DNA of 64,000 nucleotides from Shinella granuli. GTDB lineage: Bacteria; Pseudomonadota; Alphaproteobacteria; Rhizobiales; Rhizobiaceae. The notes under the pieces were generated by a model. It did not search any database. It worked only from the letters and a program-made list of their open reading frames with translations, and was not told where the DNA came from. Made by a program: the position numbers and the translations under genes. Shown here in pieces: positions 1 through 64,000 of this stretch. The DNA is taken from positions 1 to 64,000 of the forward strand of contig NZ_SLVX01000007.1 in the NCBI RefSeq assembly GCF_004341885.1, read 5' to 3'. Positions within the stretch are counted from its first letter, which is position 1; every line of letters begins with the position of its first letter.

Positions 1-179
1 TCCGCTGTCCGTACCCGGAATTCACTCCCGTGTTCGGCGCTGAACATCAAATTCACGCCGACCGCTGGCGTGTCGCCGGCGTTATAGATAATTTCTAAGA
101 AACGTTCCAGAGTGCCGGCCGGCAAATCGGGACAATTTTTTGCGTTGCGACCAAGGTCGTAAAGGGAAAGTGAAACATC
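1..179. promoter_or_regulatory. Upstream region of ccmA, probable divergent promoter region
   Basis: No coding sequence is supported here. The stretch around 84-120 is AT-richer than its surroundings and contains the short inverted repeat TTTCTAAGAAA (about 96-106). In many Rhizobiaceae an aconitase gene (acnA) reads away from ccmA, so this could be the shared control region, but acnA itself is outside the window and that link is inference. A short A/G-rich stretch (about 159-171) precedes the ccmA ATG at 180. Confidence 0.4.
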
Positions 180-824
180 ATGCGGCTCGTCGCCGAAGGA
201 TTGAGTGCCAAGCGCGGCGAGGATTTGATTTTCCACGATATTTCCTTCGAAATCGCCGGCGGCGAGGCGCTTGTCGTCAAGGGGCCGAACGGCTCCGGCA
301 AGTCGACGCTGCTGCGGGTGCTCGCGGGCCTTCTGCCGGCGGAATCGGGAACGGCGAAACTTCTTGCTGCAGCGCAACCGGTCGAGCGCGTCGGCGAGGC
401 CGCGCATTATCTCGGCCACCGCAATGCGATGAAGCGCGAGCTGACGGTGGAGGAGAACCTTACCTTCTGGAAGGCCTTCTTCGGCGATTTTGCCGGAGGC
501 GAGGGCGTCACCGTCGATGCGGCGGTGGAGGCCGTCGGCCTCGGCGGCATCGCCCACCTGCCGTTCGGCTATCTCTCGGCCGGCCAGCAGCGCCGCATGG
601 CGATGGCCAAGCTGCTCGTCGCCTGGCGGCCGGTCTGGATCCTCGACGAGCCGACGGCGGCGCTGGACGTCGCAGCCGAGGAGATGTTTTCCGGCCTCGT
701 CATGGCGCATCTGGCCCGCGGCGGCCTCGCCATCGCCGCGACGCACCAGCCGCTCGGGCTTGAGGGTGCGCGGGAGCTGCGGCTGGCGGGGTTCGTGTCG
801 GTCGACGCGGGAGGCTGGGCATGA
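180..824 (+). CDS. ccmA: Cytochrome c biogenesis ABC exporter ATPase CcmA
   Basis: ATPase subunit of the CcmABCD complex, which powers release of haem-loaded CcmE during cytochrome c maturation at the inner membrane. The 214-residue protein has the usual length for the family. The Walker A motif GPNGSGKST is at residues 35-43, an ABC signature variant (LSAGQQRR) lies near the middle, and the Walker B with D-loop reads LDEPTAALD. It is the first gene of ccmABCDG. Its stop overlaps the ccmB start as ATGA, so the two are translationally coupled. An overlapping frame starting at 140 is a shadow. Confidence 0.95.
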   Translation: MRLVAEGLSAKRGEDLIFHDISFEIAGGEALVVKGPNGSGKSTLLRVLAGLLPAESGTAKLLAAAQPVERVGEAAHYLGHRNAMKRELTVEENLTFWKAFFGDFAGGEGVTVDAAVEAVGLGGIAHLPFGYLSAGQQRRMAMAKLLVAWRPVWILDEPTAALDVAAEEMFSGLVMAHLARGGLAIAATHQPLGLEGARELRLAGFVSVDAGGWA

Positions 825-1480
825 TTCCCCTCCTCTTGCGCGACATCAAACTCTCCGTGCGTGCCGGCGGCGGCGCGCTGATCGGTGTCCTCTTCTTCAT
901 GACGGTCGTCGCGGTCATTCCCTTCGGTGTCGGGCCGGACCTCAACCTGCTCTCGCGCATCGGCCCGGCGATCCTGTGGATCGGCGCGCTGCTCGCCGCG
1001 TTGCTCGGGCTCGACCGGCTGTTCCAGGCCGAGCGTGAGGACGGATCGCTCGATCTTCTCCTGATGCAGGAGACGCCGCTGGTGCTGACGGTGTTCGTCA
1101 AGTGCCTGGCGCACTGGATCGCGACCGGCCTGCCGCTCGTTATGGCCTCGCCGCTGCTCGGGCTCTTCATGAACATGGACGAGATTGCGATCGGGGCGAC
1201 GACGCTGACGCTGCTTGCCGGCACGCCGGCGCTCACCTTCATCGGGGCGGCTGGGGCGGGCATTGCCGTGGCGCTGCCGCGCGGCGGCCTGCTCGTGTCG
1301 ATCCTCGTTCTGCCGCTCGCCATTCCTGTGCTGATCTTCGGCGTCAGCGCGGTCCATGCGGCGATTGAGGACCCGGCGCCCTTCCTGCCGCCCTTCCTCG
1401 TCCTCGTCGCGCTCAACCTGTTCTTCGCCGTCATCGGCCCGGTGGCGGCGGCGGCGGCGCTTCGGCTTTCGAGCGACTGA
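821..1480 (+). CDS. ccmB: Heme exporter membrane protein CcmB
   Basis: Integral membrane partner of CcmA. The 219-residue protein is strongly hydrophobic, with about six membrane segments (for example around residues 20-40, 45-65, 100-120 and 195-215), the standard CcmB topology and length. The ATG at 821 overlaps the ccmA stop by four bases. A 73-base gap separates it from ccmC. Assignment rests on hydrophobicity, length and position in a complete ccm operon. Confidence 0.93.
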   Translation: MIPLLLRDIKLSVRAGGGALIGVLFFMTVVAVIPFGVGPDLNLLSRIGPAILWIGALLAALLGLDRLFQAEREDGSLDLLLMQETPLVLTVFVKCLAHWIATGLPLVMASPLLGLFMNMDEIAIGATTLTLLAGTPALTFIGAAGAGIAVALPRGGLLVSILVLPLAIPVLIFGVSAVHAAIEDPAPFLPPFLVLVALNLFFAVIGPVAAAAALRLSSD

Positions 1481-1553
1481 CGCGACGAATTGACGGGAAT
1501 GTGATTGCGGCAGATCAATTGAAGCGGGGGGGCTTCCGCGTTAAAGAACCATC

Positions 1554-2324
1554 ATGAGCGAACCAAGCCTTGCCATCCGCAAATTCAGCGACCTCGCCAA
1601 CCCGACCCGGTTCCTGGCGCTGGTCGCGATCGTCTGGCCCTATCTTGCCGGGCTGACGCTCTGTCTTTTCGCCGCGGGGCTCTATCTCTCCTTCACCACA
1701 ACAGGCGACTACCAGCAGGGCGAGACGGTGCGCATCATGTATGTGCATGTGCCGGCGGCCTGGCTTTCCATGATGTGCTATACGGTCATGGCGCTTTCGG
1801 CGCTCGGCACGCTCGTCTGGCGCCATCCGCTCGCCGATGTGTCCGCCAAGGCGGCCGCGCCGATCGGCGCCTGCTTCACGCTGGTCGCGCTCATCACCGG
1901 CTCGCTCTGGGGCAAGCCCATGTGGGGCACCTGGTGGGTGTGGGATGCGCGGCTCACCTCCGTCTTCGTGCTGTTCCTGATGTATCTCGGCCTGATCGCG
2001 CTCAACCGGGCCATGGACGACCCGACGCGGGCGGCCAAGGTCAGCGCCGTGCTGATCCTCGTCGGCTTCGTCAACATCCCGATCATCAAGTTCTCCGTCG
2101 AATGGTGGAACACGCTGCACCAGCCGGCCAGCGTCGTGCGGCTCGACGGGCCGACCATCGACCCGGAATTCCTCTGGCCGCTCCTCGTGATGGCGGTCGC
2201 CTTCACGTTCCTGTTCTTCACGCTGCACGTCCTTGCCATGCGCAACGAGATCCTGCGCCGGCGCATCGCCGTGCTGCGTCGGCATGCCGCCCGCTCCGCC
2301 GGCCGTCCGGGAGATGCGGCATGA
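1554..2324 (+). CDS. ccmC: Heme handling protein CcmC
   Basis: CcmC presents haem to the chaperone CcmE in the periplasm. The diagnostic tryptophan-rich WWD motif is visible as WGTWWVWDAR, about residues 125-134, and conserved histidines lie in flanking periplasmic loops. The 256-residue protein has about six membrane segments. The start is ATG 1554, after a short AT-containing spacer behind ccmB. The stop overlaps the ccmD start (ATGA). Confidence 0.95.
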   Translation: MSEPSLAIRKFSDLANPTRFLALVAIVWPYLAGLTLCLFAAGLYLSFTTTGDYQQGETVRIMYVHVPAAWLSMMCYTVMALSALGTLVWRHPLADVSAKAAAPIGACFTLVALITGSLWGKPMWGTWWVWDARLTSVFVLFLMYLGLIALNRAMDDPTRAAKVSAVLILVGFVNIPIIKFSVEWWNTLHQPASVVRLDGPTIDPEFLWPLLVMAVAFTFLFFTLHVLAMRNEILRRRIAVLRRHAARSAGRPGDAA

Positions 2325-2488
2325 GCCATGCCTTCTATGTGACGGCCTCCTATGTCGCCGCCTTCGCCGTCGTGGCGGTCCTCGTCCTGTGGGTCTGGCT
2401 GGACCATCGCGCGCGCCACCGCGAGCTGGCGCAGCTCGAAGCGGCGGGAATCCGCCGCCGTTCGGCGCGCAGCGGGGAAAAGCCATGA
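2321..2488 (+). CDS. ccmD: Heme exporter small subunit CcmD
   Basis: A 55-residue single-pass membrane protein. The hydrophobic segment spans about residues 8-27, followed by an arginine-rich cytoplasmic tail. CcmD holds the CcmABC complex together and helps release holo-CcmE. It overlaps the upstream ccmC stop and the downstream ccmG start, both as ATGA, as expected for this tightly coupled operon. It is easily missed because of its length; identity comes from topology and exact position between ccmC and ccmG. Confidence 0.88.
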   Translation: MSHAFYVTASYVAAFAVVAVLVLWVWLDHRARHRELAQLEAAGIRRRSARSGEKP

Positions 2489-3102
2489 GCAGCACCGACG
2501 GCAATGCGGAGAGCGGCGGCAAGCGCACGCGCCTCGTCCTTGCGGCGCTTCCCCTGGCGATCTTCGCGGGCATGGCGGCGATCTTCTTCACCATGCTGAC
2601 CGATCCCAACCGCAACACGTCCGAAATCCCCTCCGCGCTGATCGGCACCAAGGCGCCCTACCGCGACCTGGAGCCGCTGGTCGGGGCGATGAAGGACGGC
2701 GCGCAGGTGCCGGCGCTGACGGCCGAGAGCGGCAAGGGCAAGCTGACGCTCGTCAATTTCTGGGCGTCCTGGTGCGTGCCCTGCCGACAGGAGCATCCGG
2801 TCATCCTGGCGCTGTCCAAGGACCCGCGCCTCAACGTCGTCGGCGTCAACTACAAGGACGGCAGCGAGAACGCGCTGCGCTTCCTCGGCGAGCTCGGCAA
2901 TCCCTTCTCCGCCATCGGCCTCGACCCCGTCGGCAAGATGGCGATCGACTGGGGCGTCTACGGCATCCCGGAATCCTACCTTGTCGGGCCGGACGGGACG
3001 ATCCTCTACAAGAAGGTCGGCCCCTTCGACGACAGGAGCCTCAAGGACGGGCTCTATCCCGCCATCGAAAAGGCGCTCGGCACGCCGGCGCAGGCCGGCT
3101 GA
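2485..3102 (+). CDS. ccmG: Thiol:disulfide interchange protein CcmG (CycY/DsbE)
   Basis: Membrane-anchored periplasmic thioredoxin that reduces apocytochrome c cysteines so that haem can be attached. An N-terminal anchor spans about residues 16-38, followed by a thioredoxin fold with the active site WASWCVPC (C97 and C100) and a conserved cis-proline region (GVYGIPES). The start is ATG 2485, overlapping the ccmD stop; longer frames upstream run through ccmC/ccmD and are not real. The 205-residue length is typical. It is the last gene of the operon. Confidence 0.94.
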   Translation: MSSTDGNAESGGKRTRLVLAALPLAIFAGMAAIFFTMLTDPNRNTSEIPSALIGTKAPYRDLEPLVGAMKDGAQVPALTAESGKGKLTLVNFWASWCVPCRQEHPVILALSKDPRLNVVGVNYKDGSENALRFLGELGNPFSAIGLDPVGKMAIDWGVYGIPESYLVGPDGTILYKKVGPFDDRSLKDGLYPAIEKALGTPAQAG

Positions 3103-3145
3103 GGCAGGCCGCCGACCGGGCCATGGAGCCCGGCCGGAATGGCCA

Positions 3146-5206
3146 TCAGGCGGCGAGGCCCTTCTTTTCCAGCATGGCCTCCGGGCTCGGCAGCTTGCCG
3201 CGGAAGGCCTTGTAGGCGTCTTCCGGATCGACCGAGCCGCCGACGGCGTAGATATAGGTCTTCAGCCGCGCGGCCATGGCCGGGTCGAAGGCATCACCTG
3301 TCTCGGTGAAGGCGGCGAAGGCGTCGGCGTCGAGCACCTCCGACCACATGTAGGAATAGTAGCCCGCCGAATAGCCGTCGCCGGAGAAGACGTGCTGGAA
3401 ATGCGGCGTGGCGTGGCGCATGACGATGGATGCCGGCAGGCCGATCGTTTCCAGCACCTCCTGCTGCACCGCCATCGGGTCCTCGACGGCGCCGCGCGTG
3501 TGGAAGGCCATGTCGACCAGGGCGGAGGATGTGAACTCCACCGTCGCGAAACCGGAATTGAAGGTGTGGGCGGCGAGCACCTTGTCGAGCAGCGCCGCGG
3601 GCATCGCCTCGCCGGTCTGGTAGTGCACCGCATAGCGCGTCAGGATCTCCGGCACGGTAAGCCAGTGCTCGTAGAGCTGCGAGGGCAGTTCGACGAAATC
3701 GCGCGCGACGCCGGTGCCCGAGACCGAGGGGTAGGTGACGTCGGAGAGCATGCCGTGCAGGGCATGGCCGAATTCATGGAAGAGCGTGCGCGCATCGTCG
3801 AGCGAAAGCAGCGCCGGCTTGCCTTCGGCAGGCTTGGCGAAGTTGCAGACATTGTAGATGATCGGCAGTTCGCCGACCGTGCCGTTCTTGAGCGGCAGGC
3901 GGTGCTGGCTCTGGTAGGAGCTCATCCACGCGCCCGAACGCTTGGAGGCGCGGGCGAAGTAGTCGCCGAGGAACATGGCGACAAGCCGGTCGTCGCGGTC
4001 GCGGACCTCGAAGACGCGGACATCGGGGTGATAGACCGGCACGCCGGTCTTCTCGACGGCGCGGATGCCGAACAGCCGCCCGGCGACGTCGAAGCAGGCG
4101 TCGATGATCTTTTCCAGTTGCAGATAGGGCTTCAGCTCCGCCTCGGAGAAGCTGAACTTCTTCGCGCGCAGTTTTTCGGCATGATAGCGCCAGTCCCAGG
4201 GCATGACCGCATGGTTGTGGCCTTCCTCAGCGGCGAGGGCGGCGAGTTCCGCCTCTTCCTCGCGCGCCCGCGCCACGGCCTTTTCCCAGACCTGCATCAA
4301 GAGGCCGTTCACCGCCTCCGGCGTCTTGGCCATGGTGTTGTCGAGTTTCAGCGCGGCGAAATTCGTATAGCCGAGCAGGCCGGCCTTTTCGGCGCGCAGC
4401 GCCAGCGTCTCCCTGACGATGCCGCGATTGTCCGTCTCACCATCGTTCTCGCCCCGCGCCACCCAGGCGCGAAAGGCCTGTTCGCGCAGGTCCCGGCGGG
4501 CGGAGAAGGTGAGGAAGGGCTCAATGATCGAGCGCGACAGCGTGACGGCGAAGCGGCCGTCCTCGCCGCGTTCGCGGGCCGCGGCGGCCATGGCGTCCTT
4601 CAGGAAGTCCGGCAGGCCGTCGAGCGCATCGCCCTCGTCGAGCAGGAGCGCCCAGTTCTTCTCGTCGGCCAGCACGTTCTGGCCGAATTTCGCGCCGAGC
4701 CCGGCCAGCGTCTCGTTGATCGCGGCGAGCCGGTCCTGTTCCGGCTTTGCCAGCCTGGCGCCGGACTTGACGAAGCCCTTCCAGTGCCGCTCCAGCACGC
4801 GGGTCTGTTCCAGCGAGAGGTTCAGCGTCTCGCGGGCCTCCCAGAGCGCGTCGATACGGGCGAAGAGCGCGGCATTGGTGCCGATCTTCGAATAGTGCCG
4901 CGACATCTTTGGCGCGATGTCGCGTTCCAGGGCCTGGATCGTGTCGTTGGTGTTGGCGCCGGCCCGGCTCCAGAAGAGCGCGGAGACTCGGGAGAGTTCG
5001 TCGCCGGCAATTTCGAGCGCGGCGATCGTGTTGTCGAAGGTCGCGGGCTCCGGATTGCCGGCGATGGCGTCGATCTCCGCCTCGTGCGCGGCGAGCGCGG
5101 CGGCAAACCCGTCCGCGAAGGCGTCGTCCTTCACGAGATCGAAACGCGGCAGGCCGTTGAGGCCGGTCCACTCGACGAGGGCGGGATCGATGCGCGTTTC
5201 GGTCAT
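3146..5206 (-). CDS. dcp: M3 family zinc oligopeptidase (peptidyl-dipeptidase Dcp-like)
   Basis: Cytoplasmic zinc metallopeptidase that degrades short peptides. The 686-residue length fits the M3A family. The zinc site HEFGH is at residues 477-481 within TLFHEFGHALHG, with the downstream RDFVELPSQ block and the C-terminal GYYSYMWSEVL block containing the conserved tyrosines. The RDFVE form and the C-terminal region look more like peptidyl-dipeptidase Dcp than oligopeptidase A (PrlC), but activity cannot be settled from sequence. It converges with the ccm operon and diverges from the TerC gene. A long plus-strand frame lies antisense to it and is a shadow. Confidence 0.9.
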   Translation of the reverse strand: MTETRIDPALVEWTGLNGLPRFDLVKDDAFADGFAAALAAHEAEIDAIAGNPEPATFDNTIAALEIAGDELSRVSALFWSRAGANTNDTIQALERDIAPKMSRHYSKIGTNAALFARIDALWEARETLNLSLEQTRVLERHWKGFVKSGARLAKPEQDRLAAINETLAGLGAKFGQNVLADEKNWALLLDEGDALDGLPDFLKDAMAAAARERGEDGRFAVTLSRSIIEPFLTFSARRDLREQAFRAWVARGENDGETDNRGIVRETLALRAEKAGLLGYTNFAALKLDNTMAKTPEAVNGLLMQVWEKAVARAREEEAELAALAAEEGHNHAVMPWDWRYHAEKLRAKKFSFSEAELKPYLQLEKIIDACFDVAGRLFGIRAVEKTGVPVYHPDVRVFEVRDRDDRLVAMFLGDYFARASKRSGAWMSSYQSQHRLPLKNGTVGELPIIYNVCNFAKPAEGKPALLSLDDARTLFHEFGHALHGMLSDVTYPSVSGTGVARDFVELPSQLYEHWLTVPEILTRYAVHYQTGEAMPAALLDKVLAAHTFNSGFATVEFTSSALVDMAFHTRGAVEDPMAVQQEVLETIGLPASIVMRHATPHFQHVFSGDGYSAGYYSYMWSEVLDADAFAAFTETGDAFDPAMAARLKTYIYAVGGSVDPEDAYKAFRGKLPSPEAMLEKKGLAA

Positions 5207-5295
5207 GGGAGTCTGGTCCTTTCTGGCAAATCAGCGTGCGGCGAATATAGGAATGGAGGAGGGCTTTGGTACAGGGCGGCCGCGCAAAATAGACG

Positions 5296-5320
5296 GGAAC
5301 CGCTGGGCGATCACGGCGTT
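5296..5320 (+). promoter_or_regulatory. Candidate EcfG (RpoE2-type) promoter upstream of the TerC gene
   Basis: GGAAC at 5296-5300 is followed after exactly 16 bases by CGTT at 5317-5320. This matches the alphaproteobacterial general-stress sigma consensus (GGAAC-N16/17-CGTT). Transcription from it would give a leader of roughly 260 nt before the ATG at 5590. The match is seen directly; use by an EcfG sigma factor is inferred. Confidence 0.55.
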
Positions 5321-5418
5321 AGGGCACGAGCGGCGGCCCGCCTCTTGACGCGGAGGGCAACTTCGGTGAAAAGATGGCCATCCGCGGCCTTTGACATCGG
5401 GTTGCCGCGGTGAACCTT

Positions 5419-5491
5419 GGTGCCGGGCCCCTCTGGCGAGAGTTTTTACGGCGCTCTCGTGATGTCGGTACCGCCAGCAATTAGCCGGCGG
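5419..5491 (+). promoter_or_regulatory. Structured 5' leader of the TerC-family gene (riboswitch-like)
   Basis: Two nested stems are visible: an outer one, GGTGCCG (5419-5425) with CGGTACC (5466-5472), and an inner one, GCGAGAG (5436-5442) with CTCTCGT (5454-5460). A third stem, CCGCC (5471-5475) with GGCGG (5486-5490), shares bases 5471-5472 with the outer stem, so the two are mutually exclusive. An intrinsic terminator follows at 5529-5555. This layout of aptamer-like fold, switching stem and terminator is what an attenuator or riboswitch looks like. TerC/YkoY genes in other bacteria are often under Mn2+ riboswitches, but I could not match the yybP-ykoY consensus. I recall a separately described terC RNA motif in proteobacteria; whether this is one needs a covariance search. 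Confidence 0.5.
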
Positions 5492-5528
5492 ATTCATACG
5501 CACATGAACATCCTGACCATGCCTGACC

Positions 5529-5555
5529 CGCATGCCCTTCGCGGTATGCGTTTTT
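5529..5555 (+). terminator. Intrinsic terminator inside the TerC leader
   Basis: CGCATGCC (5529-5536), a six-base loop, then GGTATGCG (5543-5550) and TTTTT. The stem is eight pairs with one G-T wobble. It lies only 35 bases upstream of the TerC ATG and downstream of the structured leader, so it would end transcription before the gene unless read through. Confidence 0.6.
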
Positions 5556-5589
5556 CGCTTTCCCGTACCTCCAGCATGGAGGCGCTGTC

Positions 5590-6708
5590 ATGATCGGCAA
5601 CGGCGAAGGCAAATCCACCCTTTCCTACCTGAAGTGGGCGTTCATCTTCACCGCCATCGGCCTGGTGCTCGGCGCCTGGCTCGGCTGGCAGACGACCGGA
5701 ACGCTTTCCGGCATGGCGACCGTCTTCTTCATCTGCGCCGTGCTTGCGGTGCTGGAGATCTCGCTCTCCTTCGACAACGCCATCGTCAATGCGAACAAGC
5801 TGAAGGACATGACGCCGGTGTGGCAGCACCGCTTCCTGACCTGGGGCATCATCATCGCCGTCTTCGGCATGCGCATCGTCTTCCCGCTGCTGATCGTGGT
5901 GATCGCGGCCCGCATCGGCCCGTTCGAGGCGATCCTGCTGGCGGCCCGCGAGCCGGCGGAATATGCCCGCATCATGAACGACGCGCATCTGCCGATCGCT
6001 GCCTTTGGCGGCACCTTCCTGATGATGGTCGGCCTTACCTACTTCTTCAACCATGAGAAGGACGTGCACTGGATCGGCTTCATCGAGAAGCACATGGCCC
6101 GCTCGGCCACCGTCAAGGGCATCGAGATCGCCTTCGTGCTGCTGCTGATCCTGGTCTTCTCGAACCTGCTTGAGGGCGAGGACGCCAACACCTTCGTCTT
6201 CTCCGCCATCTACGGCCTCCTGACCTTCCTTGCGGTGGAAGTCGTCGGCGGCCTGCTCGATGCCTCGCAGAAGGCGATGTCGGAAGCGGCCAAGGGCGGC
6301 CTCGGCGCCTTCATCTACCTGGAAGTGCTCGATGCCAGCTTCTCCTTCGACGGCGTCATCGGCGCCTTCGCGCTGACGCAGAACCTCTTCATCATCGCGA
6401 TCGGCCTCGGCATCGGCGCCATGTATGTGCGCTCGATGACGATCATGCTCGTCGACAAGGGCACGCTGGCCGAATACCGCTACCTGGAGCACGGCGCGTT
6501 CTACGCGATCCTCATCCTCTCGGTGGTCATGTATTGCCAGACGCTGGTGCACATTCCGGAAGTCATCACCGGCCTTGGCGGCGCGACGCTGATCGGCATC
6601 TCGCTCTGGTCGTCGATCCGCTACAACAAGCGGGAACGCGCGCGGGAAATCCATGGCGACCTGCACGGCTCCGACCGCGTGGCGGCCCATCTCGGCGAAC
6701 GCGCCTGA
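5590..6708 (+). CDS. TerC/DUF475 family integral membrane protein
   Basis: A 372-residue polytopic membrane protein of the TerC/DUF475 group. Acidic residues embedded in membrane segments are visible in the repeated motifs LEISLSFDNAIVNA (near residue 55) and LDASFSFDGVIGAFA (near residue 250), the family signature thought to bind or transport metal ions. Members are linked to tellurite resistance or manganese/calcium export; the substrate here is unknown. Position, leader structure and a candidate EcfG promoter point to regulated, stress- or metal-responsive expression. A strong terminator follows at 6719-6750. An earlier overlapping frame (5532) is a shadow. Confidence 0.88.
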   Translation: MIGNGEGKSTLSYLKWAFIFTAIGLVLGAWLGWQTTGTLSGMATVFFICAVLAVLEISLSFDNAIVNANKLKDMTPVWQHRFLTWGIIIAVFGMRIVFPLLIVVIAARIGPFEAILLAAREPAEYARIMNDAHLPIAAFGGTFLMMVGLTYFFNHEKDVHWIGFIEKHMARSATVKGIEIAFVLLLILVFSNLLEGEDANTFVFSAIYGLLTFLAVEVVGGLLDASQKAMSEAAKGGLGAFIYLEVLDASFSFDGVIGAFALTQNLFIIAIGLGIGAMYVRSMTIMLVDKGTLAEYRYLEHGAFYAILILSVVMYCQTLVHIPEVITGLGGATLIGISLWSSIRYNKRERAREIHGDLHGSDRVAAHLGERA

Positions 6709-6718
6709 GGCACCATGG

Positions 6719-6750
6719 GCCGGCCGTTCCGACGGCCGGCTTCCTTCTTC
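6719..6750 (+). terminator. Terminator of the TerC gene
   Basis: GCCGGCCGT (6719-6727), loop TCCG, ACGGCCGGC (6732-6740), then a pyrimidine tract TTCCTTCTTCTTC. A nine-pair perfect stem starting ten bases after the stop codon. Confidence 0.8.
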
Positions 6751-6780
6751 TTCAGAAGAAGACGAAGCCCTGAATATAGA

Positions 6781-6812
6781 AGGCCCGCCGGTCTTGCGAC
6801 CAGCGGGCCTTT
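6781..6812. terminator. Bidirectional hairpin between the TerC gene and the small minus-strand gene
   Basis: AGGCCCGC (6781-6788) pairs with GCGGGCCT (6803-6810), with an inner GGTC/GACC pairing. It sits 3' of the gene at 6838-7002 and of the TerC gene, so it could serve both. Confidence 0.65.
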
Positions 6813-6837
6813 CGTTCAAGGAATTCTCTCTACGGCG

Positions 6838-7002
6838 TCAGATGCGCGGGAAGTCGGCGGGATTGATGCCGAGCGTTCTCAGGTCGCGTTCCTTCGGGCG
6901 GCGGTGCCCTTCGACAGCCGCGGCGGCTGCATTGGCAGCGCTCAGTACGGCGAAGGCCCGGCCGAAGAAGCCCTGGGCGAAGGAGTTGCGGAGGGTGGTC
7001 AT
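6838..7002 (-). CDS. Small DUF1127-like protein
   Basis: A 54-residue protein. The N-terminal half is alanine-rich and hydrophobic; the C-terminal half contains RPKERDLRTLGINPADFPRI, which resembles the conserved tail of small DUF1127-type proteins common in Rhizobiales (basic stretch, then L-x-x-LGI-x-x). The ATG at 7002 is preferred over the in-frame start at 7059 because it gives the compact length expected for these proteins. Function is unknown; some DUF1127 proteins bind RNA, but nothing here proves that. Confidence 0.65.
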   Translation of the reverse strand: MTTLRNSFAQGFFGRAFAVLSAANAAAAAVEGHRRPKERDLRTLGINPADFPRI

Positions 7003-7096
7003 TGGATTGCTCGCTTTCTGTTTTAGCTTACGAGCAGAAGATGATGTCTCGGGCCTCAAAGGACAAGTAACGGAATCTCAGCCCAGCCATGCAACG

Positions 7097-7132
7097 GACG
7101 CAGGCCGGAAACGGGTGTTTCCGGCCTGCGTC
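7097..7132. terminator. Terminator downstream of tctA
   Basis: A perfect 16-pair stem: 7097-7112 with 7117-7132 (core GCAGGCCGGAAAC with its complement), loop GGGT. It lies 34 bases past the tctA stop on the minus strand. Confidence 0.75.
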
Positions 7133-7165
7133 TTGTTCGGCCTTGGGAGGGACCGTCGGTAAGGT

Positions 7166-8683
7166 TCAGTCTTCGTTGGCCGCGAACTGCGAGAGCACTT
7201 CGCCCTTGCCGCGGGCGCGCAGGATGAGCGGCACGACGACGGCGAGGATCGCCAGCACGAAGAGTACGGCGGCGATCGGCGACAGGAAGAGCGCGGAGAC
7301 ATCGCCCTGACTGATCGCCAGCGCCCGGCGCAATTGCTGCTCCGCCATCGGCCCGAGGATGAGGCCGACGACGACGGGCGCGATCGGATAGCCGAAGATG
7401 CGCATGGCAAAGCCGAGCAGGCCGAAGACGAGCAGCATGCCGAGTTCGAAGACCGACGGGTTGGCGCCGATCGTGCCGAGCGTCGCAAAGAGCAGGATGC
7501 CGGCATAGAGCCAGGGTTTCGGGATCGTCAGCAGCTTCACCCAGAGGCCGATCAGCGGCAGGTTCAAGACCAGCAGCATGAAATTGGCGATGAGCAGGCT
7601 GGCGATCAGACCCCAGACGAGCTGCGGATTGGTCGCGAACAGGAGCGGGCCTGGCTGCAGGCCGTATTGCTGGAAGCCGGCGAGCATGATCGCCGCCGTC
7701 GCCGTGGTCGGCAGGCCGAGCGAGAGCAGCGGCACGAGCGTGCCGGCGGCGGACGCATTGTTCGCCGCCTCCGGGCCGGCGACGCCCTCGATGGCGCCCT
7801 TGCCGAACTCTTCCTTGTGGCTGGAGAACTGCTTTTCCGTCGAATAGGACAGGAAGCTGGCGATATCGGCGCCGCCGGCCGGCATGGCGCCGATCGGGAA
7901 GCCGATGAAGGTGCCGCGCAGCCACGGTTTCCAGGAGCGGGCCCAGTCCTGCGCGCTCATCCAGATCGAACCCTTCACCGCCTCGACCTTGTCGGGGATG
8001 CGGTCGCCCTGGCAGGCGACGTAGAGCGTCTCGCCGATGGCGAACATGGCGACGGCGAGCGTCGTCACCTCGATGCCGTCGAGCAGGTCCGGAATGCCGA
8101 AGGAAAGCCGCGCCTGGCCGGTCTGCTGGTCGATGCCGATGACGGCAAGGCTGAGGCCGACGAAGAGGGCGGTGAGGCCGCGCAGCGTCGAATCGCCGAA
8201 GGCCGCCGAAACGGTGACGAAGGCGAGCACCATCAGCGCGAAATATTCCCGCGGGCCGAAGGAGAGCGCGAACTTGACCACGAAGGGCGCGATGAAGGCG
8301 AGACAGAGCGTGGCGATGAGACCGGCCACGAAGGAGCCGATCGCCGCCGTCGCAAGCGCCGGCCCGCCGCGGCCGGCGCGGGCCATCTTGTTGCCCTCGA
8401 GCGCGGTGACGACGGAGGCGCTTTCGCCCGGCGTGTTGAGCAGGATCGAGGTCGTCGAGCCGCCATACATGCCGCCGTAGTAGATGCCCGCGAACATGAT
8501 GAGGGAGCCGGCCGGATCGAGCTTGTAGGTGACGGGCAGCAGGAGCGCCACGGTGAGGGCCGGGCCGATGCCGGGCAGAACGCCGACGGCGGTGCCGAGC
8601 GTCACGCCGATCAGCGCATAGAGCAGGTTCATCGGCTGGGCGGCAATGGTGACGCCCTGCAGCAGGAATTCGAATGTACCCAT
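7166..8683 (-). CDS. tctA: Tripartite tricarboxylate transporter large membrane subunit TctA
   Basis: Large permease of the TTT family, which imports tricarboxylates such as citrate using the ion gradient and a periplasmic binding protein (TctC). The 505-residue protein has about 11-12 membrane segments and the typical TctA blocks [17 protein letters not shown] (near residue 40), [20 protein letters not shown] (near 70) and [16 protein letters not shown] in the second half. It is the last gene of tctC-tctB-tctA, ten bases behind tctB. The actual substrate cannot be read from sequence. Confidence 0.94.
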
Positions 8684-8693
8684 CGTCAGCTCC

Positions 8694-9179
8694 TCAGAAG
8701 AACAGGTGTTCCAGCGGCCCGGCGGGCAGCGAGAGCTGCAGGAAGCGGCCGAAGATGATGTAGACGACGAAGCTGAAGGCGATGCCGATCGGCAGCGAGA
8801 TCCACAGCTTGCGCCGGCCGAAGCCGAAGGCGGTCAGGGCGAAGAGCACGCCCGTCGCAATCGAGAAGCCCGCAGTCTTGAGCAGCAGCATCTGCCCGGC
8901 AAGGCCCGCCACGATGAAGACGACCGGCTTGACCTCGATCGGCTCGCGCTCCGGGAAGTCGCCGCGCCAGGCTTCGAAAGCCGTCCAGACGGCGAGCAGG
9001 GCAAGGCCGATGGCAACGACATGCGGCACGGTGGCGGGGCCGATGCGGGAATAGTTGCTCATCTCCGCAAGGCGTCCGGCATCCCACCAGATCACGGCGG
9101 CGATGGCGAAGAGGACGGGGGCGATGACCAGCGCCGCCCGGTCGGGGCGGCGCCTTTCGTTGGAGGGGACCCCGCTCAT
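8694..9179 (-). CDS. tctB: Tripartite tricarboxylate transporter small membrane subunit TctB
   Basis: A 161-residue protein with four predicted membrane segments, the standard TctB size and topology, including the conserved tail region [20 protein letters not shown]. Its ATG at 9179 overlaps the tctC stop (ATGA). TctB is the small membrane partner of TctA. Identity is firm from topology plus operon position. Confidence 0.9.
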
Positions 9180-10120
9180 TTGACGAGCCCGATGTCCTTG
9201 AGGATGCTTTCCGTCGCGGCGACGTCCTTTTCGAGCTGCTCCTTGAAGGCATTGCCGGCCAGATAGGTGTTCTGCCAGCCCTTGGTCTTCAGGGTGTCCT
9301 GCCAGGCGGCGGAGTTCACGACCTTCTCGATATCGGTGTTGATGGCTGCCACCTGCTCGGCCGAAAGGCCGGGCGCTGCGGCGACCATGCGCCAGTTCTC
9401 GACGACGACGTCGAGGCCGCCTTCCTTGATGGTCGGGGCGTCGATGCCGTCCACGCGCTCGGCGCTGGAGATGGCGATCAGGCGCAGCGTGCCGGCCTTC
9501 ACCTGGGCCTCGAACTCGCCATAGCCGGAAATGCCGGCCGTCACCTGGTTGCCGAGAATGGCGGCAAGCGCCTCGCCGCCGCCGGAATAGGCGATGTAGT
9601 TGATCTTGGTCGGATCGACGCCGGCGGCCTTGGCGATCAGGCCGGCCGTGATGTGGTCCGTGCCGCCGGCCGAGCCGCCGGCCCAGGAAACGGCGCCCGG
9701 ATCGGCCTTCAGGGCCGTCACGAGGTCGCCCATGGTCTGGATCGGCGAGGCGGCCGGAACGACGATCGCTTCATATTCGCCGGTGAGGCGGGCGATCGGC
9801 GTCACGTCGTTGAGCGTCACCGGCGACTGGTTGGTGAGGATCGCGCCGACCATGACGTAACCGCCGACGATGAGGGCGTTCGGGTTGCCGCTGTTCTGGC
9901 TGGCGAACTGGGCAAGGCCGATCGTGCCGCCGGCGCCCGGAACGTTCACCACCTGCACGCTGCCGGAGATCTTCTCGTCCTGCAGGACGGTCTGCAGCGA
10001 ACGGGCCGTCTGGTCCCAGCCGCCGCCCGGGCCGGCCGGGGCGATGATCGTGTAATCGGCGGCAAGCGCCGGAAGCGCCATCGCGCCGGCGATGAGGGAT
10101 GCCAGGAAGAAGTGTTTCAA
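9176..10120 (-). CDS. tctC: Tricarboxylate-binding periplasmic protein TctC
   Basis: Periplasmic solute-binding protein of the TTT system (Bug/TctC family). A signal peptide covers about the first 20 residues, ending ALPALAA. The start of the mature domain, [20 protein letters not shown], carries the family ligand-binding loop [10 protein letters not shown] chose the TTG at 10120 because a strong ribosome-binding site (GGAGG, 10129-10133) lies eight bases upstream and the signal peptide then begins properly; the in-frame upstream ATG (10156) has no such site. Length is 314 residues. Confidence 0.9.
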
Positions 10121-10127
10121 GAGTGTA

Positions 10128-10133
10128 TCCTCC
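10128..10133 (-). promoter_or_regulatory. Ribosome binding site deciding the tctC TTG start
   Basis: Minus-strand AGGAGG-type sequence (CCTCC on the plus strand at 10129-10133), eight bases before the TTG start codon at 10120. Confidence 0.7.
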
Positions 10134-10292
10134 GTCAGGCGCGGCTTTGCGCGCATCGTTGCCTCTGGCGGGAGGATGGGCGGCCGGTGGCGGCGCGAAC
10201 GGCTGTCCGCGGGCGCGATCTCGGCAGAATTCTCCTCCCGGTCTTCCGTCCGCCTCCACGGACGATGAAGAGCCCAAAGGCACCACAGGAAG

Positions 10293-10310
10293 CTGACATC
10301 TACCTGACAT
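10293..10310. promoter_or_regulatory. Pho-box-like direct repeat, candidate TctD operator
   Basis: CTGACAT (10293-10299), four bases, CTGACAT (10304-10310). Seven-base direct repeats spaced to an 11-base period are the normal target of OmpR/PhoB-type response regulators; a regulator of that class (TctD) is encoded 1.2 kb away. The site lies about 175 bases upstream of the tctC start, just after the 3' end of the neighbouring binding-protein gene. Binding by TctD is inference. Confidence 0.5.
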
Positions 10311-10337
10311 TGCGCTGCCGCACGGTCGCGCTTCGCG

Positions 10338-11405
10338 CTACTGCGTGCGCAGAACCTCGTTCCAGCGGGCGATCAGCCGGGCCCGCTTCACCTGGTCGAG
10401 ATAGACCATCAGGCCCGGGCTGACAGGCACGGGCTTGAGCTGCGCGCCGAGCAGCGCGCTCATCGTGCGCGCCGTGTTGGTGCCCGACACTTCGGGGCTG
10501 ACGGCGGCGATCTGCAGTTCGCGGGCCATGATCGTCTGGCCCTCCTTCGACATGAAGAAGGCGAGGTAGCGCCGGCCGAGTTCGGGGGAGGCGGCGGCCT
10601 GCGGCACGAGGCCGATGCGCGACATCACGACGGTATAGTCCTTCGGCAGCACGATGCCGACATCGGGATGGCGCGAGGCCCAGTCCGCCGCGTAGGAGCC
10701 GAGGATGTTGTAGCCGAGCACGAAGCGTCCGTCGGCGACGCGCTCCAGGATGGCCGAGCTGGTGGAATAGAGCTTCACACCCGCAGCCCCCATGGCCTGG
10801 ATCACCGTCCAGATGTCGCCGAACTGCTCCTGGTCGCGCGCCATGAAGAGGAAGCCGACGCCGGAACGCTCGATGTCGTAGGTGCCGATGCGGCCATAGA
10901 CCGTCTCGCCCTGCCGCTTGAGGTAGTCGACGAACTCGGCGCGCGAGGCCGGCGGCTTTTCGTCCTTGAAGCTCGGCTTGTGGTAGACGAAGACGGCGGG
11001 CTCGAAGGTCAGCGCATAGGCGGTGTTGCGCCAGTTGGCCCAGGCCGGCCAGCGGTCGCTCATCGGCAGGTCGCTGCGCTGGGCATAGCCGTCATTGCTG
11101 AGCTTGACCTGGAGGTCCATCGCCGAGGAGAAGGCGAAATCGGCCGTCTTCTCCCCGGCATCCGTCTCGCGCACGATGCGGTCGTAGACCTCGCCGGTCA
11201 GCATCTCGTCATAGCGCAGCGCCACATCCGGATTGGCCTGCTGGAAGCCCTCGATCATCGGCCGGGCGAGCGGTTCGTCCAGCGAGGAATAGACGACGAG
11301 CACCGGCGCATCCGCATCGCCGTTGCGGGCCGGGAAGAAGGCCGGCTCGGAAAATGCGGGCAGGGGCGCTGCCAGGAGCGCGAGAAGCATGAGGACAAGA
11401 CGCAT
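10338..11405 (-). CDS. Periplasmic solute-binding protein next to tctDE (probable sensory partner)
   Basis: A 355-residue type-2 periplasmic binding protein of the iron/putrescine/phosphoglycerate-regulator superfamily. A signal peptide covers residues 1-19 (ends PAFS), followed by the APVLVVYSSLDEP first strand, a DFAFSSAMDLQ hinge region and a C-terminal LAFFMSKEGQ block. The gene has no ABC permease or ATPase beside it; instead it diverges from tctDE across 78 bases. Binding proteins of this class sometimes feed a ligand signal to a sensor kinase (as PgtC does), so it may be the periplasmic ligand sensor for TctE. The much longer frame running upstream through tctD is a shadow. Confidence 0.8.
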   Translation of the reverse strand: MRLVLMLLALLAAPLPAFSEPAFFPARNGDADAPVLVVYSSLDEPLARPMIEGFQQANPDVALRYDEMLTGEVYDRIVRETDAGEKTADFAFSSAMDLQVKLSNDGYAQRSDLPMSDRWPAWANWRNTAYALTFEPAVFVYHKPSFKDEKPPASRAEFVDYLKRQGETVYGRIGTYDIERSGVGFLFMARDQEQFGDIWTVIQAMGAAGVKLYSTSSAILERVADGRFVLGYNILGSYAADWASRHPDVGIVLPKDYTVVMSRIGLVPQAAASPELGRRYLAFFMSKEGQTIMARELQIAAVSPEVSGTNTARTMSALLGAQLKPVPVSPGLMVYLDQVKRARLIARWNEVLRTQ

Positions 11406-11483
11406 GGGGCGACCTTGCCAAAGCGCGAGGCCGTTCACAAGTGCGCCGCCCGCCGTTAAGTTCACGGCGGGAGGACGAACGGC

Positions 11484-12158
11484 GTGCGCATTCTGCTGGT
11501 CGAGGACAACGAAGCCCTGGCGGATGGCCTGTCCGCCATCCTGAAGGGCACCGGGCATGCGGTGGACGTGGTGCGCGACGGCGCCTCGGCCGATGCCGCC
11601 ATCGCGTCGGAGAGCTTCGACCTCGTCATCCTCGACCTCACGCTGCCCGAAATGGACGGCCTCGACGTGCTGCGCGCCATGCGGGCGCGCCGGAGCAAGG
11701 CGGCCGTCCTGATCCTCACCGCCCGCGGCGCGCCGGAGGAGCGGGTGCGCGGCCTCGACCTCGGCGCCGACGACTACATGATAAAACCCTTCGACATCTC
11801 GGAATTCGAGGCGCGCGTGCGCATGCTGCTGCGCCGGCAGGCGGGGCTGCGCTCGGCGGCGATCACCTTCGGCGGTGTCGTGCTTGATCTCAATTCGCGC
11901 AGCTTTTCCGCCGACGGCGCGCCGCTCGACATTCCCGCCCGTGAACTCGGCCTGCTCGAAATCCTCTTCATGCGCGCCGGAAAGGTGGTCGCCAAGGAAG
12001 CGATCATGCAATCGCTCGCCGCCTTCGACGACGATCTCTCGGCCAATGCCATCGAGCAATATGTCAGCCGACTCCGCAAGAGGCTGGCGCCGCACGGGCT
12101 GACCGTGCGCACCGCCCGCGGCATCGGCTACTATCTCGACAAGGCGCCCGCCGCTTGA
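11484..12158 (+). CDS. tctD: Response regulator TctD (OmpR family)
   Basis: A 224-residue two-component response regulator: receiver domain about 1-115 with the acidic pair E8/D9, phosphoacceptor D51 (LVILDLTLP), conserved T and K (ILTARG, YMIKPF), then a winged-helix DNA-binding domain ending in the GIGYYL signature. The start is GTG 11484 with GGGAGG eight bases upstream. It is coupled to tctE by a four-base overlap. By analogy with known TctDE systems it would activate the adjacent tricarboxylate transporter genes. Confidence 0.9.
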   Translation: MRILLVEDNEALADGLSAILKGTGHAVDVVRDGASADAAIASESFDLVILDLTLPEMDGLDVLRAMRARRSKAAVLILTARGAPEERVRGLDLGADDYMIKPFDISEFEARVRMLLRRQAGLRSAAITFGGVVLDLNSRSFSADGAPLDIPARELGLLEILFMRAGKVVAKEAIMQSLAAFDDDLSANAIEQYVSRLRKRLAPHGLTVRTARGIGYYLDKAPAA

Positions 12159-13546
12159 CGCTCCTTCCGGCCTCATCGCTGCGCCGCCGCCTGCTGCTCT
12201 GGCTGCTCGTCTCGACGGCGGTGATCGGCACGGTCGCGCTCGTCGATACCTATCACGAGGCCGTCAAGACGGCGAACGAGGTTTCCGACCGGGTGCTCGC
12301 TGGGTCGGCGCTGGCGATTGCCGAGCGGGTCGTGGTGACGGAGAACGGCACGCTCGAGGTGGACATTCCCTATGTCGCCTTGGAAATGCTGACCTCGGCC
12401 GCGCAGGACCGGGTCTTCTACCGCGTCGACGGGCCGCCCGGCCAGTTCATCACCGGCTACCAGACCCTGCCGACGATCCCGGAGACGGCGGGCCAGCCGA
12501 TGGGCTTTGGGGATGCGACCTTCCGCGGCGAGCCGATCCGCATCGCGGTGCTGCAGCGTTCGGCGTCTACCGGCATCAATTCCGTGCCCTTCGCCGTCAC
12601 CGTCGCCGAGACCACCATCGCCCGCCGCCAGCTGACCCAGACGATCCTGCTGCGGTCGGCGCTGCGCCTTACCATGATGATCGCGGGGGCCGCCCTCATC
12701 GTCTGGATCGCCGTCACCGTGTCGCTCCGGCCGCTCTACAGGCTCAGCGACGCCATTGCCGAACGCAGCCCGAACGACCTGCACCCGATCGAGCAGCGTG
12801 TGCCGAGCGAGGTGCAGGGCCTCGTCGATACGGTCAATTCCTTCATGGTGCGCCTGCAATCGGCGCTCGACGCGCTCCGGCATTTTTCCGGCAATGCCAG
12901 CCACCAGCTGCGCACGCCGCTCGCCATCATCCGCACCCAGCTCGCGCTGGCGAGCCGCGCCGGCACGCTGGAGGAGGCGCAGGAGGCCGCCCGCAAGGGC
13001 GATGCCGCCGTCGCCCATGCCGAGCGCATCCTCGCCCAGCTCCTGCTGATGGCCAAGATCGATGCCGCCGGCTCCAACGAGCCGCAGAAAACGGCGCCAG
13101 TCGATATCGCCGCGCTCGCCCAGCAGCTCACCGCCGACCGCGTGCCCACGGCCGCCGAGGCCGGCATCGATCTCGGCTTCGAGGGAGAGGGACCTGCCTT
13201 CGCCCGCGCCGAGCCGCTGCTTTTCGGCGAGCTCCTGCGCAATCTCTTGGAAAACGCCATCGCCTATGCCGGCAACGGGGCGGAGGTGACGGTTCGCGTG
13301 CGCCGCGCCGCGGGTGCCGTGCTTCTCGGCGTGGAGGATAACGGTCCCGGCATTCCGCCCGAACGCCGCGGCCTCGTGCGCCAGCGCTTCTCCCGCGGCG
13401 AGCATCGCGATGCGCCGGGCATGGGCCTCGGCCTGCCCATCGTGGAGGAAATCGCCGCCCTGTTCGATGCGACGATGGTGCTGGACAGCGGTGCGGACGG
13501 CCGGGGCCTCTGCGTGACGATCCGCTTCCCCGCGGTAAATCCCTAG
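12155..13546 (+). CDS. tctE: Sensor histidine kinase TctE
   Basis: A 463-residue membrane kinase. The first membrane segment spans about 12-32, a periplasmic sensor domain about 33-160, and the second membrane segment about 170-190. HAMP follows to about 240. The H-box is GNASHQLRTPLA with phosphoacceptor H250. The ATPase domain shows LLRNLLENAIAYA (N box), EDNGPGIP (G1) and GMGLGLPIVEE (G2). It starts at TTG 12155, overlapping the tctD stop. Together with TctD and the divergent binding protein it forms a three-part sensing module. Confidence 0.9.
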   Translation: MTLLPASSLRRRLLLWLLVSTAVIGTVALVDTYHEAVKTANEVSDRVLAGSALAIAERVVVTENGTLEVDIPYVALEMLTSAAQDRVFYRVDGPPGQFITGYQTLPTIPETAGQPMGFGDATFRGEPIRIAVLQRSASTGINSVPFAVTVAETTIARRQLTQTILLRSALRLTMMIAGAALIVWIAVTVSLRPLYRLSDAIAERSPNDLHPIEQRVPSEVQGLVDTVNSFMVRLQSALDALRHFSGNASHQLRTPLAIIRTQLALASRAGTLEEAQEAARKGDAAVAHAERILAQLLLMAKIDAAGSNEPQKTAPVDIAALAQQLTADRVPTAAEAGIDLGFEGEGPAFARAEPLLFGELLRNLLENAIAYAGNGAEVTVRVRRAAGAVLLGVEDNGPGIPPERRGLVRQRFSRGEHRDAPGMGLGLPIVEEIAALFDATMVLDSGADGRGLCVTIRFPAVNP

Positions 13547-13871
13547 GTGTACATTCTTCCTAGCTATGTGGGTAAGCGGTGTGACAACGGGTTTTCAGCG
13601 ATAAGGCTGGGCCTTCGCAAAATATGCGATAGCTAAATGTATGACGAAACCGCTTGGGGATTGCCGCGAAAAAATTGTTGGCACTCAACCAGAAGATTCG
13701 ACAAGAGCCCCACGAATCGCTCAAAGTGAAAAGGTCCATGCGTCTTGCACACGCATGGACCTTGAGTGGAAACAGCCGGTGCGGCTGCGTTGTGATCACC
13801 ACGGCACCATGATTCATGTCGTGGGAGACGTCAAGACCGTGCCGGCCCTTTTAACGATGGAAGGGCCAGAT
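13547..13871. other. Lower-GC intergenic stretch with a strong hairpin
   Basis: About 50% GC by hand count, against roughly 65% in flanking genes. No convincing coding frame is seen: the plus-strand frame from 13641 lacks a ribosome-binding site at its first Met and its N-terminal 77 codons look non-coding. The notable element is the perfect inverted repeat at 13731-13763. A GTGATCAC palindrome lies at about 13792-13799. Confidence 0.5.
13731..13763. repeat. Perfect 13-bp inverted repeat (hairpin)
   Basis: AAGGTCCATGCGT (13731-13743), loop CTTGCAC, ACGCATGGACCTT (13751-13763), with no mismatches. Read on the minus strand the stem is followed by TTTTC, so it could end a minus-strand RNA; on the plus strand no T-tract follows, so it would instead be a structured leader of the small gene at 13872. 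Confidence 0.7.
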
Positions 13872-14111
13872 ATGGCTACATTGATGCACCCCGTCACCGG
13901 GGTAAAAATTAATCCAGTGATCATCGAACGGAAGTCTTTGACGTTCGATGAAGCGGTGACTGCGCATATCATGCGAATGCAGGGCGTAAAGTACAACATC
14001 ATCGCCCAACAACTCGGCACCAACACTCACCGCCTCGGTGAAGTGTTCCGTGGTGAGAAGCACAGCGGTTCGAAAGAGGCCGCAATCGCGCTCCTCCGCA
14101 AGATAAGCTAG
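13872..14111 (+). CDS. Small HTH-like protein of unknown function
   Basis: A 79-residue protein. The central part (TFDEAVTAHIMRMQGVKYNI, then IAQQLGTN and HRLGEVFRGEKH) has the pattern of a helix-turn-helix: a helix, a glycine turn, IAQQLGTN and a recognition helix. Similar small proteins with a GTN-x-x-R-x-x-EV core are, as far as I recall, scattered in Rhizobiales genomes without known function. The ATG at 13872 is chosen because AAGGG sits six bases upstream. Codon use and GC are lower than in neighbours, hinting at transfer. A DNA-binding or autoregulatory role is inference. Confidence 0.6.
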   Translation: MATLMHPVTGVKINPVIIERKSLTFDEAVTAHIMRMQGVKYNIIAQQLGTNTHRLGEVFRGEKHSGSKEAAIALLRKIS

Positions 14112-14124
14112 CCCTAAAACATCT

Positions 14125-14154
14125 GGCCGCCGACGCTTCAGCCGGCGGCCTTTT
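14125..14154 (+). terminator. Terminator of the small HTH-like gene
   Basis: GGCCGCCG (14125-14132) pairs with CGGCGGCC (14143-14150), followed by TTTT. It lies 13 bases after the stop, supporting the gene as a real transcription unit. Confidence 0.8.
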
Positions 14155-14384
14155 GGTGTGCGGGAGACGCTATGAATAGCAGTGCTCACGCTTGCCGAGA
14201 CATCGGCCCGCAGTGCGGGGCAGCCATGACCGTGCCGAATAGCAACCGGGCTGCTTATCTATCCTATTGAATTTTCATGATACTAGTTATTTCTATCCGG
14301 GGATGCCCAGCAAAATTTGCCGTTTCGCAAGGCAGCCATGCGCCGCAGTCGTGGCTTGGCGGTTGTTCCTTCCGGCAATGCATA
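14155..14384. other. Non-coding stretch upstream of the marR operon
   Basis: AT-rich in its middle (about 14250-14300, including TATTGAATTTTCATGATACTAG) and without a supportable gene. It presumably carries the marR promoter; nothing else is recognised. Confidence 0.4.
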
Positions 14385-14399
14385 GTAAGCTACGCTTAC
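14385..14399. promoter_or_regulatory. Candidate MarR operator
   Basis: GTAAGC TAC GCTTAC, a perfect six-base inverted repeat with a three-base spacer, centred 27 bases upstream of the marR ATG. MarR-family proteins bind such short palindromes over their own promoters; binding is inferred. Confidence 0.5.
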
Positions 14400-14418
14400 A
14401 ATAAGCCAGAAAGTGAAC

Positions 14419-14904
14419 ATGTCCTCTCGACCCGATCCCGACGCCCTCGGTTTCGTCCTCATCGACGTTGCCCGTATGCTGCGCAGCGCTTTCGAGCGCC
14501 GCATCGCCACCGCCGGTCTCGGCCTCACGCCGGGCGAGGCGCGCACCCTTGTGCGCATCGCCACGCTGGAGGGCAGCCGCCAGCTCGACATCGCCCAGCG
14601 CATGGGCATCGAGCCGATGACGCTCTCGACCTATCTCGACCGCCTGCAGAGCCTCGGCTTCATCGAGCGCCGTCCCGACCCGGCCGATCGCCGGGCCAAG
14701 CTGATCTTCACCACGCCGGCGGCCGGCGCCCTCATCGCCAGTATCCGCACCGAGCAGGTCGAGCTGATGGAGCATGTGACGAGCGGCATCGGCCCGGAGG
14801 AGCTGGAACTGATCCGCGACCGGCTGAAGCGGCTGCGCGCGAATCTCTGTGCCCTTGAGGAGGACAGCGCCGCCCCAGCGCTCGCAAAGGACGCCGGCCG
14901 ATGA
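14419..14904 (+). CDS. MarR family transcriptional regulator
   Basis: A 161-residue MarR-type repressor. The winged-helix region is visible as LTPGEARTLVRIATLEGSR then LDIAQRMGIEPMTLSTYLDR, with the wing RRPDPADRRAKLIFTT, which carries the conserved D-x-R-D/R motif of the family. It starts at ATG 14419; a GTG two codons upstream is possible. It overlaps the start of the downstream MFS exporter (ATGA), so it is very likely the local repressor of an efflux operon that responds to a small ligand. Confidence 0.88.
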   Translation: MSSRPDPDALGFVLIDVARMLRSAFERRIATAGLGLTPGEARTLVRIATLEGSRQLDIAQRMGIEPMTLSTYLDRLQSLGFIERRPDPADRRAKLIFTTPAAGALIASIRTEQVELMEHVTSGIGPEELELIRDRLKRLRANLCALEEDSAAPALAKDAGR

Positions 14905-16121
14905 CGACGCCGCGCATGAGCGAGCGCCGCACCAGCATCATCGCCGCCTTCCTCGTCGCGCTCGGTCCCGTTTCCATGGCGCTCTATACGCCGGCCATGC
15001 CGGAGCTCGTGCGCGCCTTCTCCTCGACGGAATCGGCGATCAAGCTGACGCTTTCGCTCTATTTCGCCGGTTTCGCGCTGTCGCAGCTCGTCTCCGGCAC
15101 CATGTCGGACGTGCTCGGCCGGCGAAAGACCACGCTGGTCTTCATGACCGTCTATCTCGCCGGCAGCCTGATGGCGGCCTTCGCGCCGAGCGTCGGCGTG
15201 CTCCTGGCCGGCCGCCTCGTGCAGGGCATCGGCGCGTCGGTCGGCATGACCGTCTCGCGCGCCATCGTGCGCGACCAGTTCACCGGCACCGAGGCCGCCC
15301 GCATCATGAACATGGTCGGCATGATGCTCGCCGTCGGTCCGGCCGTCTCGCCGACGCTCGGCGGCTTTGCGCTCGGCCTGTTCGGCTGGCAGTCGATCTT
15401 CTTCCTGATGGTGGGCTTTGCGCTGGCGGCCTGCGGCGCGGTCTATTTCTTTATGGCCGAGACCACGGTGCCGGATCCGGCGAAGGGCCGCATCGGCCCG
15501 ATCCTTGCGGGCTACGCAGCGCTTGCCACGAGCCGCCGCTTCGTTTCCGCCACGCTCGTCATGGCCGGCGCGGTCGGGGCGCTCTACGGCGAGGCGACCA
15601 TGCTGCCCTTCGTCCTGATCGGCACGGTCGGCCTGACGCCGACGGAGTTCGGCGTCGGCATGCTCATGCAGTCGGGTTTCTTCTTTGCCGGCACGGTCTG
15701 CGTGCGCCTTCTGATGCGCACGGTCGCGCCCGCCCGTATCGTCCTGCCCGGCCTTTGCTTCATCGGCTTTGCCAGCATTTTGATCGCGCTCACGTCGCAT
15801 CTGCTGACGCCGAGCTTCCTCAGCGTCATGGGGCCGGTCGGCATCTACGCCTTCGGCATCGCCTTCGTCATGCCCTATATGATGACGGCCGCCATGGAGC
15901 CCTTCCCCGAGATCGCCGGTTCGGCTTCCGCGGCCATGGGCTTCATCCAGATGGGGGCCGGCTTTCTTGCGGGCCTGCTTGCCGCCGCCATCGGCATGCC
16001 GCTTTTCGCCTTCGGCACCATCATTCCCGCCATGGGCCTGATGGGGATCCTGTCCTACGCCTGGTATCACGCGATCTGCAGCCGCGATGCGCAGCTTGCC
16101 GCCGCCGAGCCGGCGGAATAA
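14901..16121 (+). CDS. MFS drug efflux transporter (Bcr/CflA, DHA1-type)
   Basis: A 406-residue, 12-segment major facilitator. The N-terminal YTPAMPELVRAFSSTES block and loop-2 motif GTMSDVLGRRKT (motif A), plus RLVQGIGASVGMTVSRAIVRD (motif B with its Arg), are typical of the Bcr/CflA branch of multidrug exporters. It is translationally coupled to the marR gene. Substrate unknown; chloramphenicol/bicyclomycin-type annotation is by family only. Confidence 0.88.
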   Translation: MTTPRMSERRTSIIAAFLVALGPVSMALYTPAMPELVRAFSSTESAIKLTLSLYFAGFALSQLVSGTMSDVLGRRKTTLVFMTVYLAGSLMAAFAPSVGVLLAGRLVQGIGASVGMTVSRAIVRDQFTGTEAARIMNMVGMMLAVGPAVSPTLGGFALGLFGWQSIFFLMVGFALAACGAVYFFMAETTVPDPAKGRIGPILAGYAALATSRRFVSATLVMAGAVGALYGEATMLPFVLIGTVGLTPTEFGVGMLMQSGFFFAGTVCVRLLMRTVAPARIVLPGLCFIGFASILIALTSHLLTPSFLSVMGPVGIYAFGIAFVMPYMMTAAMEPFPEIAGSASAAMGFIQMGAGFLAGLLAAAIGMPLFAFGTIIPAMGLMGILSYAWYHAICSRDAQLAAAEPAE

Positions 16122-16140
16122 CGCCTGCCGGAAACGAAAA

Positions 16141-16170
16141 GGCCCGCTGCCGGGAACGGCAGCGGGCCTC
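16141..16170. terminator. Bidirectional terminator between the MFS gene and argG
   Basis: GGCCCGCTGCCG (16141-16152), loop GGAA, CGGCAGCGGGCC (16157-16168), then TCTTGT on the plus strand and TTTTCG on the minus. A perfect 12-pair stem between convergent genes. Confidence 0.85.
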
Positions 16171-16192
16171 TTGTCTGGTCGCGATCCGGCGA

Positions 16193-17416
16193 TCAGCCGC
16201 GGCGCTTGCGGGCGGCGAGCGTGCGCAGGCGCAGCGCGTTCAGCTTGATGAAGCCGGCGGCATCCTTCTGGTCGTAGGCGCCCTGGTCGTCCTCGAAGGT
16301 GACCAGCTTGTCGGAATAGAGCGACTTGTCCGATTCGCGGCCGATGACCATGACATTGCCCTTGTAGAGCTTCAGCGTCACTTCGCCCTCGACATGTTCC
16401 TGGCTCTTGTCGATGAGGGCCTGCAGCATCTCGCGCTCCGGTGAGAACCAGAAGCCGTAATAGATCAGCTCGGCATAGCGCGGCATCAGCTCGTCCTTGA
16501 GATGCGCGGCGCCGCGGTCGAGCGTGATCGATTCGATGGCGCGGTGCGCGGCGAGCAGGATCGTGCCGCCGGGCGTCTCGTAGACGCCGCGCGATTTCAT
16601 GCCGACGAAGCGGTTTTCCACGAGGTCGAGGCGGCCGATGCCGTTGTCGCGGCCGTAATTGTTGAGGGTCGCCAAAAGCGTCGCCGGCGACATGCGCACG
16701 CCGTTGATGGAGACGGCATCGCCGCGCTCGAAACCGACCTTGATGACGGTCGCCTTGTCCGGTGCGGATTCCGGGGAAATGGTGCGCATATGCACATATT
16801 CCGGTGCCTCGACGGCCGGGTCTTCCAGCACCTTGCCCTCGGAGGAGGAGTGCAGGAGGTTCGCATCGACCGAGAACGGCGCTTCGCCCTTCTTGTCCTT
16901 GGCGACCGGGATCTGGTGCTGCTCGGCGAATTCCAGGAGATGCGTGCGGCTCTTGAAAGACCAGTCGCGCCAGGGCGCGATGATCTTGATGTCGGGGTTC
17001 AGCGCATAGGCGGACAGCTCGAAGCGGACCTGGTCGTTGCCCTTGCCGGTCGCGCCGTGCGCGATGGCGTCGGCGCCGGTCTTGGCGGCGATCTCGATGA
17101 GATGCTTGGAGATCAGCGGGCGGGCGATCGAGGTGCCGAGCAGGTAGACGCCCTCGTAGACGGCATTGGCGCGGAACATCGGGAAGACGAAATCGCGCAC
17201 GAATTCCTCGCGCACGTCCTCGATGAAGATCTCCTTGATGCCGAGCATCTCGGCCTTCTTGCGCGCCGGCTCCAGCTCTTCGCCCTGGCCGAGATCGGCG
17301 GTGAAGGTCACGACTTCCGCGCCAAGTTCGGTCTGGAGCCATTTCAGGATGATCGAGGTGTCGAGGCCGCCCGAATAGGCCAGCACGACTTTCTTCACGT
17401 CTTTGTGTGATGCCAT
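16193..17416 (-). CDS. argG: Argininosuccinate synthase
   Basis: Joins citrulline and aspartate with ATP in arginine biosynthesis (cytoplasm). The 407-residue length matches the family. The N-terminal PP-loop AYSGGLDTS is at residues 13-21, followed by [28 protein letters not shown] and [10 protein letters not shown], all conserved blocks of ArgG. The ATG at 17416 precedes the canonical [17 protein letters not shown] start; the frame extending further upstream is not supported. Confidence 0.96.
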
Positions 17417-17601
17417 GGTGATGAGGTCCGTTGCATGGAGGGACGCGGCAAACCCGCGAAAGCCCGGTGTCGCGGCACTTTTAGCGAGATTGGCGCGTGA
17501 CGCAAGGGCGCGTGCCGCCGCATGGCGGCGCGCGGGCGGATTTGACCCTGTCGGCATAGACCCCATATCTTCCCGAGTGGACCATGGAAGGGGATGATCC
17601 C

Positions 17602-18453
17602 ATGACGAACGTTCAAGACATTCTCAAGGAATCCAATGTCGCCGTCATCACCGGCGGGGCCGCCGGCATCGGCCTTGCCGCCGCAAAACGTTTCGCCGAG
17701 GCCGGCATGTGCGTTGCCATCGCGGACCGCAATGTCGACCGGCTGGGCGAAGCCCGCGTCGAGCTCGAAACCATCGCCGGCGAGGCGAATGTCATGGCCG
17801 TGGAGACGGACGTCGCGCACCGGCATGAGCTGGAGGCGCTGGAGCGCGCCGTGCTGCAGCGTTTCGGGCGCGTGCATGTGCTGATGAACAATGCCGGCAT
17901 CCAGCCGGACACCTCCATCTTCAGCGCCGAGGCGAACTGGGACCATATCCTCGCCGTCAACCTGATGGGTGTCATCCACGGCACGCAGGTCTTCGGCCCG
18001 AACATGCTGGCCCATGGCGAACCGGGTCTCATCATCAATACCGGCTCCAAGCAGGGCATCACCACGCCGCCCGGCAACCCCGCCTACAATGTCTCCAAGG
18101 CCGGTGTGAAGGTCTTCACCGAGGCGCTCCAGCATGAATTGCGCAACACGGCGGGGGCACGGCTCTCGGCCCATCTCCTGATCCCCGGCTTCGTCTTCAC
18201 CGAGCTGACGAAGGGCGAGCGGACGGAAAAGCCGGATGCCGCCTGGACGCCGGCCCAGACCGTCGATTTCATGATGCAGAGCCTGGAGCGCGGCGATTTC
18301 TACATCCTGTGCCCGGACAACGACGTGCCGCGCGCGCTTGACGAGCGCCGCATGGCCTGGGCGATCGGCGATGTCATCGAGAACCGCCCACCGCTGTCGC
18401 GCTGGCACAAGGACTATGCCGAAAAGTTCCGCGCCTTCGTCGAAGGCGCCTGA
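17602..18453 (+). CDS. Short-chain dehydrogenase/reductase
   Basis: A 283-residue classical SDR. The cofactor loop TGGAAGIG is near residues 18-25, the NNAG motif near 98, and catalytic Tyr/Lys lie in PAYNVSKAG with the preceding Ser in NTGSKQG. The C-terminal extension after about residue 250 is longer than in minimal SDRs. The ATG at 17602 is favoured over 17584 because GGAAGGGG lies just upstream. Substrate unknown. It diverges from argG across 185 bases and stands alone. Confidence 0.85.
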
Positions 18454-18552
18454 TGCCGGCGAGCCTTGCCCAGGCATCCCGACAGGGCGACGGGTGAGGG
18501 GACAAAGGATTGCCGTTACAGCCGATCATAGACTTTGATTGGCATTTTCCGG

Positions 18553-18589
18553 AAAGCCGGATTAGAGGTTTTTCACCTCCTCCGGCTTT
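18553..18589. repeat. Stem-loop immediately upstream of the LysE-type gene
   Basis: AAAGCCGGA (18553-18561) pairs with TCCGGCTTT (18581-18589); inside it GAGGT pairs with ACCTC around TTTTC. It ends 12 bases before the ATG at 18602. It could terminate upstream transcription or fold in the gene's own leader. Confidence 0.55.
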
Positions 18590-18601
18590 CAGGGCTTCGC
18601 C

Positions 18602-19243
18602 ATGGACTTCCTGCCCACGCTTCCGACGCTTCTCGCCTTCACGGCCGCGAGCCTGCTGCTCGCGATGACGCCCGGTCCCGACATGACGCTGTCGATCAGC
18701 CGTGCGCTCTCGCAGGGGCGCGGGCCGGCGCTCTATGTGGTGGCCGGCACCAGCCTCGGCATCGTGGTGCACACGCTGCTGGTCGCCTTCGGCATCTCCG
18801 CCCTCATCACGGCCTCGCCGACCGCCTTCCTGATGCTGAAGACCGGTGGCGCCGCCTATCTCCTGTGGCTGGCCATCCAGGCGATCCGCTACGGCTCCAG
18901 CCTCTCCGTCAAGGCGACGGCGGGGCCGCGCGGGACGGCGCTTGCCAATATTTCCCGCGGCTTCTGGGTGAACCTGCTCAATCCGAAGGTCATCATCTTC
19001 TTCATGACCTTCCTGCCGCAGTTCATCAGCGCGGGCGATCCCGATGTCACCGGCAAGCTGATCTTCCTCGGCCTGTTCTTCATCGTCGTCGGTATACCCG
19101 TGAACATCCTGGTGATCCTCGCCGCCGACAAGCTGGCATCCTGGCTCCAGCGGAACCCCAGGGTGCTGCGCGGCATCGACTATACCTTTGCCGGCGTCTT
19201 CTCCGTCTTCGCGGCGAAGATCCTGTTCACGCAGGCGCGCTGA
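18602..19243 (+). CDS. LysE family amino-acid/metabolite exporter (RhtB type)
   Basis: A 213-residue inner-membrane exporter with about six segments. The N-terminal signature LLLAMTPGPDMTLSISRALSQGRG and the NLLNPKVIIFFMTFLPQF block are diagnostic of LysE/RhtB proteins, which export amino acids or homoserine lactones. Substrate not deducible. It starts at ATG 18602 with AGGG upstream; the overlapping frame at 18535 is a shadow. It is convergent with the DUF1287 gene. Confidence 0.88.
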   Translation: MDFLPTLPTLLAFTAASLLLAMTPGPDMTLSISRALSQGRGPALYVVAGTSLGIVVHTLLVAFGISALITASPTAFLMLKTGGAAYLLWLAIQAIRYGSSLSVKATAGPRGTALANISRGFWVNLLNPKVIIFFMTFLPQFISAGDPDVTGKLIFLGLFFIVVGIPVNILVILAADKLASWLQRNPRVLRGIDYTFAGVFSVFAAKILFTQAR

Positions 19244-19249
19244 GCGGGG

Positions 19250-19861
19250 TCACACCCGGTAGCGGTAGTGACCGGTGAGGGGATAGGCGAAGAGCACGTC
19301 CTCCAGCCGCGCTCCGGCACCGATATTGTGCACGAGGAGGGGGCGCGCGCCGTCGGCGCTGCGGTCGTCCGCCACGATGCCGATATGCGGCAGGTTGCCC
19401 GGCAGCATCTGCGAGACGATGTCGCCCGGCCGGTAGTCCGCGCCGTCCCTGCTGACCGGCAGGGCGGCACCCGCCCGCTTCAGGAAGGTCTGCAGGTTCG
19501 GTACGCGGCGATGGTCGATGTTGCGGTCGGTGCGCTTCAGGCCCCAGAGCGCCGGATAGGCGGAAAAGGCCTTGCGCATGTCCTCGTGCACGAGGACCTG
19601 GAGATCGATGGCAAGGCCGTCGCGATAGGCGCGCACGATGACATCGGTGCACACGCCCCGCTCCCGCGGCACGTCGCCGCCGGGATAGTCCAGCCGGGAA
19701 TAGGCGGGATCATAGGTCAGCGTGACGCCGATCTGCCGCCGCGCCGCGACCACGAGTTTTTGCGCGCCGCCTTCGGCCGGTTGTGCCCGCAAGCCCGCCG
19801 GCAAAACGAGGGCGGCTCCCGAGACCAGGCCGCCTGCAAGCAGCGTGCGACGAAACAGCAT
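19250..19861 (-). CDS. DUF1287 domain protein (exported)
   Basis: A 203-residue exported protein. The N-terminus MLFRRTLLAGG and a hydrophobic stretch to about residue 26 (AGLRA) form a signal peptide with a twin-arginine-like pair. The mature part contains YPGGDVPRERGVCTDVIVRA, LVHEDMRKAF, YRPGDIVSQML and HIGIVADD, the conserved Cys/His/Asp blocks of DUF1287, which look like a NlpC/P60-type cysteine-protease fold. Function unknown. It starts at ATG 19861; longer frames run into the ABC ATPase and are not real. Confidence 0.78.
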   Translation of the reverse strand: MLFRRTLLAGGLVSGAALVLPAGLRAQPAEGGAQKLVVAARRQIGVTLTYDPAYSRLDYPGGDVPRERGVCTDVIVRAYRDGLAIDLQVLVHEDMRKAFSAYPALWGLKRTDRNIDHRRVPNLQTFLKRAGAALPVSRDGADYRPGDIVSQMLPGNLPHIGIVADDRSADGARPLLVHNIGAGARLEDVLFAYPLTGHYRYRV

Positions 19862-19920
19862 GGGCGCCTCCTTCTCCGAGGCGGCACGCTGCGCAGGGAA
19901 TCGGGCGCTTTGTTGGCGCC

Positions 19921-20715
19921 TCAGCCGATCAGCAGCGCGTCGTCGTCCAGCGTCTGGCCGCGCATCTTGCGGAACATGGCGATCAGGTCCTCGACCTGCA
20001 GCGTCTTGCGGCTGTCGCCAGCGACGTCGAGAACGATCTCGCCGCCGTGCAGCATGACGGTGCGGTGGCCGTAGTCCAGCGCCTGGCGCATGGAATGCGT
20101 CACCATAAGCGTCGTCAGCTTGCGCTCGGAGACGATCTTCTGCGTGAGGGTCATGATGAACTCGGCCATGCCGGGATCGAGCGCCGCGGTGTGCTCGTCG
20201 AGCAGCAGCACGTCGGAGCCGGCGAGCGTCGCCATGACGAGCGAGACGGCCTGGCGCTGGCCGCCGGAGAGCAGGTCCATCCGGTCGCGCATGCGGTTTT
20301 CGAGGCCGAGGTTCAGTTCGGCGATGCGCTCGCGGAAAAGTGCGCGCCGCTGGGGGCCGAGGGCGGAGGCAAGGCCGCGCCGTTCGCCGCGGCGGGCGGC
20401 GAGCGCAAGGTTCTCCTCGATGGAGAGCGCGCCGCAACTGCCCGTCAGCGGGTCCTGGAAGACGCGGGCGACGCGGCCTGCGCGGGCGGCGGTGCCCTGG
20501 CGGGTCACGTCCGTTGTGCCGATCTTGACCTGGCCTTCGGTGGCGATGACATCGCCGGCGAGAACGCCGAGCAGCGTCGACTTGCCGGCGCCGTTCGAGC
20601 CGATGACGGTGACGAACTGGCCTTCCTCGATGGTGAGGCTGACGCCGTTCAGCGCCTGCTTCTGCAGCGGCGTGCCCTTGCCGAAGACGACCTTGATATC
20701 GGAAACGGAGATCAT
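19921..20715 (-). CDS. ABC transporter ATP-binding protein (TrpZ-type importer)
   Basis: A 264-residue ATPase: Walker A GSNGAGKST (about residues 39-47), Q-loop, signature LLSGGQRQAVSL, Walker B LLLDEHTAALD and switch His in MVTHSMRQ. It starts at ATG 20715, sharing one base with the stop of the permease gene (TGATG), so it is the last gene of the binding protein, permease, ATPase operon. The set resembles the TrpXYZ-like (ABC_sub_bind) importers; the substrate is unknown. Confidence 0.88.
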   Translation of the reverse strand: MISVSDIKVVFGKGTPLQKQALNGVSLTIEEGQFVTVIGSNGAGKSTLLGVLAGDVIATEGQVKIGTTDVTRQGTAARAGRVARVFQDPLTGSCGALSIEENLALAARRGERRGLASALGPQRRALFRERIAELNLGLENRMRDRMDLLSGGQRQAVSLVMATLAGSDVLLLDEHTAALDPGMAEFIMTLTQKIVSERKLTTLMVTHSMRQALDYGHRTVMLHGGEIVLDVAGDSRKTLQVEDLIAMFRKMRGQTLDDDALLIG

Positions 20716-21593
20716 CAGGCGGCTCCCCCGCGGCGAAGGCGCGGCAGGACGAGCGCCACGGTGACGAGCAGGGCCGTCACGAAATTGAGGTCGGAGGCCT
20801 GGAGGCCGAGCACGTCGGAGGAGAGCGCGAGCTGGATGGCGATGCGGTAGAGGATCGAGCCGAGCACGCAGCCGATCAGCGCGATGAGGATGCCCCTGGC
20901 ACCGAACAGCGTCTCGCCGATGATGACGGCGGCAAGGCCGACCACGATGGTGCCGACGCCCGAGGTGACATCTGCAAAGCCGTTCGTCTGGGCAAAGAGC
21001 GCACCGCCGAGTGCGACGAGCGCATTGGAGAGCGCGATGCCGAGATAGATCTGGCGGTTGGTGTCGACGCCCTGCGCGCGGGCCATGCGGGCATTCGCCC
21101 CCGTCGCGCGCATCGAGAGGCCGGCATCGCTTTCCAGGAAGCGCCAGACGACCACGACCGCGACGATGACCAGGATGCCGACGAAGAGCGGGCGGACGTA
21201 GAAATCGCGCAGCCCATGGCCGAAGAACGGGCTGATCATCGTGTCGGCATTGATCAGCGCGACGTTCGGCTTGCCCATGACGCGCAGGTTGACCGAGAAG
21301 AGTGCGATCATGGTCAGGATCGAGGCGAGCAGGTTGAGGATGCGGAAGCGCACGTTCAGCATCGCCGTGACAAGGCCGGCAATGGCGCCGGCCACCATGG
21401 CGACCGCGGCGGCGATCCAAGGATTGACGCCTGCGATGATCAGCACGGCTGCGACGGCCGCGCCGAGCGGAAACGAGCCGTCCACCGTGAGATCCGGAAA
21501 ATCCAGCACGCGGAAGGCAAGGTAGACGCCGATCGCGACGAAGGCATAGACCAGCCCCAGTTCGACGGCACCCCAGAAGGCAATCAGGCTCAC
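20715..21593 (-). CDS. ABC transporter permease (TrpY-type, BPD_transp_2)
   Basis: A 292-residue membrane protein with about nine hydrophobic segments, similar in layout to branched-chain and sugar permeases. Conserved VLDFPDLTVDGSFPLGAA near residue 30 and VVGLAAVIIGETLF in the second half (the coupling region) are visible. It starts at GTG 21593. It is separated from the upstream binding-protein gene by 126 bases that contain a perfect stem-loop. Confidence 0.87.
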   Translation of the reverse strand: MSLIAFWGAVELGLVYAFVAIGVYLAFRVLDFPDLTVDGSFPLGAAVAAVLIIAGVNPWIAAAVAMVAGAIAGLVTAMLNVRFRILNLLASILTMIALFSVNLRVMGKPNVALINADTMISPFFGHGLRDFYVRPLFVGILVIVAVVVVWRFLESDAGLSMRATGANARMARAQGVDTNRQIYLGIALSNALVALGGALFAQTNGFADVTSGVGTIVVGLAAVIIGETLFGARGILIALIGCVLGSILYRIAIQLALSSDVLGLQASDLNFVTALLVTVALVLPRLRRGGAA

Positions 21594-21654
21594 GGTTTCG
21601 GCTTTCTCTTTGTCACCCGTTCCGCATTTTCCGCGGGAAGGGCCTTCTTAACAG

Positions 21655-21689
21655 ATCAACCGCTGCCGGGCGATCCGGCAGCGGTTGAT
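21655..21689. repeat. Perfect 15-bp intercistronic stem-loop
   Basis: ATCAACCGCTGCCGG (21655-21669), loop GCGAT, CCGGCAGCGGTTGAT (21675-21689). It lies between the binding-protein gene and its permease. No T-tract follows on the minus strand, so a full terminator is unlikely; protection of the upstream mRNA end, giving more binding protein than permease, is the simplest reading. Confidence 0.7.
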
Positions 21690-21719
21690 TCCGATTGGAA
21701 ATGTCCGGGAAACCCGGGC

Positions 21720-22673
21720 TTATTCGATCACGCGGGTCGCGCGGCCGACGACGGCTTCCGGAAGCGTGACGCCCATCTTGGCGGCAGCACCCTTGTTGAC
21801 GACGAGGTCGGTGCCGGCGGCAACCTTCACGGCGATGTCGCCCGGGTTCTCGCCCTTGAGGATGCGCACGACGACTTCGCCGGTCTGCCGGCCGACGTCC
21901 TTGTAGTTGAAGCCGAGCGCCGCGATGGCGCCGCGCGAGACGGAGTCCGTGTCGGCGGTGAAGAGCGGCAGCTTCGCCTCCTCGGCAACGGCGACCGCGC
22001 CTTCCAGCGCGGAGATGATCGTGTTGTCTGTCGGGATGTAGATCGCATCGGCGCGGCCGACGAGCGCGCGGGCGGCGCCCTGCACTTCGGCGGACTTGGT
22101 GGCGGCGGATTCGACGACGGTCAGGCCAGCCTTCTCGGCTTCTTCCTTCAAGACGGCGAGCAGCGACACGGAGTTCGCCTCACCCGAATTGTAGAGGTAG
22201 CCGATCGTCTTGGCTTCGGGCAGGATTTCCTTGATCAGCGCCAGGTGCTCGGCGACCGGCGACATGTCGGACAGGCCGGTGACATTGCCGCCGGGCTTGT
22301 CCATGTCCTTGACGAGCTGTGCGCCGAGCGGGTCGGAGACGGCCGTGAAGACGACCGGGATGTCCTTCGTCGCGGAAACGACGGCCTGGGCGGACGGCGT
22401 GGAGATCGGCACGATGACGCTGGGGTCTTCACCGGCGAACTGGCGGGCGATCTGCGCGGCCGTCGCGGGGTTGCCCTGCGCCGATTCGTAGAGGAACTTC
22501 AGGTTCTCGCCTTCCTTGTAGCCGGCGGCCTCCAGCGCTTCCTTCACGCCGTCACGGGCGGCGTCGAGGGCCGGATGTTCGACGATGGCGGTCACGGCAA
22601 CCGTGACGTCCTCGGCCTTGGCCGGCAGCGAAATCGCGAGCGTCGCCGCGAAAGCGAGCAGAAGGTGGCGCAT
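21720..22673 (-). CDS. ABC transporter substrate-binding protein (ABC_sub_bind, TrpX-like)
   Basis: A 317-residue periplasmic protein with a signal peptide at residues 1-20 (ends PAKA). Family blocks VTAIVEHPALDAARDGVKEAL, FTAVSDPLGAQLVKDM and IPTDNTIISALEG identify the ABC_sub_bind group, whose members bind aromatic amino acids or other small ligands. It starts at ATG 22673 with GGGAG upstream. It is the first gene of the importer operon; the stem-loop just after it probably favours its expression. Confidence 0.88.
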   Translation of the reverse strand: MRHLLLAFAATLAISLPAKAEDVTVAVTAIVEHPALDAARDGVKEALEAAGYKEGENLKFLYESAQGNPATAAQIARQFAGEDPSVIVPISTPSAQAVVSATKDIPVVFTAVSDPLGAQLVKDMDKPGGNVTGLSDMSPVAEHLALIKEILPEAKTIGYLYNSGEANSVSLLAVLKEEAEKAGLTVVESAATKSAEVQGAARALVGRADAIYIPTDNTIISALEGAVAVAEEAKLPLFTADTDSVSRGAIAALGFNYKDVGRQTGEVVVRILKGENPGDIAVKVAAGTDLVVNKGAAAKMGVTLPEAVVGRATRVIE

Positions 22674-22870
22674 GGATGGTCTCCCTAGAATGATTTTAGG
22701 CTGGTTCTAGGCAAAACAGCCCTTCAAATCAATTCTCGGAATCGACTGCTTCAATCACAATTCATGATGGGATGGGTGCGGCAAAGTGCCGAACAAGGGG
22801 CATTGTCCGCGCCCGGCCCCTCGGAGAAGCGTCTCGCACGGGGAGGATGGCCAGCAGGCATTGCCCCACC
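22674..22870. promoter_or_regulatory. Promoter region of the ABC_sub_bind importer
   Basis: No gene. AT-rich around 22720-22765, where the minus-strand promoter of the binding-protein gene is expected. A small hairpin CGGCA-AAG-TGCCG lies near 22780-22792. Confidence 0.35.
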
Positions 22871-22963
22871 CACTTCGTCATCCTCGGCCCCGAGCCGAGG
22901 ATTTACCTGACACCCGCGGCGTGGATGCTCGGGTCAAGCCCGAGCATGACGGAAGAGAGGTTC
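22871..22963 (+). repeat. Rhizobial interspersed palindromic element, copy 1 (RIME-like)
   Basis: Two hairpins in tandem: CATCCTCGGC/GCCGAGGAT (about 22879-22902) and ATGCTCGGGT/CCCGAGCAT (about 22925-22948), ending ATGACGGAAGAGAGG. The same order of blocks appears inverted at 50122-50212 with about 80% identity by eye. The double-palindrome layout and length of about 90-100 bases fit the Rhizobium-specific intergenic mosaic element (RIME) class. Confidence 0.65.
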
Positions 22964-23010
22964 TCAACCTCGGGAGGATGCGGCCCCCGGCGCGACCGGA
23001 TGAAGGCCCC

Positions 23011-24249
23011 TCAGTCGTCCTCGCCGTGCCCGACGATCATCATCGCCTCGAAGGCCATGCGGTCGACCTTGCGCATGCGCTCGGATTCCGATTTCAGCTG
23101 GCCGCAGGCGGCGAGGATGTCGCGGCCGCGCGGGGTGCGGATCGGCGAGGCATAGCCGGCCTGGTTGATGAAATCGGCGAAACGCTCGATCTGCTCCCAG
23201 TCCGAACACTGGTAGTTGGTGCCCGGCCAGGGATTGAAGGGGATGAGGTTGATCTTCGCGGGAATGCCCTTCAACAACTGCACCAGCAGCTTGGCATCCT
23301 CCAGCGTGTCGTTGACGTCTTTCAGCATCACATATTCGAAGGTGATGCGCCGGGCGTTCGACAGGCTCGGATAGGCGCGGCAGGCGTCCAGCAGCTCCTT
23401 CAGCGGATATTTTTTATTGATCGGCACCAGCATGTCGCGCAGGTCGTCGCGCACGGCATGCAGCGAGATGGCCAGCATGACGCCGATCTCCGAGCCGGTC
23501 CGATAGATCTCCGGCACGATGCCCGAGGTGGACAGCGTCACGCGGCGCTTGGAGAGCGACAGGCCGTCGCCGTCGGTGGCGATCAGCAGCGCCGTCTTGA
23601 CGCTCTCGAAATTGTAGAGCGGCTCGCCCATGCCCATCATGACGATGTTGGAGACCTTGCGCCCTTCCGCCGGCACGATGGCGCCGGCCGGCGTGTCGCG
23701 GTCCGGGAAATCGCCCAGCCGGTCGCGAGCGAGCAGCAACTGCGAGAGGATTTCCTCGGCCGTCAGGTTGCGCACCAGCTTCTGCGTGCCGGTGTGACAG
23801 AAGGAGCAGGTGAGCGTGCAGCCGACCTGGCTGGAAATGCAGAGCGTGCCGCGGCCTTCCTCGGGAATGTAGACGGTTTCGATCTCGACCGGCCGGCCGG
23901 CGCCGCGCGGGGGGAAGCGCAAGAGCCATTTGCGCGTGCCGTCGCTGGAGATCTGCTCGTCGACGATCTCGGGACGGGCGATGGTGAAATGCGTCTTTAG
24001 CATTTCGCGCATGTCCTTGGAGACATTGGTCATGTCGTCGAAATCGGAAACGCCGCGCACATAGAGCCAGTGCCAGAGCTGGCTGACGCGCATCTTCACC
24101 TGGCGCTCGTTGACGCCCTTTTCGACGAGCGCACGGCCCATCTCCTCGCGCGAAAGGCCGATCAGCGAGGGCTTTTCAGCGGCGGGAAGGGTGCGCACGA
24201 GCGGCGCCTTGATGGGCTCGGCCGTGTTGAGAAAGTCCATGCTTGCCAT
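23011..24249 (-). CDS. rlmN: 23S rRNA (adenine2503-C2)/tRNA methyltransferase RlmN
   Basis: Radical-SAM enzyme that methylates A2503 of 23S rRNA and A37 of some tRNAs. The 412-residue protein has the usual length. The radical-SAM cysteines are in [14 protein letters not shown] (CxxxCxxC), preceded by [12 protein letters not shown]. The SAM-contact block [12 protein letters not shown] and the C-terminal catalytic Cys region ([12 protein letters not shown]) are present. ATG 24249 is preferred because GAGGA lies seven bases upstream; 24240 is the alternative. Confidence 0.95.
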
Positions 24250-24277
24250 CGGGTCATCCTCAAGATCATGGCACGCC

Positions 24278-24295
24278 GGCGCAGGTTCCTGCGCC
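24278..24295. repeat. 18-base palindrome upstream of rlmN
   Basis: GGCGCAGG TT CCTGCGCC, perfect, centred about 37 bases before the rlmN start codon. It is possibly a leader hairpin or operator; nothing further can be said. Confidence 0.45.
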
Positions 24296-24419
24296 GCAAG
24301 CGGTCCATGCTCGATAGAAGTTCATTGGGGGCCTGCCGGTGCCGCTCGATGCGGCGCAAGGCCCGGTTGCCGGCCCTTTAGCATTGTTCCGGCACAAAGT
24401 CACCTGTCCGCCCGGCCGC

Positions 24420-24461
24420 TGAAAACGAAAAGGCCGGCGGGGCGCCGGCCTTTTCCGTTTC
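24420..24461. terminator. Bidirectional terminator of the IalB-family gene
   Basis: GAAAACGAAAAGGCCGGCG, loop GGG, then the complementary CGCCGGCCTTTTCCGTTTC. The stem carries A-tracts and T-tracts on both sides, 16 bases past the stop at 24477. Confidence 0.85.
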
Positions 24462-24476
24462 TGCCTGCACGACGGA

Positions 24477-24980
24477 TCAACGGCAGCTTTCGATCTGCTT
24501 CAGCGCCGCCGAAATGCCCGACAGCGAATAGGAGTAGGACGTGCCCGTGCCGCGGCGGGATTTCGCCTGGACCTGCATGTCCCTGCCGCCCTTCATGGCC
24601 GCAACGAGGGCCGGCTCTTCCGCGGCGTTCTCCACCCAGGCCGAATTGCCCTTGGTGAACATCACGAAGGTGCGCCCGTCGATGACGACGTTGACCTTGG
24701 AGGCCTCCTGCAGCGGATAGCCCATCATCGCCTGCGGCTCGTAGCTGATGTTCTGGCCCGGGCGCTGGGAGACGAGGAAGAAGACGTCGCCGTGGTCGAC
24801 GCCGGCCGGGTTCTTCTCCTTCGGCACCGACAGCACGTAGCAGACCTTGCCGCCCTTTGCCTGGTAGGAATAGGCACCCCAGGCATTGAACTGCTGAATG
24901 CGCGTCGGCGTCTGGGCCGAGGCAACGCCTGCGGTCACGACGACGAGGGCGAGTGCGGTTGCGAGCTTTCTTACGAACAT
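24477..24980 (-). CDS. Invasion-associated locus B (IalB) family protein
   Basis: A 167-residue exported protein. The signal peptide covers residues 1-24 (LVVVTAGVASAQ). The mature domain (FNAWGAYSYQAKGGKVCYVLS, GDVFFLVSQRPGQN, FTKGNSAWVENA, YSLSGISAALKQI and a terminal Cys) is the IalB fold, with two cysteines that could form a disulfide. Named after a Bartonella invasion factor but widespread in free-living Rhizobiales, where its role is unknown. The start is ATG 24980 with AGGA close upstream. Confidence 0.8.
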   Translation of the reverse strand: MFVRKLATALALVVVTAGVASAQTPTRIQQFNAWGAYSYQAKGGKVCYVLSVPKEKNPAGVDHGDVFFLVSQRPGQNISYEPQAMMGYPLQEASKVNVVIDGRTFVMFTKGNSAWVENAAEEPALVAAMKGGRDMQVQAKSRRGTGTSYSYSLSGISAALKQIESCR

Positions 24981-25365
24981 GTTTTCCTGCCGGTTGTCTT
25001 GCCAGTGATTGCCCGGCCGAAGGCGGTGCCCTCGATGCCGGTGTCGGCCACGCATGATGACGATTTGATTTATTTTGACTTAATTCAGGTTACCAAACCG
25101 TCAACATGCATTCATTTTACAAAGGTCTGCCGCGCCGCACCGGGACAAATTTGCGTCGAAATACGCCGCTGCCTTCCAGAAACGCCGCCGCTCTTCGTCG
25201 GTGCAATTCCGCTTCGCCTGTTTGCCGGAACTGCTGAGAAAGGCGCGCGTGCCCAGTCCCCATTTGGTGAGATAGAACCCGTCGAGGCCATTTAAGGCAC
25301 AAGGAATAGGGCAAGAATTTGACTTCTCGCCCTGAGGTCGAGCGCGGGAAGGGCGGCGGCCGGGT
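24981..25365. other. Intergenic region upstream of the IalB-family gene
   Basis: An AT-rich block at about 25060-25125 (TTTGATTTATTTTGACTTAA and following) is the likely minus-strand promoter. No strong coding frame: a minus-strand frame through 25101-25311 ends in a Cys-rich tail but lacks a usable start and ribosome site, so I do not call it. Confidence 0.4.
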
Positions 25366-25755
25366 TCAGCCGGCCGGCTGCGCATCCGGCTCGTCCGCGA
25401 GCGCCTTGTCGGCGGCCACGTAGTGGTCTTCGCGGATGTGCCCGCGGATGGCGGCGAAGGCGGCCGTCAGCACGGCGATATCGTCGGAAAAGCCGACCAG
25501 CGCGAAGAAATCCGGGATACCGTCGAGCGGCAATACGAAATAGGCGAGGGCGGCGAGCAGGATGCCGCGTACCTTGGTCGGCGTGCGGGGATCCAGCGCG
25601 CAATAGTAGGCGGCGACGAGATCGCGGGAGAACGGCACCTGCCGCATCGCGCGCTTGAGGACCGGCCAGAACCGCTTCTTCACGCGGTTCTCCTGACGCT
25701 CCTGCTCGTCCTCGTCTCCCGGCAGAAGGATCTCGCCGATCTTCACATCATCCAT
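25366..25755 (-). CDS. YkvA family (DUF1232) membrane protein
   Basis: A 129-residue protein. The DUF1232 core is clear: LVAAYYCALDPRTPTKVRGI followed by the membrane-associated stretch LAALAYFVLPLDGIPDFFA and GFSDDIAVLTAAF, with the family PxDxIPD motif. The N-terminal 30 residues are charged. Function unknown. The ATG at 25755 follows a GGAGG-type site. Confidence 0.85.
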   Translation of the reverse strand: MDDVKIGEILLPGDEDEQERQENRVKKRFWPVLKRAMRQVPFSRDLVAAYYCALDPRTPTKVRGILLAALAYFVLPLDGIPDFFALVGFSDDIAVLTAAFAAIRGHIREDHYVAADKALADEPDAQPAG

Positions 25756-25827
25756 GCACGGCCTCCTTCAGGTGGCGATGCCGGAAAAAACCCGGCGGGA
25801 ATGATATGGGAACGGCTTCACGGGTCT

Positions 25828-26136
25828 TCAACTCTTCGTGCGCAGGGCCGCCGCCTTGTCCATTGCCGTCGCCAGCTTGACATCGAGCTCGGTGAGACCG
25901 CCCGCATCGTGGTTCGTGAGGCGCACCTCGACGCGGTTGTAGACGTTGAACCATTCGGGATGATGGTTGAATTTTTCCGCCGCCAGCGCGCCCTCGGTCA
26001 TGAAGCCGAAGGCCTCGCGGAAGTTCTTGAACTTGAATGTCTTCTTGATGGCGATGCCGTCATCCGAGCGGGTCCAGCCGTCAAGGGCCGCGATCGCCGC
26101 GGCGATTGCCTCTTCGCTCAACGTTTCCTGTTTCAT
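25828..26136 (-). CDS. phhB: Pterin-4a-carbinolamine dehydratase
   Basis: A 102-residue protein of the PCD/DCoH family, which recycles oxidised tetrahydropterin after aromatic hydroxylation. The core [22 protein letters not shown] followed by [21 protein letters not shown] contains the conserved HHPE/W/NVY/LTNHD active-site signature. The ATG at 26136 has AAAGGAG six bases upstream; the frame starting at 26166 is not needed. No phenylalanine hydroxylase gene is adjacent, so the partner enzyme, if any, lies elsewhere. Confidence 0.92.
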
Positions 26137-26168
26137 GGCGCGCTCCTTTCCGGTCGATCCGACCATGG

Positions 26169-26196
26169 AAAACGGCGCCCGAAGGCGCCGTGTTCC
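26169..26196 (-). terminator. Terminator of phbB
   Basis: On the minus strand ACGGCGCC-TTCG-GGCGCCGT is followed by TTTCC. The perfect eight-pair stem with a stable tetraloop begins about 24 bases after the phbB stop. The same bases also happen to read GGAAC-N17-CGTT on the minus strand (26171-26196). Confidence 0.75.
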
Positions 26197-26214
26197 GTTT
26201 GCGATGAAAGGCGG

Positions 26215-26940
26215 TCAGACGAAGAACTGGCCGCCATTCGCCGAGATGGTCGAGCCGGTGATGAAGCCGGCATCGTCCGAGGCGAGGAAGACGACGATGC
26301 GGGCGATCTCGTCCGGCTCGCCGAGGCGGCCGACCGGGATCTGCGGGATGATCCGCTCGTTCAGCACCTTTTCCGGGATGGCGCGCACCATTTCGGTGCC
26401 GATGTAGCCCGGGCAGATAGCGTTGACCGTGATGCCCTTGGCGGCGCCTTCCTGGGCGAGCGCCTTGGTGAAGCCGAGGTCGCCGGCCTTGGCGGCGGAA
26501 TAGTTCGCCTGGCCCATCTGGCCCTTCTGGCCGTTGATCGAGGAGATGTTGATGACGCGGCCGAAGCTGCGGTCGCGCATGCCGGACCAGACCGGATGGG
26601 TCATGTTGAAGAGGCCGGTGAGGTTGGTGTTGATCACCGCGCCCCACTGGTCCGGGGTCATCTTGTGGAACATCGCGTCGCGGGTGATGCCCGCATTGTT
26701 GACGAGGACGTCCACCGGACCGAGGTCGGCCTCCACCTTGCCGATCCCCTCGACGCAGGATTCGTAGCTCGAAACGTCCCATTTGTAGACCGGGATGCCG
26801 GTCTCCGCCTTGAAGGCGTTCGCGGCATCGTCATTGCCGGCATAGTTCGCGGCCACCGTGTATCCCGCGGCCTTCAGCGCCACCGAAATGGCCGCGCCGA
26901 TGCCCCGCGATCCGCCCGTTACCAATGCTACCCTGCTCAT
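26215..26940 (-). CDS. phbB: Acetoacetyl-CoA reductase
   Basis: NADPH-dependent SDR that makes (R)-3-hydroxybutyryl-CoA for polyhydroxybutyrate. The 241-residue length is that of PhbB. The cofactor loop is TGGSRGIG (residues 8-15), NNAG at 81-84, and the catalytic Ser in INISSINGQKGQMGQ is followed by Y147 and K151 (YSAAK). SSINGQKGQ and TDxF-like tail blocks are typical of PhbB rather than FabG. The ATG at 26940 has GGGAG eight bases upstream; the GTG at 26949 would sit too close to it. Confidence 0.94.
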   Translation of the reverse strand: MSRVALVTGGSRGIGAAISVALKAAGYTVAANYAGNDDAANAFKAETGIPVYKWDVSSYESCVEGIGKVEADLGPVDVLVNNAGITRDAMFHKMTPDQWGAVINTNLTGLFNMTHPVWSGMRDRSFGRVINISSINGQKGQMGQANYSAAKAGDLGFTKALAQEGAAKGITVNAICPGYIGTEMVRAIPEKVLNERIIPQIPVGRLGEPDEIARIVVFLASDDAGFITGSTISANGGQFFV

Positions 26941-27027
26941 GTGGCTCACTCCCCTGAAACTGTTTTTCGAGTCGACCCGTCGCCCCGCCGGCGGCGGGTC
27001 ATGGCAAAGCAGTCCGTAAGCTAATGC

Positions 27028-28209
27028 TTACATGCTCTCAACGCACATCGCCACGCCCATGCCGCCGCCGATGCAGAGCGTGGCAAGGCCCTTCCTGGCG
27101 CCGCGGCGCTTCATCTCGAAGAGGAGCGTGTTGAGGATGCGGGCGCCGGAGGCACCGATCGGGTGACCGATGGCGATGGCGCCGCCGTTGACGTTGACGA
27201 TCGAAGGATCCCAGCCGAGGTCCTTGTTGACGGCGCAGGCCTGGGCGGCGAAGGCCTCGTTGGCTTCCACGAGGTCGAGGTCGCCGATCTTCCAGCCGGC
27301 GCGCTCCAGCGCCTTGCGGGAGGCGGGGATCGGGCCGGTGCCCATGATCTTCGGGTCGACGCCGGCCGTCGCCCAGGAGACGATGCGGGCGAGCGGCTGG
27401 ATGCCGCGGCGGGAGGCTTCGGCTTCGCTCATCAGGAGGGCGGCAGCGGCGCCGTCATTGATGCCGGAGGCATTGGCGGCCGTCACGGTGCCTTCCTTGT
27501 CGAAGGCGGGCCGCAGCTTGGCCATCGAATCGAGCGTCGCGCCATGACGGATATATTCGTCGGCGTCGACCGTGACGTCGCCCTTGCGGCCCTTGACGAT
27601 GAAGGGGACGATCTCGTCCTTGAAGCGGCCGTCCTTCTGGGCGGCCTCGGCCTTGTTCTGCGAGGAAACCGCGAAGGCATCCTGCTCGTCGCGCGAAAGC
27701 TGCCACTGCTTGGCGACGTTCTCGGCGGTGATGCCCATGTGGTAGCCGTAGAAGGCGTCGGTCAGGCCGTCCTTGATCATCGTGTCGATCATCTTGAAAT
27801 CGCCCATCTTCACGCCGCCGCGCAGGTGCGCGCAGTGCGGCGCCATGGACATGGATTCCATGCCGCCGGCAACGATGATGTTCGCATCGCCCGTGGCGAT
27901 CTGCTGCATGCCGAGCGCGACCGCGCGCAGGCCCGAGCCGCAGAGCTGGTTCATGCCCCAGGCGGTCGCCTCCTGCGGGATGCCGGCCTTCATGGCGGCC
28001 TGGCGGGCCGGGTTCTGGCCTTCGCCGGCCGGCAGGACCTGGCCGAGGATCACCTCGTCCACCTCGCCCACTGCCACGCCCGCGCGCTCCAGAACCGCCG
28101 AAATGACCGCCGCCCCGAGCTCGTGGGCAGGCGTGTTGGCAAAGGCTCCGTTGAAGGAACCGACCGCGGTGCGGCCGGCGCTTGCGATGACGATGGATGG
28201 GGTGCTCAT
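27028..28209 (-). CDS. phbA: Acetyl-CoA acetyltransferase (beta-ketothiolase)
   Basis: Condenses two acetyl-CoA to acetoacetyl-CoA, the first step of polyhydroxybutyrate synthesis, and can run in reverse for degradation. The 393-residue protein has the nucleophile C90 in [10 protein letters not shown], the conserved GHPIGASG with its His near residue 350, and the second Cys in CIGGGMG near 380. It starts at ATG 28209 behind GAGGAA. It is followed by phbB after 87 bases in the same direction, giving a phbAB operon, divergent from the phaR regulator. Confidence 0.95.
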
Positions 28210-28500
28210 GTGTGCTTCCTCAGTTCTGACGACCTTGCGGTCGGCCTTGGAACCAGGCCCGGCGCGCGAACGGCGCGAGCTTGGCGGTTCTCCCGAAATC
28301 AAAACTGGCAAAGCGGAGGGGGAGAGTCAAACGGGATATCCGGTGCCGCTAAAATTTCATGGAAGCGGCATGCAGCATGAAAAACCATGTTGCGCAGCAT
28401 TGCTCGCCGCATCGCACAATTCGATTGTCAGCGCGCGTCTTTTTGCCGATACTCGCCGGGACCAAAAAAGAAATGGAAATACGGGGATGAGGAGACCCTA
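28210..28500. promoter_or_regulatory. Divergent control region of phbAB and phaR
   Basis: A 291-base gap without a gene. It contains a tract ACCAAAAAAGAAATGGAAATAC near 28460-28485 just before the phaR ribosome site. PhaR-type repressors bind A/T-rich or GC-flanked palindromes near phb genes, but I could not single out an operator. Confidence 0.35.
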
Positions 28501-29079
28501 ATGGCCAGGAACGACGGTCAGATCGTCATCAAGAAATATGCGAACCGGCGGCTCTACAACACGGGCACGAGCACCTATGTGACGCTGGACGATCTCGCGG
28601 TCATGGTGAAGAAGGGCGAGGATTTCACCGTGCAGGATGCCAAATCCGGCGAGGACATCACCCATTCGGTGCTGACGCAGATCATTTTCGAGCAGGAATC
28701 GAAGACCGGCAACACGCTTTTGCCCATCTCGTTCCTTCGCCAGCTCATCTCCTATTATGGCGACCAGATGCAGATGGTGGTGCCGAGCTATCTCGAGCAC
28801 TCCATGCAGGCCTTCACCGAGCAGCAGTCGCAGATGCGCGAGCAGATCAACAAGACCTTCGGCGACACGCCGCTCGGCAAGAACCTGCAGGTGCCGATGG
28901 CGCTGATCGAGGAGACGACGCGGCGCAACACGGAACTGTTCCAGCAGGCGATGAAGATGTTCTCGCCCTTCGCCAATGCCGCGCCGCCGAAGGAGACGCG
29001 CAAGGCCGAGGCCAAGGATCTCGACGAGCTGAAGGAACAGCTACGCGCGCTGCAGACGAAGCTCGACAACCTCAGCTGA
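28501..29079 (+). CDS. phaR: Polyhydroxyalkanoate synthesis regulator PhaR
   Basis: A 192-residue regulator that senses PHB and represses phasin and PHB genes. The N-terminal PHB/DNA-binding domain is unmistakable (IVIKKYANRRLYNTGTSTYV followed by TLDDL and ITHSVLTQIIFEQES), then a PHB-accumulation regulatory domain (LPISFLRQLISYYGDQMQ) and a C-terminal coiled coil rich in Glu/Lys/Gln. The start is ATG 28501 with GAGGAG six bases upstream; the longer upstream frame is a shadow. It is adjacent to and divergent from phbAB. Confidence 0.94.
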   Translation: MARNDGQIVIKKYANRRLYNTGTSTYVTLDDLAVMVKKGEDFTVQDAKSGEDITHSVLTQIIFEQESKTGNTLLPISFLRQLISYYGDQMQMVVPSYLEHSMQAFTEQQSQMREQINKTFGDTPLGKNLQVPMALIEETTRRNTELFQQAMKMFSPFANAAPPKETRKAEAKDLDELKEQLRALQTKLDNLS

Positions 29080-29110
29080 AAACGGGCCGGCGCGGGCAGG
29101 CCCGCGCCCG

Positions 29111-29518
29111 TCACAGCCCGATCGAAAGATCCCGGCTCGCCGTGCGGATCGACACGGCAAAACCCGCGATGACATCGATGAAGGTGATCGTCATCAGGAT
29201 GAAGAAAATCTGCGTCGCCGCGCCCTGCACCAGCAGGAACTCGACGAGAAACACCACGAACAGCACCATGGAGAGCATGTGATCGAGCAGCGCGCGCGAA
29301 CCCGGGCGCGTGGCCTTCAGGATCTCCACGAAGAGCAGCACGAGCGCGATCAGGATGAGGAGGTCGCCGAAGGCCATGGTCCAGGTCGTGCCGGACAGCA
29401 TGTTGACCGCCATTACCTCGCTGTCGAGCACGGCGACGCCGCCGTCCCCGAAAAGGCCGGTCATGGCGAGGTTGTAGAGGGCGAAGGGGATGATCAGCAG
29501 CGGTATGGCCAGAAGCAT
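29111..29518 (-). CDS. Hypothetical four-helix membrane protein
   Basis: A 135-residue protein with four clear hydrophobic helices (about 1-20, 47-67, 80-100 and 105-125), no soluble domain and short charged loops (EILKATRPGSRALLDH). I do not recognise a named family. The ATG at 29518 and stop at 29111 are clean; it is convergent with phaR at 31 bases distance. Probably a conserved rhizobial membrane protein. Confidence 0.7.
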   Translation of the reverse strand: MLLAIPLLIIPFALYNLAMTGLFGDGGVAVLDSEVMAVNMLSGTTWTMAFGDLLILIALVLLFVEILKATRPGSRALLDHMLSMVLFVVFLVEFLLVQGAATQIFFILMTITFIDVIAGFAVSIRTASRDLSIGL

Positions 29519-29533
29519 GGGCGGCGGTCTCCT

Positions 29534-29636
29534 AGGGCAATTCCAGCAAAAGTGCGAAGCGGTCCTGCGCCCGGAACTGCGTAAAACAAACAGATAGGGC
29601 GTTTTCGCGATTCGAAGAAAAGCGGAAATACCCTAA
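29534..29636. repeat. Rhizobial interspersed repeat, second family (full copy)
   Basis: Begins GGGCAATTCCAGCAAAAG and ends GGAAATACCCTAA, with an internal CGGAACTGCGTAAAAC and GCGTTTTCGCGATTCG. The ends are imperfect inverted complements (AGGGC / CCCTA). I recognise this as a very common intergenic sequence in Rhizobium/Sinorhizobium genomes. A shorter, diverged relative lies at 33724-33780. Confidence 0.55.
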
Positions 29637-29740
29637 CGATCATCGTCGCACGAGCGGCCTCATGGCCCTCTTAGCCCAAGAATCGGCACAAGAAAATGTC
29701 GTCGCGGCGGCGGCCAGGCATTCCGGGGGCGGATGGCCCA

Positions 29741-29768
29741 AAAGAAAAGGGCCGGCAAGCCGGCCCCC
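29741..29768 (-). terminator. Terminator of rpmF
   Basis: On the minus strand GGGCCGGC-TT-GCCGGCCC is followed by TTTTCTTTT. A perfect eight-pair stem 26 bases past the rpmF stop. Confidence 0.8.
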
Positions 29769-29792
29769 GATCTCTGCTGATGCCGAAAACGC

Positions 29793-29978
29793 TTATGCGT
29801 TTTCCTTCGGCGTCAGAACCTGGCGACCGCGGTACATGCCGGTCTTCAGGTCGATATGGTGCGGACGGCGCAGTTCGCCCGAGTTCTTGTCTTCGATGTA
29901 GGTCGAACCCTTCAGAGCGTCTGCGGAACGGCGCATACCGCGCTTGGACGGGCTCGTTTTTCTTTTCGGTACAGCCAT
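29793..29978 (-). CDS. rpmF: Ribosomal protein L32
   Basis: A 61-residue large-subunit protein. The conserved start [18 protein letters not shown] is identical in character to L32 of other alphaproteobacteria, and the tail [20 protein letters not shown] fits. It belongs to the alphaproteobacterial form that lacks the four zinc-binding cysteines. The start is ATG 29978. Followed by an intrinsic terminator. Confidence 0.97.
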
Positions 29979-30125
29979 TTCACTAACTCCACTTATCGGG
30001 CAAACACATCCACGGGCCACCGGATGGGCGACAGGGACATGTCTTTATCTCGGAAATTGGGCCGGCTTATACACAGCAAAAACCCGCTTGACCAGTCCCC
30101 GGACGGTTTTTTTCGATTCCGCCGG

Positions 30126-30773
30126 TCAGACCTCGTCTTCGGGCACGATCCACGGCTCGGCCAGCGCCGCCGTCTGCCACGTCCGCCAGGCCGGATGTGC
30201 CTTCATGCGCGCCATATAGGCCAGGACGGTTTCGTCGCGTGTCAGGCAATAGGCCTCGAACCGGTTGACAACAGGCGCATACATCGCATCGGCGGCGCAA
30301 AAGGCGCCGAACAGGAACGGTCCGCCGGAGCGTGCGAGCGCCGTCTTCCAGATCGTCTCGATGCGGGCGACGTCATCCGTCACGCCGTCCGGCAGGTCGA
30401 TTTCGCCCGGCTTGCGGCGGATGTTCATCGGGCAGGCGCCGCGCAGCGCCCGGAAGCCGGAGAGCATCTCCATCGAGATTGCCCGTGCCTCGGCCCGGGC
30501 CGCGCCGTCCTTGGGCCAGATGCCGGCATCGGGAAAGAGCTCGGCGACATATTCGATGATCGCGAGCGATTCCCACACCCGCACCGCGCCATGGTGCAGC
30601 ACCGGCACCTTCCCCGTCGGCGAGATCTTGATGAATTCCGGGTTGCCGGCGGGAAAGTCGAAGGGGATGACCTTGTCGGTGAACGGCACGCCGGCCGCCG
30701 CCATGGCGATCCAGGGCCGGAAGGACCAGGAGGAATAGTTCTTGTTGCCGACATAGAGGATGAGGTCCGACAT
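30126..30773 (-). CDS. Glutathione S-transferase family protein
   Basis: A 215-residue GST. The N-terminal thioredoxin-like domain shows NKNYSSWSFRPWIAM with the catalytic Ser/Tyr region, the cis-Pro GKVPVLHHGAVRVWES (glutathione-binding V-P and E-S) and IIEYVAELFP. The helical C-terminal domain ends with FCAADAMYAPVVNRFEAY, the N-capping box region. The start ATG 30773 follows GGGAG. Substrate unknown; the Ser/Tyr type suggests beta- or zeta-like relatives. Confidence 0.87.
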   Translation of the reverse strand: MSDLILYVGNKNYSSWSFRPWIAMAAAGVPFTDKVIPFDFPAGNPEFIKISPTGKVPVLHHGAVRVWESLAIIEYVAELFPDAGIWPKDGAARAEARAISMEMLSGFRALRGACPMNIRRKPGEIDLPDGVTDDVARIETIWKTALARSGGPFLFGAFCAADAMYAPVVNRFEAYCLTRDETVLAYMARMKAHPAWRTWQTAALAEPWIVPEDEV

Positions 30774-30849
30774 GGTGCTCCCGCGCGCTTTTGACATGGC
30801 GGAGACCCTAGGACTTCACCGGGGCCGGCACCAATGAAAAGGCCTGAAC

Positions 30850-31533
30850 TCACTCATAAAGGCACTTGATATATTCGCCCGAGCGGCTGGCGCGCCGCTC
30901 GATGAGGTGGGCGAGGCGCTGCAGGCCGCGGCCCGGCTTTCCGGCATTGCGCTCGTAGGGATTCGGCAGCGAGACGGCGAGAAGGGCGGCCTGCCGGCGC
31001 GAGAGCTTGGCGGCCGGCACCTTGAAATGATGCTGCGCCGCCGCCTCGATGCCGTAGATGCCGGGGCCCCATTCGGCGATGTTGAGGTAGATCTCCATCA
31101 GCCGCCGCTTGCTCCACACGAAATCCGCCGCGACGGCGAGCGGCAGTTCCATTGCCTTGCGCACGAAGGAGCGGCCATTCCAGAGGAAGAGGTTCTTGGC
31201 CGTCTGCATCGGGATCGTGCTGGCGCCGCGCGTCTGCTCGCCGGCCAGCGCCTCGTTGACGACGGCGCGCATCTCGCCCCAGTCGACACCGGCATGGCGG
31301 CAGAACTGACCGTCCTCGGACATCATCACCGCCTGCACCAGGTTGGGCGAGATATCGTCGAACGCCACCCATTGCCGGTCGTAGCCGCGCAGGAGCGCGA
31401 GATCGCGCAGCATCAGCGTGGAAACCGGGCGCACGAATTCGATCGTGTAGAGCAGGATCAGCACATAGGGCAGCGCGACGATGGCCAGGACCACCAGCAC
31501 GAGGCGTCGCCAGTTCCGGCGAAGCCGGCTCAT
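30850..31533 (-). CDS. mtgA: Monofunctional biosynthetic peptidoglycan transglycosylase
   Basis: A 227-residue inner-membrane glycosyltransferase (GT51) that polymerises lipid II. An N-terminal anchor spans about residues 10-32. The family motifs are [17 protein letters not shown] (catalytic Glu), [16 protein letters not shown] and [21 protein letters not shown] use ATG 31533, which has AAGGA seven bases upstream; an in-frame ATG at 31641 would add 36 charged residues and lacks a good ribosome site. It is divergent from ispA. Confidence 0.92.
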
Positions 31534-31740
31534 CCAACCGTCCTTCTCACCGGCTTCTGTCTCCGTGTTGACCGTATCTGCGCGTGTTTCCGGTACGATG
31601 TCCAAGAGCCGGCGTCCGTCCTTCCGTCGTTGCGCCTTCATACCGTCACGGCTCGCCAAAAACCAGTCTGCGGCGCGATTCTTTGAAGCAGCCCGGGCAT
31701 GGCCGTTGCTTCGGCCCGGAGCCCATGCCAAAGAGCGGCC

Positions 31741-32658
31741 ATGAGCGAACGTTACCAGGAATTCCAGTCCCTGCTGAAGGGCAACGCCGAGGCGGTGGAG
31801 GCACTGCTGGCAATGCTGCTGTCCGGCAGCGTCGCGGCGGACGAGATCGCCCGCCCCGAACGGCTGCTCGCCGCCATGCGCCACGGCGTGCTCAACGGCG
31901 GCAAGCGGCTGCGGCCCTTCCTCGTCATCGAATCCGCCGCGCTCTTTCCGGGCGTGGAGCGCACGGCGGCGCTGCGCGTCGGCGCCGCGCTCGAATGCAT
32001 CCACTGCTATTCGCTCGTGCATGACGACCTGCCGGCCATGGACGACGATGACCTGCGCCGTGGCCAGCCGACCGTGCACATCGCCTTCGACGAGGCGGCA
32101 GCGATCCTTGCCGGCGACAGCCTGCTGACGCTCGCCTTCGACATCGTCGCGGCGCCCGAGACGCGCCTGCCCGATGCCACCAAGACGGCGCTGGTGCTGG
32201 CGCTCGCCCGCGCCGCCGGCATCGGCGGCATGGCCGGCGGCCAGGCGCTCGACCTTGCGGCCGAGACCGATGCGCCGGACGAGGCGGGCATCGTGACGCT
32301 GCAGAAGATGAAGACCGGCGCGCTGCTGCGCTTTGCCTGCGAGGCCGGCGCGATCGTTGCGGGCGCCTCGGCGGGGGACCGGCTGACGCTGCGCCGCTAT
32401 GGCGAAACGGTGGGCCTTGCCTTCCAGATCGCCGACGACCTGCTCGACCTCACCGCCGATGCCGCGACCATGGGCAAGGCGACCGGCAAGGATGCCGATC
32501 GCGGCAAGGCGACGCTGGTCGCCCGGCGCGGCCAGGCCTGGGCGGAGAACCGCCTGCGCGAACTCGTTGCGGAGGCCGAGGCGCTTCTTGCGCCGTTCGA
32601 CCATCGCGCCGGCATCCTGATCGAGACCGCCCATTTCATCGCTAATCGCAGGAACTGA
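31741..32658 (+). CDS. ispA: Polyprenyl (farnesyl) diphosphate synthase
   Basis: Chain-elongating prenyltransferase that builds farnesyl diphosphate from IPP and DMAPP. The 305-residue protein has the first aspartate-rich motif DDLPAMD at residues 95-101, the GKRLRP substrate site near 55-60, [16 protein letters not shown] and the second motif QIADDLLD. The start is ATG 31741; the earlier in-frame Met at 31699 is not supported. Its stop is four bases from hisC, so the two are probably co-transcribed. ispG for the same isoprenoid pathway lies 1.1 kb away on the opposite strand. Confidence 0.93.
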
Positions 32659-32662
32659 CGCC

Positions 32663-33718
32663 ATGAGCAAATTCTGGTCGCCCATCGTCGCCACGCTCAA
32701 GCCCTATGTCGCCGGCGAACAGCCGCGCATCCAAAACCTCATCAAGCTCAACACCAACGAAAATCCCTACGGCCCGTCACCGAAGGCGATCGCCGCCATG
32801 CAGGCCGCTATCGCCGACAGCCTGAAGCTCTACCCGGATCCGAGCGCGCTGGCGCTGCGCCAGTCGATCGCCCGTTTCCACGGTGTGGACGCGGACGAGG
32901 TCTTTGTCGGAAACGGTTCGGACGAGGTGCTGGCGCACGCCTTCGTCGCGCTCCTCAAGCACGACAAGCCGCTCGTCTATCCCGACATCACCTACAGCTT
33001 CTACCCGACCTACTGCCGGCTCTTCGGCATTCAGGCGGAGGAGATTGCGCTGAAGGACGATTTTACCATCGACCTCTCGGACTATGATCGACCCTGCGGG
33101 GCCATCATCCTGCCGAACCCGAACGCCCCAACCGGCATCGGCCTGCCGCTTGCCGCCATCGAGGCGCTGGTTGCCGGGCACCCGGACCAGCCGGTGGTGG
33201 TCGACGAGGCCTATATCGACTTCGGCGGTGAAAGCGCGATCCCGCTGACCAGGAAATACGACAACCTGCTCGTCGTCCACACGCTGTCGAAGTCCCGCTC
33301 GCTGGCGGGCCTGCGCGTCGGCTATGCCATCGGCCAGCGCCCGCTGATCGATGCGCTGGAGCGCGTGAAGGACAGCTTCAACTCCTATCCGCTCGACCGC
33401 ATCGCGCAGGCCGGCGCCGCGGCCGCCATCGATGATCGCGAATGGTTCGACGAGACGCGGGGCAAGGTCATCGAAACACGCGAACGCGTCACCGGGGCGC
33501 TCCGCCAGCGCGGCTTCGAGGTGCTGCCCTCGCAGGCGAACTTCGTCTTCGCCCGTCATCCGGCCGTGAGCGGCGAGGCGCTGGCGAAGGGTCTGCGCGA
33601 GCGCGCCGTGCTGGTGCGCCATTTCGCCAAGCCGCGCCTCTCCGATTTCCTGCGCATCACCATCGGCACGCCCGAGGAATGCGACCGGCTGATCGCCGCT
33701 GTCGAGGAGATCGTCTGA
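32663..33718 (+). CDS. hisC: Histidinol-phosphate aminotransferase
   Basis: PLP-dependent fold-type I aminotransferase of histidine biosynthesis. The 351-residue protein shows [15 protein letters not shown] near residue 30, NGSDEV (PLP phosphate contact), NPNAPTG near 155, DEAYIDFGG near 185 and the PLP lysine K210 in [17 protein letters not shown]. Rhizobia often carry several hisC-like copies, and aromatic substrates are possible. Its ribosome site AGGA overlaps the end of ispA. Confidence 0.92.
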
Positions 33719-33723
33719 GGTTT

Positions 33724-33780
33724 GGAGCATTTCCAGGAAAGCGGATCCCGGTTTCCATGTGGAAATGCGACAAACCCTCC
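33724..33780. repeat. Rhizobial interspersed repeat, second family (diverged partial copy)
   Basis: GGAGCATTTCCAGGAAAGCG, then GGTTTCCATGTGGAAATGCG and a trailing ACAAAC tract. The order of blocks (GCA-TTCCAG, GCGG, CGGAA/TGGAA, TGCG, ACAAA) parallels the copy at 29534-29636. It lies between the convergent hisC and ispG genes. Confidence 0.45.
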
Positions 33781-33790
33781 AGGGCCGCCC

Positions 33791-35044
33791 CTACTCGGCG
33801 GCCGCCTGGCCCTGGCCGTAGCGCTTCTCGATATAGTCGTTGACGAGCGTCTCGAATTCGCCGGCGATGTTGGTGCCGCGCAGCGTCATGGCCTTCTTGC
33901 CGTCGACATAGACGGGAGCGATCGGCAGTTCGCCGGTGCCGGGCAGCGAGATGCCGATATCGGCATGCTTGCTTTCGCCCGGGCCGTTGACGATGCAGCC
34001 CATGACCGCGACCTTCAGCCCCTCGACGCCCGGATATTTTTCCCGCCAGACCGGCATGTTCTTGCGGATGTCGTCCTGGATCTTCTGGGCGAGTTCCTGG
34101 AAGACCGTGGAGGTGGTGCGACCGCAGCCCGGACAGGCGGCGACGACGGGGATGAACTGGCGGAAGCCCATGACCTGGAGCAGTTCCTGCGCCACCTGCA
34201 CCTCGCGGGTGCGGTCGCCGCCGGGCTCGGGGGTCAGCGAGATGCGGATCGTGTCGCCGATGCCCTGCTGCATGAGGATGCCGAGCGAGGCGGAGGAGGC
34301 GACGACGCCCTTCGTGCCCATGCCGGCTTCCGTCAGGCCGAGATGCAGCGCATGGTCCGAGCGCGCCGAGAGCATCGCATAGACGGCGATGAGGTCCTGC
34401 ACGTTGGAGACCTTCGCCGAGAGGATGATGTGGTCGCGCGGCAGGCCGATCTCCTCGGCAAGCTTGGCGGACAGCAGCGCCGACTGGCAGATCGCCTCGC
34501 GCATCACCTGCTGGGCGGTCAGCGGAAAGCCCTTGTCCTGGTTCTCGTCCATCAGCCGGGTCAGGAGCTCCTGGTCGAGCGAGCCCCAGTTGACGCCGAT
34601 GCGCACCGGCTTGTCGTGGCGGATCGCCGTCTCGACGATGGCGGCGAACTGCCGGTCCTTCTTGTCCTTGAAGCCGACATTGCCGGGATTGATGCGATAT
34701 TTCGCCAGCGCCTCGGCGCAGGCCGGATGGTCGGCGAGCAGCTTGTGGCCGATATAGTGGAAGTCGCCGACGAGCGGCACGTCCATGCCGAGGCGCAAGA
34801 GGCGTTCGCGGATCTTCGGCACGGCCGCCGCGCTCTCGTCGCGGTCGACCGTGATGCGCACGATCTCCGAGCCGGCGCGGTGGAGGGCGGCGACCTGCGC
34901 CACCGTCCCGTCGATATCGGCCGTATCCGTATTGGTCATCGACTGCACGACGACCGGCGCACCGCCGCCGACGAGCACGCCGCCGACATCGACGCCGACG
35001 GACCGGCGTCGCGGCTTCGGTTCAAAGTCGAAGGAGAAGGACAT
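33791..35044 (-). CDS. ispG: 4-hydroxy-3-methylbut-2-en-1-yl diphosphate synthase
   Basis: Iron-sulfur enzyme of the MEP isoprenoid pathway. The 417-residue protein has the N-terminal [38 protein letters not shown] and the cluster ligands CPGCGRTT and GCIVNGPGE (cysteines with the following Glu). The start is ATG 35044 ([13 protein letters not shown]). A very long in-frame extension upstream runs antisense through the MFS gene region and is not real. Confidence 0.95.
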
Positions 35045-35181
35045 TCTGGAGCCTCTTGCTCGAAAACCGGCCGCGCACGGCATCGCTCGCGCAGCCCTTG
35101 CCCTCAGGTGGATCAGGAAACGGGGCTTGTCAACCGCCGGGACGGGAACGCGCGACGATTTGATCGCCGCCCGTCCCGCGT

Positions 35182-36375
35182 TCAGGGGCGTTCGCGCACA
35201 TCCGCATGCAAGGCGTGGTGCGAGAGCAGCAGCACGACGATGAAAAGCACCGGCAGCAGGGCGAAGATGATGGAAAAGCCCGTATGCTCGGCGATGAAGC
35301 CGATGACGGAGGGGGCGAAGAGCGAGCCGGAATAGCCCATGACCGTCGCGACGGAGAGCGCGACCCCTTGAGCGAAGCCGGGCAGGTTGCCGGCGGCGGA
35401 AAAGGCGATCGGCACCATGTTGGAAATGCCGATGCCGCAGATGGCGAAACCGAGGACCGCTACATAGGCATTCGGCGCCATGCCCGAGATCACCATGCCG
35501 ATCATCGCCATGACGGTGCAGAACCGCAGCGTCCTCACCGCGCCGAAGCGGTCGCGCACATGGTCGCCGGCAAAGCGCATGGTGGCCATGGTGAGCGAGA
35601 AGGCGCCGAAGGCGAAGCCGGAAACCGCCAGCGAGGCGCCGAGTTCGTCGCGCATGTAGAGCGCGCCCCAGTCGAGGATCGCGCCTTCCGGCACCATGGA
35701 GAACAGCGCCATGAGGCCGATCAGCCAGGGCAGCAGCGTCGTCGGCAGGCGCACCTTCTGGCGCTTCTCGCTGGGGTGCGGCGCATCGTGCAGCACGAAG
35801 GGCCAGGCAAGGCCGAGCGCGACGGCGCCGAGCCCGGTGAGCAGCACCGCATGGCCCATCACGCCAAGGGCTTCGATGAGGAAACCGCCGGTCGTGGCGC
35901 CGAGGAAGGCGCCGAGGCTCCAGAAGGCATGGCAGGACGACATGATCGCGCGCCGCATGGATTTTTCGACCTCGACGGCATTGCCGTTCATGGCGACGTC
36001 CATCGCGCCCATCAGGCCGCCGAAGAGGAAGATGGCGAAGGCGCCCAGCGGAACGGTCGGGGCGAGGGAGAGCAGGATCAGGGTGGACAGGAAGAGGATC
36101 GCGGCGCCCTTGACCGTGCGCGTCGTGCCGTAATGGGCGATCAGGATGCCGGCGATCGGCATCAGCACGAGCGAGCCGATGCCGAAGCACATGATCATCA
36201 GGCCGAGCCCGGATTCGGAGAGCGACAGGCGGCTGGCGAATTCCGGGATCTTCGGTGCCCAGGCGCCGGCGAAGGTGCCGTTCAGCAGGAAGAGGCCGGA
36301 GACGGCAAGCCGCGTCGGTGGAAAGGCGGTTTTCGCGAAAGTGGTGCCTTTGATGGCATTTTCGGGCGTCGTCAT
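35182..36375 (-). CDS. Major facilitator superfamily transporter
   Basis: A 397-residue, 12-segment MFS protein. The N-terminus [20 protein letters not shown] and loop [13 protein letters not shown], together with [20 protein letters not shown], resemble the YbjJ/fucose-permease-like branch. Substrate unknown. It lies 33 bases downstream of the deoR-type gene in the same direction, so the two are probably one operon and the transporter is probably controlled by that regulator. Confidence 0.83.
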
Positions 36376-36408
36376 GGGAGGTCCGTTTCGGGATGCTGGG
36401 AGGGGCGC

Positions 36409-37182
36409 CTATCCGGCCCGCAGGATGTCGATGCCGGTGGCTGCGAGCAGGGCGGCTTCGCTCTCGCCCGCATCCGCCTCGATCACGGCGCTGGCCACGC
36501 GCGGCAAGGGGATGACAGAATAGGGGGCTGCGGTGAAAAGCTTGTCGTTGGTGACGATGACGATCACCGTCCGGCTGCGCGAGGCGACGAAGCGCTTGAA
36601 TTCCGCCTCCTCGAACGTGTCGGCGGTGACGCCGGCCTCCGGATCGATGCCGCAGACGCCGAGCACCAGGATGTCCGGCCGCAAAGCCTCGGCGTCGCGC
36701 ATCGCCTTGGCGCCGATCGCCGCGCCCGAGCGGGCATCGATCAGTCCGCCGAGCTGGATCGTCGCGATGTCGCGTTCGAGAAGCGCCGCGGCAATGGCCG
36801 GCCCGTTGGTGGCGACGGTAAGGCCGGCGCCTGTCGGCAAGGCGCGGGCGAGCGCGACATTGGTGCTGCCGGCATCGAGGAAGACGGTGGCGCCGGCGGG
36901 GATGAGCCCGGCGGCCGCGCGGGCGAGCGCCGCCTTGCGTTCGCCGGCAATCGCCATGCGCTCGTTCATCGTGGTGGAGGCGTGCGTCATGCGGAGAGCC
37001 CCGCCATAGACCCGGCGGCAGAGGCCGGAGGCCGCCATTTCACGCAGGTCCCGCCGGATCGTGTCTTCCGATACGCCGAGTTCCTGCGCCAGCTCCGCCG
37101 CGATCACCCGCCCCGAAAGGTCGAGCCGCGCGCGGATCAGGTCTTGCCGTTCGCCAAGCAGAAGAAGGTCCTGTCCCGACAT
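36409..37182 (-). CDS. DeoR family transcriptional regulator
   Basis: A 257-residue regulator. The N-terminal HTH ([25 protein letters not shown], then RRVYGGAL) is the DeoR signature, and the C-terminal sugar-phosphate-binding domain shows [15 protein letters not shown] and [25 protein letters not shown]. DeoR proteins usually respond to a phosphorylated sugar. I use ATG 37182; a TTG four codons upstream (37194) is also open. A perfect 14-base palindrome lies just before the start. Confidence 0.87.
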
Positions 37183-37192
37183 TGCCGAATCC

Positions 37193-37206
37193 AATCATGC
37201 ATGATT
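37193..37206. promoter_or_regulatory. Candidate DeoR autoregulatory operator
   Basis: AATCATGCATGATT, a perfect 14-base palindrome starting 11 bases upstream of the deoR-type ATG, followed by a second small repeat ATTGC-GTA-GCAAT (about 37203-37215). Position fits self-repression; binding is inferred. Confidence 0.45.
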
Positions 37207-37310
37207 GCGTAGCAATGCGCATGAATCGGCAGAAACGTCAATGAACGGGGATGATCACGTTTGATTGCCGGACGAAACGGTAAGGTTTTTTAGCACGACG
37301 CCGATGAAGA

Positions 37311-37331
37311 GGCCCGGGTTGAACCCAGGCC
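37311..37331 (-). terminator. Probable terminator of rpoH2
   Basis: GGCCCGGGTT/GAACCCAGGCC hairpin about 29 bases past the rpoH2 stop on the minus strand; one mismatch, and only a weak T-run follows. Confidence 0.5.
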
Positions 37332-37359
37332 CCTGCGGGCTGCTTCACCGTCAGGCGTA

Positions 37360-38220
37360 TCAGGCGTAGGCGAAATCCGTGGTCTTGCTGACCAGCACGG
37401 CGCGCAGTTTTTCCAGCGCCCGGTTCTCGATCTGGCGCACGCGCTCCTTGGAAATGCCGAGCACGGCGCCGAGTTCCTCGAGCGTCGCGCCGTTCTCCGC
37501 CAGCCGCCGGGCGCGAATGATCTTCATCTCGCGCTCATTGAGCTGGCCGAGCGCGGCATGCAGCCAGTGATGGCGGCGTTCACCGTCGATGCTGCCTTCC
37601 GCCTGCTCGTCGGGAAGGGGGGCATCGCTGGTCAGGAAGTCGAGCCGGTTCGAGCCCTCCCCCTCGGCGGAGGAGATCGGCGCCTGGAGCGAGACGTCGG
37701 AGGAGGAAAGGCGGGCATCCATGGTGCGCACGTCGGCGGTGCTGACACCGAGCGCGGCCGCGATCTCCTGGTGCATCGCCTCGGCGGTGAGGTATGTGTC
37801 GCCGCGGGCGAGGCGCGCGCGCAGGCGCCGCAGGTTGAAGAAGAGCGCCTTCTGCGCCGAACTGGTGCCGCCGCGCACGATCGACCAGTTGCGCAGCACA
37901 TAGTCCTGGATCGAGGCGCGGATCCACCAGCTGGCATAGGTGGAAAAGCGCACCTGCCGTTCCGGCTCGAAGCGGGCGGCGGCTTCCAGGAGCCCGATAT
38001 AGCCTTCCTGTACGAGATCGCCGAGGGGCAGGCCGAAGTTCCTGAACTTCCCGGCCATCGAGACCACCAGGCGCATATGGGCCATGGCGATGCGGTTGCG
38101 GGCTTCCTGATCCTTGTTGTTCTTCCAGGCCTGGGCCAGCGCCTGTTCCTCGTCCCGTTCGAGATAGGGCGCGGACATTGCGAGCTTGATCATGCGGCGG
38201 TCTGCGGTCGTCGTAGCCAT
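37360..38220 (-). CDS. rpoH2: RNA polymerase heat-shock sigma factor RpoH2
   Basis: A 286-residue sigma-32-type factor. Region 2 has AHMRLVVSMAGKFRNFGLPLGDLVQEGYIGL and FSTYASWWIRASIQDYVLRNWSIVR. The RpoH box region reads QKALFFNLRRLRARLARG, and the C-terminal HTH is LEELGAVLGISKERVRQIENRALEKL. The N-terminus (MATTTADRRMIKLAMSAPYL) and NWSIVRGGTSSAQKAL favour the rhizobial RpoH2 paralogue over RpoH1. The start ATG 38220 follows GGAGAG. A good EcfG promoter lies about 180 bases upstream, matching the known RpoE2 control of rpoH2 in Sinorhizobium. Confidence 0.93.
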   Translation of the reverse strand: MATTTADRRMIKLAMSAPYLERDEEQALAQAWKNNKDQEARNRIAMAHMRLVVSMAGKFRNFGLPLGDLVQEGYIGLLEAAARFEPERQVRFSTYASWWIRASIQDYVLRNWSIVRGGTSSAQKALFFNLRRLRARLARGDTYLTAEAMHQEIAAALGVSTADVRTMDARLSSSDVSLQAPISSAEGEGSNRLDFLTSDAPLPDEQAEGSIDGERRHHWLHAALGQLNEREMKIIRARRLAENGATLEELGAVLGISKERVRQIENRALEKLRAVLVSKTTDFAYA

Positions 38221-38400
38221 GGGGGTCTCTCCACGTTAACCGAACCGGCGCAAGCAGGCCCATTCCTGCTCCTGGCCTTGCGCCCTGCTTGACGATGACG
38301 TTTCGGAAAGACCAACGGATCACTCGAAAACGGTTTCCGAGAAAATAAAGTGGGCAAGCCACACCGCCGGGCGCCCTAAGCCGGTCGTCCTCGCGTGAGC

Positions 38401-38425
38401 AACGGCCGACGACCGGAAAAGTTCC
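38401..38425 (-). promoter_or_regulatory. EcfG (RpoE2-type) promoter of rpoH2
   Basis: On the minus strand GGAAC (38425-38421), exactly 16 bases, then CGTT (38404-38401). A perfect match to the general-stress sigma consensus, upstream of rpoH2 in the right direction. The -35 element starts directly after the T-tract of the carD terminator. Confidence 0.75.
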
Positions 38426-38427
38426 CA

Positions 38428-38455
38428 TAAAAAAACCCGGCTGTTGCCAGCCGGG
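38428..38455 (-). terminator. Terminator of carD
   Basis: On the minus strand CCCGGCTG-GCAA-CAGCCGGG is followed by TTTTTTT (38435-38429). Perfect eight-pair stem with a seven-base T-tract, 28 bases after the carD stop. Confidence 0.9.
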
Positions 38456-38482
38456 CTTTAAAATCGAGCGTGCCGCCCTAGA

Positions 38483-39052
38483 TCAGGCCGCTTCGTCCTG
38501 CGAGTCGTCCTCTTCGATGGCCTTGCCACGCTTCGGACCCTTGGCGAGGTTCGTTTCGACGAGGCGGACGGCCTCGGTTTCCGACATCTTGTTGACGGCG
38601 GCGATTTCACGGGCCATGCGGTCGAGCGCGGCTTCATAGAGCTGGCGCTCGGAATAGGACTGTTCCGGCTGGTTTTCCGCGCGGTAGAGGTCACGGACCA
38701 CTTCGGCGATCGAGATCAGGTCGCCCGAATTGATCTTGGCATCGTATTCCTGCGCGCGGCGCGACCACATGGTGCGCTTCACGCGGGCCTTGCCCTGGAC
38801 AACCTTCAGCGCGCGGTCGACGAAATCGGTCTCCGACAGTTTGCGCATGCCGATCGAAACGGCCTTGGCAACCGGCACCTTGAGACGCATCTTGTCCTTT
38901 TCGAAATCGATGACAAAAAGCTCAAGCTTCATGCCGGCGACTTCCTGCTCCTCGATGGCCACGATCTGGCCAACGCCGTGAGCGGGATAGACGATCGATT
39001 CACCGGTCTTGAAGCCCTGGCGCGTGGAAGATTTCTTCTGCTGGGTCGTCAT
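38483..39052 (-). CDS. carD: CarD family transcriptional regulator
   Basis: A 189-residue CarD/CdnL-type protein that binds RNA polymerase beta and stabilises open promoter complexes. The N-terminal Tudor-like RNAP-interaction domain includes VYPAHGVGQIVAIEEQEVAG and FVIDFEKDKMRLKVPVAKA; the C-terminal DNA-binding region includes TMWSRRAQEYDAKINSGD and the conserved W of the family. The start is ATG 39052; an in-frame TTG at 39061 sits closer to the GGGAG site. It follows fdxA in the same direction but with a 369-base gap, so it has its own promoter. Confidence 0.94.
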   Translation of the reverse strand: MTTQQKKSSTRQGFKTGESIVYPAHGVGQIVAIEEQEVAGMKLELFVIDFEKDKMRLKVPVAKAVSIGMRKLSETDFVDRALKVVQGKARVKRTMWSRRAQEYDAKINSGDLISIAEVVRDLYRAENQPEQSYSERQLYEAALDRMAREIAAVNKMSETEAVRLVETNLAKGPKRGKAIEEDDSQDEAA

Positions 39053-39061
39053 TCTGTTCAA

Positions 39062-39421
39062 ATACTCCCTGTTACGCTCCCGGCATGGCCGGGTGGGTCC
39101 GGGGACCCGGGAAAGACGGGGGGCACCGTTGCGGTGTCACCACTCTGGTCCGTCCGCCATGCGCAAAAAGGTCCCCGGCGACGCGTTCACATTTGAGCAA
39201 CCGGAGCTGCCTATGGGAGGTGAGCGGCGTCGAGGGATCGTTTGCTTTCGTGGTGGTGTTCGGGCACGCAAAATGCCGCGATGTGGATCAGTATCGGGAC
39301 CCTACCACAAAAAAGTGCCGAAATCAATAATTTGCTTCGCATGGGTCATCAAGCCTGTCCCATCGCCTTTTGACGGGAGCATGCTTTTTTCCCCAGCTTC
39401 GCTTGCCGCGCTATGCGGCGA
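39062..39421. promoter_or_regulatory. Long upstream region of carD
   Basis: No gene seen. It contains several GC hairpins close to carD (for example GGGTCC-GGG-GACCC near 39095-39110) and an AT-rich part near 39300-39340, where the minus-strand carD promoter and the end of the fdxA transcript are expected. A long leader for carD is likely. Confidence 0.4.
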
Positions 39422-39760
39422 TCAATCGCCCTGGCCCGGATTGGGAGAGAAGTACTTCTCGTACTTGCCTTCCACGCCGTCCATTTCCTTCGCTTCCGGC
39501 ATCGCATCGCGCTTGACCGTGATGTTCGGCCAGATGGCGGCGAATTCCGTGTTGACCTGCAGCCACTTGTCGAGCCCCGGCTCGGTATCCGGCTTGATCG
39601 CCTCGGCGGGACATTCCGGTTCGCAGACACCGCAGTCGATGCATTCGTCGGGGTGGATGACCAGGAAATTCTCACCCTCGTAGAAACAGTCGACGGGGCA
39701 CACTTCCACGCAGTCCGTGTACTTGCAGCGAATGCAGTTGTCGGTCACGACATACGTCAT
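39422..39760 (-). CDS. fdxA: Ferredoxin FdxA (7Fe-8S type)
   Basis: A 112-residue ferredoxin. The N-terminus [20 protein letters not shown] then CPVDCF, and the second motif [15 protein letters not shown], give the cysteine spacing of a [3Fe-4S][4Fe-4S] ferredoxin. The C-terminal extension ([16 protein letters not shown]) is typical of FdxA. The start ATG 39760 has GGAG six bases upstream; the upstream frame extension is not supported. It carries electrons in the cytoplasm; partners unknown. Confidence 0.95.
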
Positions 39761-39952
39761 GAGGAACTCCAGAATCGTCATAAGGCGGGTGCGGACGAGA
39801 CCATCCGTCACCGCAGTATCCGTCACGCGATCGGCTTGCCGGACAGGAGAGACCGCGCGCGTAAAGGGCCATCCGGAGGCTGAGGTAAAGGCTTTGCGGG
39901 CGGTTTGCAAGCGTAATACATGCGCTGCCAGGCGCATGCGAGGTATAGAATT

Positions 39953-40372
39953 CTAATCCTCGTCGTCGCCGGGAAAACCGTGCAGGCGGTCGGTTTCGCG
40001 GCGTTCCCGCTTGGTGGGCCGGCCGGCGCCGCGTTCGCGCGTCGCCTGCTCGAAGAGCGAGCGCTCCTCGCGCGGCGGCGGGGGCGGCGTCATGTCGCTG
40101 TAGAGAAGGCGGGCCTCCTCGTAGGGCCCGCGGCGTTCGCCCGGCTGCAGCACCTTCACCACCATGTCGTGCCGGTCAAGCGAGAGCACCACGACATCGC
40201 CGGGACGCACCATGTGCGAGGGCTGGCGGATGTTCTGGCCGTTGACGCTGACATCGCCCGTTTCCACGGATTTCGCCGCCAGCGAGCGGGACTTGCGCAG
40301 CCGCGCGAAGAACAGCCACTTGTCGATGCGCTGTCGCGCCTGACCTGCCGGCTGTTCCTCGTCGCGTGCCAT
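39953..40372 (-). CDS. RNA-binding S4 domain protein (Hsp15-like)
   Basis: A 139-residue protein. The S4 domain covers about residues 14-75 (RIDKWLFFARLRKSRSLAA, GDVSVNGQNIRQPSHMVRPGD), as in Hsp15/HslR, which binds stalled 50S subunits and recycles nascent chains. The C-terminal tail is charged and proline-rich. It starts four bases after the helicase stop, so the two are clearly co-transcribed. Confidence 0.9.
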   Translation of the reverse strand: MARDEEQPAGQARQRIDKWLFFARLRKSRSLAAKSVETGDVSVNGQNIRQPSHMVRPGDVVVLSLDRHDMVVKVLQPGERRGPYEEARLLYSDMTPPPPPREERSLFEQATRERGAGRPTKRERRETDRLHGFPGDDED

Positions 40373-40376
40373 CGGC

Positions 40377-43300
40377 CTACTTCTTCATCTGCTCCTTGAG
40401 CGCTGCGAGCTTGGCGAAGGGGGAATCCGGGTCGATCGGCTTTTCCTTGCGGGGCGGCCGGGCCTCGAATTTCGCCTGCTGCGGCTTGCCGCCGCGATCG
40501 TTGCGATCGGGGCGATGCTCATTCCGATCCGGGCGATTGCCGCCCTGCGGCTTTCCGTCGCGGCCCTTGGCCTGGTCGGGCCGGCCGCGGCCGCCGTCAC
40601 GCCGCTCGCCGCGTTCGCCGGCCGGCTGGCCGCGATGGCGATCACCGCCGCGACGCTCGCCCTGTCCTTGACGCTCACCGCCGTGGCGGTGGCCCTGGCG
40701 CTGGTTGTCGTGGCGCGAGCCCGGGCGCCAGAGCAGCACGGGCTTGGCTTCGACCGGTTCGCCTTCTGCAGCGGCTTCTGCCGGTGCCGGATCTTCGACG
40801 GTCTCGGCGGCCGGGGCTTCGACGGGGGCAACCGATGCCTCGACGGCGGCAGCCGGGGCTTCGCCTTCGCCCTCCGCTGCATCGGCGTCGTGTTCGTCGG
40901 ACGCTTCCGTATTTGCTTCGGCCGGCGCTGCGGCGGCGGCATCGGCCGGAGCCGGGGCCTGCGCGGCGAGATGGGCGGCGACTTCCTCGGCCTTCACGCT
41001 GTCGGCGCGGTAGCCGAGGCCCTTGAGGATCTCTTCCATGTCGTCCGGCGTCGCGCCGAGGATGGAGAGCATGGCGGTCGTCGCCATGAAGCGGCGGCCG
41101 TCATAGGCGCCCTCGGGGCGCGGCGTGCCCGGCTTCCACTGCAGTAGCGGGCGGATGAGGTCGGCAAGGCGCTCCAGGATGTCGATGCGCACGGCCCGCT
41201 TGCCGAGGAAGCGGAAGCCGGCGAGCTTGTAGAAGGCGCGCTCGAAGCTCGGATCGGTGACGACGGAGGTGCGGCCGGCGGCGAGCACCGGGATGAGGTC
41301 GCCGTAGCCCGGCTTGTCGAGGCCGTCGTTCTTCAGCGCCCAGAGCAGGGTGATGAGTTCGGCCGGGGCCGGTTTCAGGAGCGCGGGCATGAAGATGTGG
41401 TAGGCGCCGAAGCGGATGCCGTGCTTGCGGATCGAGGCGCGGGCTTCCTGGTCGAGCGACTTCACGTCCTCCGCCACGTCGCGGCGGAAGAGCACGCCGA
41501 GGTTTTCGACGAGCTGGAAGGCGAGGCCCTTGGCGAGGCCCTGCAGGTCTTCGGCGCGCGAAAGGTCGTCGAGCGGCTTCAGCACGGTCGCGATGTGATG
41601 GTTCACGAAACGCTCGATGCGGGCAGCGACGTGGTCGCGCGCATTGCCGGTCAGCTGCTCGTCGGAGAGCAGGATGACGCGCGGGCGCATGACGTGGTCG
41701 CTTGCCGCCAGGCGCGCGACGGGATCGCCGAGCCAGCGCACGGTGCCGTCGGAGCCGAGCGCGAGATCGCTGTTGCCGGCGGCGTGCAGGCGTGCGGCGC
41801 GGGCTTCGAACTCCAGCGCGAGCGCCTTCTGCGCAGCCGCCTGCACGGCCTTCGCATCGGGACCTTCCGTTCCGGAGGCCAGCGTAAACCGGAAACCGGC
41901 CAACTGCCCGACATGATGTCCCTCTACGAAGACATCGCCATTCACACTGATTTCAGCTTCCAGCATCGCATTCTCTCTCAGGCGCTTCATGAGCACAGAT
42001 GTCCTGCGATCAACAAAGCGTTTCGTCAACCGTTCATGTAGCGCATCGGACAATCGGTCTTCGATTTCCCGCGTCTTTTCCTGCCAGTGTGTCGGATCGG
42101 CAAGCCATCCGGGCCGATTCGACACATAGGTCCATGTCCTTATCTGTGCGATTCGCGCCGAAAGCGTGTCGATCTCGCCATCGGTTCTATCGGCGCGGCG
42201 CACCTGGTCGGCCATGAAGTCTTCGTTAACCGTGCCGCGTTTTATGAGGTCCGCATAGAGCGTCGAGATGAGGTCGGCGTGCTGGGCGGGGGTGATGCGG
42301 CGGTAGTCGGGAAGCGCGCAGGCCTCCCAGAGCTTTTCGACGCGTTCCGGCGTCGTCGCGAGATCGCGGACGTCGGGGTAGCGTGACAGGTGCTCCAGCG
42401 CCTGCTGGTCGACGGCCGGCAGCGCCCGCGTCAGCCCACCTATCGGCGGCGGCGCATCGAGCGACTTGCGCAGGTTTGCAAGAGACGAATAGTCGAAGCG
42501 GGGCGTGCGCCATTGCAGGACGCGCACCGGGTCGAACTGGTGCGTCTCGATGCGCTTGACCAGCTCGTCGTCGAAGGGATCGACGCGGCCCGTCACGCCG
42601 AAGGTGCCGTCGCGCAGGTGCCGGCCGGCGCGGCCGGCGATCTGGGCGAGCTCGGCGGGATTGAGGTTGCGGAACTGGTAGCCGTCGAACTTGCGGTCCT
42701 GGGCGAAGGCGACATGGTCGACGTCGAGGTTGAGGCCCATGCCGATCGCATCGGTGGCGACCAGATATTCGACGTCGCCCTCCTGATAGAGGGCGACCTG
42801 CGCATTGCGGGTGCGGGGGCTAAGTGCGCCGAGCACCACCGCCGCCCCGCCCCGCTGGCGGCGGATCAGTTCGGCGATCGCGTAGACCTCGTCGGCCGAG
42901 AAGGCGACGATAGCCGTGCGTTGGGGCAGGCGGGTGATCTTCTTGGAGCCGGAATAGAAGAGCTGGGAAAGCCGCGGGCGCTCGACGACGTTGAGGCCCG
43001 GCAGCAACTGTTCGAGGATCGGCTTCATGGTGGCGGCGCCAAGCAGCAGCGTCTCGTCGCGGCCGCGCAGATGCAGCACCCGGTCGGTGAAAATGTGGCC
43101 GCGTTCGAGATCGCCGGCAAGCTGCACCTCGTCGATCGCGACGAAGGAGGCGCGCGTCTCGCGCGGCATCGCCTCCACCGTGCAGACCGAATAGCGCGCC
43201 ATGTGCGGCGTGATCTTCTCCTCGCCGGTGACGAGCGCCACATTGTGCTGGCCGACCCTGTCGACGAGGCGCGTATAGACCTCGCGCGCCAAGAGGCGCA

Positions 43301-43430
43301 GAGGCAGGCCGATGATGCCCGTCTCATGTGCCACCATGCGTTCGATTGCGTAGTGGGTCTTGCCCGTATTGGTCGGGCCGAGCACCGCGGTGACCCCGCG
43401 GCCGCTCAAGATCATGGGTGCTTGCGACAA
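40377..43430 (-). CDS. SUV3-like DEAD/DEAH-box RNA helicase
   Basis: A protein of about 1017 residues. Walker A is GPTNTGKTH (residues 18-26), motif II DEVQ in VAIDEVQLAGD, motif III GAAT, and the C-terminal helicase motifs GMGLNLDVDHVAF and QIAGRAGRH. The arrangement (DEVQ box, QxxGRxGR) is that of the mitochondrial SUV3 RNA helicases and their alphaproteobacterial relatives. After about residue 830 the protein becomes Ala/Glu-rich, then strongly basic with RG/RNDR repeats, a likely RNA-binding tail. TTG 43430 or ATG 43415 could be the start. It is the first gene of a helicase-S4 unit. Confidence 0.9.
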   Translation of the reverse strand: MSQAPMILSGRGVTAVLGPTNTGKTHYAIERMVAHETGIIGLPLRLLAREVYTRLVDRVGQHNVALVTGEEKITPHMARYSVCTVEAMPRETRASFVAIDEVQLAGDLERGHIFTDRVLHLRGRDETLLLGAATMKPILEQLLPGLNVVERPRLSQLFYSGSKKITRLPQRTAIVAFSADEVYAIAELIRRQRGGAAVVLGALSPRTRNAQVALYQEGDVEYLVATDAIGMGLNLDVDHVAFAQDRKFDGYQFRNLNPAELAQIAGRAGRHLRDGTFGVTGRVDPFDDELVKRIETHQFDPVRVLQWRTPRFDYSSLANLRKSLDAPPPIGGLTRALPAVDQQALEHLSRYPDVRDLATTPERVEKLWEACALPDYRRITPAQHADLISTLYADLIKRGTVNEDFMADQVRRADRTDGEIDTLSARIAQIRTWTYVSNRPGWLADPTHWQEKTREIEDRLSDALHERLTKRFVDRRTSVLMKRLRENAMLEAEISVNGDVFVEGHHVGQLAGFRFTLASGTEGPDAKAVQAAAQKALALEFEARAARLHAAGNSDLALGSDGTVRWLGDPVARLAASDHVMRPRVILLSDEQLTGNARDHVAARIERFVNHHIATVLKPLDDLSRAEDLQGLAKGLAFQLVENLGVLFRRDVAEDVKSLDQEARASIRKHGIRFGAYHIFMPALLKPAPAELITLLWALKNDGLDKPGYGDLIPVLAAGRTSVVTDPSFERAFYKLAGFRFLGKRAVRIDILERLADLIRPLLQWKPGTPRPEGAYDGRRFMATTAMLSILGATPDDMEEILKGLGYRADSVKAEEVAAHLAAQAPAPADAAAAAPAEANTEASDEHDADAAEGEGEAPAAAVEASVAPVEAPAAETVEDPAPAEAAAEGEPVEAKPVLLWRPGSRHDNQRQGHRHGGERQGQGERRGGDRHRGQPAGERGERRDGGRGRPDQAKGRDGKPQGGNRPDRNEHRPDRNDRGGKPQQAKFEARPPRKEKPIDPDSPFAKLAALKEQMKK

Positions 43431-43811
43431 GTCACGCCCCGGCAGGTTTCAACTCTCGCCGGACGCATCCGGCAGGCAACAGATGCCCATCGAGGCGGAC
43501 AATGGCAAGGGGCAAGGCGAAAAGCGCCGCTTTTCTCCAGCATTGAACGGTGCCTGGAACAGTCTGCGAACAAATCGGAGACGAATCGCTGACATGGGAT
43601 GATTCAGGGTTTGTTCACCACAATGGATTGGTGGGGTTGGCTGCGGCGCCACAAAATACCGAATCGCATCAAGGATTAAGCGCGATGCGGCTGCGCCCTG
43701 ATGGGCCGACCGGCGCGAAGCGAAGTCGCGAGCGGCCATGATTCCATCTTCCCGTGTCGGACCGTGACCGCTTCGTTCGTCCTTGAGGGGTGACAAGCGG
43801 AGACAAGCCAG
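43431..43811. promoter_or_regulatory. Divergent region between the helicase and a GST gene
   Basis: No convincing gene: the minus-strand frame at 43449-43823 has a composition unlike its neighbours and no ribosome site. It should hold the helicase promoter and the GST promoter. No operator is recognised. Confidence 0.35.
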
Positions 43812-44450
43812 ATGAAGATCCATTTCAGCCGTAATCCCAACCCTCGCCTGACGGTCGCTGCGGCCCGATTCTTGGACGCTGACGTCGAATTCGAGTTCGC
43901 CGCTCCCCGCGCTCCGGGCCAGGCGGAGCGTTACATTTCACTCAATCCGAACCTGCTGTTGCCAATTCTGGAGCTGCCCGGCCGGACGTTGTGGGAGAGC
44001 GATGCCATCGTCTGCTGGCTCTCGCGCAGCGCCGGTTCGAACTTCTGGCGGACGGACGACGAGGAACCGGACATGATCCGCTGGATCAGCTGGGCGAAGG
44101 AAAACTTCGTCAAGGCATGCGACATCGTGCATTGGGAGCGCGGCACGAAACAGCGTTACGGCTTCGGGCCCTGCGACGAGCGGATGGTTGAAGAGGGACT
44201 GCAGCAGTTTCACAAGGCCGCCGCCATGCTGGAGAGCGAACTGGCAAACCGCGCATGGCTCGTCGGCGATGCGGTTTCCTTTGCGGATTTCCGCATGGCG
44301 ACGTTTCTGCCGTTCAACGACGCCGCCCGGCTGCCGCTCGCCGAATATCCCGCGATAGAACGCTGGAACGAGCGGCTCGAAAAGATGGATGCGTGGCGCG
44401 ATCCCTTTCAGGGCCTGAACGCACCCGATTTGCCGCCGCTGCCCGGTTAG
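43812..44450 (+). CDS. Glutathione S-transferase family protein
   Basis: A 212-residue GST. The N-terminal domain shows KIHFSRNPNPRLTVAAARFL, NPNLLLPILELPGRTLWESDAIVCWLS (cis-Pro and E-S glutathione contacts), and the helical domain ends with LVGDAVSFADFRMATFLPF (N-cap and hydrophobic staple). The sequence is unlike the GST at 30126-30773, so it belongs to a different class. ATG 43812. It is convergent with thpR. Confidence 0.85.
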   Translation: MKIHFSRNPNPRLTVAAARFLDADVEFEFAAPRAPGQAERYISLNPNLLLPILELPGRTLWESDAIVCWLSRSAGSNFWRTDDEEPDMIRWISWAKENFVKACDIVHWERGTKQRYGFGPCDERMVEEGLQQFHKAAAMLESELANRAWLVGDAVSFADFRMATFLPFNDAARLPLAEYPAIERWNERLEKMDAWRDPFQGLNAPDLPPLPG

Positions 44451-44487
44451 GGCGGTCCTCTCCTGGAGATGTGCGCCGTATCGCCGG

Positions 44488-45069
44488 TCAAACCGGATGG
44501 TCGCGCAGGTCCGCGCCGTCCCAGCCGCCGCCGGACTCGTAAAGCGGGAAAACCTCTTCCGTGAGGTATGGCCCGCCGCCGACGGATTCCTTCGAGGACA
44601 TCAGCACGAAGCGGTTCACCGTGAAGGGGGCGGTGTGGAAATTGCCGCGACCGGAAAGGTAGTGGGCGACGTCCTCGATGCGGGCGTTGCGCAGGCGGGC
44701 GAGCGTGACGTGGGGCGTGAACTTTCGCGGATCGGCGGGAAGGCCCAGGCGCTGGCAGATGCGCTCGATTTCGCCCTGGAGGGCGTACATTTCCGGCGCC
44801 TGCGTCACGCCGGCGAAGACGGAATGCGGCTTCTTCGAGCCGAAGGAGCCTAGGCCCGACAGGGCGAGCTGGAATTCCGGGCGCTCGATGCGGTCGAGCT
44901 TGTCGACCACCTCGTCGGCGGTGCGGCCGTCGATATCGCCGATGAAACGCAAGGTAATGTGGAAGTTCTCGACATCGATCCAGCGGGCTCCGGGAAGTCC
45001 GCCTCTCAGCAAGGAGAGGCTCATGGCAGCATTGCGCGGCACTTCGAGGGCGACGAAAAGTCTCGGCAT
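44488..45069 (-). CDS. thpR: RNA 2',3'-cyclic phosphodiesterase (2'-5' ligase family)
   Basis: A 193-residue protein with the two catalytic HxT motifs of the 2H phosphoesterase family: HITL (H37) and HVTL (near residue 125). The start MPRLFVALEVPRN and RFIGDID block match ThpR/LigT. These enzymes open 2',3'-cyclic phosphates on RNA ends; the in-vivo role is poorly known. ATG 45069. Confidence 0.92.
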   Translation of the reverse strand: MPRLFVALEVPRNAAMSLSLLRGGLPGARWIDVENFHITLRFIGDIDGRTADEVVDKLDRIERPEFQLALSGLGSFGSKKPHSVFAGVTQAPEMYALQGEIERICQRLGLPADPRKFTPHVTLARLRNARIEDVAHYLSGRGNFHTAPFTVNRFVLMSSKESVGGGPYLTEEVFPLYESGGGWDGADLRDHPV

Positions 45070-45151
45070 GGCGACTTCTCCCTGCTGGAATGTACTGTCA
45101 GCGAATCACGCAATGGATTTTTGCGCAACCCTTATTTCGCACCCGCGAAAA

Positions 45152-45796
45152 CTACTCCTTCGCCGGTATCGATTTGATGAACGCTTCGGCGGCCGGAAGC
45201 ATCGTCGCGACCATCACGTCAACCCCCTCGGAATTCGGATGCATGCCGTCGTCGAGCTGCAGGTTCGCCTTGGTGACGACCCCGTCGAGGAAGAACGGAT
45301 AGAGCGCGGCGCCGTGCTTTTCCGCCATGCGCCGGTAGATGCCGTTGAAGCGCTCGCCGTAGTCGGGGCCCATGTTCGGTGGGGCCAGCATGCCGGCAAG
45401 CAGCACCGCGATGCCGCGCTCCTTGAGGCGCGTCAGCATGGCGTCGAGGTTCTTCTCCGTCTGTTCCGGAGGAATGCCGCGCAGCGCGTCGTTGGCGCCG
45501 AGTTCCAGAATCACGCCCTGCGTGCCCTCGGGGATCGACCAGTCGAGCCGGGCAAGGCCGCCGGAGCTCGTGTCGCCGGAAACGCCGGCATTGGCGATCT
45601 CGACCTCGTAGCCCTTTTCGCGCAGCGCCTTCTCCAGCTTCACCGGAAAGGCGTCCGTCGCGGGTAGCTGGTAGCCGGCCATCAGGCTGTCGCCGAAGCC
45701 GACGAGCTTCACGGGCTCCGCCCGGGCGGCATTCACGGATAACAAAGCTGTGATTGCAAGTGAGGCGAAAAATCCAAGCGCCGCTTTAAACGACAT
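45152..45796 (-). CDS. tesA: GDSL-type esterase/arylesterase (TesA-like, exported)
   Basis: A 214-residue SGNH hydrolase. The signal peptide covers residues 1-26 (ends ARA). The catalytic Ser is S37 in GFGDSLMAG; block III is LELGANDALRG (Asn), and the Asp-His pair is in LDDGMHPNSEG. It is periplasmic, active on thioesters or aryl esters in the family. ATG 45796 with AGGA eight bases upstream; the first Met at 45835 is not needed. Divergent from ybbA, the same arrangement as tesA/ybbAP in enterobacteria. Confidence 0.9.
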   Translation of the reverse strand: MSFKAALGFFASLAITALLSVNAARAEPVKLVGFGDSLMAGYQLPATDAFPVKLEKALREKGYEVEIANAGVSGDTSSGGLARLDWSIPEGTQGVILELGANDALRGIPPEQTEKNLDAMLTRLKERGIAVLLAGMLAPPNMGPDYGERFNGIYRRMAEKHGAALYPFFLDGVVTKANLQLDDGMHPNSEGVDVMVATMLPAAEAFIKSIPAKE

Positions 45797-45855
45797 GTCG
45801 CTGATCCTAGATTGCTGGCATTCCAGTTGCTTCAAGACATATAGGGCAGAATTCC

Positions 45856-46568
<713 letters not shown>

Positions 46569-46572
<4 letters not shown>

Positions 46573-49121
46573 GGATCGGCACAGTCCTGAGACAGTTTCC
46601 GCTGGCGCTTCGCCTGGCGCTGCGCGAAATGCGCGGCGGCCTCAAGGGGTTCTACATCTTCCTCGCCTGCATCGCGCTCGGAACGGCGGCGATCGCGGGC
46701 GTCAATTCGGTGTCGAGCGCCATCACCCAGGCGATCGCCTCGCAGGGGCAGACCCTGCTTGCCGGCGACGTGCGCTTCGAATTCAACAACCGCTTCGCGA
46801 CCCCGGAAGAGCTGAAGCACTTCCAGGGGTTGGGTGATGTTTCCCTCTCTTCCAGCCTGCGCTCCATGGCGCGCCTGCCCGACGGGTCCGACCAGACGCT
46901 GGTCGAGGCGAAAGGCGTCGACGGCGCCTATCCGCTCTACGGCACGCTGGAAACCAGCCCCCAGCAACCGTCCGCGACCCTCTTCGCCAGGGACGGCGAG
47001 GCCTTCGGCGCGGTCGTCGCGCCGCTGCTGCTCGACCGTCTCGGCATTGCCGTCGGCGACGAGATCCTGCTCGGCACGGTCCGGTTGAAAGTGACGGCGA
47101 CGCTGGTGCGCGAGCCGGACGCGGTTTCGGAAGGGTTCGGCTTCGCGCCGCGGCTGATGATCTCGGAAGAGGCCATGCAGGCGAGCGGTCTCGTGCAGAC
47201 CGGCAGCCTCGTGGAGAACGCCTACCGCATCCGGCTTGCCGATGCCGGCATGTCGCTGTCCAGGGTGCGGGCGGACGCCACGAAAGCCTTCCCGCAGGCC
47301 GGCTGGTCGATCCGCACCTCCAACAGCGCGGCGCCTTCGCTCACCAACAACATCACGCGCTTCTCGCAGTTCCTGACGCTGGTCGGCCTGACGGCGCTGA
47401 TCGTCGGCGGCGTCGGCGTTGCCAATGCGGTGCGCGCCTATCTCGATTCCAAGCGCTCCGTCATCGCCACCTTCAAGTGCCTCGGCGCGCCGGCCTCGCT
47501 GGTGGCGCTGGTCTATCTTGCGCAGATCGCGCTGATCGCCGTGGTCGGCATCCTGATCGGCCTCGTGGCGGGCGCGCTGATGCCCATGGTGGCGATGGGC
47601 TTCCTCGACGGCGTGCTGCCGGTGCCGGCGGAGGCGACGATCTATCCCGCGGCCCTGCTGCTCGCCGCCGTCTTCGGCCTCTTGACGGCGCTGGCCTTCG
47701 CCATCATGCCGCTCGGCCATGCCCGCGAGGTGCCGGCGACAGCGCTCTTCCGCGAGCAGGGTTTCGAGGCCGGCCGCCTGCCGAGTTGGCCCTATGTCGC
47801 GGGCGCGGCGCTGCTTCTTGCGGCGCTCGCCGGGCTTGCCATCGCCACGGCCTATGACCGCTACATCGCCGTCGTCTTCCTCGGGGCGATCGCCTTCGCC
47901 TTCGTCGTGCTGCGCGCCGTCGCCATGCTGATCACCGCGGTCGCGAAACGCAGCCCGCGCGTCAATTCGCCGGCCTTGCGGCTGGCGGTCGGCAATATCC
48001 ACCGGCCGGGCGCGCTGACCTCCTCTGTCGTGCTGTCGCTCGGCCTCGGCCTTGCGCTTCTCGTCACGCTGACGCTGATCGACGGCAATCTGCGCCGGGA
48101 GCTCACCGGCAACCTGCCGGAGCGCGCGCCGAACTTCTTCTTCGTCGATATTCAGGGCAGCGAGCTCGACGGGTTCCGCACCGTGCTGCAGGCGAACATG
48201 CCCGACGGCAAGATCATCGAGGTGCCCATGCTGCGCGGCCGCGTCATGGAGCTGAACGGTGTCGAGGTCTCGAAGGTCAAGGTGCCGCCGGAGGGGCAAT
48301 GGGTGCTGCGCGGCGACCGCGGCATCACCTATGCCAAGCGCACGCCGGAAAACTCCACGCTTGCAGAAGGCGAATGGTGGCCGGAGGATTATTCCGGCGA
48401 GCCGCTCGTCTCCTTCGCTGCAGAGGAGGGCCGCGAACTCGGCCTCAAGATCGGCGACAGCGTGACGGTCAACGTGCTCGGCCGCAACATCACGGCGCGC
48501 ATCGCCAATTTCCGCAATGTCGAATGGGAATCGCTGTCGATCAACTTCGTCATGGTCTTCTCGCCGAACACCTTTGCCGGCGCGCCGCATGCGTGGCTGG
48601 CGACGGTGATCGACCCGCAGGCGACGGCCGGGCAGGAGGCGGCGACCTTGAAGGCCGTCACCAATGCCTTCCCGACGATCACCAGCGTGCGCGTCAAGGA
48701 TGCGCTCGACGTGGTCAACGAACTGGTCGGCCAGCTCGCCACCGCCATTCGCGCCGCCGCGGCCGTCGCGCTCATTGCCTCGATCCTCGTGCTCGCAGGG
48801 GCCCTCGCCGCCGGCAACCGGGCGCGCGTGCACGATGCCGTGGTCCTCAAGACGCTGGGTGCGACGCGCGCCACGCTGATCCGCGCCTTCAGCTACGAAT
48901 ATCTGATGCTGGGGCTGGCGACGGCGGTCTTCGCGCTCTTTGCCGGCGGGGTGGCGGCCTGGTTCGTGGTGAGCCGCATCATGACGCTCCCGTCGAGCTT
49001 CCTGCCGGACGTGGCCGTCATGACGGTTGTCACGGCGCTCCTCATGACCGTCGGCATCGGCCTTGCCGGCACCTGGCGCATCCTGGGGCAGAAGGCCGCG
49101 CCCGTGCTGCGCGAGCTTTGA
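46569..49121 (+). CDS. ybbP: FtsX-type ABC permease YbbP
   Basis: An 850-residue membrane protein with about ten segments: an N-terminal helix, a large periplasmic domain, two four-helix FtsX modules (first near residues 270-420, including VGLTALIVGGVGVANAVRAYLDS, second near 730-845), and intervening segments. FtsX signature blocks VIATFKCLGAPASLV and DAVVLKTLGATRATL are visible. ATG 46569 overlaps the ybbA stop; the earlier frame start at 46482 lies inside ybbA. It probably couples ATP use to an envelope process rather than classical transport. Confidence 0.9.
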
Positions 49122-49299
49122 GACCGGCAGGATCCGGGGCCCCGTAGGGGCCGCGGGTCTTGTACGAGACACAATTCATGCGCATATTGAACGCAGGCAA
49201 GCTGGAGCCCCGCAGCGGATGCCCGGATTCCGTGCCGACCATCGGCGAATAAACGGGAACCCGACACCGTCACCACAGGGGGCTTTACGAGAGGAAAAC
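49122..49299 (+). promoter_or_regulatory. Structured leader of ybhL (candidate ybhL RNA element)
   Basis: A 178-base gap with several short helices: GGCCCC-GTA-GGGGCC (about 49137-49151), GTCT/AGAC around TGTACG (about 49157-49170), and CGGA/TCCG (about 49217-49231). A ybhL leader RNA has been described upstream of ybhL homologues in alphaproteobacteria, and this is exactly that gene context. I could not verify the consensus by eye, so the identity is inferred from position. The ribosome site GAGGA lies just before ATG 49300. Confidence 0.4.
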
Positions 49300-50043
49300 A
49301 TGGCTGATCTTCGCAACTACCAGACCCGAACGGCCCATGCCGGCGCTCAGGCCGGTGCCGTCATCGACGAGGGCCTGCGCGCCTATATGCTCCGGGTCTA
49401 CAACCTGATGGCCCTGGGCCTCGCGATCACCGGGGTCGTGGCGTATTTTGCTTCGCAGGCCGCCTTTGCCGGTGGCCAGCTCACGAGCTTCGGTTACGCG
49501 ATCTATGTGAGCCCGCTGAAGTGGGTCGTGATGCTCGCCCCGCTGGCGCTGGTCTTCTTCCTGAGCTTCCGCATCCACAAGATGAGCGTTTCGGCCGCGC
49601 AGGCGACCTTCTGGGTCTATGCCGGCCTGATGGGCCTGTCGCTGTCGTCGATCTTCCTGATCTATACCGGCGCCAGCATCGCGCAGACCTTCTTCGTCTC
49701 CGCCGCCGCCTTCGGCGCGCTGTCGCTGTTCGGCTACACGACGAAGCGGGACCTCTCCGCGATCGGCTCGTTTCTGATCATGGGCCTGTTCGGCCTGATC
49801 ATCGCCTCGCTCGTCAACCTGTTCCTGCAGTCCTCCGCGCTCGACTTCGCGATCTCCGCGATCGGCGTCCTGGTCTTCGCGGGCCTGACGGCCTGGGACA
49901 CGCAGAAGATCAAGGAAATGTATTTTGAAGCCGACGAGGTCGCCGTTGCCGGCCGCAAGGCCATCATGGGCGCGCTGACGCTCTACCTCGACTTCATCAA
50001 CCTCTTCCTGTTCCTGCTGCGCTTCCTCGGCAACCGCGAGTAA
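49300..50043 (+). CDS. ybhL: Bax inhibitor-1/YccA family membrane protein (YbhL)
   Basis: A 247-residue protein with seven membrane segments. The N-terminus (ADLRNYQTRTAHAGAQAGAV, then DEGLRAYMLRVYNLMALGLA) is typical of rhizobial YbhL, and the C-terminal FAGLTAWDTQKIKEMY with paired aspartates is the BI-1 pore/calcium-sensing signature. The ATG at 49300 has GAGGA upstream; the frame from 49063 begins inside ybbP and is not real. It may act as a calcium leak or stress-related membrane protein. Confidence 0.92.
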   Translation: MADLRNYQTRTAHAGAQAGAVIDEGLRAYMLRVYNLMALGLAITGVVAYFASQAAFAGGQLTSFGYAIYVSPLKWVVMLAPLALVFFLSFRIHKMSVSAAQATFWVYAGLMGLSLSSIFLIYTGASIAQTFFVSAAAFGALSLFGYTTKRDLSAIGSFLIMGLFGLIIASLVNLFLQSSALDFAISAIGVLVFAGLTAWDTQKIKEMYFEADEVAVAGRKAIMGALTLYLDFINLFLFLLRFLGNRE

Positions 50044-50075
50044 CGCCAAGCCGGATGAAGGGTTGAATGAAAGAA

Positions 50076-50095
50076 CCCCGCCGGAGACGGCGGGG
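50076..50095 (+). terminator. Terminator of ybhL
   Basis: CCCCGCCG-GAGA-CGGCGGGG followed by TCTCACTT, 33 bases after the stop. Confidence 0.75.
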
Positions 50096-50121
50096 TCTCA
50101 CTTCGAAGAGAGACAGTCCGC

Positions 50122-50212
50122 CAAACCTCTCCTCCGCCATGGTCGGGCTTGAACCGACTACCCACGCTCCGGGCCGTCGGTGGATCCTCGGCTCAAGGCC
50201 GAGGATGACGTC
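50122..50212 (-). repeat. Rhizobial interspersed palindromic element, copy 2 (RIME-like)
   Basis: Reverse complement of the 22871-22963 pattern: CGTCATCCTCGGCCTTGAGC, CGAGGATCCACC, GTGGGTAGTCGGTTCAAGCC and CGACCATGGCGGAGGAGAGG in order. It lies between the ybhL terminator and the strong terminator at 50236-50275, that is, in a fully non-coding slot between convergent genes. Confidence 0.65.
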
Positions 50213-50235
50213 GGGGGTGAGGCGAGGTTCGCCAA

Positions 50236-50275
50236 CAAACAAAAACCCCGCCGTTTCCAGCGGGGTTTTTGTTTG
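50236..50275. terminator. Strong bidirectional terminator of the M48 protease gene
   Basis: CAAACAAAAACCCCGC (50236-50251), loop CGTTTCCA, GCGGGGTTTTTGTTTG (50260-50275). Perfect 16-pair palindrome with A- and T-tracts, ten bases past the stop at 50285. Confidence 0.9.
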
Positions 50276-50284
50276 GCAAGATGC

Positions 50285-51763
50285 CTATTCGCTGATGATC
50301 TTGAACTTTTCGCCCGGGCGGACGGTGCTTGCCGCCGTCATCGCGTTGATCAGGCGGAAGAGGTCGAGCTTGCGGTCCGTGCCCATCATCCGCCCGGCCA
50401 GCGAGGCGACGGTGTCGCCTGCTCGGGCCGTGACGACGCGCACGCGCAGCGGCTTCAGCGAGGCGACTTCGGGCGGCGTCAGCTTGCGGAACGAGGTCCT
50501 GAGGATCGCGGCGGTCGGCTCCAGCGCCGTCGAGCCCACCGGAACCGCCGTCAGGAAGCGGTAGATCTGGTTGTCGATGCGCACGACCGTGACGTCGAAT
50601 TCCCAGCGGTCCGCCGCCGCCTTGGCCGTCGCCGCCTCCAGCCCGTTGATCGTGATGGGCTGGATCGTCTCCGGCTTGAGCCCGGTCACCCAGCCGCTCG
50701 AAATGTAGTTGACGAGGTTCTGCTTGCGGCTGTCGGCGACACCGTCGAAGCGGATCGCGACATCCCCGGGACCCGTCGCCAGCACCGCATCGGCCTTGTT
50801 GTCGATCTGGAAGCCGGCCGGCACGTCGAAGCGGATGCCGAGCTTGCCGTGCAGGAAGGTCTGGCCGCGCACATAGCCTTCTTCCGGCGCATCGCCGTAG
50901 AGCAGGCCGTCGATGCCGGCGAGGTAGTAATCGCGGCCGCGGTCGCCGATCGAGCCTTCCGCCCCGAAGGCCCGGGCATGCAGGCGCGCCAGCTCCACGC
51001 GCTGCGGCGCGTTCGGGTGGCTCGACAGGAAGTCGAGGCTCTGGTCGGAATCGGGATCGACCGCGGTGAAGCGGGCATAGGCCGCCATGGAATCGAGGAA
51101 GCGGGCGGCGGCATAGGGATCGTAGCCCGCCTCGCCCAGCATGCGCACGCCGATCACGTCCGCCTGGAGTTCCTGGTTGCGCGAGAAGGCGGCAAGGCGC
51201 AGTTTTCCGCGCGCCAGGGCCTGCTTGCCGGCGATGTTGCTGGAAAGCACCTCGGCCACGACGCGGCTGGCGATGACCTCGGCCTCTTCCTTCTTCTGCC
51301 GCTCGATGCCGTGGTTGGCGGTGACGTGCGCCATTTCGTGCGAGAGCACGGCGGCGACCTCCGAGGCGTCGTTGGCAAGCGCCAGCAGGCCGCGGGTCAC
51401 GTAGAGATAGCCGCCCGGCAGCGCGAAGGCGTTGATCGCGGGGGAATTCAGGATGGTGATGCGGTAGGACTGGTTCGGGTTTTCCGAAACGAGCGTCAGC
51501 GCGCCGGCAATGCGGGCGACGAGCCGCTCGGTCTTGGCGTCCTTGTATTCGCCGCCGTAGCTCGCGACGATGCGCGGGTGCTCGCGGGCGCCCATCTGGG
51601 CGCGCGGGTCGTTCTTCTGCACCTCTTCGACGATCTGCGGATTGGACGAGGGCGAGATCGTCGGCTCATAGGTCTGCTCGATGATCGACTGGCAGCCTGA
51701 CAGCAGCGTGCCGGCAAGCATCAACGCCGCAAGGGGCTTCAAAACCCCGCGTCCGCATACCAT
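50285..51763 (-). CDS. M48 family metalloprotease, lipoprotein with LysM-like C-terminus (BepA-like)
   Basis: A 492-residue lipoprotein. The lipobox LLSGC puts the modified Cys at residue 24. The peptidase domain has HEMAH (H142-E143, H146) and the downstream zinc Glu in FSRNQELQADVIGVRML, then the SSHPNAPQRVELARLHA block typical of BepA/YfgC-type periplasmic proteases. The last 55 residues (VVTARAGDTVASLAGRM, RLINAM, VRPGEKFKI) look like a LysM domain, suggesting attachment to peptidoglycan. ATG 51763 has AGGA seven bases upstream and starts the signal peptide cleanly; earlier Mets are not needed. Likely role: outer-membrane protein quality control. Confidence 0.88.
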   Translation of the reverse strand: MVCGRGVLKPLAALMLAGTLLSGCQSIIEQTYEPTISPSSNPQIVEEVQKNDPRAQMGAREHPRIVASYGGEYKDAKTERLVARIAGALTLVSENPNQSYRITILNSPAINAFALPGGYLYVTRGLLALANDASEVAAVLSHEMAHVTANHGIERQKKEEAEVIASRVVAEVLSSNIAGKQALARGKLRLAAFSRNQELQADVIGVRMLGEAGYDPYAAARFLDSMAAYARFTAVDPDSDQSLDFLSSHPNAPQRVELARLHARAFGAEGSIGDRGRDYYLAGIDGLLYGDAPEEGYVRGQTFLHGKLGIRFDVPAGFQIDNKADAVLATGPGDVAIRFDGVADSRKQNLVNYISSGWVTGLKPETIQPITINGLEAATAKAAADRWEFDVTVVRIDNQIYRFLTAVPVGSTALEPTAAILRTSFRKLTPPEVASLKPLRVRVVTARAGDTVASLAGRMMGTDRKLDLFRLINAMTAASTVRPGEKFKIISE

Positions 51764-51953
51764 TGCAGCTTCCTGCGATGCTCTCGCCATATCTCTTGCC
51801 CACAGCCCGAACCGGGTCCTCGAATGGATGAGATAGACGCACCATACCTGGCCGGCAACTCCCGATTCGACAAACGCTTCCCTTGTGGCTCCGGTGACAC
51901 AGGGGGGCGTCCAAATTGTGGCGTGCCGCCGGAACGCCCCGCCGGTCGCGCCG

Positions 51954-52673
51954 CTAAAGCGCGGAATGACCGAGGAATTTTGCAACGGCCGGTGGTTCCC
52001 GACGCGAGAGGAAATCGCCGACGGGCTCATCGAGAAGGATCGCGCCCGCCTCAAGGAACATCACCCGGTCGGCCAGCCGGCGGATGTCCTCCGGCTGGTG
52101 GGTGATGAAGAGCATCGTGCTCTTCGTCTCGCTCCGCAGTTCCGCCAGAAGTTTCGCCATCTCCGCCCGCATGGCCGGATCGAGCGCGGCGAAGGGCTCG
52201 TCGAGCAGGAGGATCGGCCGGCGCCGCACCAGGGCGCGGGCGAGCGCCACGCGCTGCCGCTCGCCGCCGGAAAGCGAGCCCGGCAGCCGCCGCTCGTAAC
52301 CGCCGAGACCGACACGGGCGAGCGCCGTGAACACGCGCTGGCGTGCAGGTGCGTCGAGCCGCAGTGCCGGATCGATGCCGAGGCCGACATTGTCGGCGAT
52401 CGTCAGATGCGCGAAGAGGTTGTTGTCCTGGAAGATGATCGAGACCGGCCGTTCCGCGGGATCGCGCCCCGCCATGTCTTCGCCGAGCAGCCGGACATCG
52501 CCTGAGGCCGGCGCCTGGAAGCCGGCGATGACGTTGAACAGCGTCGATTTTCCTGCGCCCGAGGGGCCGGCCACGGCGACTGCGGCACCGGTGGGAATGG
52601 CGCAGTCGAAGGAAAGCCGCTTCTCCTCGAAGCGCACGATGACATCGGTGAGGCGGATGGCAAGGTCAGGCAT
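51954..52673 (-). CDS. thiQ: Thiamine ABC transporter ATP-binding protein ThiQ
   Basis: A 239-residue ATPase: Walker A GPSGAGKST near residue 37, Q-loop FQDNNLFAHLTIADNVGLG, signature LSGGERQRVALARAL, Walker B LLLDEPFAALDP and switch His THQ. The FQDNNLFAHLT(I/V)xxNVGLG block is characteristic of ThiQ. It overlaps the end of thiP by eight bases and is the last gene of the riboswitch-controlled thiBPQ operon. Confidence 0.93.
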   Translation of the reverse strand: MPDLAIRLTDVIVRFEEKRLSFDCAIPTGAAVAVAGPSGAGKSTLFNVIAGFQAPASGDVRLLGEDMAGRDPAERPVSIIFQDNNLFAHLTIADNVGLGIDPALRLDAPARQRVFTALARVGLGGYERRLPGSLSGGERQRVALARALVRRRPILLLDEPFAALDPAMRAEMAKLLAELRSETKSTMLFITHQPEDIRRLADRVMFLEAGAILLDEPVGDFLSRREPPAVAKFLGHSAL

Positions 52674-54291
52674 CGGCGCTTTGTCTTTCGGTCGGGCGCT
52701 CCGCCGTGGTCGAGGGCAGCGTCAGGAGAAGGCATATCACGCCGAGCAGCAGCGCGATGCCGGCGGCGTCCGCCGTGCGATAGCTCGCCATGCGGGAGAA
52801 AAGCAGCCAGGGCAGGGTGATGAAGCCTTCCGCGCCGAAGATGGCGACGGCGCCGAGATCGCCGAGCGACAGCGCCATGGCGAAGGCGAAGGCCGTGAGC
52901 AGCGGCTTCTTCAGGGCCGGCAGGTCGATCCATCGCAGGCGATGCAATCCGGTGACGCCGAGGCTGAGCGCGAGCCGGGTGGTGCGCGAGAGGTGGGTGC
53001 GATAGGCCGGCTCCAGCACGCGCACGACGAAGGGCAGCGCCATCAGCGCATTGAGGACGGTGATGACGGCAGGGGCGAAGCGCCCGGTCTCGCTGAAGGT
53101 CCTCAGCACGAGGAACCAGCCCGTGGCGACGACGACCGGCGGCACGAGCAGGATGAGCGAACCGACTGCCGGCAGTGCGCGGCCCATCAGCCGTGTCGCG
53201 ATGCCCGCATCGCCCGTTTCGGCAAGCCGCGGCACGAGCACGATGGGCAGTGCGATCGCGAGGCTGAGGCAGGCCGAGGCGAAGGAAATGGCAAGGCTGG
53301 TGAGGAGCGCCCGGTGCAGCAGCGGATCGAGCGCCAGCCGGCCGAGATCGGCGGAAAGGCCTGAGACAAGGGTGGCGGCGAGCGGGGCGGCGGTGAAGAG
53401 GGTGAAGAGAAGGATGACGAGGCCGTCGGGGACGCGCCGCCTGCGGCCGTCGAAACGGCGGATGGCGCGGCCCGCTGTCATGCCTTCCTCGGGCGGGTGG
53501 CCGAACAGCGAGATCAGCCAGAGCAGGCTTGCCGTGACGAGGATCTGCAGGAAGGCGAGCAGCACGGCGCGCTGGGGGTCGAAATCGAAGCGCAGCGCCT
53601 GGTAGATCGCCACTTCGATCGTGGTCGCGGCCGGTCCGCCGCCGAGCGTCAGCACGATCGTGAAGCTCGTTGCGCAGAGCATGAAGACGAGGCCGGCGAT
53701 GCCCGGCAGGACCCGCCGGATTACCGGCCATTCGACGAGCCGGAACACCGCGCCGCCGCCCATGCCGAGATTGGCGGAGGTCAGCCAGTATTCCGCCGGA
53801 ATGCGGTCGAGGGCCGCCAGCAGGAAGCGCGCGGCGAGCGGCAGGTTGAAGAAGACGTGGGCGATCAGGATGCCGGCAAGCCCGTAGACGCTGACCGGGT
53901 TCTGCAGCCCGGCAAGCCCGAGCAGGTCGTTGACGACGCCCTGCCGGCCCCAGATCTCGATGACGCCGAGCGCGGCGACCAGCGCCGGCAGGCCGAGCGG
54001 CACGACGGACAGCCGGATGATCCAGACGCGGCCCGGAAAGTCCCGCTGCCGGGCGAGCGCCCGGGCGACGGGAATGGCGAGCAGGACGGACAGCAGCGTG
54101 GAGAGCGTCGCCTGCAGCAGCGTGAACCGCGCGACGCGTCCGATATAGGCATCGAGGAGCGGCGCACCGGCGCCGGGGCCGGCATGGGCGAGAAGCACGG
54201 CCGTCGCCGCACCGACGAAGGCGAGCACGGTGCCGAGGGCGAGGCCCCCGGCGACACGCAGCGTCCGTCGCTCAGTGCGGGCGAAGATCAC
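52666..54291 (-). CDS. thiP: Thiamine ABC transporter permease ThiP
   Basis: A 541-residue permease with two fused permease modules and about 12 membrane segments. EAA-type loops are visible near residues 165-195 (EYWLTSANLGMGGGAVFRLVE) and again in the C-terminal half (RTTRLALSLGVTGLHRLRWIDLPAL). Fused double modules are usual for ThiP and Fe3+-type permeases. It starts at GTG 54291, one base after the thiB stop. Brings thiamine or thiamine phosphates across the inner membrane. Confidence 0.92.
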   Translation of the reverse strand: MIFARTERRTLRVAGGLALGTVLAFVGAATAVLLAHAGPGAGAPLLDAYIGRVARFTLLQATLSTLLSVLLAIPVARALARQRDFPGRVWIIRLSVVPLGLPALVAALGVIEIWGRQGVVNDLLGLAGLQNPVSVYGLAGILIAHVFFNLPLAARFLLAALDRIPAEYWLTSANLGMGGGAVFRLVEWPVIRRVLPGIAGLVFMLCATSFTIVLTLGGGPAATTIEVAIYQALRFDFDPQRAVLLAFLQILVTASLLWLISLFGHPPEEGMTAGRAIRRFDGRRRRVPDGLVILLFTLFTAAPLAATLVSGLSADLGRLALDPLLHRALLTSLAISFASACLSLAIALPIVLVPRLAETGDAGIATRLMGRALPAVGSLILLVPPVVVATGWFLVLRTFSETGRFAPAVITVLNALMALPFVVRVLEPAYRTHLSRTTRLALSLGVTGLHRLRWIDLPALKKPLLTAFAFAMALSLGDLGAVAIFGAEGFITLPWLLFSRMASYRTADAAGIALLLGVICLLLTLPSTTAERPTERQSADA

Positions 54292-54292
54292 G

Positions 54293-55300
54293 TTACCTGG
54301 CGCTCATCGCCGCCAGCCATTCGTCGATCCAGGCCTTGCGGTTGGCCGCGACCTCGTCCGACGACATCAGGAAGGTCTTTTCCGGCTTCACCAGCGCGTC
54401 GAAGGCTGCAGGCAGCGGATCCTTCGTCTTTGCGGCCGGCATCATCCAGTTGGTCTCCGGGATGATCGACTGGAAGTCCGGGCCGGTCATGAAGGTCAGG
54501 AACTGGCGGGCAAGATCCTTGTCGTCGGCGGTGCGCGTCAGGCCGGCGACCTCGATCTGCACGTAGTGGCCCTCGGAGAAGGCGGCGGCCTTGTAGCGCT
54601 CGGTCTGTTCCGCGATGACGTGGTAGGCGGGCGAGGTCGTGTAAGACAGCACCATCGGCGCCTCGCCCTTGGTGAAGAGGCCGTAGGCTTCCGACCAGCC
54701 GGGCGTCACCGTCAGCACACGGTCCTTCAGCTTGCCCCAGGCCCCGGCCGCCTCGTCGCCATAGACCGACTTCACCCACAGCAGCAGGCCAAGACCCGGC
54801 GTCGAGGTGCGCGGGTCTTCGATGACGATCTTCTGCGACGGGTCGCCCTCGACCAGTTCCTTCAGGCTCGTCGGCGGGGTCTTGAGCGTCTCGCTGTCAT
54901 AGACGACGGCAAAATGGCCGTAGTCGTAGGGCAGGAACGTGTCGTCGGAAAAACCGCCCGGCACCGTCAGGCCTTCCGGCGAAAGGCCGTGCGCCTCGAA
55001 GAGGCCGGTCGCCTTGGCCTCGGTGATCAGGTTGGTATCGAGGCCGAGCACCAGGTCGGCCTTCGTGCCCTCGCCTTCGAGCTTCAGGCGCGTCAGGAGT
55101 TCCACGCCGTCGGCAACGCCGACCCATTCGACGGTGCAGCCGCAGGTTTTCTCGAAGGCTTCCTTGACCTTCGGGCCGGGTCCCCATTCGGCGACGAAGC
55201 TCTCATAGGTGTAGACGGTCAGCGTCTTTTCCTGCGCCAGCGCGGGAAGGGCGAGGGAAACGGCGAGTGCCGCGATGGTGGAGAAAAGTGTCTTGCGCAT
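54293..55300 (-). CDS. thiB: Thiamine-binding periplasmic protein ThiB
   Basis: A 335-residue binding protein. The signal peptide covers residues 1-22 (ALPALAQ). The core [44 protein letters not shown] and [25 protein letters not shown] are the ThiB blocks, with aromatic residues that stack on thiamine. ATG 55300 has AAGGAGG six bases upstream. First gene of thiBPQ and directly downstream of the TPP riboswitch. Confidence 0.94.
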
Positions 55301-55350
55301 CCGCGCCTCCTTGCTGTTCACAAAACGGGAGTAGGGCGCTGGATGTGCCG

Positions 55351-55446
55351 TCTAATCCCTCCGCCGGTACGAGCCGGATCAGGTTCTTCGGGTTGGCGAA
55401 ACCGCCTCTCAGCCAGCGGATCGAAACCCGCGGGCACCCCGTTAGA
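55351..55446 (-). ncRNA. TPP riboswitch (THI element) controlling thiBPQ
   Basis: Read on the minus strand the conserved blocks appear in order: GGGGTGCC (55440-55433), CTGAGAGG (55412-55405), ACCCGAAGAACCTGATC (about 55393-55377) and the closing GGAGGGA; the ends TCTAA/TTAGA pair to form P1. This is the canonical thiamine pyrophosphate aptamer. It ends about 50 bases before the thiB ATG, with no obvious terminator between, so control is probably at translation initiation. Confidence 0.97.
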
Positions 55447-55499
55447 GCAAGGCAAGGCATAATCCCGCTTGCGGCGGGGCGCAAGAGGGTGGCGGCAAG

Positions 55500-55526
55500 C
55501 AAAAGGCCGGCGAAAGCGCCGGCCCC
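55500..55526 (-). terminator. Terminator of the DadA-like gene
   Basis: On the minus strand GGCCGGCG-CTTT-CGCCGGCC is followed by TTTTG, 33 bases after the stop. Confidence 0.8.
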
Positions 55527-55558
55527 GACCTGTCAAAAAGCTGCCTACCTCTTTTCGG

Positions 55559-56812
55559 TCACGCGATGAAACGCTCGGGGCGATAGGGGCCGATATTGAT
55601 GACGGTCCGCTCGCCCAGCATCTTTTCCGCCAGCACGCGGCCGGTGATCGGGCCGAGCGTCATGCCGTGATGGGCGTGGCCGAAGGCGAACCAGAGGCCG
55701 GCGTGGCGCGGAGCCTTGCCGATGATCGGCATCATGTCCGGCGTGCAGGGGCGGGCGCCCATCCAGGGCTCTTCGTCGCGGCGTTCGGCGAGCGGGAAGA
55801 ATTCCCGCGCCACCTTTTCGGCCCGGCGCAACTGCACCGGCGTCTTGCGCGTGTCGCGCTTGGCGAATTCGGCCCCGGTGGTGAGGCGGATGCCGCGCTG
55901 CATGGGCGCGAGGAAATAGCCGCGTTCGGCATCCAGCACCCAGTTGTTGAGCGTCGCGCCCTCTTCCGCACCGTAATGCATGTGATAGCCGCGCTTGACG
56001 GCGAGCGGGAAGCGGTAGCCGAGCTTGCGCGTCACCGTATCGGCCCAGGGACCGAGCGCGACGACGACTTCCTTGCCTTCGAGCGGGCCTTCCGGCGTGG
56101 CGATGCGCCAGCCTTCACCTTCCAGCACATGCTCGATGGTCGCTGCATCGCCGGACTTGAGTTCGCCGCCGAGCGACTGGAAATAGGCGAGGTAGCGCTT
56201 CAGGAGGCCCTGCGGATCGAGGATCGACCATGGGTCGGTCCAGCGCAGGCCGCCGGTGAGCTCGGCGCGGATGGATGGCTCGGCCTCGGCCACCTCCCGC
56301 GTCGTCAGCTTCTGGTGGTTGACGCCGAAATTGGCCGACAGCTTTTCGGCGTCCGCATAGGCCTTGTCGCGCTCCTTCTCCGTGCGGAAAACCTTCATCC
56401 AGCCGTCCTTGCGGATGAGGTCGTCCGCGCCGGACGCGGCGATGAGGTCGGCATGCTCGGAAATCGAGTTCTCGATGAGCGGCGCATAGAGATGGGCGAT
56501 GCTCTGGTGCTGGCGGAAGCCGGAATGCCACCAGTAGCGGGCAAGGAACGGAATGATGCCGGGGATCGCCGAGGGGTGGTAGTGCGCGTCGATCGTGTTG
56601 TTCAGCGCGTAGCGGAAGAGCGCGCCGAAATCATGCGGGAAACCATAGGGGAAGACGCCCTCGCGCTGGATCAGGCCGGCATTGCCATAGGAGGTTTCTT
56701 CCGCCGCGCCGCGGCGGTCGACGAGCACCACCGACTTGCCGCGCCGGAGGAGATGGATCGCGGTCGAAATGCCGACCACGCCCGCGCCGAGAACGATGAC
56801 ATCCGTCTTCAT
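55559..56812 (-). CDS. FAD-dependent D-amino-acid dehydrogenase-like oxidoreductase (DadA family)
   Basis: A 417-residue FAD enzyme of the DAO superfamily. The N-terminal Rossmann motif is VIVLGAGVVGISTA, followed by ETSYGNAGLI (substrate-side loop of DadA), WTDPWSILDPQGLL, VVALGPWAD and the C-terminal PWMGARPCTPDMMPIIG and HAHHGMTLGP, which closes over FAD. It probably oxidises a D-amino acid or secondary amine; the exact substrate is unknown. ATG 56812. It follows the GntR gene after 66 bases in the same direction, so the two are probably co-transcribed. Confidence 0.87.
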   Translation of the reverse strand: MKTDVIVLGAGVVGISTAIHLLRRGKSVVLVDRRGAAEETSYGNAGLIQREGVFPYGFPHDFGALFRYALNNTIDAHYHPSAIPGIIPFLARYWWHSGFRQHQSIAHLYAPLIENSISEHADLIAASGADDLIRKDGWMKVFRTEKERDKAYADAEKLSANFGVNHQKLTTREVAEAEPSIRAELTGGLRWTDPWSILDPQGLLKRYLAYFQSLGGELKSGDAATIEHVLEGEGWRIATPEGPLEGKEVVVALGPWADTVTRKLGYRFPLAVKRGYHMHYGAEEGATLNNWVLDAERGYFLAPMQRGIRLTTGAEFAKRDTRKTPVQLRRAEKVAREFFPLAERRDEEPWMGARPCTPDMMPIIGKAPRHAGLWFAFGHAHHGMTLGPITGRVLAEKMLGERTVINIGPYRPERFIA

Positions 56813-56878
56813 GAGCCTGCCCCAGGAGATTTTCGTTTGCGCATCAATGCATGCGGGCTCGCGCCAAGGCAAGGCGCG

Positions 56879-57565
56879 TCATTGTCCCGCCAGCCGCAGC
56901 AGGTTTTCGATCGCCGCGTGTTCGAAGCCGCCGATGCCCTCGGAAATATCGGCCTTGATGGCGGACGCCACGGCGTCCTCGTCGCGCTTGCGCAGCGCGG
57001 CGATCGCTTCCTGGTGGCGATCGACGAAATAGAGCTGGGCGACATGCTCCATGGCGATACCGAGGAAGGGGCCGAGCTGGAGCCAGATGCTCTCCACCAT
57101 CGGCATGATCACCTGCTCGGGATTGGCGGTATAGAGCGTGCGATGGAATTCCTGGTTCAGGAGCAGGGCATTGGCATTGTCCTTGCGGGCGATCGCCTCG
57201 TCCTGCGCCCTGTCGATCTCTTCCAGCCGGTCGATCCGGCGCTCCGTGATATGCGGCACCGCCCGGCGCGCGGCATGCTGCTCCAGCACGGAACGCAGCG
57301 AGACGAGTTCGCTGAACCGGTCCGCTGTCATGCGCGGCACCATGATGCGCCTGTTGTCGAGCACGCGCAGCGCGCCTTCCGACGAGAGGCGGCGCAACGC
57401 CTCGCGCACCGGCGTCGGGCTGCTCTCCATCGCTTCGGCGATGCCGCGGATCGTCAGCGATTCCCCCGGCCGGATCGAGCCGACCATGATCGCCTGGCGC
57501 AGGCGCCGGTGCGCATATTCATGCGTCGTCATGCCTTCCGGCCGGTCCAGTGGCTCAAGCGCCAA
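56879..57565 (-). CDS. GntR family (FadR subfamily) transcriptional regulator
   Basis: A 228-residue regulator. The N-terminal winged helix (EYAHRRLRQAIMVGSIRPGE, LTIRGIAEAMESSPTPVREA, LRRLSSEGAL) is the GntR signature, and the C-terminal all-helical ligand domain shows the Asp/His metal-binding pattern of FCD proteins (EFHRTLY, HRQEAIAAL-type). I use the TTG at 57565 (LALEPLDRPEG start, GGAGG upstream at about 57576-57580); an ATG at 57661 would extend it across the promoter region. Divergent from the puuA-like gene, which it probably represses. Confidence 0.85.
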   Translation of the reverse strand: MALEPLDRPEGMTTHEYAHRRLRQAIMVGSIRPGESLTIRGIAEAMESSPTPVREALRRLSSEGALRVLDNRRIMVPRMTADRFSELVSLRSVLEQHAARRAVPHITERRIDRLEEIDRAQDEAIARKDNANALLLNQEFHRTLYTANPEQVIMPMVESIWLQLGPFLGIAMEHVAQLYFVDRHQEAIAALRKRDEDAVASAIKADISEGIGGFEHAAIENLLRLAGQ

Positions 57566-57614
57566 GTTGCCCAATCCATCCCTCCACGAAAGGCTGCCAG
57601 ATGCTATCCTATGC

Positions 57615-57700
57615 TTTGTGACAGGTTCTAGCAGCTTGACCCCCGACAAGAAAGTGTGCATATTTTGAAAATGTGATCACAAAAATAATTATGTGATACG
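57615..57700. promoter_or_regulatory. Shared promoter region of gntR and puuA-like genes with TGTGA half-sites
   Basis: AT-rich stretch with a perfect palindrome TGTGATCACA at 57672-57681 and further half-sites TTGTGACA (about 57617) and ATGTGATA (about 57691). FadR-subfamily repressors bind such palindromes, so this is the likely operator region. Binding is inferred. Confidence 0.5.
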
Positions 57701-57710
57701 GAAGGGAACC

Positions 57711-59060
57711 ATGACTGCGAACAATGATGCCAATTGGCTGATCAATGCCGACGGCGTGGAGAGCATCCAGGCCGTGGTCTGCGACCTGAACGGCATCCTG
57801 CGCGGCAAGCGCGTGCCCGTCGGACAGGCGGAAAAGGTGCTGAAGGGCGGTATCCGCATGCCGCTGTCCATCGTCGGCGTGGACGTATGGGGTGAGGACA
57901 TCGTCGGCTCCAGCCACGTCTTCGCCTCGGGCGACATGGACGGCATCTGCAGCCCCACCGGCCGCGGCGCGCTCCCGGTCAACTGGACGCTGAAACCGTC
58001 GGCCGTCGTGCCGCTCTGGCTGTTCAAGGAGGGTGGTGAACCGTTCCTCGCCGATCCGCGCCAGGCGCTCGCCCATATCGTGCGGCAGTATCACGAATTG
58101 GGCCTGCGCCCCGTCGTCGCCTCGGAGATGGAATTCTACCTGATCGACGCCGAGCCCGATCATGCCGAGCCGCCGATCTCGCCCTATACCGGCAAGCGTC
58201 TCGATTCCGATGCCATCCTCTCCATCGACGAACTCGACGATTTCGGCCAGTTCTTCTCCGACGTCTATGCGGAATGCGAGCGGCAGAACGTGCCGGCGGA
58301 TTCGGCCGTCGCGGAAAACGGCATCGGCCAGTTCGAAATCAACCTGATGCATACCGACGATCCGTTGAAGGCTGCCGACGACGCGCTGTTCTTCAAGCGC
58401 ATCATCAAGGGCGTCGCGCGCAAGCACGGCTTTGCCGCCACCTTCATGGCAAAGCCCTACGGCATGCGTTCGGGCAGCGGCATGCACATGCATTTCAGCC
58501 TGGTCGACGAGAAGGGCGACAACGTCTTCGACAACGGCACACCCGAGGGTTCCGACATCATGAAGCACGCCGTGGCGGGCCTGATGCGCGGCATGGCGGA
58601 ATCGACGCTGCTCTTTGCGCCGCACTACAATTCCTACCGGCGCCTGCGCCCCGATACCCACGCGCCGACCTCGATCTCCTGGGGCTACGAGAACCGCACC
58701 GCCGCCATCCGCATCCCCGGCGGCAACAACAAGGCGCGGCGCATCGAGCATCGCGTCGCCGGCGCGGACGCCAATCCCTACCTCGTCATGGCCGGCATTC
58801 TCGGCGCCGCCCTCGTCGGCATCCGCAACAAATGGGAGCCGCCGGCGCCGGTCTCGGGCCGGGCCTATCTCTCACAACTGCCGCGCATTCCGAGCGAATG
58901 GGGTTCGGCCGTCACTGCCTTCGAGAACGGCTCGATCGTCTCCGAAATCTTCGACACCGACCTTCGCTCCATGCTGATCGCCTGCAAGCGGCAGGAAATC
59001 GCCGGTTTCGCCGAACAGGTGACCGACTTCGAATTCAGCGCCTACCTGGAAATCGTCTGA
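57711..59060 (+). CDS. puuA: Glutamine synthetase family protein (PuuA-like gamma-glutamyl amine synthetase)
   Basis: A 449-residue protein of the glutamine synthetase fold, close in layout to gamma-glutamylputrescine synthetase. Catalytic blocks: the E-x-E site in VVASEMEFYLID, GIGQFEINL, the ATP/ammonia-site loop RSGSGMHMHFSL, the NPYL(V/M)MAG helix and ENRTAAIRIPGG. It would activate an amine by gamma-glutamylation for degradation. ATG 57711 with GAAGGG upstream. It shares one base with the next gene, and its promoter with gntR. Confidence 0.88.
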   Translation: MTANNDANWLINADGVESIQAVVCDLNGILRGKRVPVGQAEKVLKGGIRMPLSIVGVDVWGEDIVGSSHVFASGDMDGICSPTGRGALPVNWTLKPSAVVPLWLFKEGGEPFLADPRQALAHIVRQYHELGLRPVVASEMEFYLIDAEPDHAEPPISPYTGKRLDSDAILSIDELDDFGQFFSDVYAECERQNVPADSAVAENGIGQFEINLMHTDDPLKAADDALFFKRIIKGVARKHGFAATFMAKPYGMRSGSGMHMHFSLVDEKGDNVFDNGTPEGSDIMKHAVAGLMRGMAESTLLFAPHYNSYRRLRPDTHAPTSISWGYENRTAAIRIPGGNNKARRIEHRVAGADANPYLVMAGILGAALVGIRNKWEPPAPVSGRAYLSQLPRIPSEWGSAVTAFENGSIVSEIFDTDLRSMLIACKRQEIAGFAEQVTDFEFSAYLEIV

Positions 59061-60367
59061 TGGCCAAGCAAGACTCCTATGCCGGCAACGGTGCCTACCC
59101 CGACAGCTACTACGCCGCCTCCCGCAACATCGTCCGCACGCCGAAAGTGCTGGAAGGCGCGGTGACGGCGGACGTCGCCGTGCTCGGCGCCGGCTATTCC
59201 GGCCTTTCGACCGCCATCCACCTTGCCGAAAAGGGCTACAAGGTGGTGATGGTCGAGGGCGCCGGCATCGGCTGGGGTGCGTCCGGCCGCAATGGCGGCC
59301 AGATCGTCAACGGCCTCAATGCCAGCCTCGACACGATCAAGCGCCGCTATGGCGTTGAGGCCGGCGCCTTCGTCGGCGGCCTGGTGCAGGAGGGCGGCAA
59401 GATCATCCGCCGCCTCGTTTCCCAGTACGATATCGACTGCGACCTGAAGACCGGCAACATCTACGCCGCCTATACGCCCGCCCACATGAAGGACCTCGAA
59501 CACAAGAAGGCCCTGTGGAAGAGCTACGGCATGGACGACCACCAGATGCTCGACAAGGCGGCGATGCGCAAGCTCGTCAACACCGACGCCTATATCGGCG
59601 GCATGCTGGATACGACCGGCGGCCACATGCACCCGCTCAACCTCACGCTTGGCGAGGCGAAGGCTCTGGAATCGCTCGGCGGCGTGATCTACGAGCAGTC
59701 GCCCGTCACCCGCGTCGAGCACGAGGCGGAAAAGCCGGTCATCCACACGGCCAAGGGCAGCGTGACGGCCAATGTCGCCGTGCTCTGCGGCAATGCCTAT
59801 CTCGGCCATGTCGTGCCGAAGCTGGTCTCGCGCGTCATGCCGGTCTCCACCCAGATGGTCGCCACCGAACCGCTCGGCGCCGAGCGCGCCGACGCGCTGA
59901 TCCCGAGCGACATGTGCGTCGAGGACGTGCGCTACATCCTCGATTATTTCCGCCTGTCGGCCGACAAGCGCATGATCTTCGGCGGCGGCACCGTCTACGG
60001 CGGCACCGACCCGGCGGACGTCAGGGCAAAGATCCGCCCGAACCTCGAAAAGGTCTTCCCGTCGCTGAAGGGCGTGAAGATCGACTATGCCTGGAGCGGC
60101 AATTTCGCCCTCTCCTTCTCGCGCGTGCCGCAGATGGGCAAGATCGGCAAGAACACCTATTTCGCCCATGGCTACAGCGGCCACGGCGTGACCGGCTCGC
60201 ACCTTTTCGGCCGCATCCTCAGCGAGGCGATCGACGGCGACCTCTCCCGCTTCAGCCAGTTCGAAAAGCTGCCCTGGATCCCCTTCCCCGGCGGGCGCCT
60301 GTTCCGCGCGCAATATTCCACCATCGGTTCGTGGTGGTATCAGTTCAAGGATGCCTTCGGCCTCTGA
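59060..60367 (+). CDS. puuB: FAD-dependent oxidoreductase (PuuB-like gamma-glutamyl amine oxidase)
   Basis: A 435-residue DAO-superfamily oxidase. The FAD motif VAVLGAGYSGLSTAIHLA starts near residue 40, followed by GWGASGRNGGQIVNG (the loop that holds FAD in PuuB-type enzymes), a TTGGHMHPLNL block and the C-terminal YFAHGYSGHGVTGSHLFGR closing motif. In the Puu pathway it oxidises the gamma-glutamylated amine made by PuuA. Its ATG shares one base with the puuA stop (TGATG). A pipecolate- or sarcosine-oxidase-like activity is an alternative. Confidence 0.87.
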   Translation: MAKQDSYAGNGAYPDSYYAASRNIVRTPKVLEGAVTADVAVLGAGYSGLSTAIHLAEKGYKVVMVEGAGIGWGASGRNGGQIVNGLNASLDTIKRRYGVEAGAFVGGLVQEGGKIIRRLVSQYDIDCDLKTGNIYAAYTPAHMKDLEHKKALWKSYGMDDHQMLDKAAMRKLVNTDAYIGGMLDTTGGHMHPLNLTLGEAKALESLGGVIYEQSPVTRVEHEAEKPVIHTAKGSVTANVAVLCGNAYLGHVVPKLVSRVMPVSTQMVATEPLGAERADALIPSDMCVEDVRYILDYFRLSADKRMIFGGGTVYGGTDPADVRAKIRPNLEKVFPSLKGVKIDYAWSGNFALSFSRVPQMGKIGKNTYFAHGYSGHGVTGSHLFGRILSEAIDGDLSRFSQFEKLPWIPFPGGRLFRAQYSTIGSWWYQFKDAFGL

Positions 60368-60410
60368 AGACGGCCGTGTTTTGACGACAAGCATTCCTCC
60401 AGACACGTGT

Positions 60411-60435
60411 CCTCCTCGGCCTTGCTCCGGGGAGG
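60411..60435. terminator. Hairpin between the puuB-like gene and the Lrp gene
   Basis: CCTCCTCGG (60411-60419), seven-base loop, CCGGGGAGG (60427-60435), with one T-G wobble. It separates two convergent genes and probably terminates both, though no long T-run is present. Confidence 0.55.
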
Positions 60436-60475
60436 ATGAGCCGCGATTGGCCGCCCGATGGTCCTGTGCTGTTTC

Positions 60476-60928
60476 CTAACGCCGGATCCGCGTCGACAGG
60501 ATGATCGACGACAGCGTGCGCTCCACGCCGTCGATCGCGCCGATGCGGTCGATCAGGTGGTCGAGTTCGGCGATCGATGCCGCCTCGACCACGGCGATCA
60601 GGTCGAAACTGCCGCTCACCGAATGCAGCGTGCGCACGGCCGAGATGGCGTGCAGCTCCGTGGTGATGCGCGCCAAGGTCTTCGGCGCGATGGTGATCAG
60701 CACATGCGCCTTCACCATGCCGCTCTCATAGGCATCCGAGAGCTTGACGCCGTAGCCGGCGATCACCCCGTCCCGCTCCAGCCGGTCGATCTTCGCCTGC
60801 ACGGTGGTGCGGGAAAGACCCAGTTTGCGGGCGATCGTCGCGGTCTGTTCACGGGCGTTCTCGCTGAGGATGGCGAGAAGTTCGCGATCCTTGGCGCCTA
60901 GCGTCGAAATGCTCATTTTCACCGTCAT
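60476..60928 (-). CDS. Lrp/AsnC family transcriptional regulator
   Basis: A 150-residue regulator: N-terminal HTH (LGAKDRELLAILSENAREQT, ATIARKLGLSRTTVQAKIDR, LERDGVIAGY) and the C-terminal RAM domain (AHVLITIAPKTLARI, GSFDLIAVVEA), which binds amino acids. The start is ATG 60928 or 60916. It diverges from the lysine-dehydrogenase-like gene across 100 bases; Lrp/AsnC proteins placed like this usually control the neighbouring amino-acid catabolic gene. Confidence 0.9.
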   Translation of the reverse strand: MTVKMSISTLGAKDRELLAILSENAREQTATIARKLGLSRTTVQAKIDRLERDGVIAGYGVKLSDAYESGMVKAHVLITIAPKTLARITTELHAISAVRTLHSVSGSFDLIAVVEAASIAELDHLIDRIGAIDGVERTLSSIILSTRIRR

Positions 60929-61028
60929 TCTGCCGATATCGATAGTGTATTATGCCGGATATGGCGCTTTAAATCGACACCCATCGCCCTCAAAATTAGT
61001 GCATCAATTCATGCCGGAGGGAAATCAC

Positions 61029-62129
61029 ATGAAGGACATCGTTGTCATCGGCGCAGGCAAGATCGGCTCGACCATCGCCCGCATGCTGGCTCACAGCGGG
61101 GATTACCGCGTCACCGTCGCCGACCGTTCGGACGAGCAGCTCGCCGCCATCGAGCGTCACGCGACCGTTTCGACCGCCGTCGTCGACATTGCCGACGGCT
61201 CTGCCCTGCGCGCGCTCCTCGCCGGCAAGTTCGCCGTTCTCTCCGCCGCGCCCTACCACCTGACTGTCGCCATCGCGGAAGCTGCCGCCGATGCGGGCCT
61301 GCACTATCTCGACCTCACGGAAGACGTCGAATCCACCCGCCAGGTCAAGCGCATCGCGGAAAACGCCAAGACGGCCTTCATCCCGCAGTGCGGCCTTGCA
61401 CCGGGCTTCATCTCGATTGTCGCCAACGACCTCGCCAGCCGCTTCGATTCGCTCGAAAGCGTGCGCATGCGCGTCGGCGCCCTGCCGCAGTACCCGTCCA
61501 ATGCCCTGAACTACAATCTCACCTGGAGCACGGACGGCGTCATCAACGAATATATCGAGCCCTGCGAAGCCATCGTCGAAAGCGCGCTGATCGAGGTTCC
61601 GGCCCTCGAAGAGCGCGAGGAATTCTCGCTCGACGGCGTCACCTACGAGGCCTTCAACACCTCCGGCGGCCTCGGCACGCTCTGTGAATCGCTGAAGGGC
61701 AAGGTCCGCACGCTGAACTACAAGACGATCCGCTATCCCGGCCATGCCGCCATCATGAAGGCGCTGCTCAACGACCTCGGCCTGCGCCACCGCCGCGAAG
61801 TCCTCAAGGACATCTTCGAAAACGCCCTGCCGACCACCACGCAGGACGTCGTCATCATCTTCGTGACCGTCTCGGGCCGCAAGGGCGGCCGCCTGATCCA
61901 GGAAACCTACGCCAACAAGGTCTACAGCGCCCCGGTCGCCGGCAGCCTGCATTCCGCCATCCAGATCACCACGGCCGGCTCGATCTGCGCCGTGCTCGAC
62001 ATGCTCGCCGACGGTTCGCTGCGCGCCGAGGGTTTCGTCCGCCAGGAGGAAATCGCCCTCGACACCTTCCTCGCCAACCGTTTCGGTCACTACTACGCCC
62101 AGGAAAACCACGGCGCCCGCGCCGCCTGA
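61029..62129 (+). CDS. Saccharopine dehydrogenase-like protein (probable lysine 6-dehydrogenase)
   Basis: A 366-residue NAD(P)-dependent oxidoreductase of the saccharopine dehydrogenase family. The Rossmann motif IVVIGAGKIGSTIARML opens the protein; conserved blocks GLHYLDLTEDVEST, QCGLAPGFISIVAND and FNTSGGLGTLCESLKGKV are those of lysine 6-dehydrogenase (LYSDH) and its relatives. It would oxidise the epsilon-amino group of lysine to 2-aminoadipate 6-semialdehyde. The ATG at 61029 has GGAGG upstream; the frame from 60804 overlaps the Lrp gene. Neighbouring genes for the next two steps support this reading. Confidence 0.85.
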   Translation: MKDIVVIGAGKIGSTIARMLAHSGDYRVTVADRSDEQLAAIERHATVSTAVVDIADGSALRALLAGKFAVLSAAPYHLTVAIAEAAADAGLHYLDLTEDVESTRQVKRIAENAKTAFIPQCGLAPGFISIVANDLASRFDSLESVRMRVGALPQYPSNALNYNLTWSTDGVINEYIEPCEAIVESALIEVPALEEREEFSLDGVTYEAFNTSGGLGTLCESLKGKVRTLNYKTIRYPGHAAIMKALLNDLGLRHRREVLKDIFENALPTTTQDVVIIFVTVSGRKGGRLIQETYANKVYSAPVAGSLHSAIQITTAGSICAVLDMLADGSLRAEGFVRQEEIALDTFLANRFGHYYAQENHGARAA

Positions 62130-62146
62130 CCTTCCAGACCCTTCAG

Positions 62147-62174
62147 ACGCCCCGGTTCGGACCGGGGCGTTTTC
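62147..62174 (+). terminator. Terminator of the lysine-dehydrogenase-like gene
   Basis: ACGCCCCGGT-TCGG-ACCGGGGCGT followed by TTTTC. Perfect ten-pair stem 17 bases after the stop. Confidence 0.88.
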
Positions 62175-62234
62175 GCATCTGTGGCTCGGCCGCGGGGAAG
62201 TAGAGAACGCCACAAGGCGCGGATCCATAAAAAT

Positions 62235-62262
62235 GGGGCCTCTTTCGAGGCCCCTTTTCTTT
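62235..62262. terminator. Bidirectional terminator upstream of the aminotransferase stop
   Basis: GGGGCCTC-TTTC-GAGGCCCC with TTTTCTTTT on the plus side and an A-tract (TTTTTA on the minus strand) on the other. Serves the minus-strand aminotransferase gene. Confidence 0.85.
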
Positions 62263-62282
62263 TGTCCGATTGGTGATGCGGC

Positions 62283-63521
<1,239 letters not shown>

Positions 63522-64000
63522 CTACTCGATGTCGAAGGAGACGCCCTGGGCGAGCGGCAGAGCCTTCGAATAGTTCACCGTGTTGGTGGCGCGGCGCATA
63601 TAGGCCTTCCACGCGTCGGAGCCGCTCTCGCGGCCGCCGCCGGTTTCCTTCTCGCCGCCAAACGCGCCGCCGATTTCCGCGCCCGAAGTGCCGATGTTGA
63701 CATTGGCGATGCCGCAATCCGAGCCGTCGGCGGCGAGGAAGCGTTCGGCTTCCTGCATGTTCAGCGTGAAGATCGACGAGGAGAGGCCGGCCGAAACGGC
63801 GTTGTGATCGTCCAGGACGGCGTCGAAGTCGGAATATTTCATGACATAGAGGATCGGCGCGAAGGTCTCTTCGAGAACCGGGCCGGCCTGCTTCGGCATT
63901 TCGACGATGGCGGGCTTGACGTAGTAGGCCGTGTCCTTCCCGGCTTCCGCGACGCGTTCGCCGCCGGTGACGGAACCGCCTTCGGCCTTGGCTGCTGCCA
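63522..64000 (-). CDS. amaB: Aldehyde dehydrogenase family 7 (2-aminoadipate semialdehyde dehydrogenase, AmaB-like), partial
   Basis: C-terminal 158 or so residues; the N-terminal part is beyond the window edge. Visible blocks [55 protein letters not shown] and the tail [12 protein letters not shown] are characteristic of ALDH7A1/AmaB, which oxidises 2-aminoadipate 6-semialdehyde to 2-aminoadipate. The catalytic Cys lies upstream and is not seen. It ends six bases from the aminotransferase start, so the two are co-transcribed, with this gene first. Confidence 0.88.

Follow-up and report, generated by a model that had tools for sequence, protein, structure and literature searches.

The locus described here raises the question of what kind of regulatory element precedes a TerC-family gene of Shinella granuli, and by which route it might act on that gene. 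In the window (i.e., the whole stretch of 64,000 nucleotides analysed), the product of the gene matches the PRK14013-type hypothetical protein of NCBIfam and scores below the cut-offs of the NCBIfam models for Alx, YjbE and YkoY, which are named 'R_switched'; the neighbour on the opposite strand (3146-5206) encodes an M3 peptidase. A first-pass annotation made from the sequence had proposed a structured cis-regulatory leader with competing stems upstream of the TerC gene, possibly an uncharacterised riboswitch class. The former proposal is upheld by a match to a known RNA family and by covariation; the latter is not.

The leader contains a terC RNA

A covariance-model search (cmscan, Rfam 15) placed a terC RNA (Rfam RF03067) upstream of the gene with 63.7 bits, against a gathering cut-off of 39.9, and an E-value of 9.4e-9 over the whole window. 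The match spans the complete model (1-59 of 59), and the window agrees with the conserved strands between P1 and P2, GCCCCUCUG and GAUG, at all positions. The elements concerned are:

5415-5477, plus strand: terC RNA (RF03067), whole model, from the covariance model and covariation
5420-5426/5465-5471, plus strand: P1 of the Rfam model, extendable to 5419/5472
5436-5443/5453-5460, plus strand: P2 of the Rfam model
5427-5435 and 5461-5464, plus strand: conserved unpaired strands of the Rfam model
5590-6708, plus strand: gene for a DUF475-type membrane protein of the TerC superfamily, 372 aa (Pfam DUF475, 344.6 bits; Pfam TerC, 75.4 bits)

The window element is a member of the known terC RNA family and, because 5415-5477 is a full-length RF03067 member, it does not represent a new class. 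The annotation had mentioned a terC RNA motif described in proteobacteria, which is the family matched here, and the two nested stems it had drawn are those of the Rfam model: 5419-5425/5466-5472, with seven of seven pairs standard, is P1 shifted by one pair, and 5436-5442/5454-5460 is P2. Rfam types the terC RNA as cis-regulatory, not as a riboswitch, and the literature searched, which did not extend to the founding paper, reports no ligand for it.

A genome-wide search returned a single terC RNA. The corresponding search for TerC gave five matches at four places (two in the window gene and, at the other places, two strong matches plus one under the cut-off); the other TerC places are thus without a recognisable terC RNA. 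The window also holds a TPP riboswitch (RF00059) on the minus strand at 55339-55451 (65.9 bits).

Comparative support for the two stems

For comparison we used 284 loci that were covariance-model hits. The aptamers in the fetched loci were located with a fuzzy pattern of the conserved strands (up to three mismatches) rather than with the covariance model, which gave 291 copies in 283 of the 284 loci (L243 is without the pattern) and 287 copies after removal of duplicates. The pattern is matched exactly by 247 of the 287; 14 carry two or three mismatches, among which at least L031 and L142 are probably chance matches, and in a few copies (L226, L281) the shortest match truncates the 3' end. The covariation set comprised 380 distinct sequences, namely the copies with at most one mismatch plus copies from named genomes. 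The latter, which may overlap the genomes of the first set, were selected by exact match to the conserved strands and are therefore uninformative on strand conservation.

When the P2 pairs are numbered upward from the base of the stem, beginning with 0, those at index 3, 4, 5 and 6 prove standard in 93.9, 86.3, 85.3 and 71.8% of these 380 sequences, vs. 56.2, 40.6, 39.2 and 42.0% after shuffling. Pairs 1-4 of the P1 extension are likewise standard far more often than in shuffled sequences (92.6, 85.8 and 76.8% vs. 56.9, 67.0 and 43.8% for index 1, 2 and 3); index 0 shows a small excess, being paired in just 50.3% vs. 41.6%, and index 5 does not rise above the shuffles. Of the inner P1 pairs, three are invariant and the fourth is almost so, which makes them uninformative for covariation. 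Hardly any variation is seen in CCGGGCCCCTCTG and GATGTCGG across the 287 copies; the pattern used to find these copies was itself built on the two strands and tolerated up to three mismatches. Judging from the alignment, P1 and P2 are supported by compensatory changes (P2 and P1 extension indices 1-4); that is, the changes whose absence the annotation had named beforehand as a refutation are present in P2 and in most outer P1 pairs. Folding energy alone was rejected as proof of structure since that of 5405-5600 is no better than that of shuffles (z -0.15), and the structural support for the leader is comparative, not energetic. All sequences are related whereas the shuffle tests take them as independent, so that counts over leaders are not independent observations.

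Two simple ways for the aptamer to reach downstream sequence were rejected. An anti-Shine-Dalgarno role, with CCCCUCUG pairing with the downstream ribosome-binding site, is not borne out by the Alx leaders, where at least seven contiguous complementary bases occur in 1 of the 60 (of 134) with a placeable start vs. 2.0 expected. The full reverse complement of GAUGUCGG as a general switch fails in that form as well, CCGRCAYC being found downstream in 3/242 leaders (1.5 expected). The shorter CCGRC, complementary to GUCGG, occurs in 57/127 leaders before Alx genes (20.8 expected) and in 31/31 DUF475 leaders (4.9 expected), and is barely enriched before YjbE (18/51, 12.8 expected) or the rest (16/64, 13.6 expected); we do not rely on this pairing because its probability in the window (5464-5469/5484-5489) is zero to two decimals.

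Genes behind terC RNAs and their distribution

A profile search found an ORF of the TerC superfamily behind 217 of the 287 copies (134 Alx-like, 52 YjbE-like and 31 DUF475), the label being that of the best-scoring ORF starting within 600 nt, which is not always the first gene, and 17 copies having no label. The non-TerC targets are DUF4112 (13), Tim44-like (12), TerB-like (9, in three groups), a 103-residue protein (8), diacylglycerol kinase-like (5), ATPase-inhibitor-zeta-like (3, one checked), Zn-ribbon (2) and a 117-residue protein (1); clustering by first ORF instead gives 14 DUF4112 and 9 members of the Zn-ribbon group. In a second set of 120, 73 belong to the TerC superfamily and 23 are without a label, several of them since the piece ends. 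Pfam and NCBIfam also yielded single cases at varying distances (NhaA, P-type cation ATPase, CitMHS, carbonic anhydrase, MnhE, Na/Ca exchanger, Bax1-I, YdjM, HlyD, MarR, DUF533 and DUF2076), which may be chance neighbours, and about ten of the downstream ORFs tested have no Pfam or NCBIfam match. Two copies of the same genus, L057 and L077, have no assigned gene nearby: in L057 an NhaA ORF begins 345 nt downstream of the terC RNA, and in L077 the downstream gene is apparently on the opposite strand and, by eye, ketol-acid reductoisomerase-like.

The terC RNA was found in 83/151 genomes of the window's family, in 98/297 drawn from its order and in 52/385 drawn from its class, with some genomes in more than one draw and with strict filters that may miss weak matches. 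Scanning named genomes by pattern gave at least 119 stretches; among the 80 matches listed, most are from Alphaproteobacteria, six from Pseudomonas and one from Arenimonas. L088 of the family set has its leader in common with Ensifer sesbaniae (L333), and L094 with Rhizobium sp. Leaf453 (L339), which points to Rhizobiaceae as the family. A genome may hold up to five terC RNAs (G303), in several cases before different genes, a pattern more suggestive of a regulon than of a switch for one gene. At L067/L251, L076/L278 and L252, paired terC RNAs stand back to back, 97-133 nt apart and facing outward, an arrangement that could place both of the divergent genes under control.

Predicted promoters of two types

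Upstream of the aptamer in the window lies the following element:

5344-5374, plus strand: predicted sigma70-like promoter, placed by eye (CTTGACG, 5344-5350; -10-like TGAAAAGA, 5367-5374)

From it we infer a transcription start near 5381. In the window copy (L028), CTTG is at -79 of the aptamer CCGG, and a two-block search of the 31 DUF475 leaders, window included, recovered the sigma70-like motif CTTGACG-N16-TAAnTAnA, mostly 70-90 nt upstream. A simple scan of 5150-5700 found no sigma70 promoter by the E. coli consensus.

For leaders outside the DUF475 group, a two-block search (110 of 242 sampled) gave a different motif, CTTGAA-N14/15-CCC[CT]A[TC]NT, which agrees in sequence with the S. meliloti RpoH1 motif, CTTGAA-N15-16-CCTATAT, as given in PMC4843759, and resembles the R. 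etli motif in PMC4167512. It exceeds the 1% threshold in 100/132 held-out leaders, where its -10 ends 9-22 nt before CCGG, and in 0/238 far-upstream controls; the named non-DUF475 loci outside the first set reach it in 63/105 cases, vs. 1 after shuffling. This threshold is passed by the single Arenimonas leader and by none of the six Pseudomonas leaders. By these motif searches, an RpoH (sigma32)-type promoter thus appears to precede most terC RNAs outside the DUF475 group. Within that group the distinction between the two types is blurred, since 19/31 of its leaders reach the RpoH threshold as well if the search covers 110 nt. As for a printed link between terC genes and the RpoH1 pH regulon of S. 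meliloti, word searches led us to reject it for two papers: tellur, terC and alkaline are absent from the main text of PMC2976971, and terC and tellur from the searchable text of PMC3616915, whose sole 'riboswitch' is in the reference list. In the Pseudomonas records (L286, L335, L341, L345, L348 and L356), all with a terC RNA and no RpoH-type score, the P1 extension is in several cases of the GUGAC/GUCAC type.

Additional elements in the DUF475 leaders

The 31 DUF475 leaders (29 from the window's own family) carry more than the aptamer. In the window the additional elements are:

5382-5410, plus strand: upstream hairpin H0, arms 5382-5388/5404-5410, all pairs standard
5393-5398, plus strand: GACATC in the H0 loop, complementary to the aptamer GATGTC (5461-5466)
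5471-5491, plus strand: CCGCC/GGCGG hairpin, competing with P1 for 5471-5472, from standard pairs and the DUF475 leader alignment
5504-5593, plus strand: leader ORF of 29 codons (MNILTMPDPHALRGMRFSLSRTSSMEALS), whose TGA (5591-5593) overlaps the terC ATG (5590-5592)
5529-5555, plus strand: terminator-like hairpin (5529-5550, 8 pairs) and TTTTT (5551-5555), within the leader ORF

Neither H0 nor the leader ORF had been noticed in the first-pass annotation. The alternative stem that it had placed at 5471-5475/5486-5490 does exist, with five standard pairs and, as it had said, two bases (5471-5472) in common with P1; the true coordinates are 5471-5475/5487-5491. In the alignment an almost constant aptamer is followed by CCGCC-N-GCA...GCCGGCGGA; CCGCC is present in 27/31 leaders, GGCGG in 29/31 and both in 26/31, with the position left unpaired in the hairpin differing among leaders. 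The overlap with P1 is just two bases, and in the model a shortened hairpin coexists with P1.

We infer that GGCGG may be the ribosome-binding site of the leader ORF. In 28 leaders, an ATG located 15-19 nt downstream of the first base of GGCGG begins an ORF that runs for 23-41 codons (L134 has no leader ORF, terC beginning directly, and L162 and L173, which have no GGCGG, were excluded from the ORF test). In all 28 testable leaders this ORF stops within 6 nt of the terC start, vs. 5.8 expected from shuffled sequence in a random frame, with terC starts set by ribosome-site score rather than by annotation; a nearer ATG was skipped in L017, L021 and L097, and a first-ATG rule gives stops at the terC start in 25/28. 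The overlap takes the form ATGA in 22/28, 25/28 ATG-to-ATG distances are in one frame despite 13 distinct distances, and codon 6 is Met in 22/28. That is, the stop of the leader ORF at the terC start is kept in relatives.

The eight-pair hairpin with TTTTT before the gene start at 5590 had been seen in the first-pass annotation and is indeed in the sequence. Four terminator-like sites occur in 5150-5700 vs. a shuffle mean of 0.4, two of which (5421 and 5529) are on the plus strand upstream of the gene. All 28 leaders have a hairpin within the leader ORF, an equally good one arising by chance in a mean of 26% of shuffles; the 10 nt behind it contain at least 4 T in 21/28 and at least 5 T in 14/28, so that half of the leaders are poor in T, and hairpin and T count are jointly matched by at most 5% of a leader's own shuffles in 19/28. 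A strong hairpin with a T-rich stretch lies in the same part of the ORF in the window, L004, L005, L022, L024 and others, whose sequences differ; the position of the hairpin in the leader ORF is kept in relatives although its sequence is not.

With regard to H0, a 6-mer complementary to GAUGUC lies between the predicted start and the aptamer in 20/31 leaders (3.6 expected from mononucleotide shuffles) and is absent from 11/31; exact GACATC occurs upstream of the aptamer in 14/31 (0.33 expected on the same basis). The upstream region folds with a mean z of -1.6 relative to mononucleotide shuffles. G[AG]CAT[CT] is enclosed by at least five pairs in 18 of the 19 leaders that have it, with 18 different 5' arms, vs. 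15.0/19 with shuffled flanks. In the window ensemble, both P1 (pair probabilities 0.27-0.32) and GACAUC:GAUGUC (0.34) are populated, and the forced folds, -46.8 and -47.3 kcal/mol, put the aptamer and the alternative 0.5 apart. This balance is not general: the difference ranges from -4.0 to +12.7 kcal/mol in the other 19 comparable leaders, the nested alternative is more than 2 kcal/mol worse than the aptamer fold in 12 of the 20 leaders with the complementary 6-mer, and the free best fold beats both forced folds in 26/31. Forced folds are blind to a loop-loop contact that leaves H0 closed.

Discussion

Taken as one joint reading, we consider it reasonably probable that the leader (5381-5590) is a terC RNA cis-regulator of the DUF475-type TerC gene and that the terC RNA governs translation of the leader ORF, which in turn sets both read-through into terC and its coupled translation. 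Under this model, the formed and probably ligand-bound aptamer would have P1 take 5471-5472 and thereby weaken the CCGCC/GGCGG hairpin, so that ribosomes could initiate at the leader ORF; while translating it, they would prevent the terminator hairpin from forming, and they would then continue or reinitiate at the overlapping terC start. In the ligand-free state, GACAUC in the upstream hairpin could pair with GAUGUC of the aptamer, P1 would open, the GGCGG hairpin would be complete, the leader ORF would stay untranslated and transcription would end at 5551-5555. The ligand-dependent translation of the ORF would make the leader an ON switch; ligand, ON direction, termination and coupling are all putative elements of the model. 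Our best guess for the signal, by analogy, would be Mn2+ or alkaline pH of the cytoplasm, because terC RNA frequently precedes the TerC relative Alx, which has a Mn2+/pH-responsive yybP-ykoY element in E. coli, where the leaders of alx and mntP respond to Mn2+ and alkaline pH (PMC9603457). The guess also draws on the Alx-, YjbE- and DUF475-type genes behind terC RNAs and on the 'R_switched' names of the NCBIfam models. A general envelope-stress signal would likewise fit the broader set of genes and the RpoH-type promoters.

Alternatively, the terC RNA might act on translation only, with the hairpin in the ORF being no terminator, the ORF a coupling device, and the aptamer exposing or hiding GGCGG. 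The poor T-run in half of the leaders (14/28 with at least 5 T in 10) is consistent with this possibility, as is L134, where a similar CGCC/GGCGG stands directly before terC in the absence of a leader ORF. The same applies to the Alx leaders: in 57 of the 60 placeable cases (of 134) the aptamer ends 28-97 nt before the start, so that a terminator would hardly fit in between; these distances are maxima, the start having been set at the last suitable ATG. However, the strong hairpins and T-rich stretches shared by leaders of differing sequence, the window among them, argue for termination, and we regard an effect on translation alone as somewhat unlikely. It is also conceivable that the terC RNA is not a ligand-binding riboswitch but a protein or small-RNA site, or a fold that opens with temperature or pH, at the 5' end of stress (RpoH) transcripts. 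The RpoH-type promoter directly before the aptamer in both the held-out leaders (100/132) and the second set (63/105) points in this direction, together with the varied targets (TerC, DUF4112, Zn-ribbon, Tim44-like, TerB, a single NhaA, P-type ATPase) and the Rfam class of RF03067; yet near-invariant unpaired strands joined to freely changing stems resemble a binding pocket, and the window's group has a different, sigma70-like promoter. We find this explanation unlikely.

A drifted yybP-ykoY Mn2+ riboswitch, finally, would have the superfamily of the downstream gene in common with the present leader, since in E. coli the target of the yybP-ykoY RNA is alx, a gene of the TerC family (PMC9603457). 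The annotation had already remarked that the yybP-ykoY consensus is not visible, and the separate covariance model (RF00080) indeed has no match in 5150-5700 at E-values up to 10 or anywhere in the genome at up to 0.001, whereas the 59-nt two-stem RNA matches RF03067 throughout; this identity was rejected, and we deem it exceedingly improbable.

Returning to the terC RNA leader with a translated ORF, a broader and more tentative idea, possible but not one we would lean on, is that terC RNAs form the 5' ends of an RpoH-driven regulon for envelope and ion homeostasis in Alphaproteobacteria (TerC, DUF4112, TerB, Tim44-like, cation antiporters and ATPases), gated again by a small Mn2+/pH-sensing RNA of a second class. 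The DUF475 branch of the Rhizobiaceae would then have been rebuilt into a three-layer device, in which an upstream anti-aptamer hairpin and the aptamer are joined by a leader ORF that is translated, encloses a terminator and is coupled to terC.

The terC RNA, which reportedly goes back to Weinberg 2017, appears to be an orphan regulatory RNA, and the gene list and RpoH-type promoters described above narrow the search for its signal. The window has the conserved strands, P1, P2 and the place upstream of a TerC-family gene in common with RF03067. However, the Rfam model stops just outside P1 whereas the window's group adds the upstream hairpin, the GGCGG hairpin, the leader ORF and the terminator-like hairpin, and its promoter type is unlike that of most other copies examined. 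A search mostly outside the subscription literature, and without the founding paper, found no paper on the promoter link, leader ORF or upstream hairpin of terC RNA, and we make no claim that these extra features are unpublished.

Trp-type leader-peptide attenuators have a short translated ORF with a terminator hairpin adjoining the regulated gene. The leader ORF of the window is similarly short, contains a terminator-like hairpin and adjoins terC; the proposed control of the ORF is, in contrast, an upstream structured RNA rather than codon-specific stalling, and no regulatory codon run is evident by eye in the leader peptides of the DUF475 group. The DUF475 leaders are a system in which one could test whether an RNA switch acts via a tiny translated ORF holding a terminator. 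A different anti-P1 arrangement may be present in YjbE-type leaders, where GTGGCC lies 10-60 nt 3' of the aptamer in 21/51 (0.6 expected) and could pair with a CCAGGCC-type 5' strand of P1.
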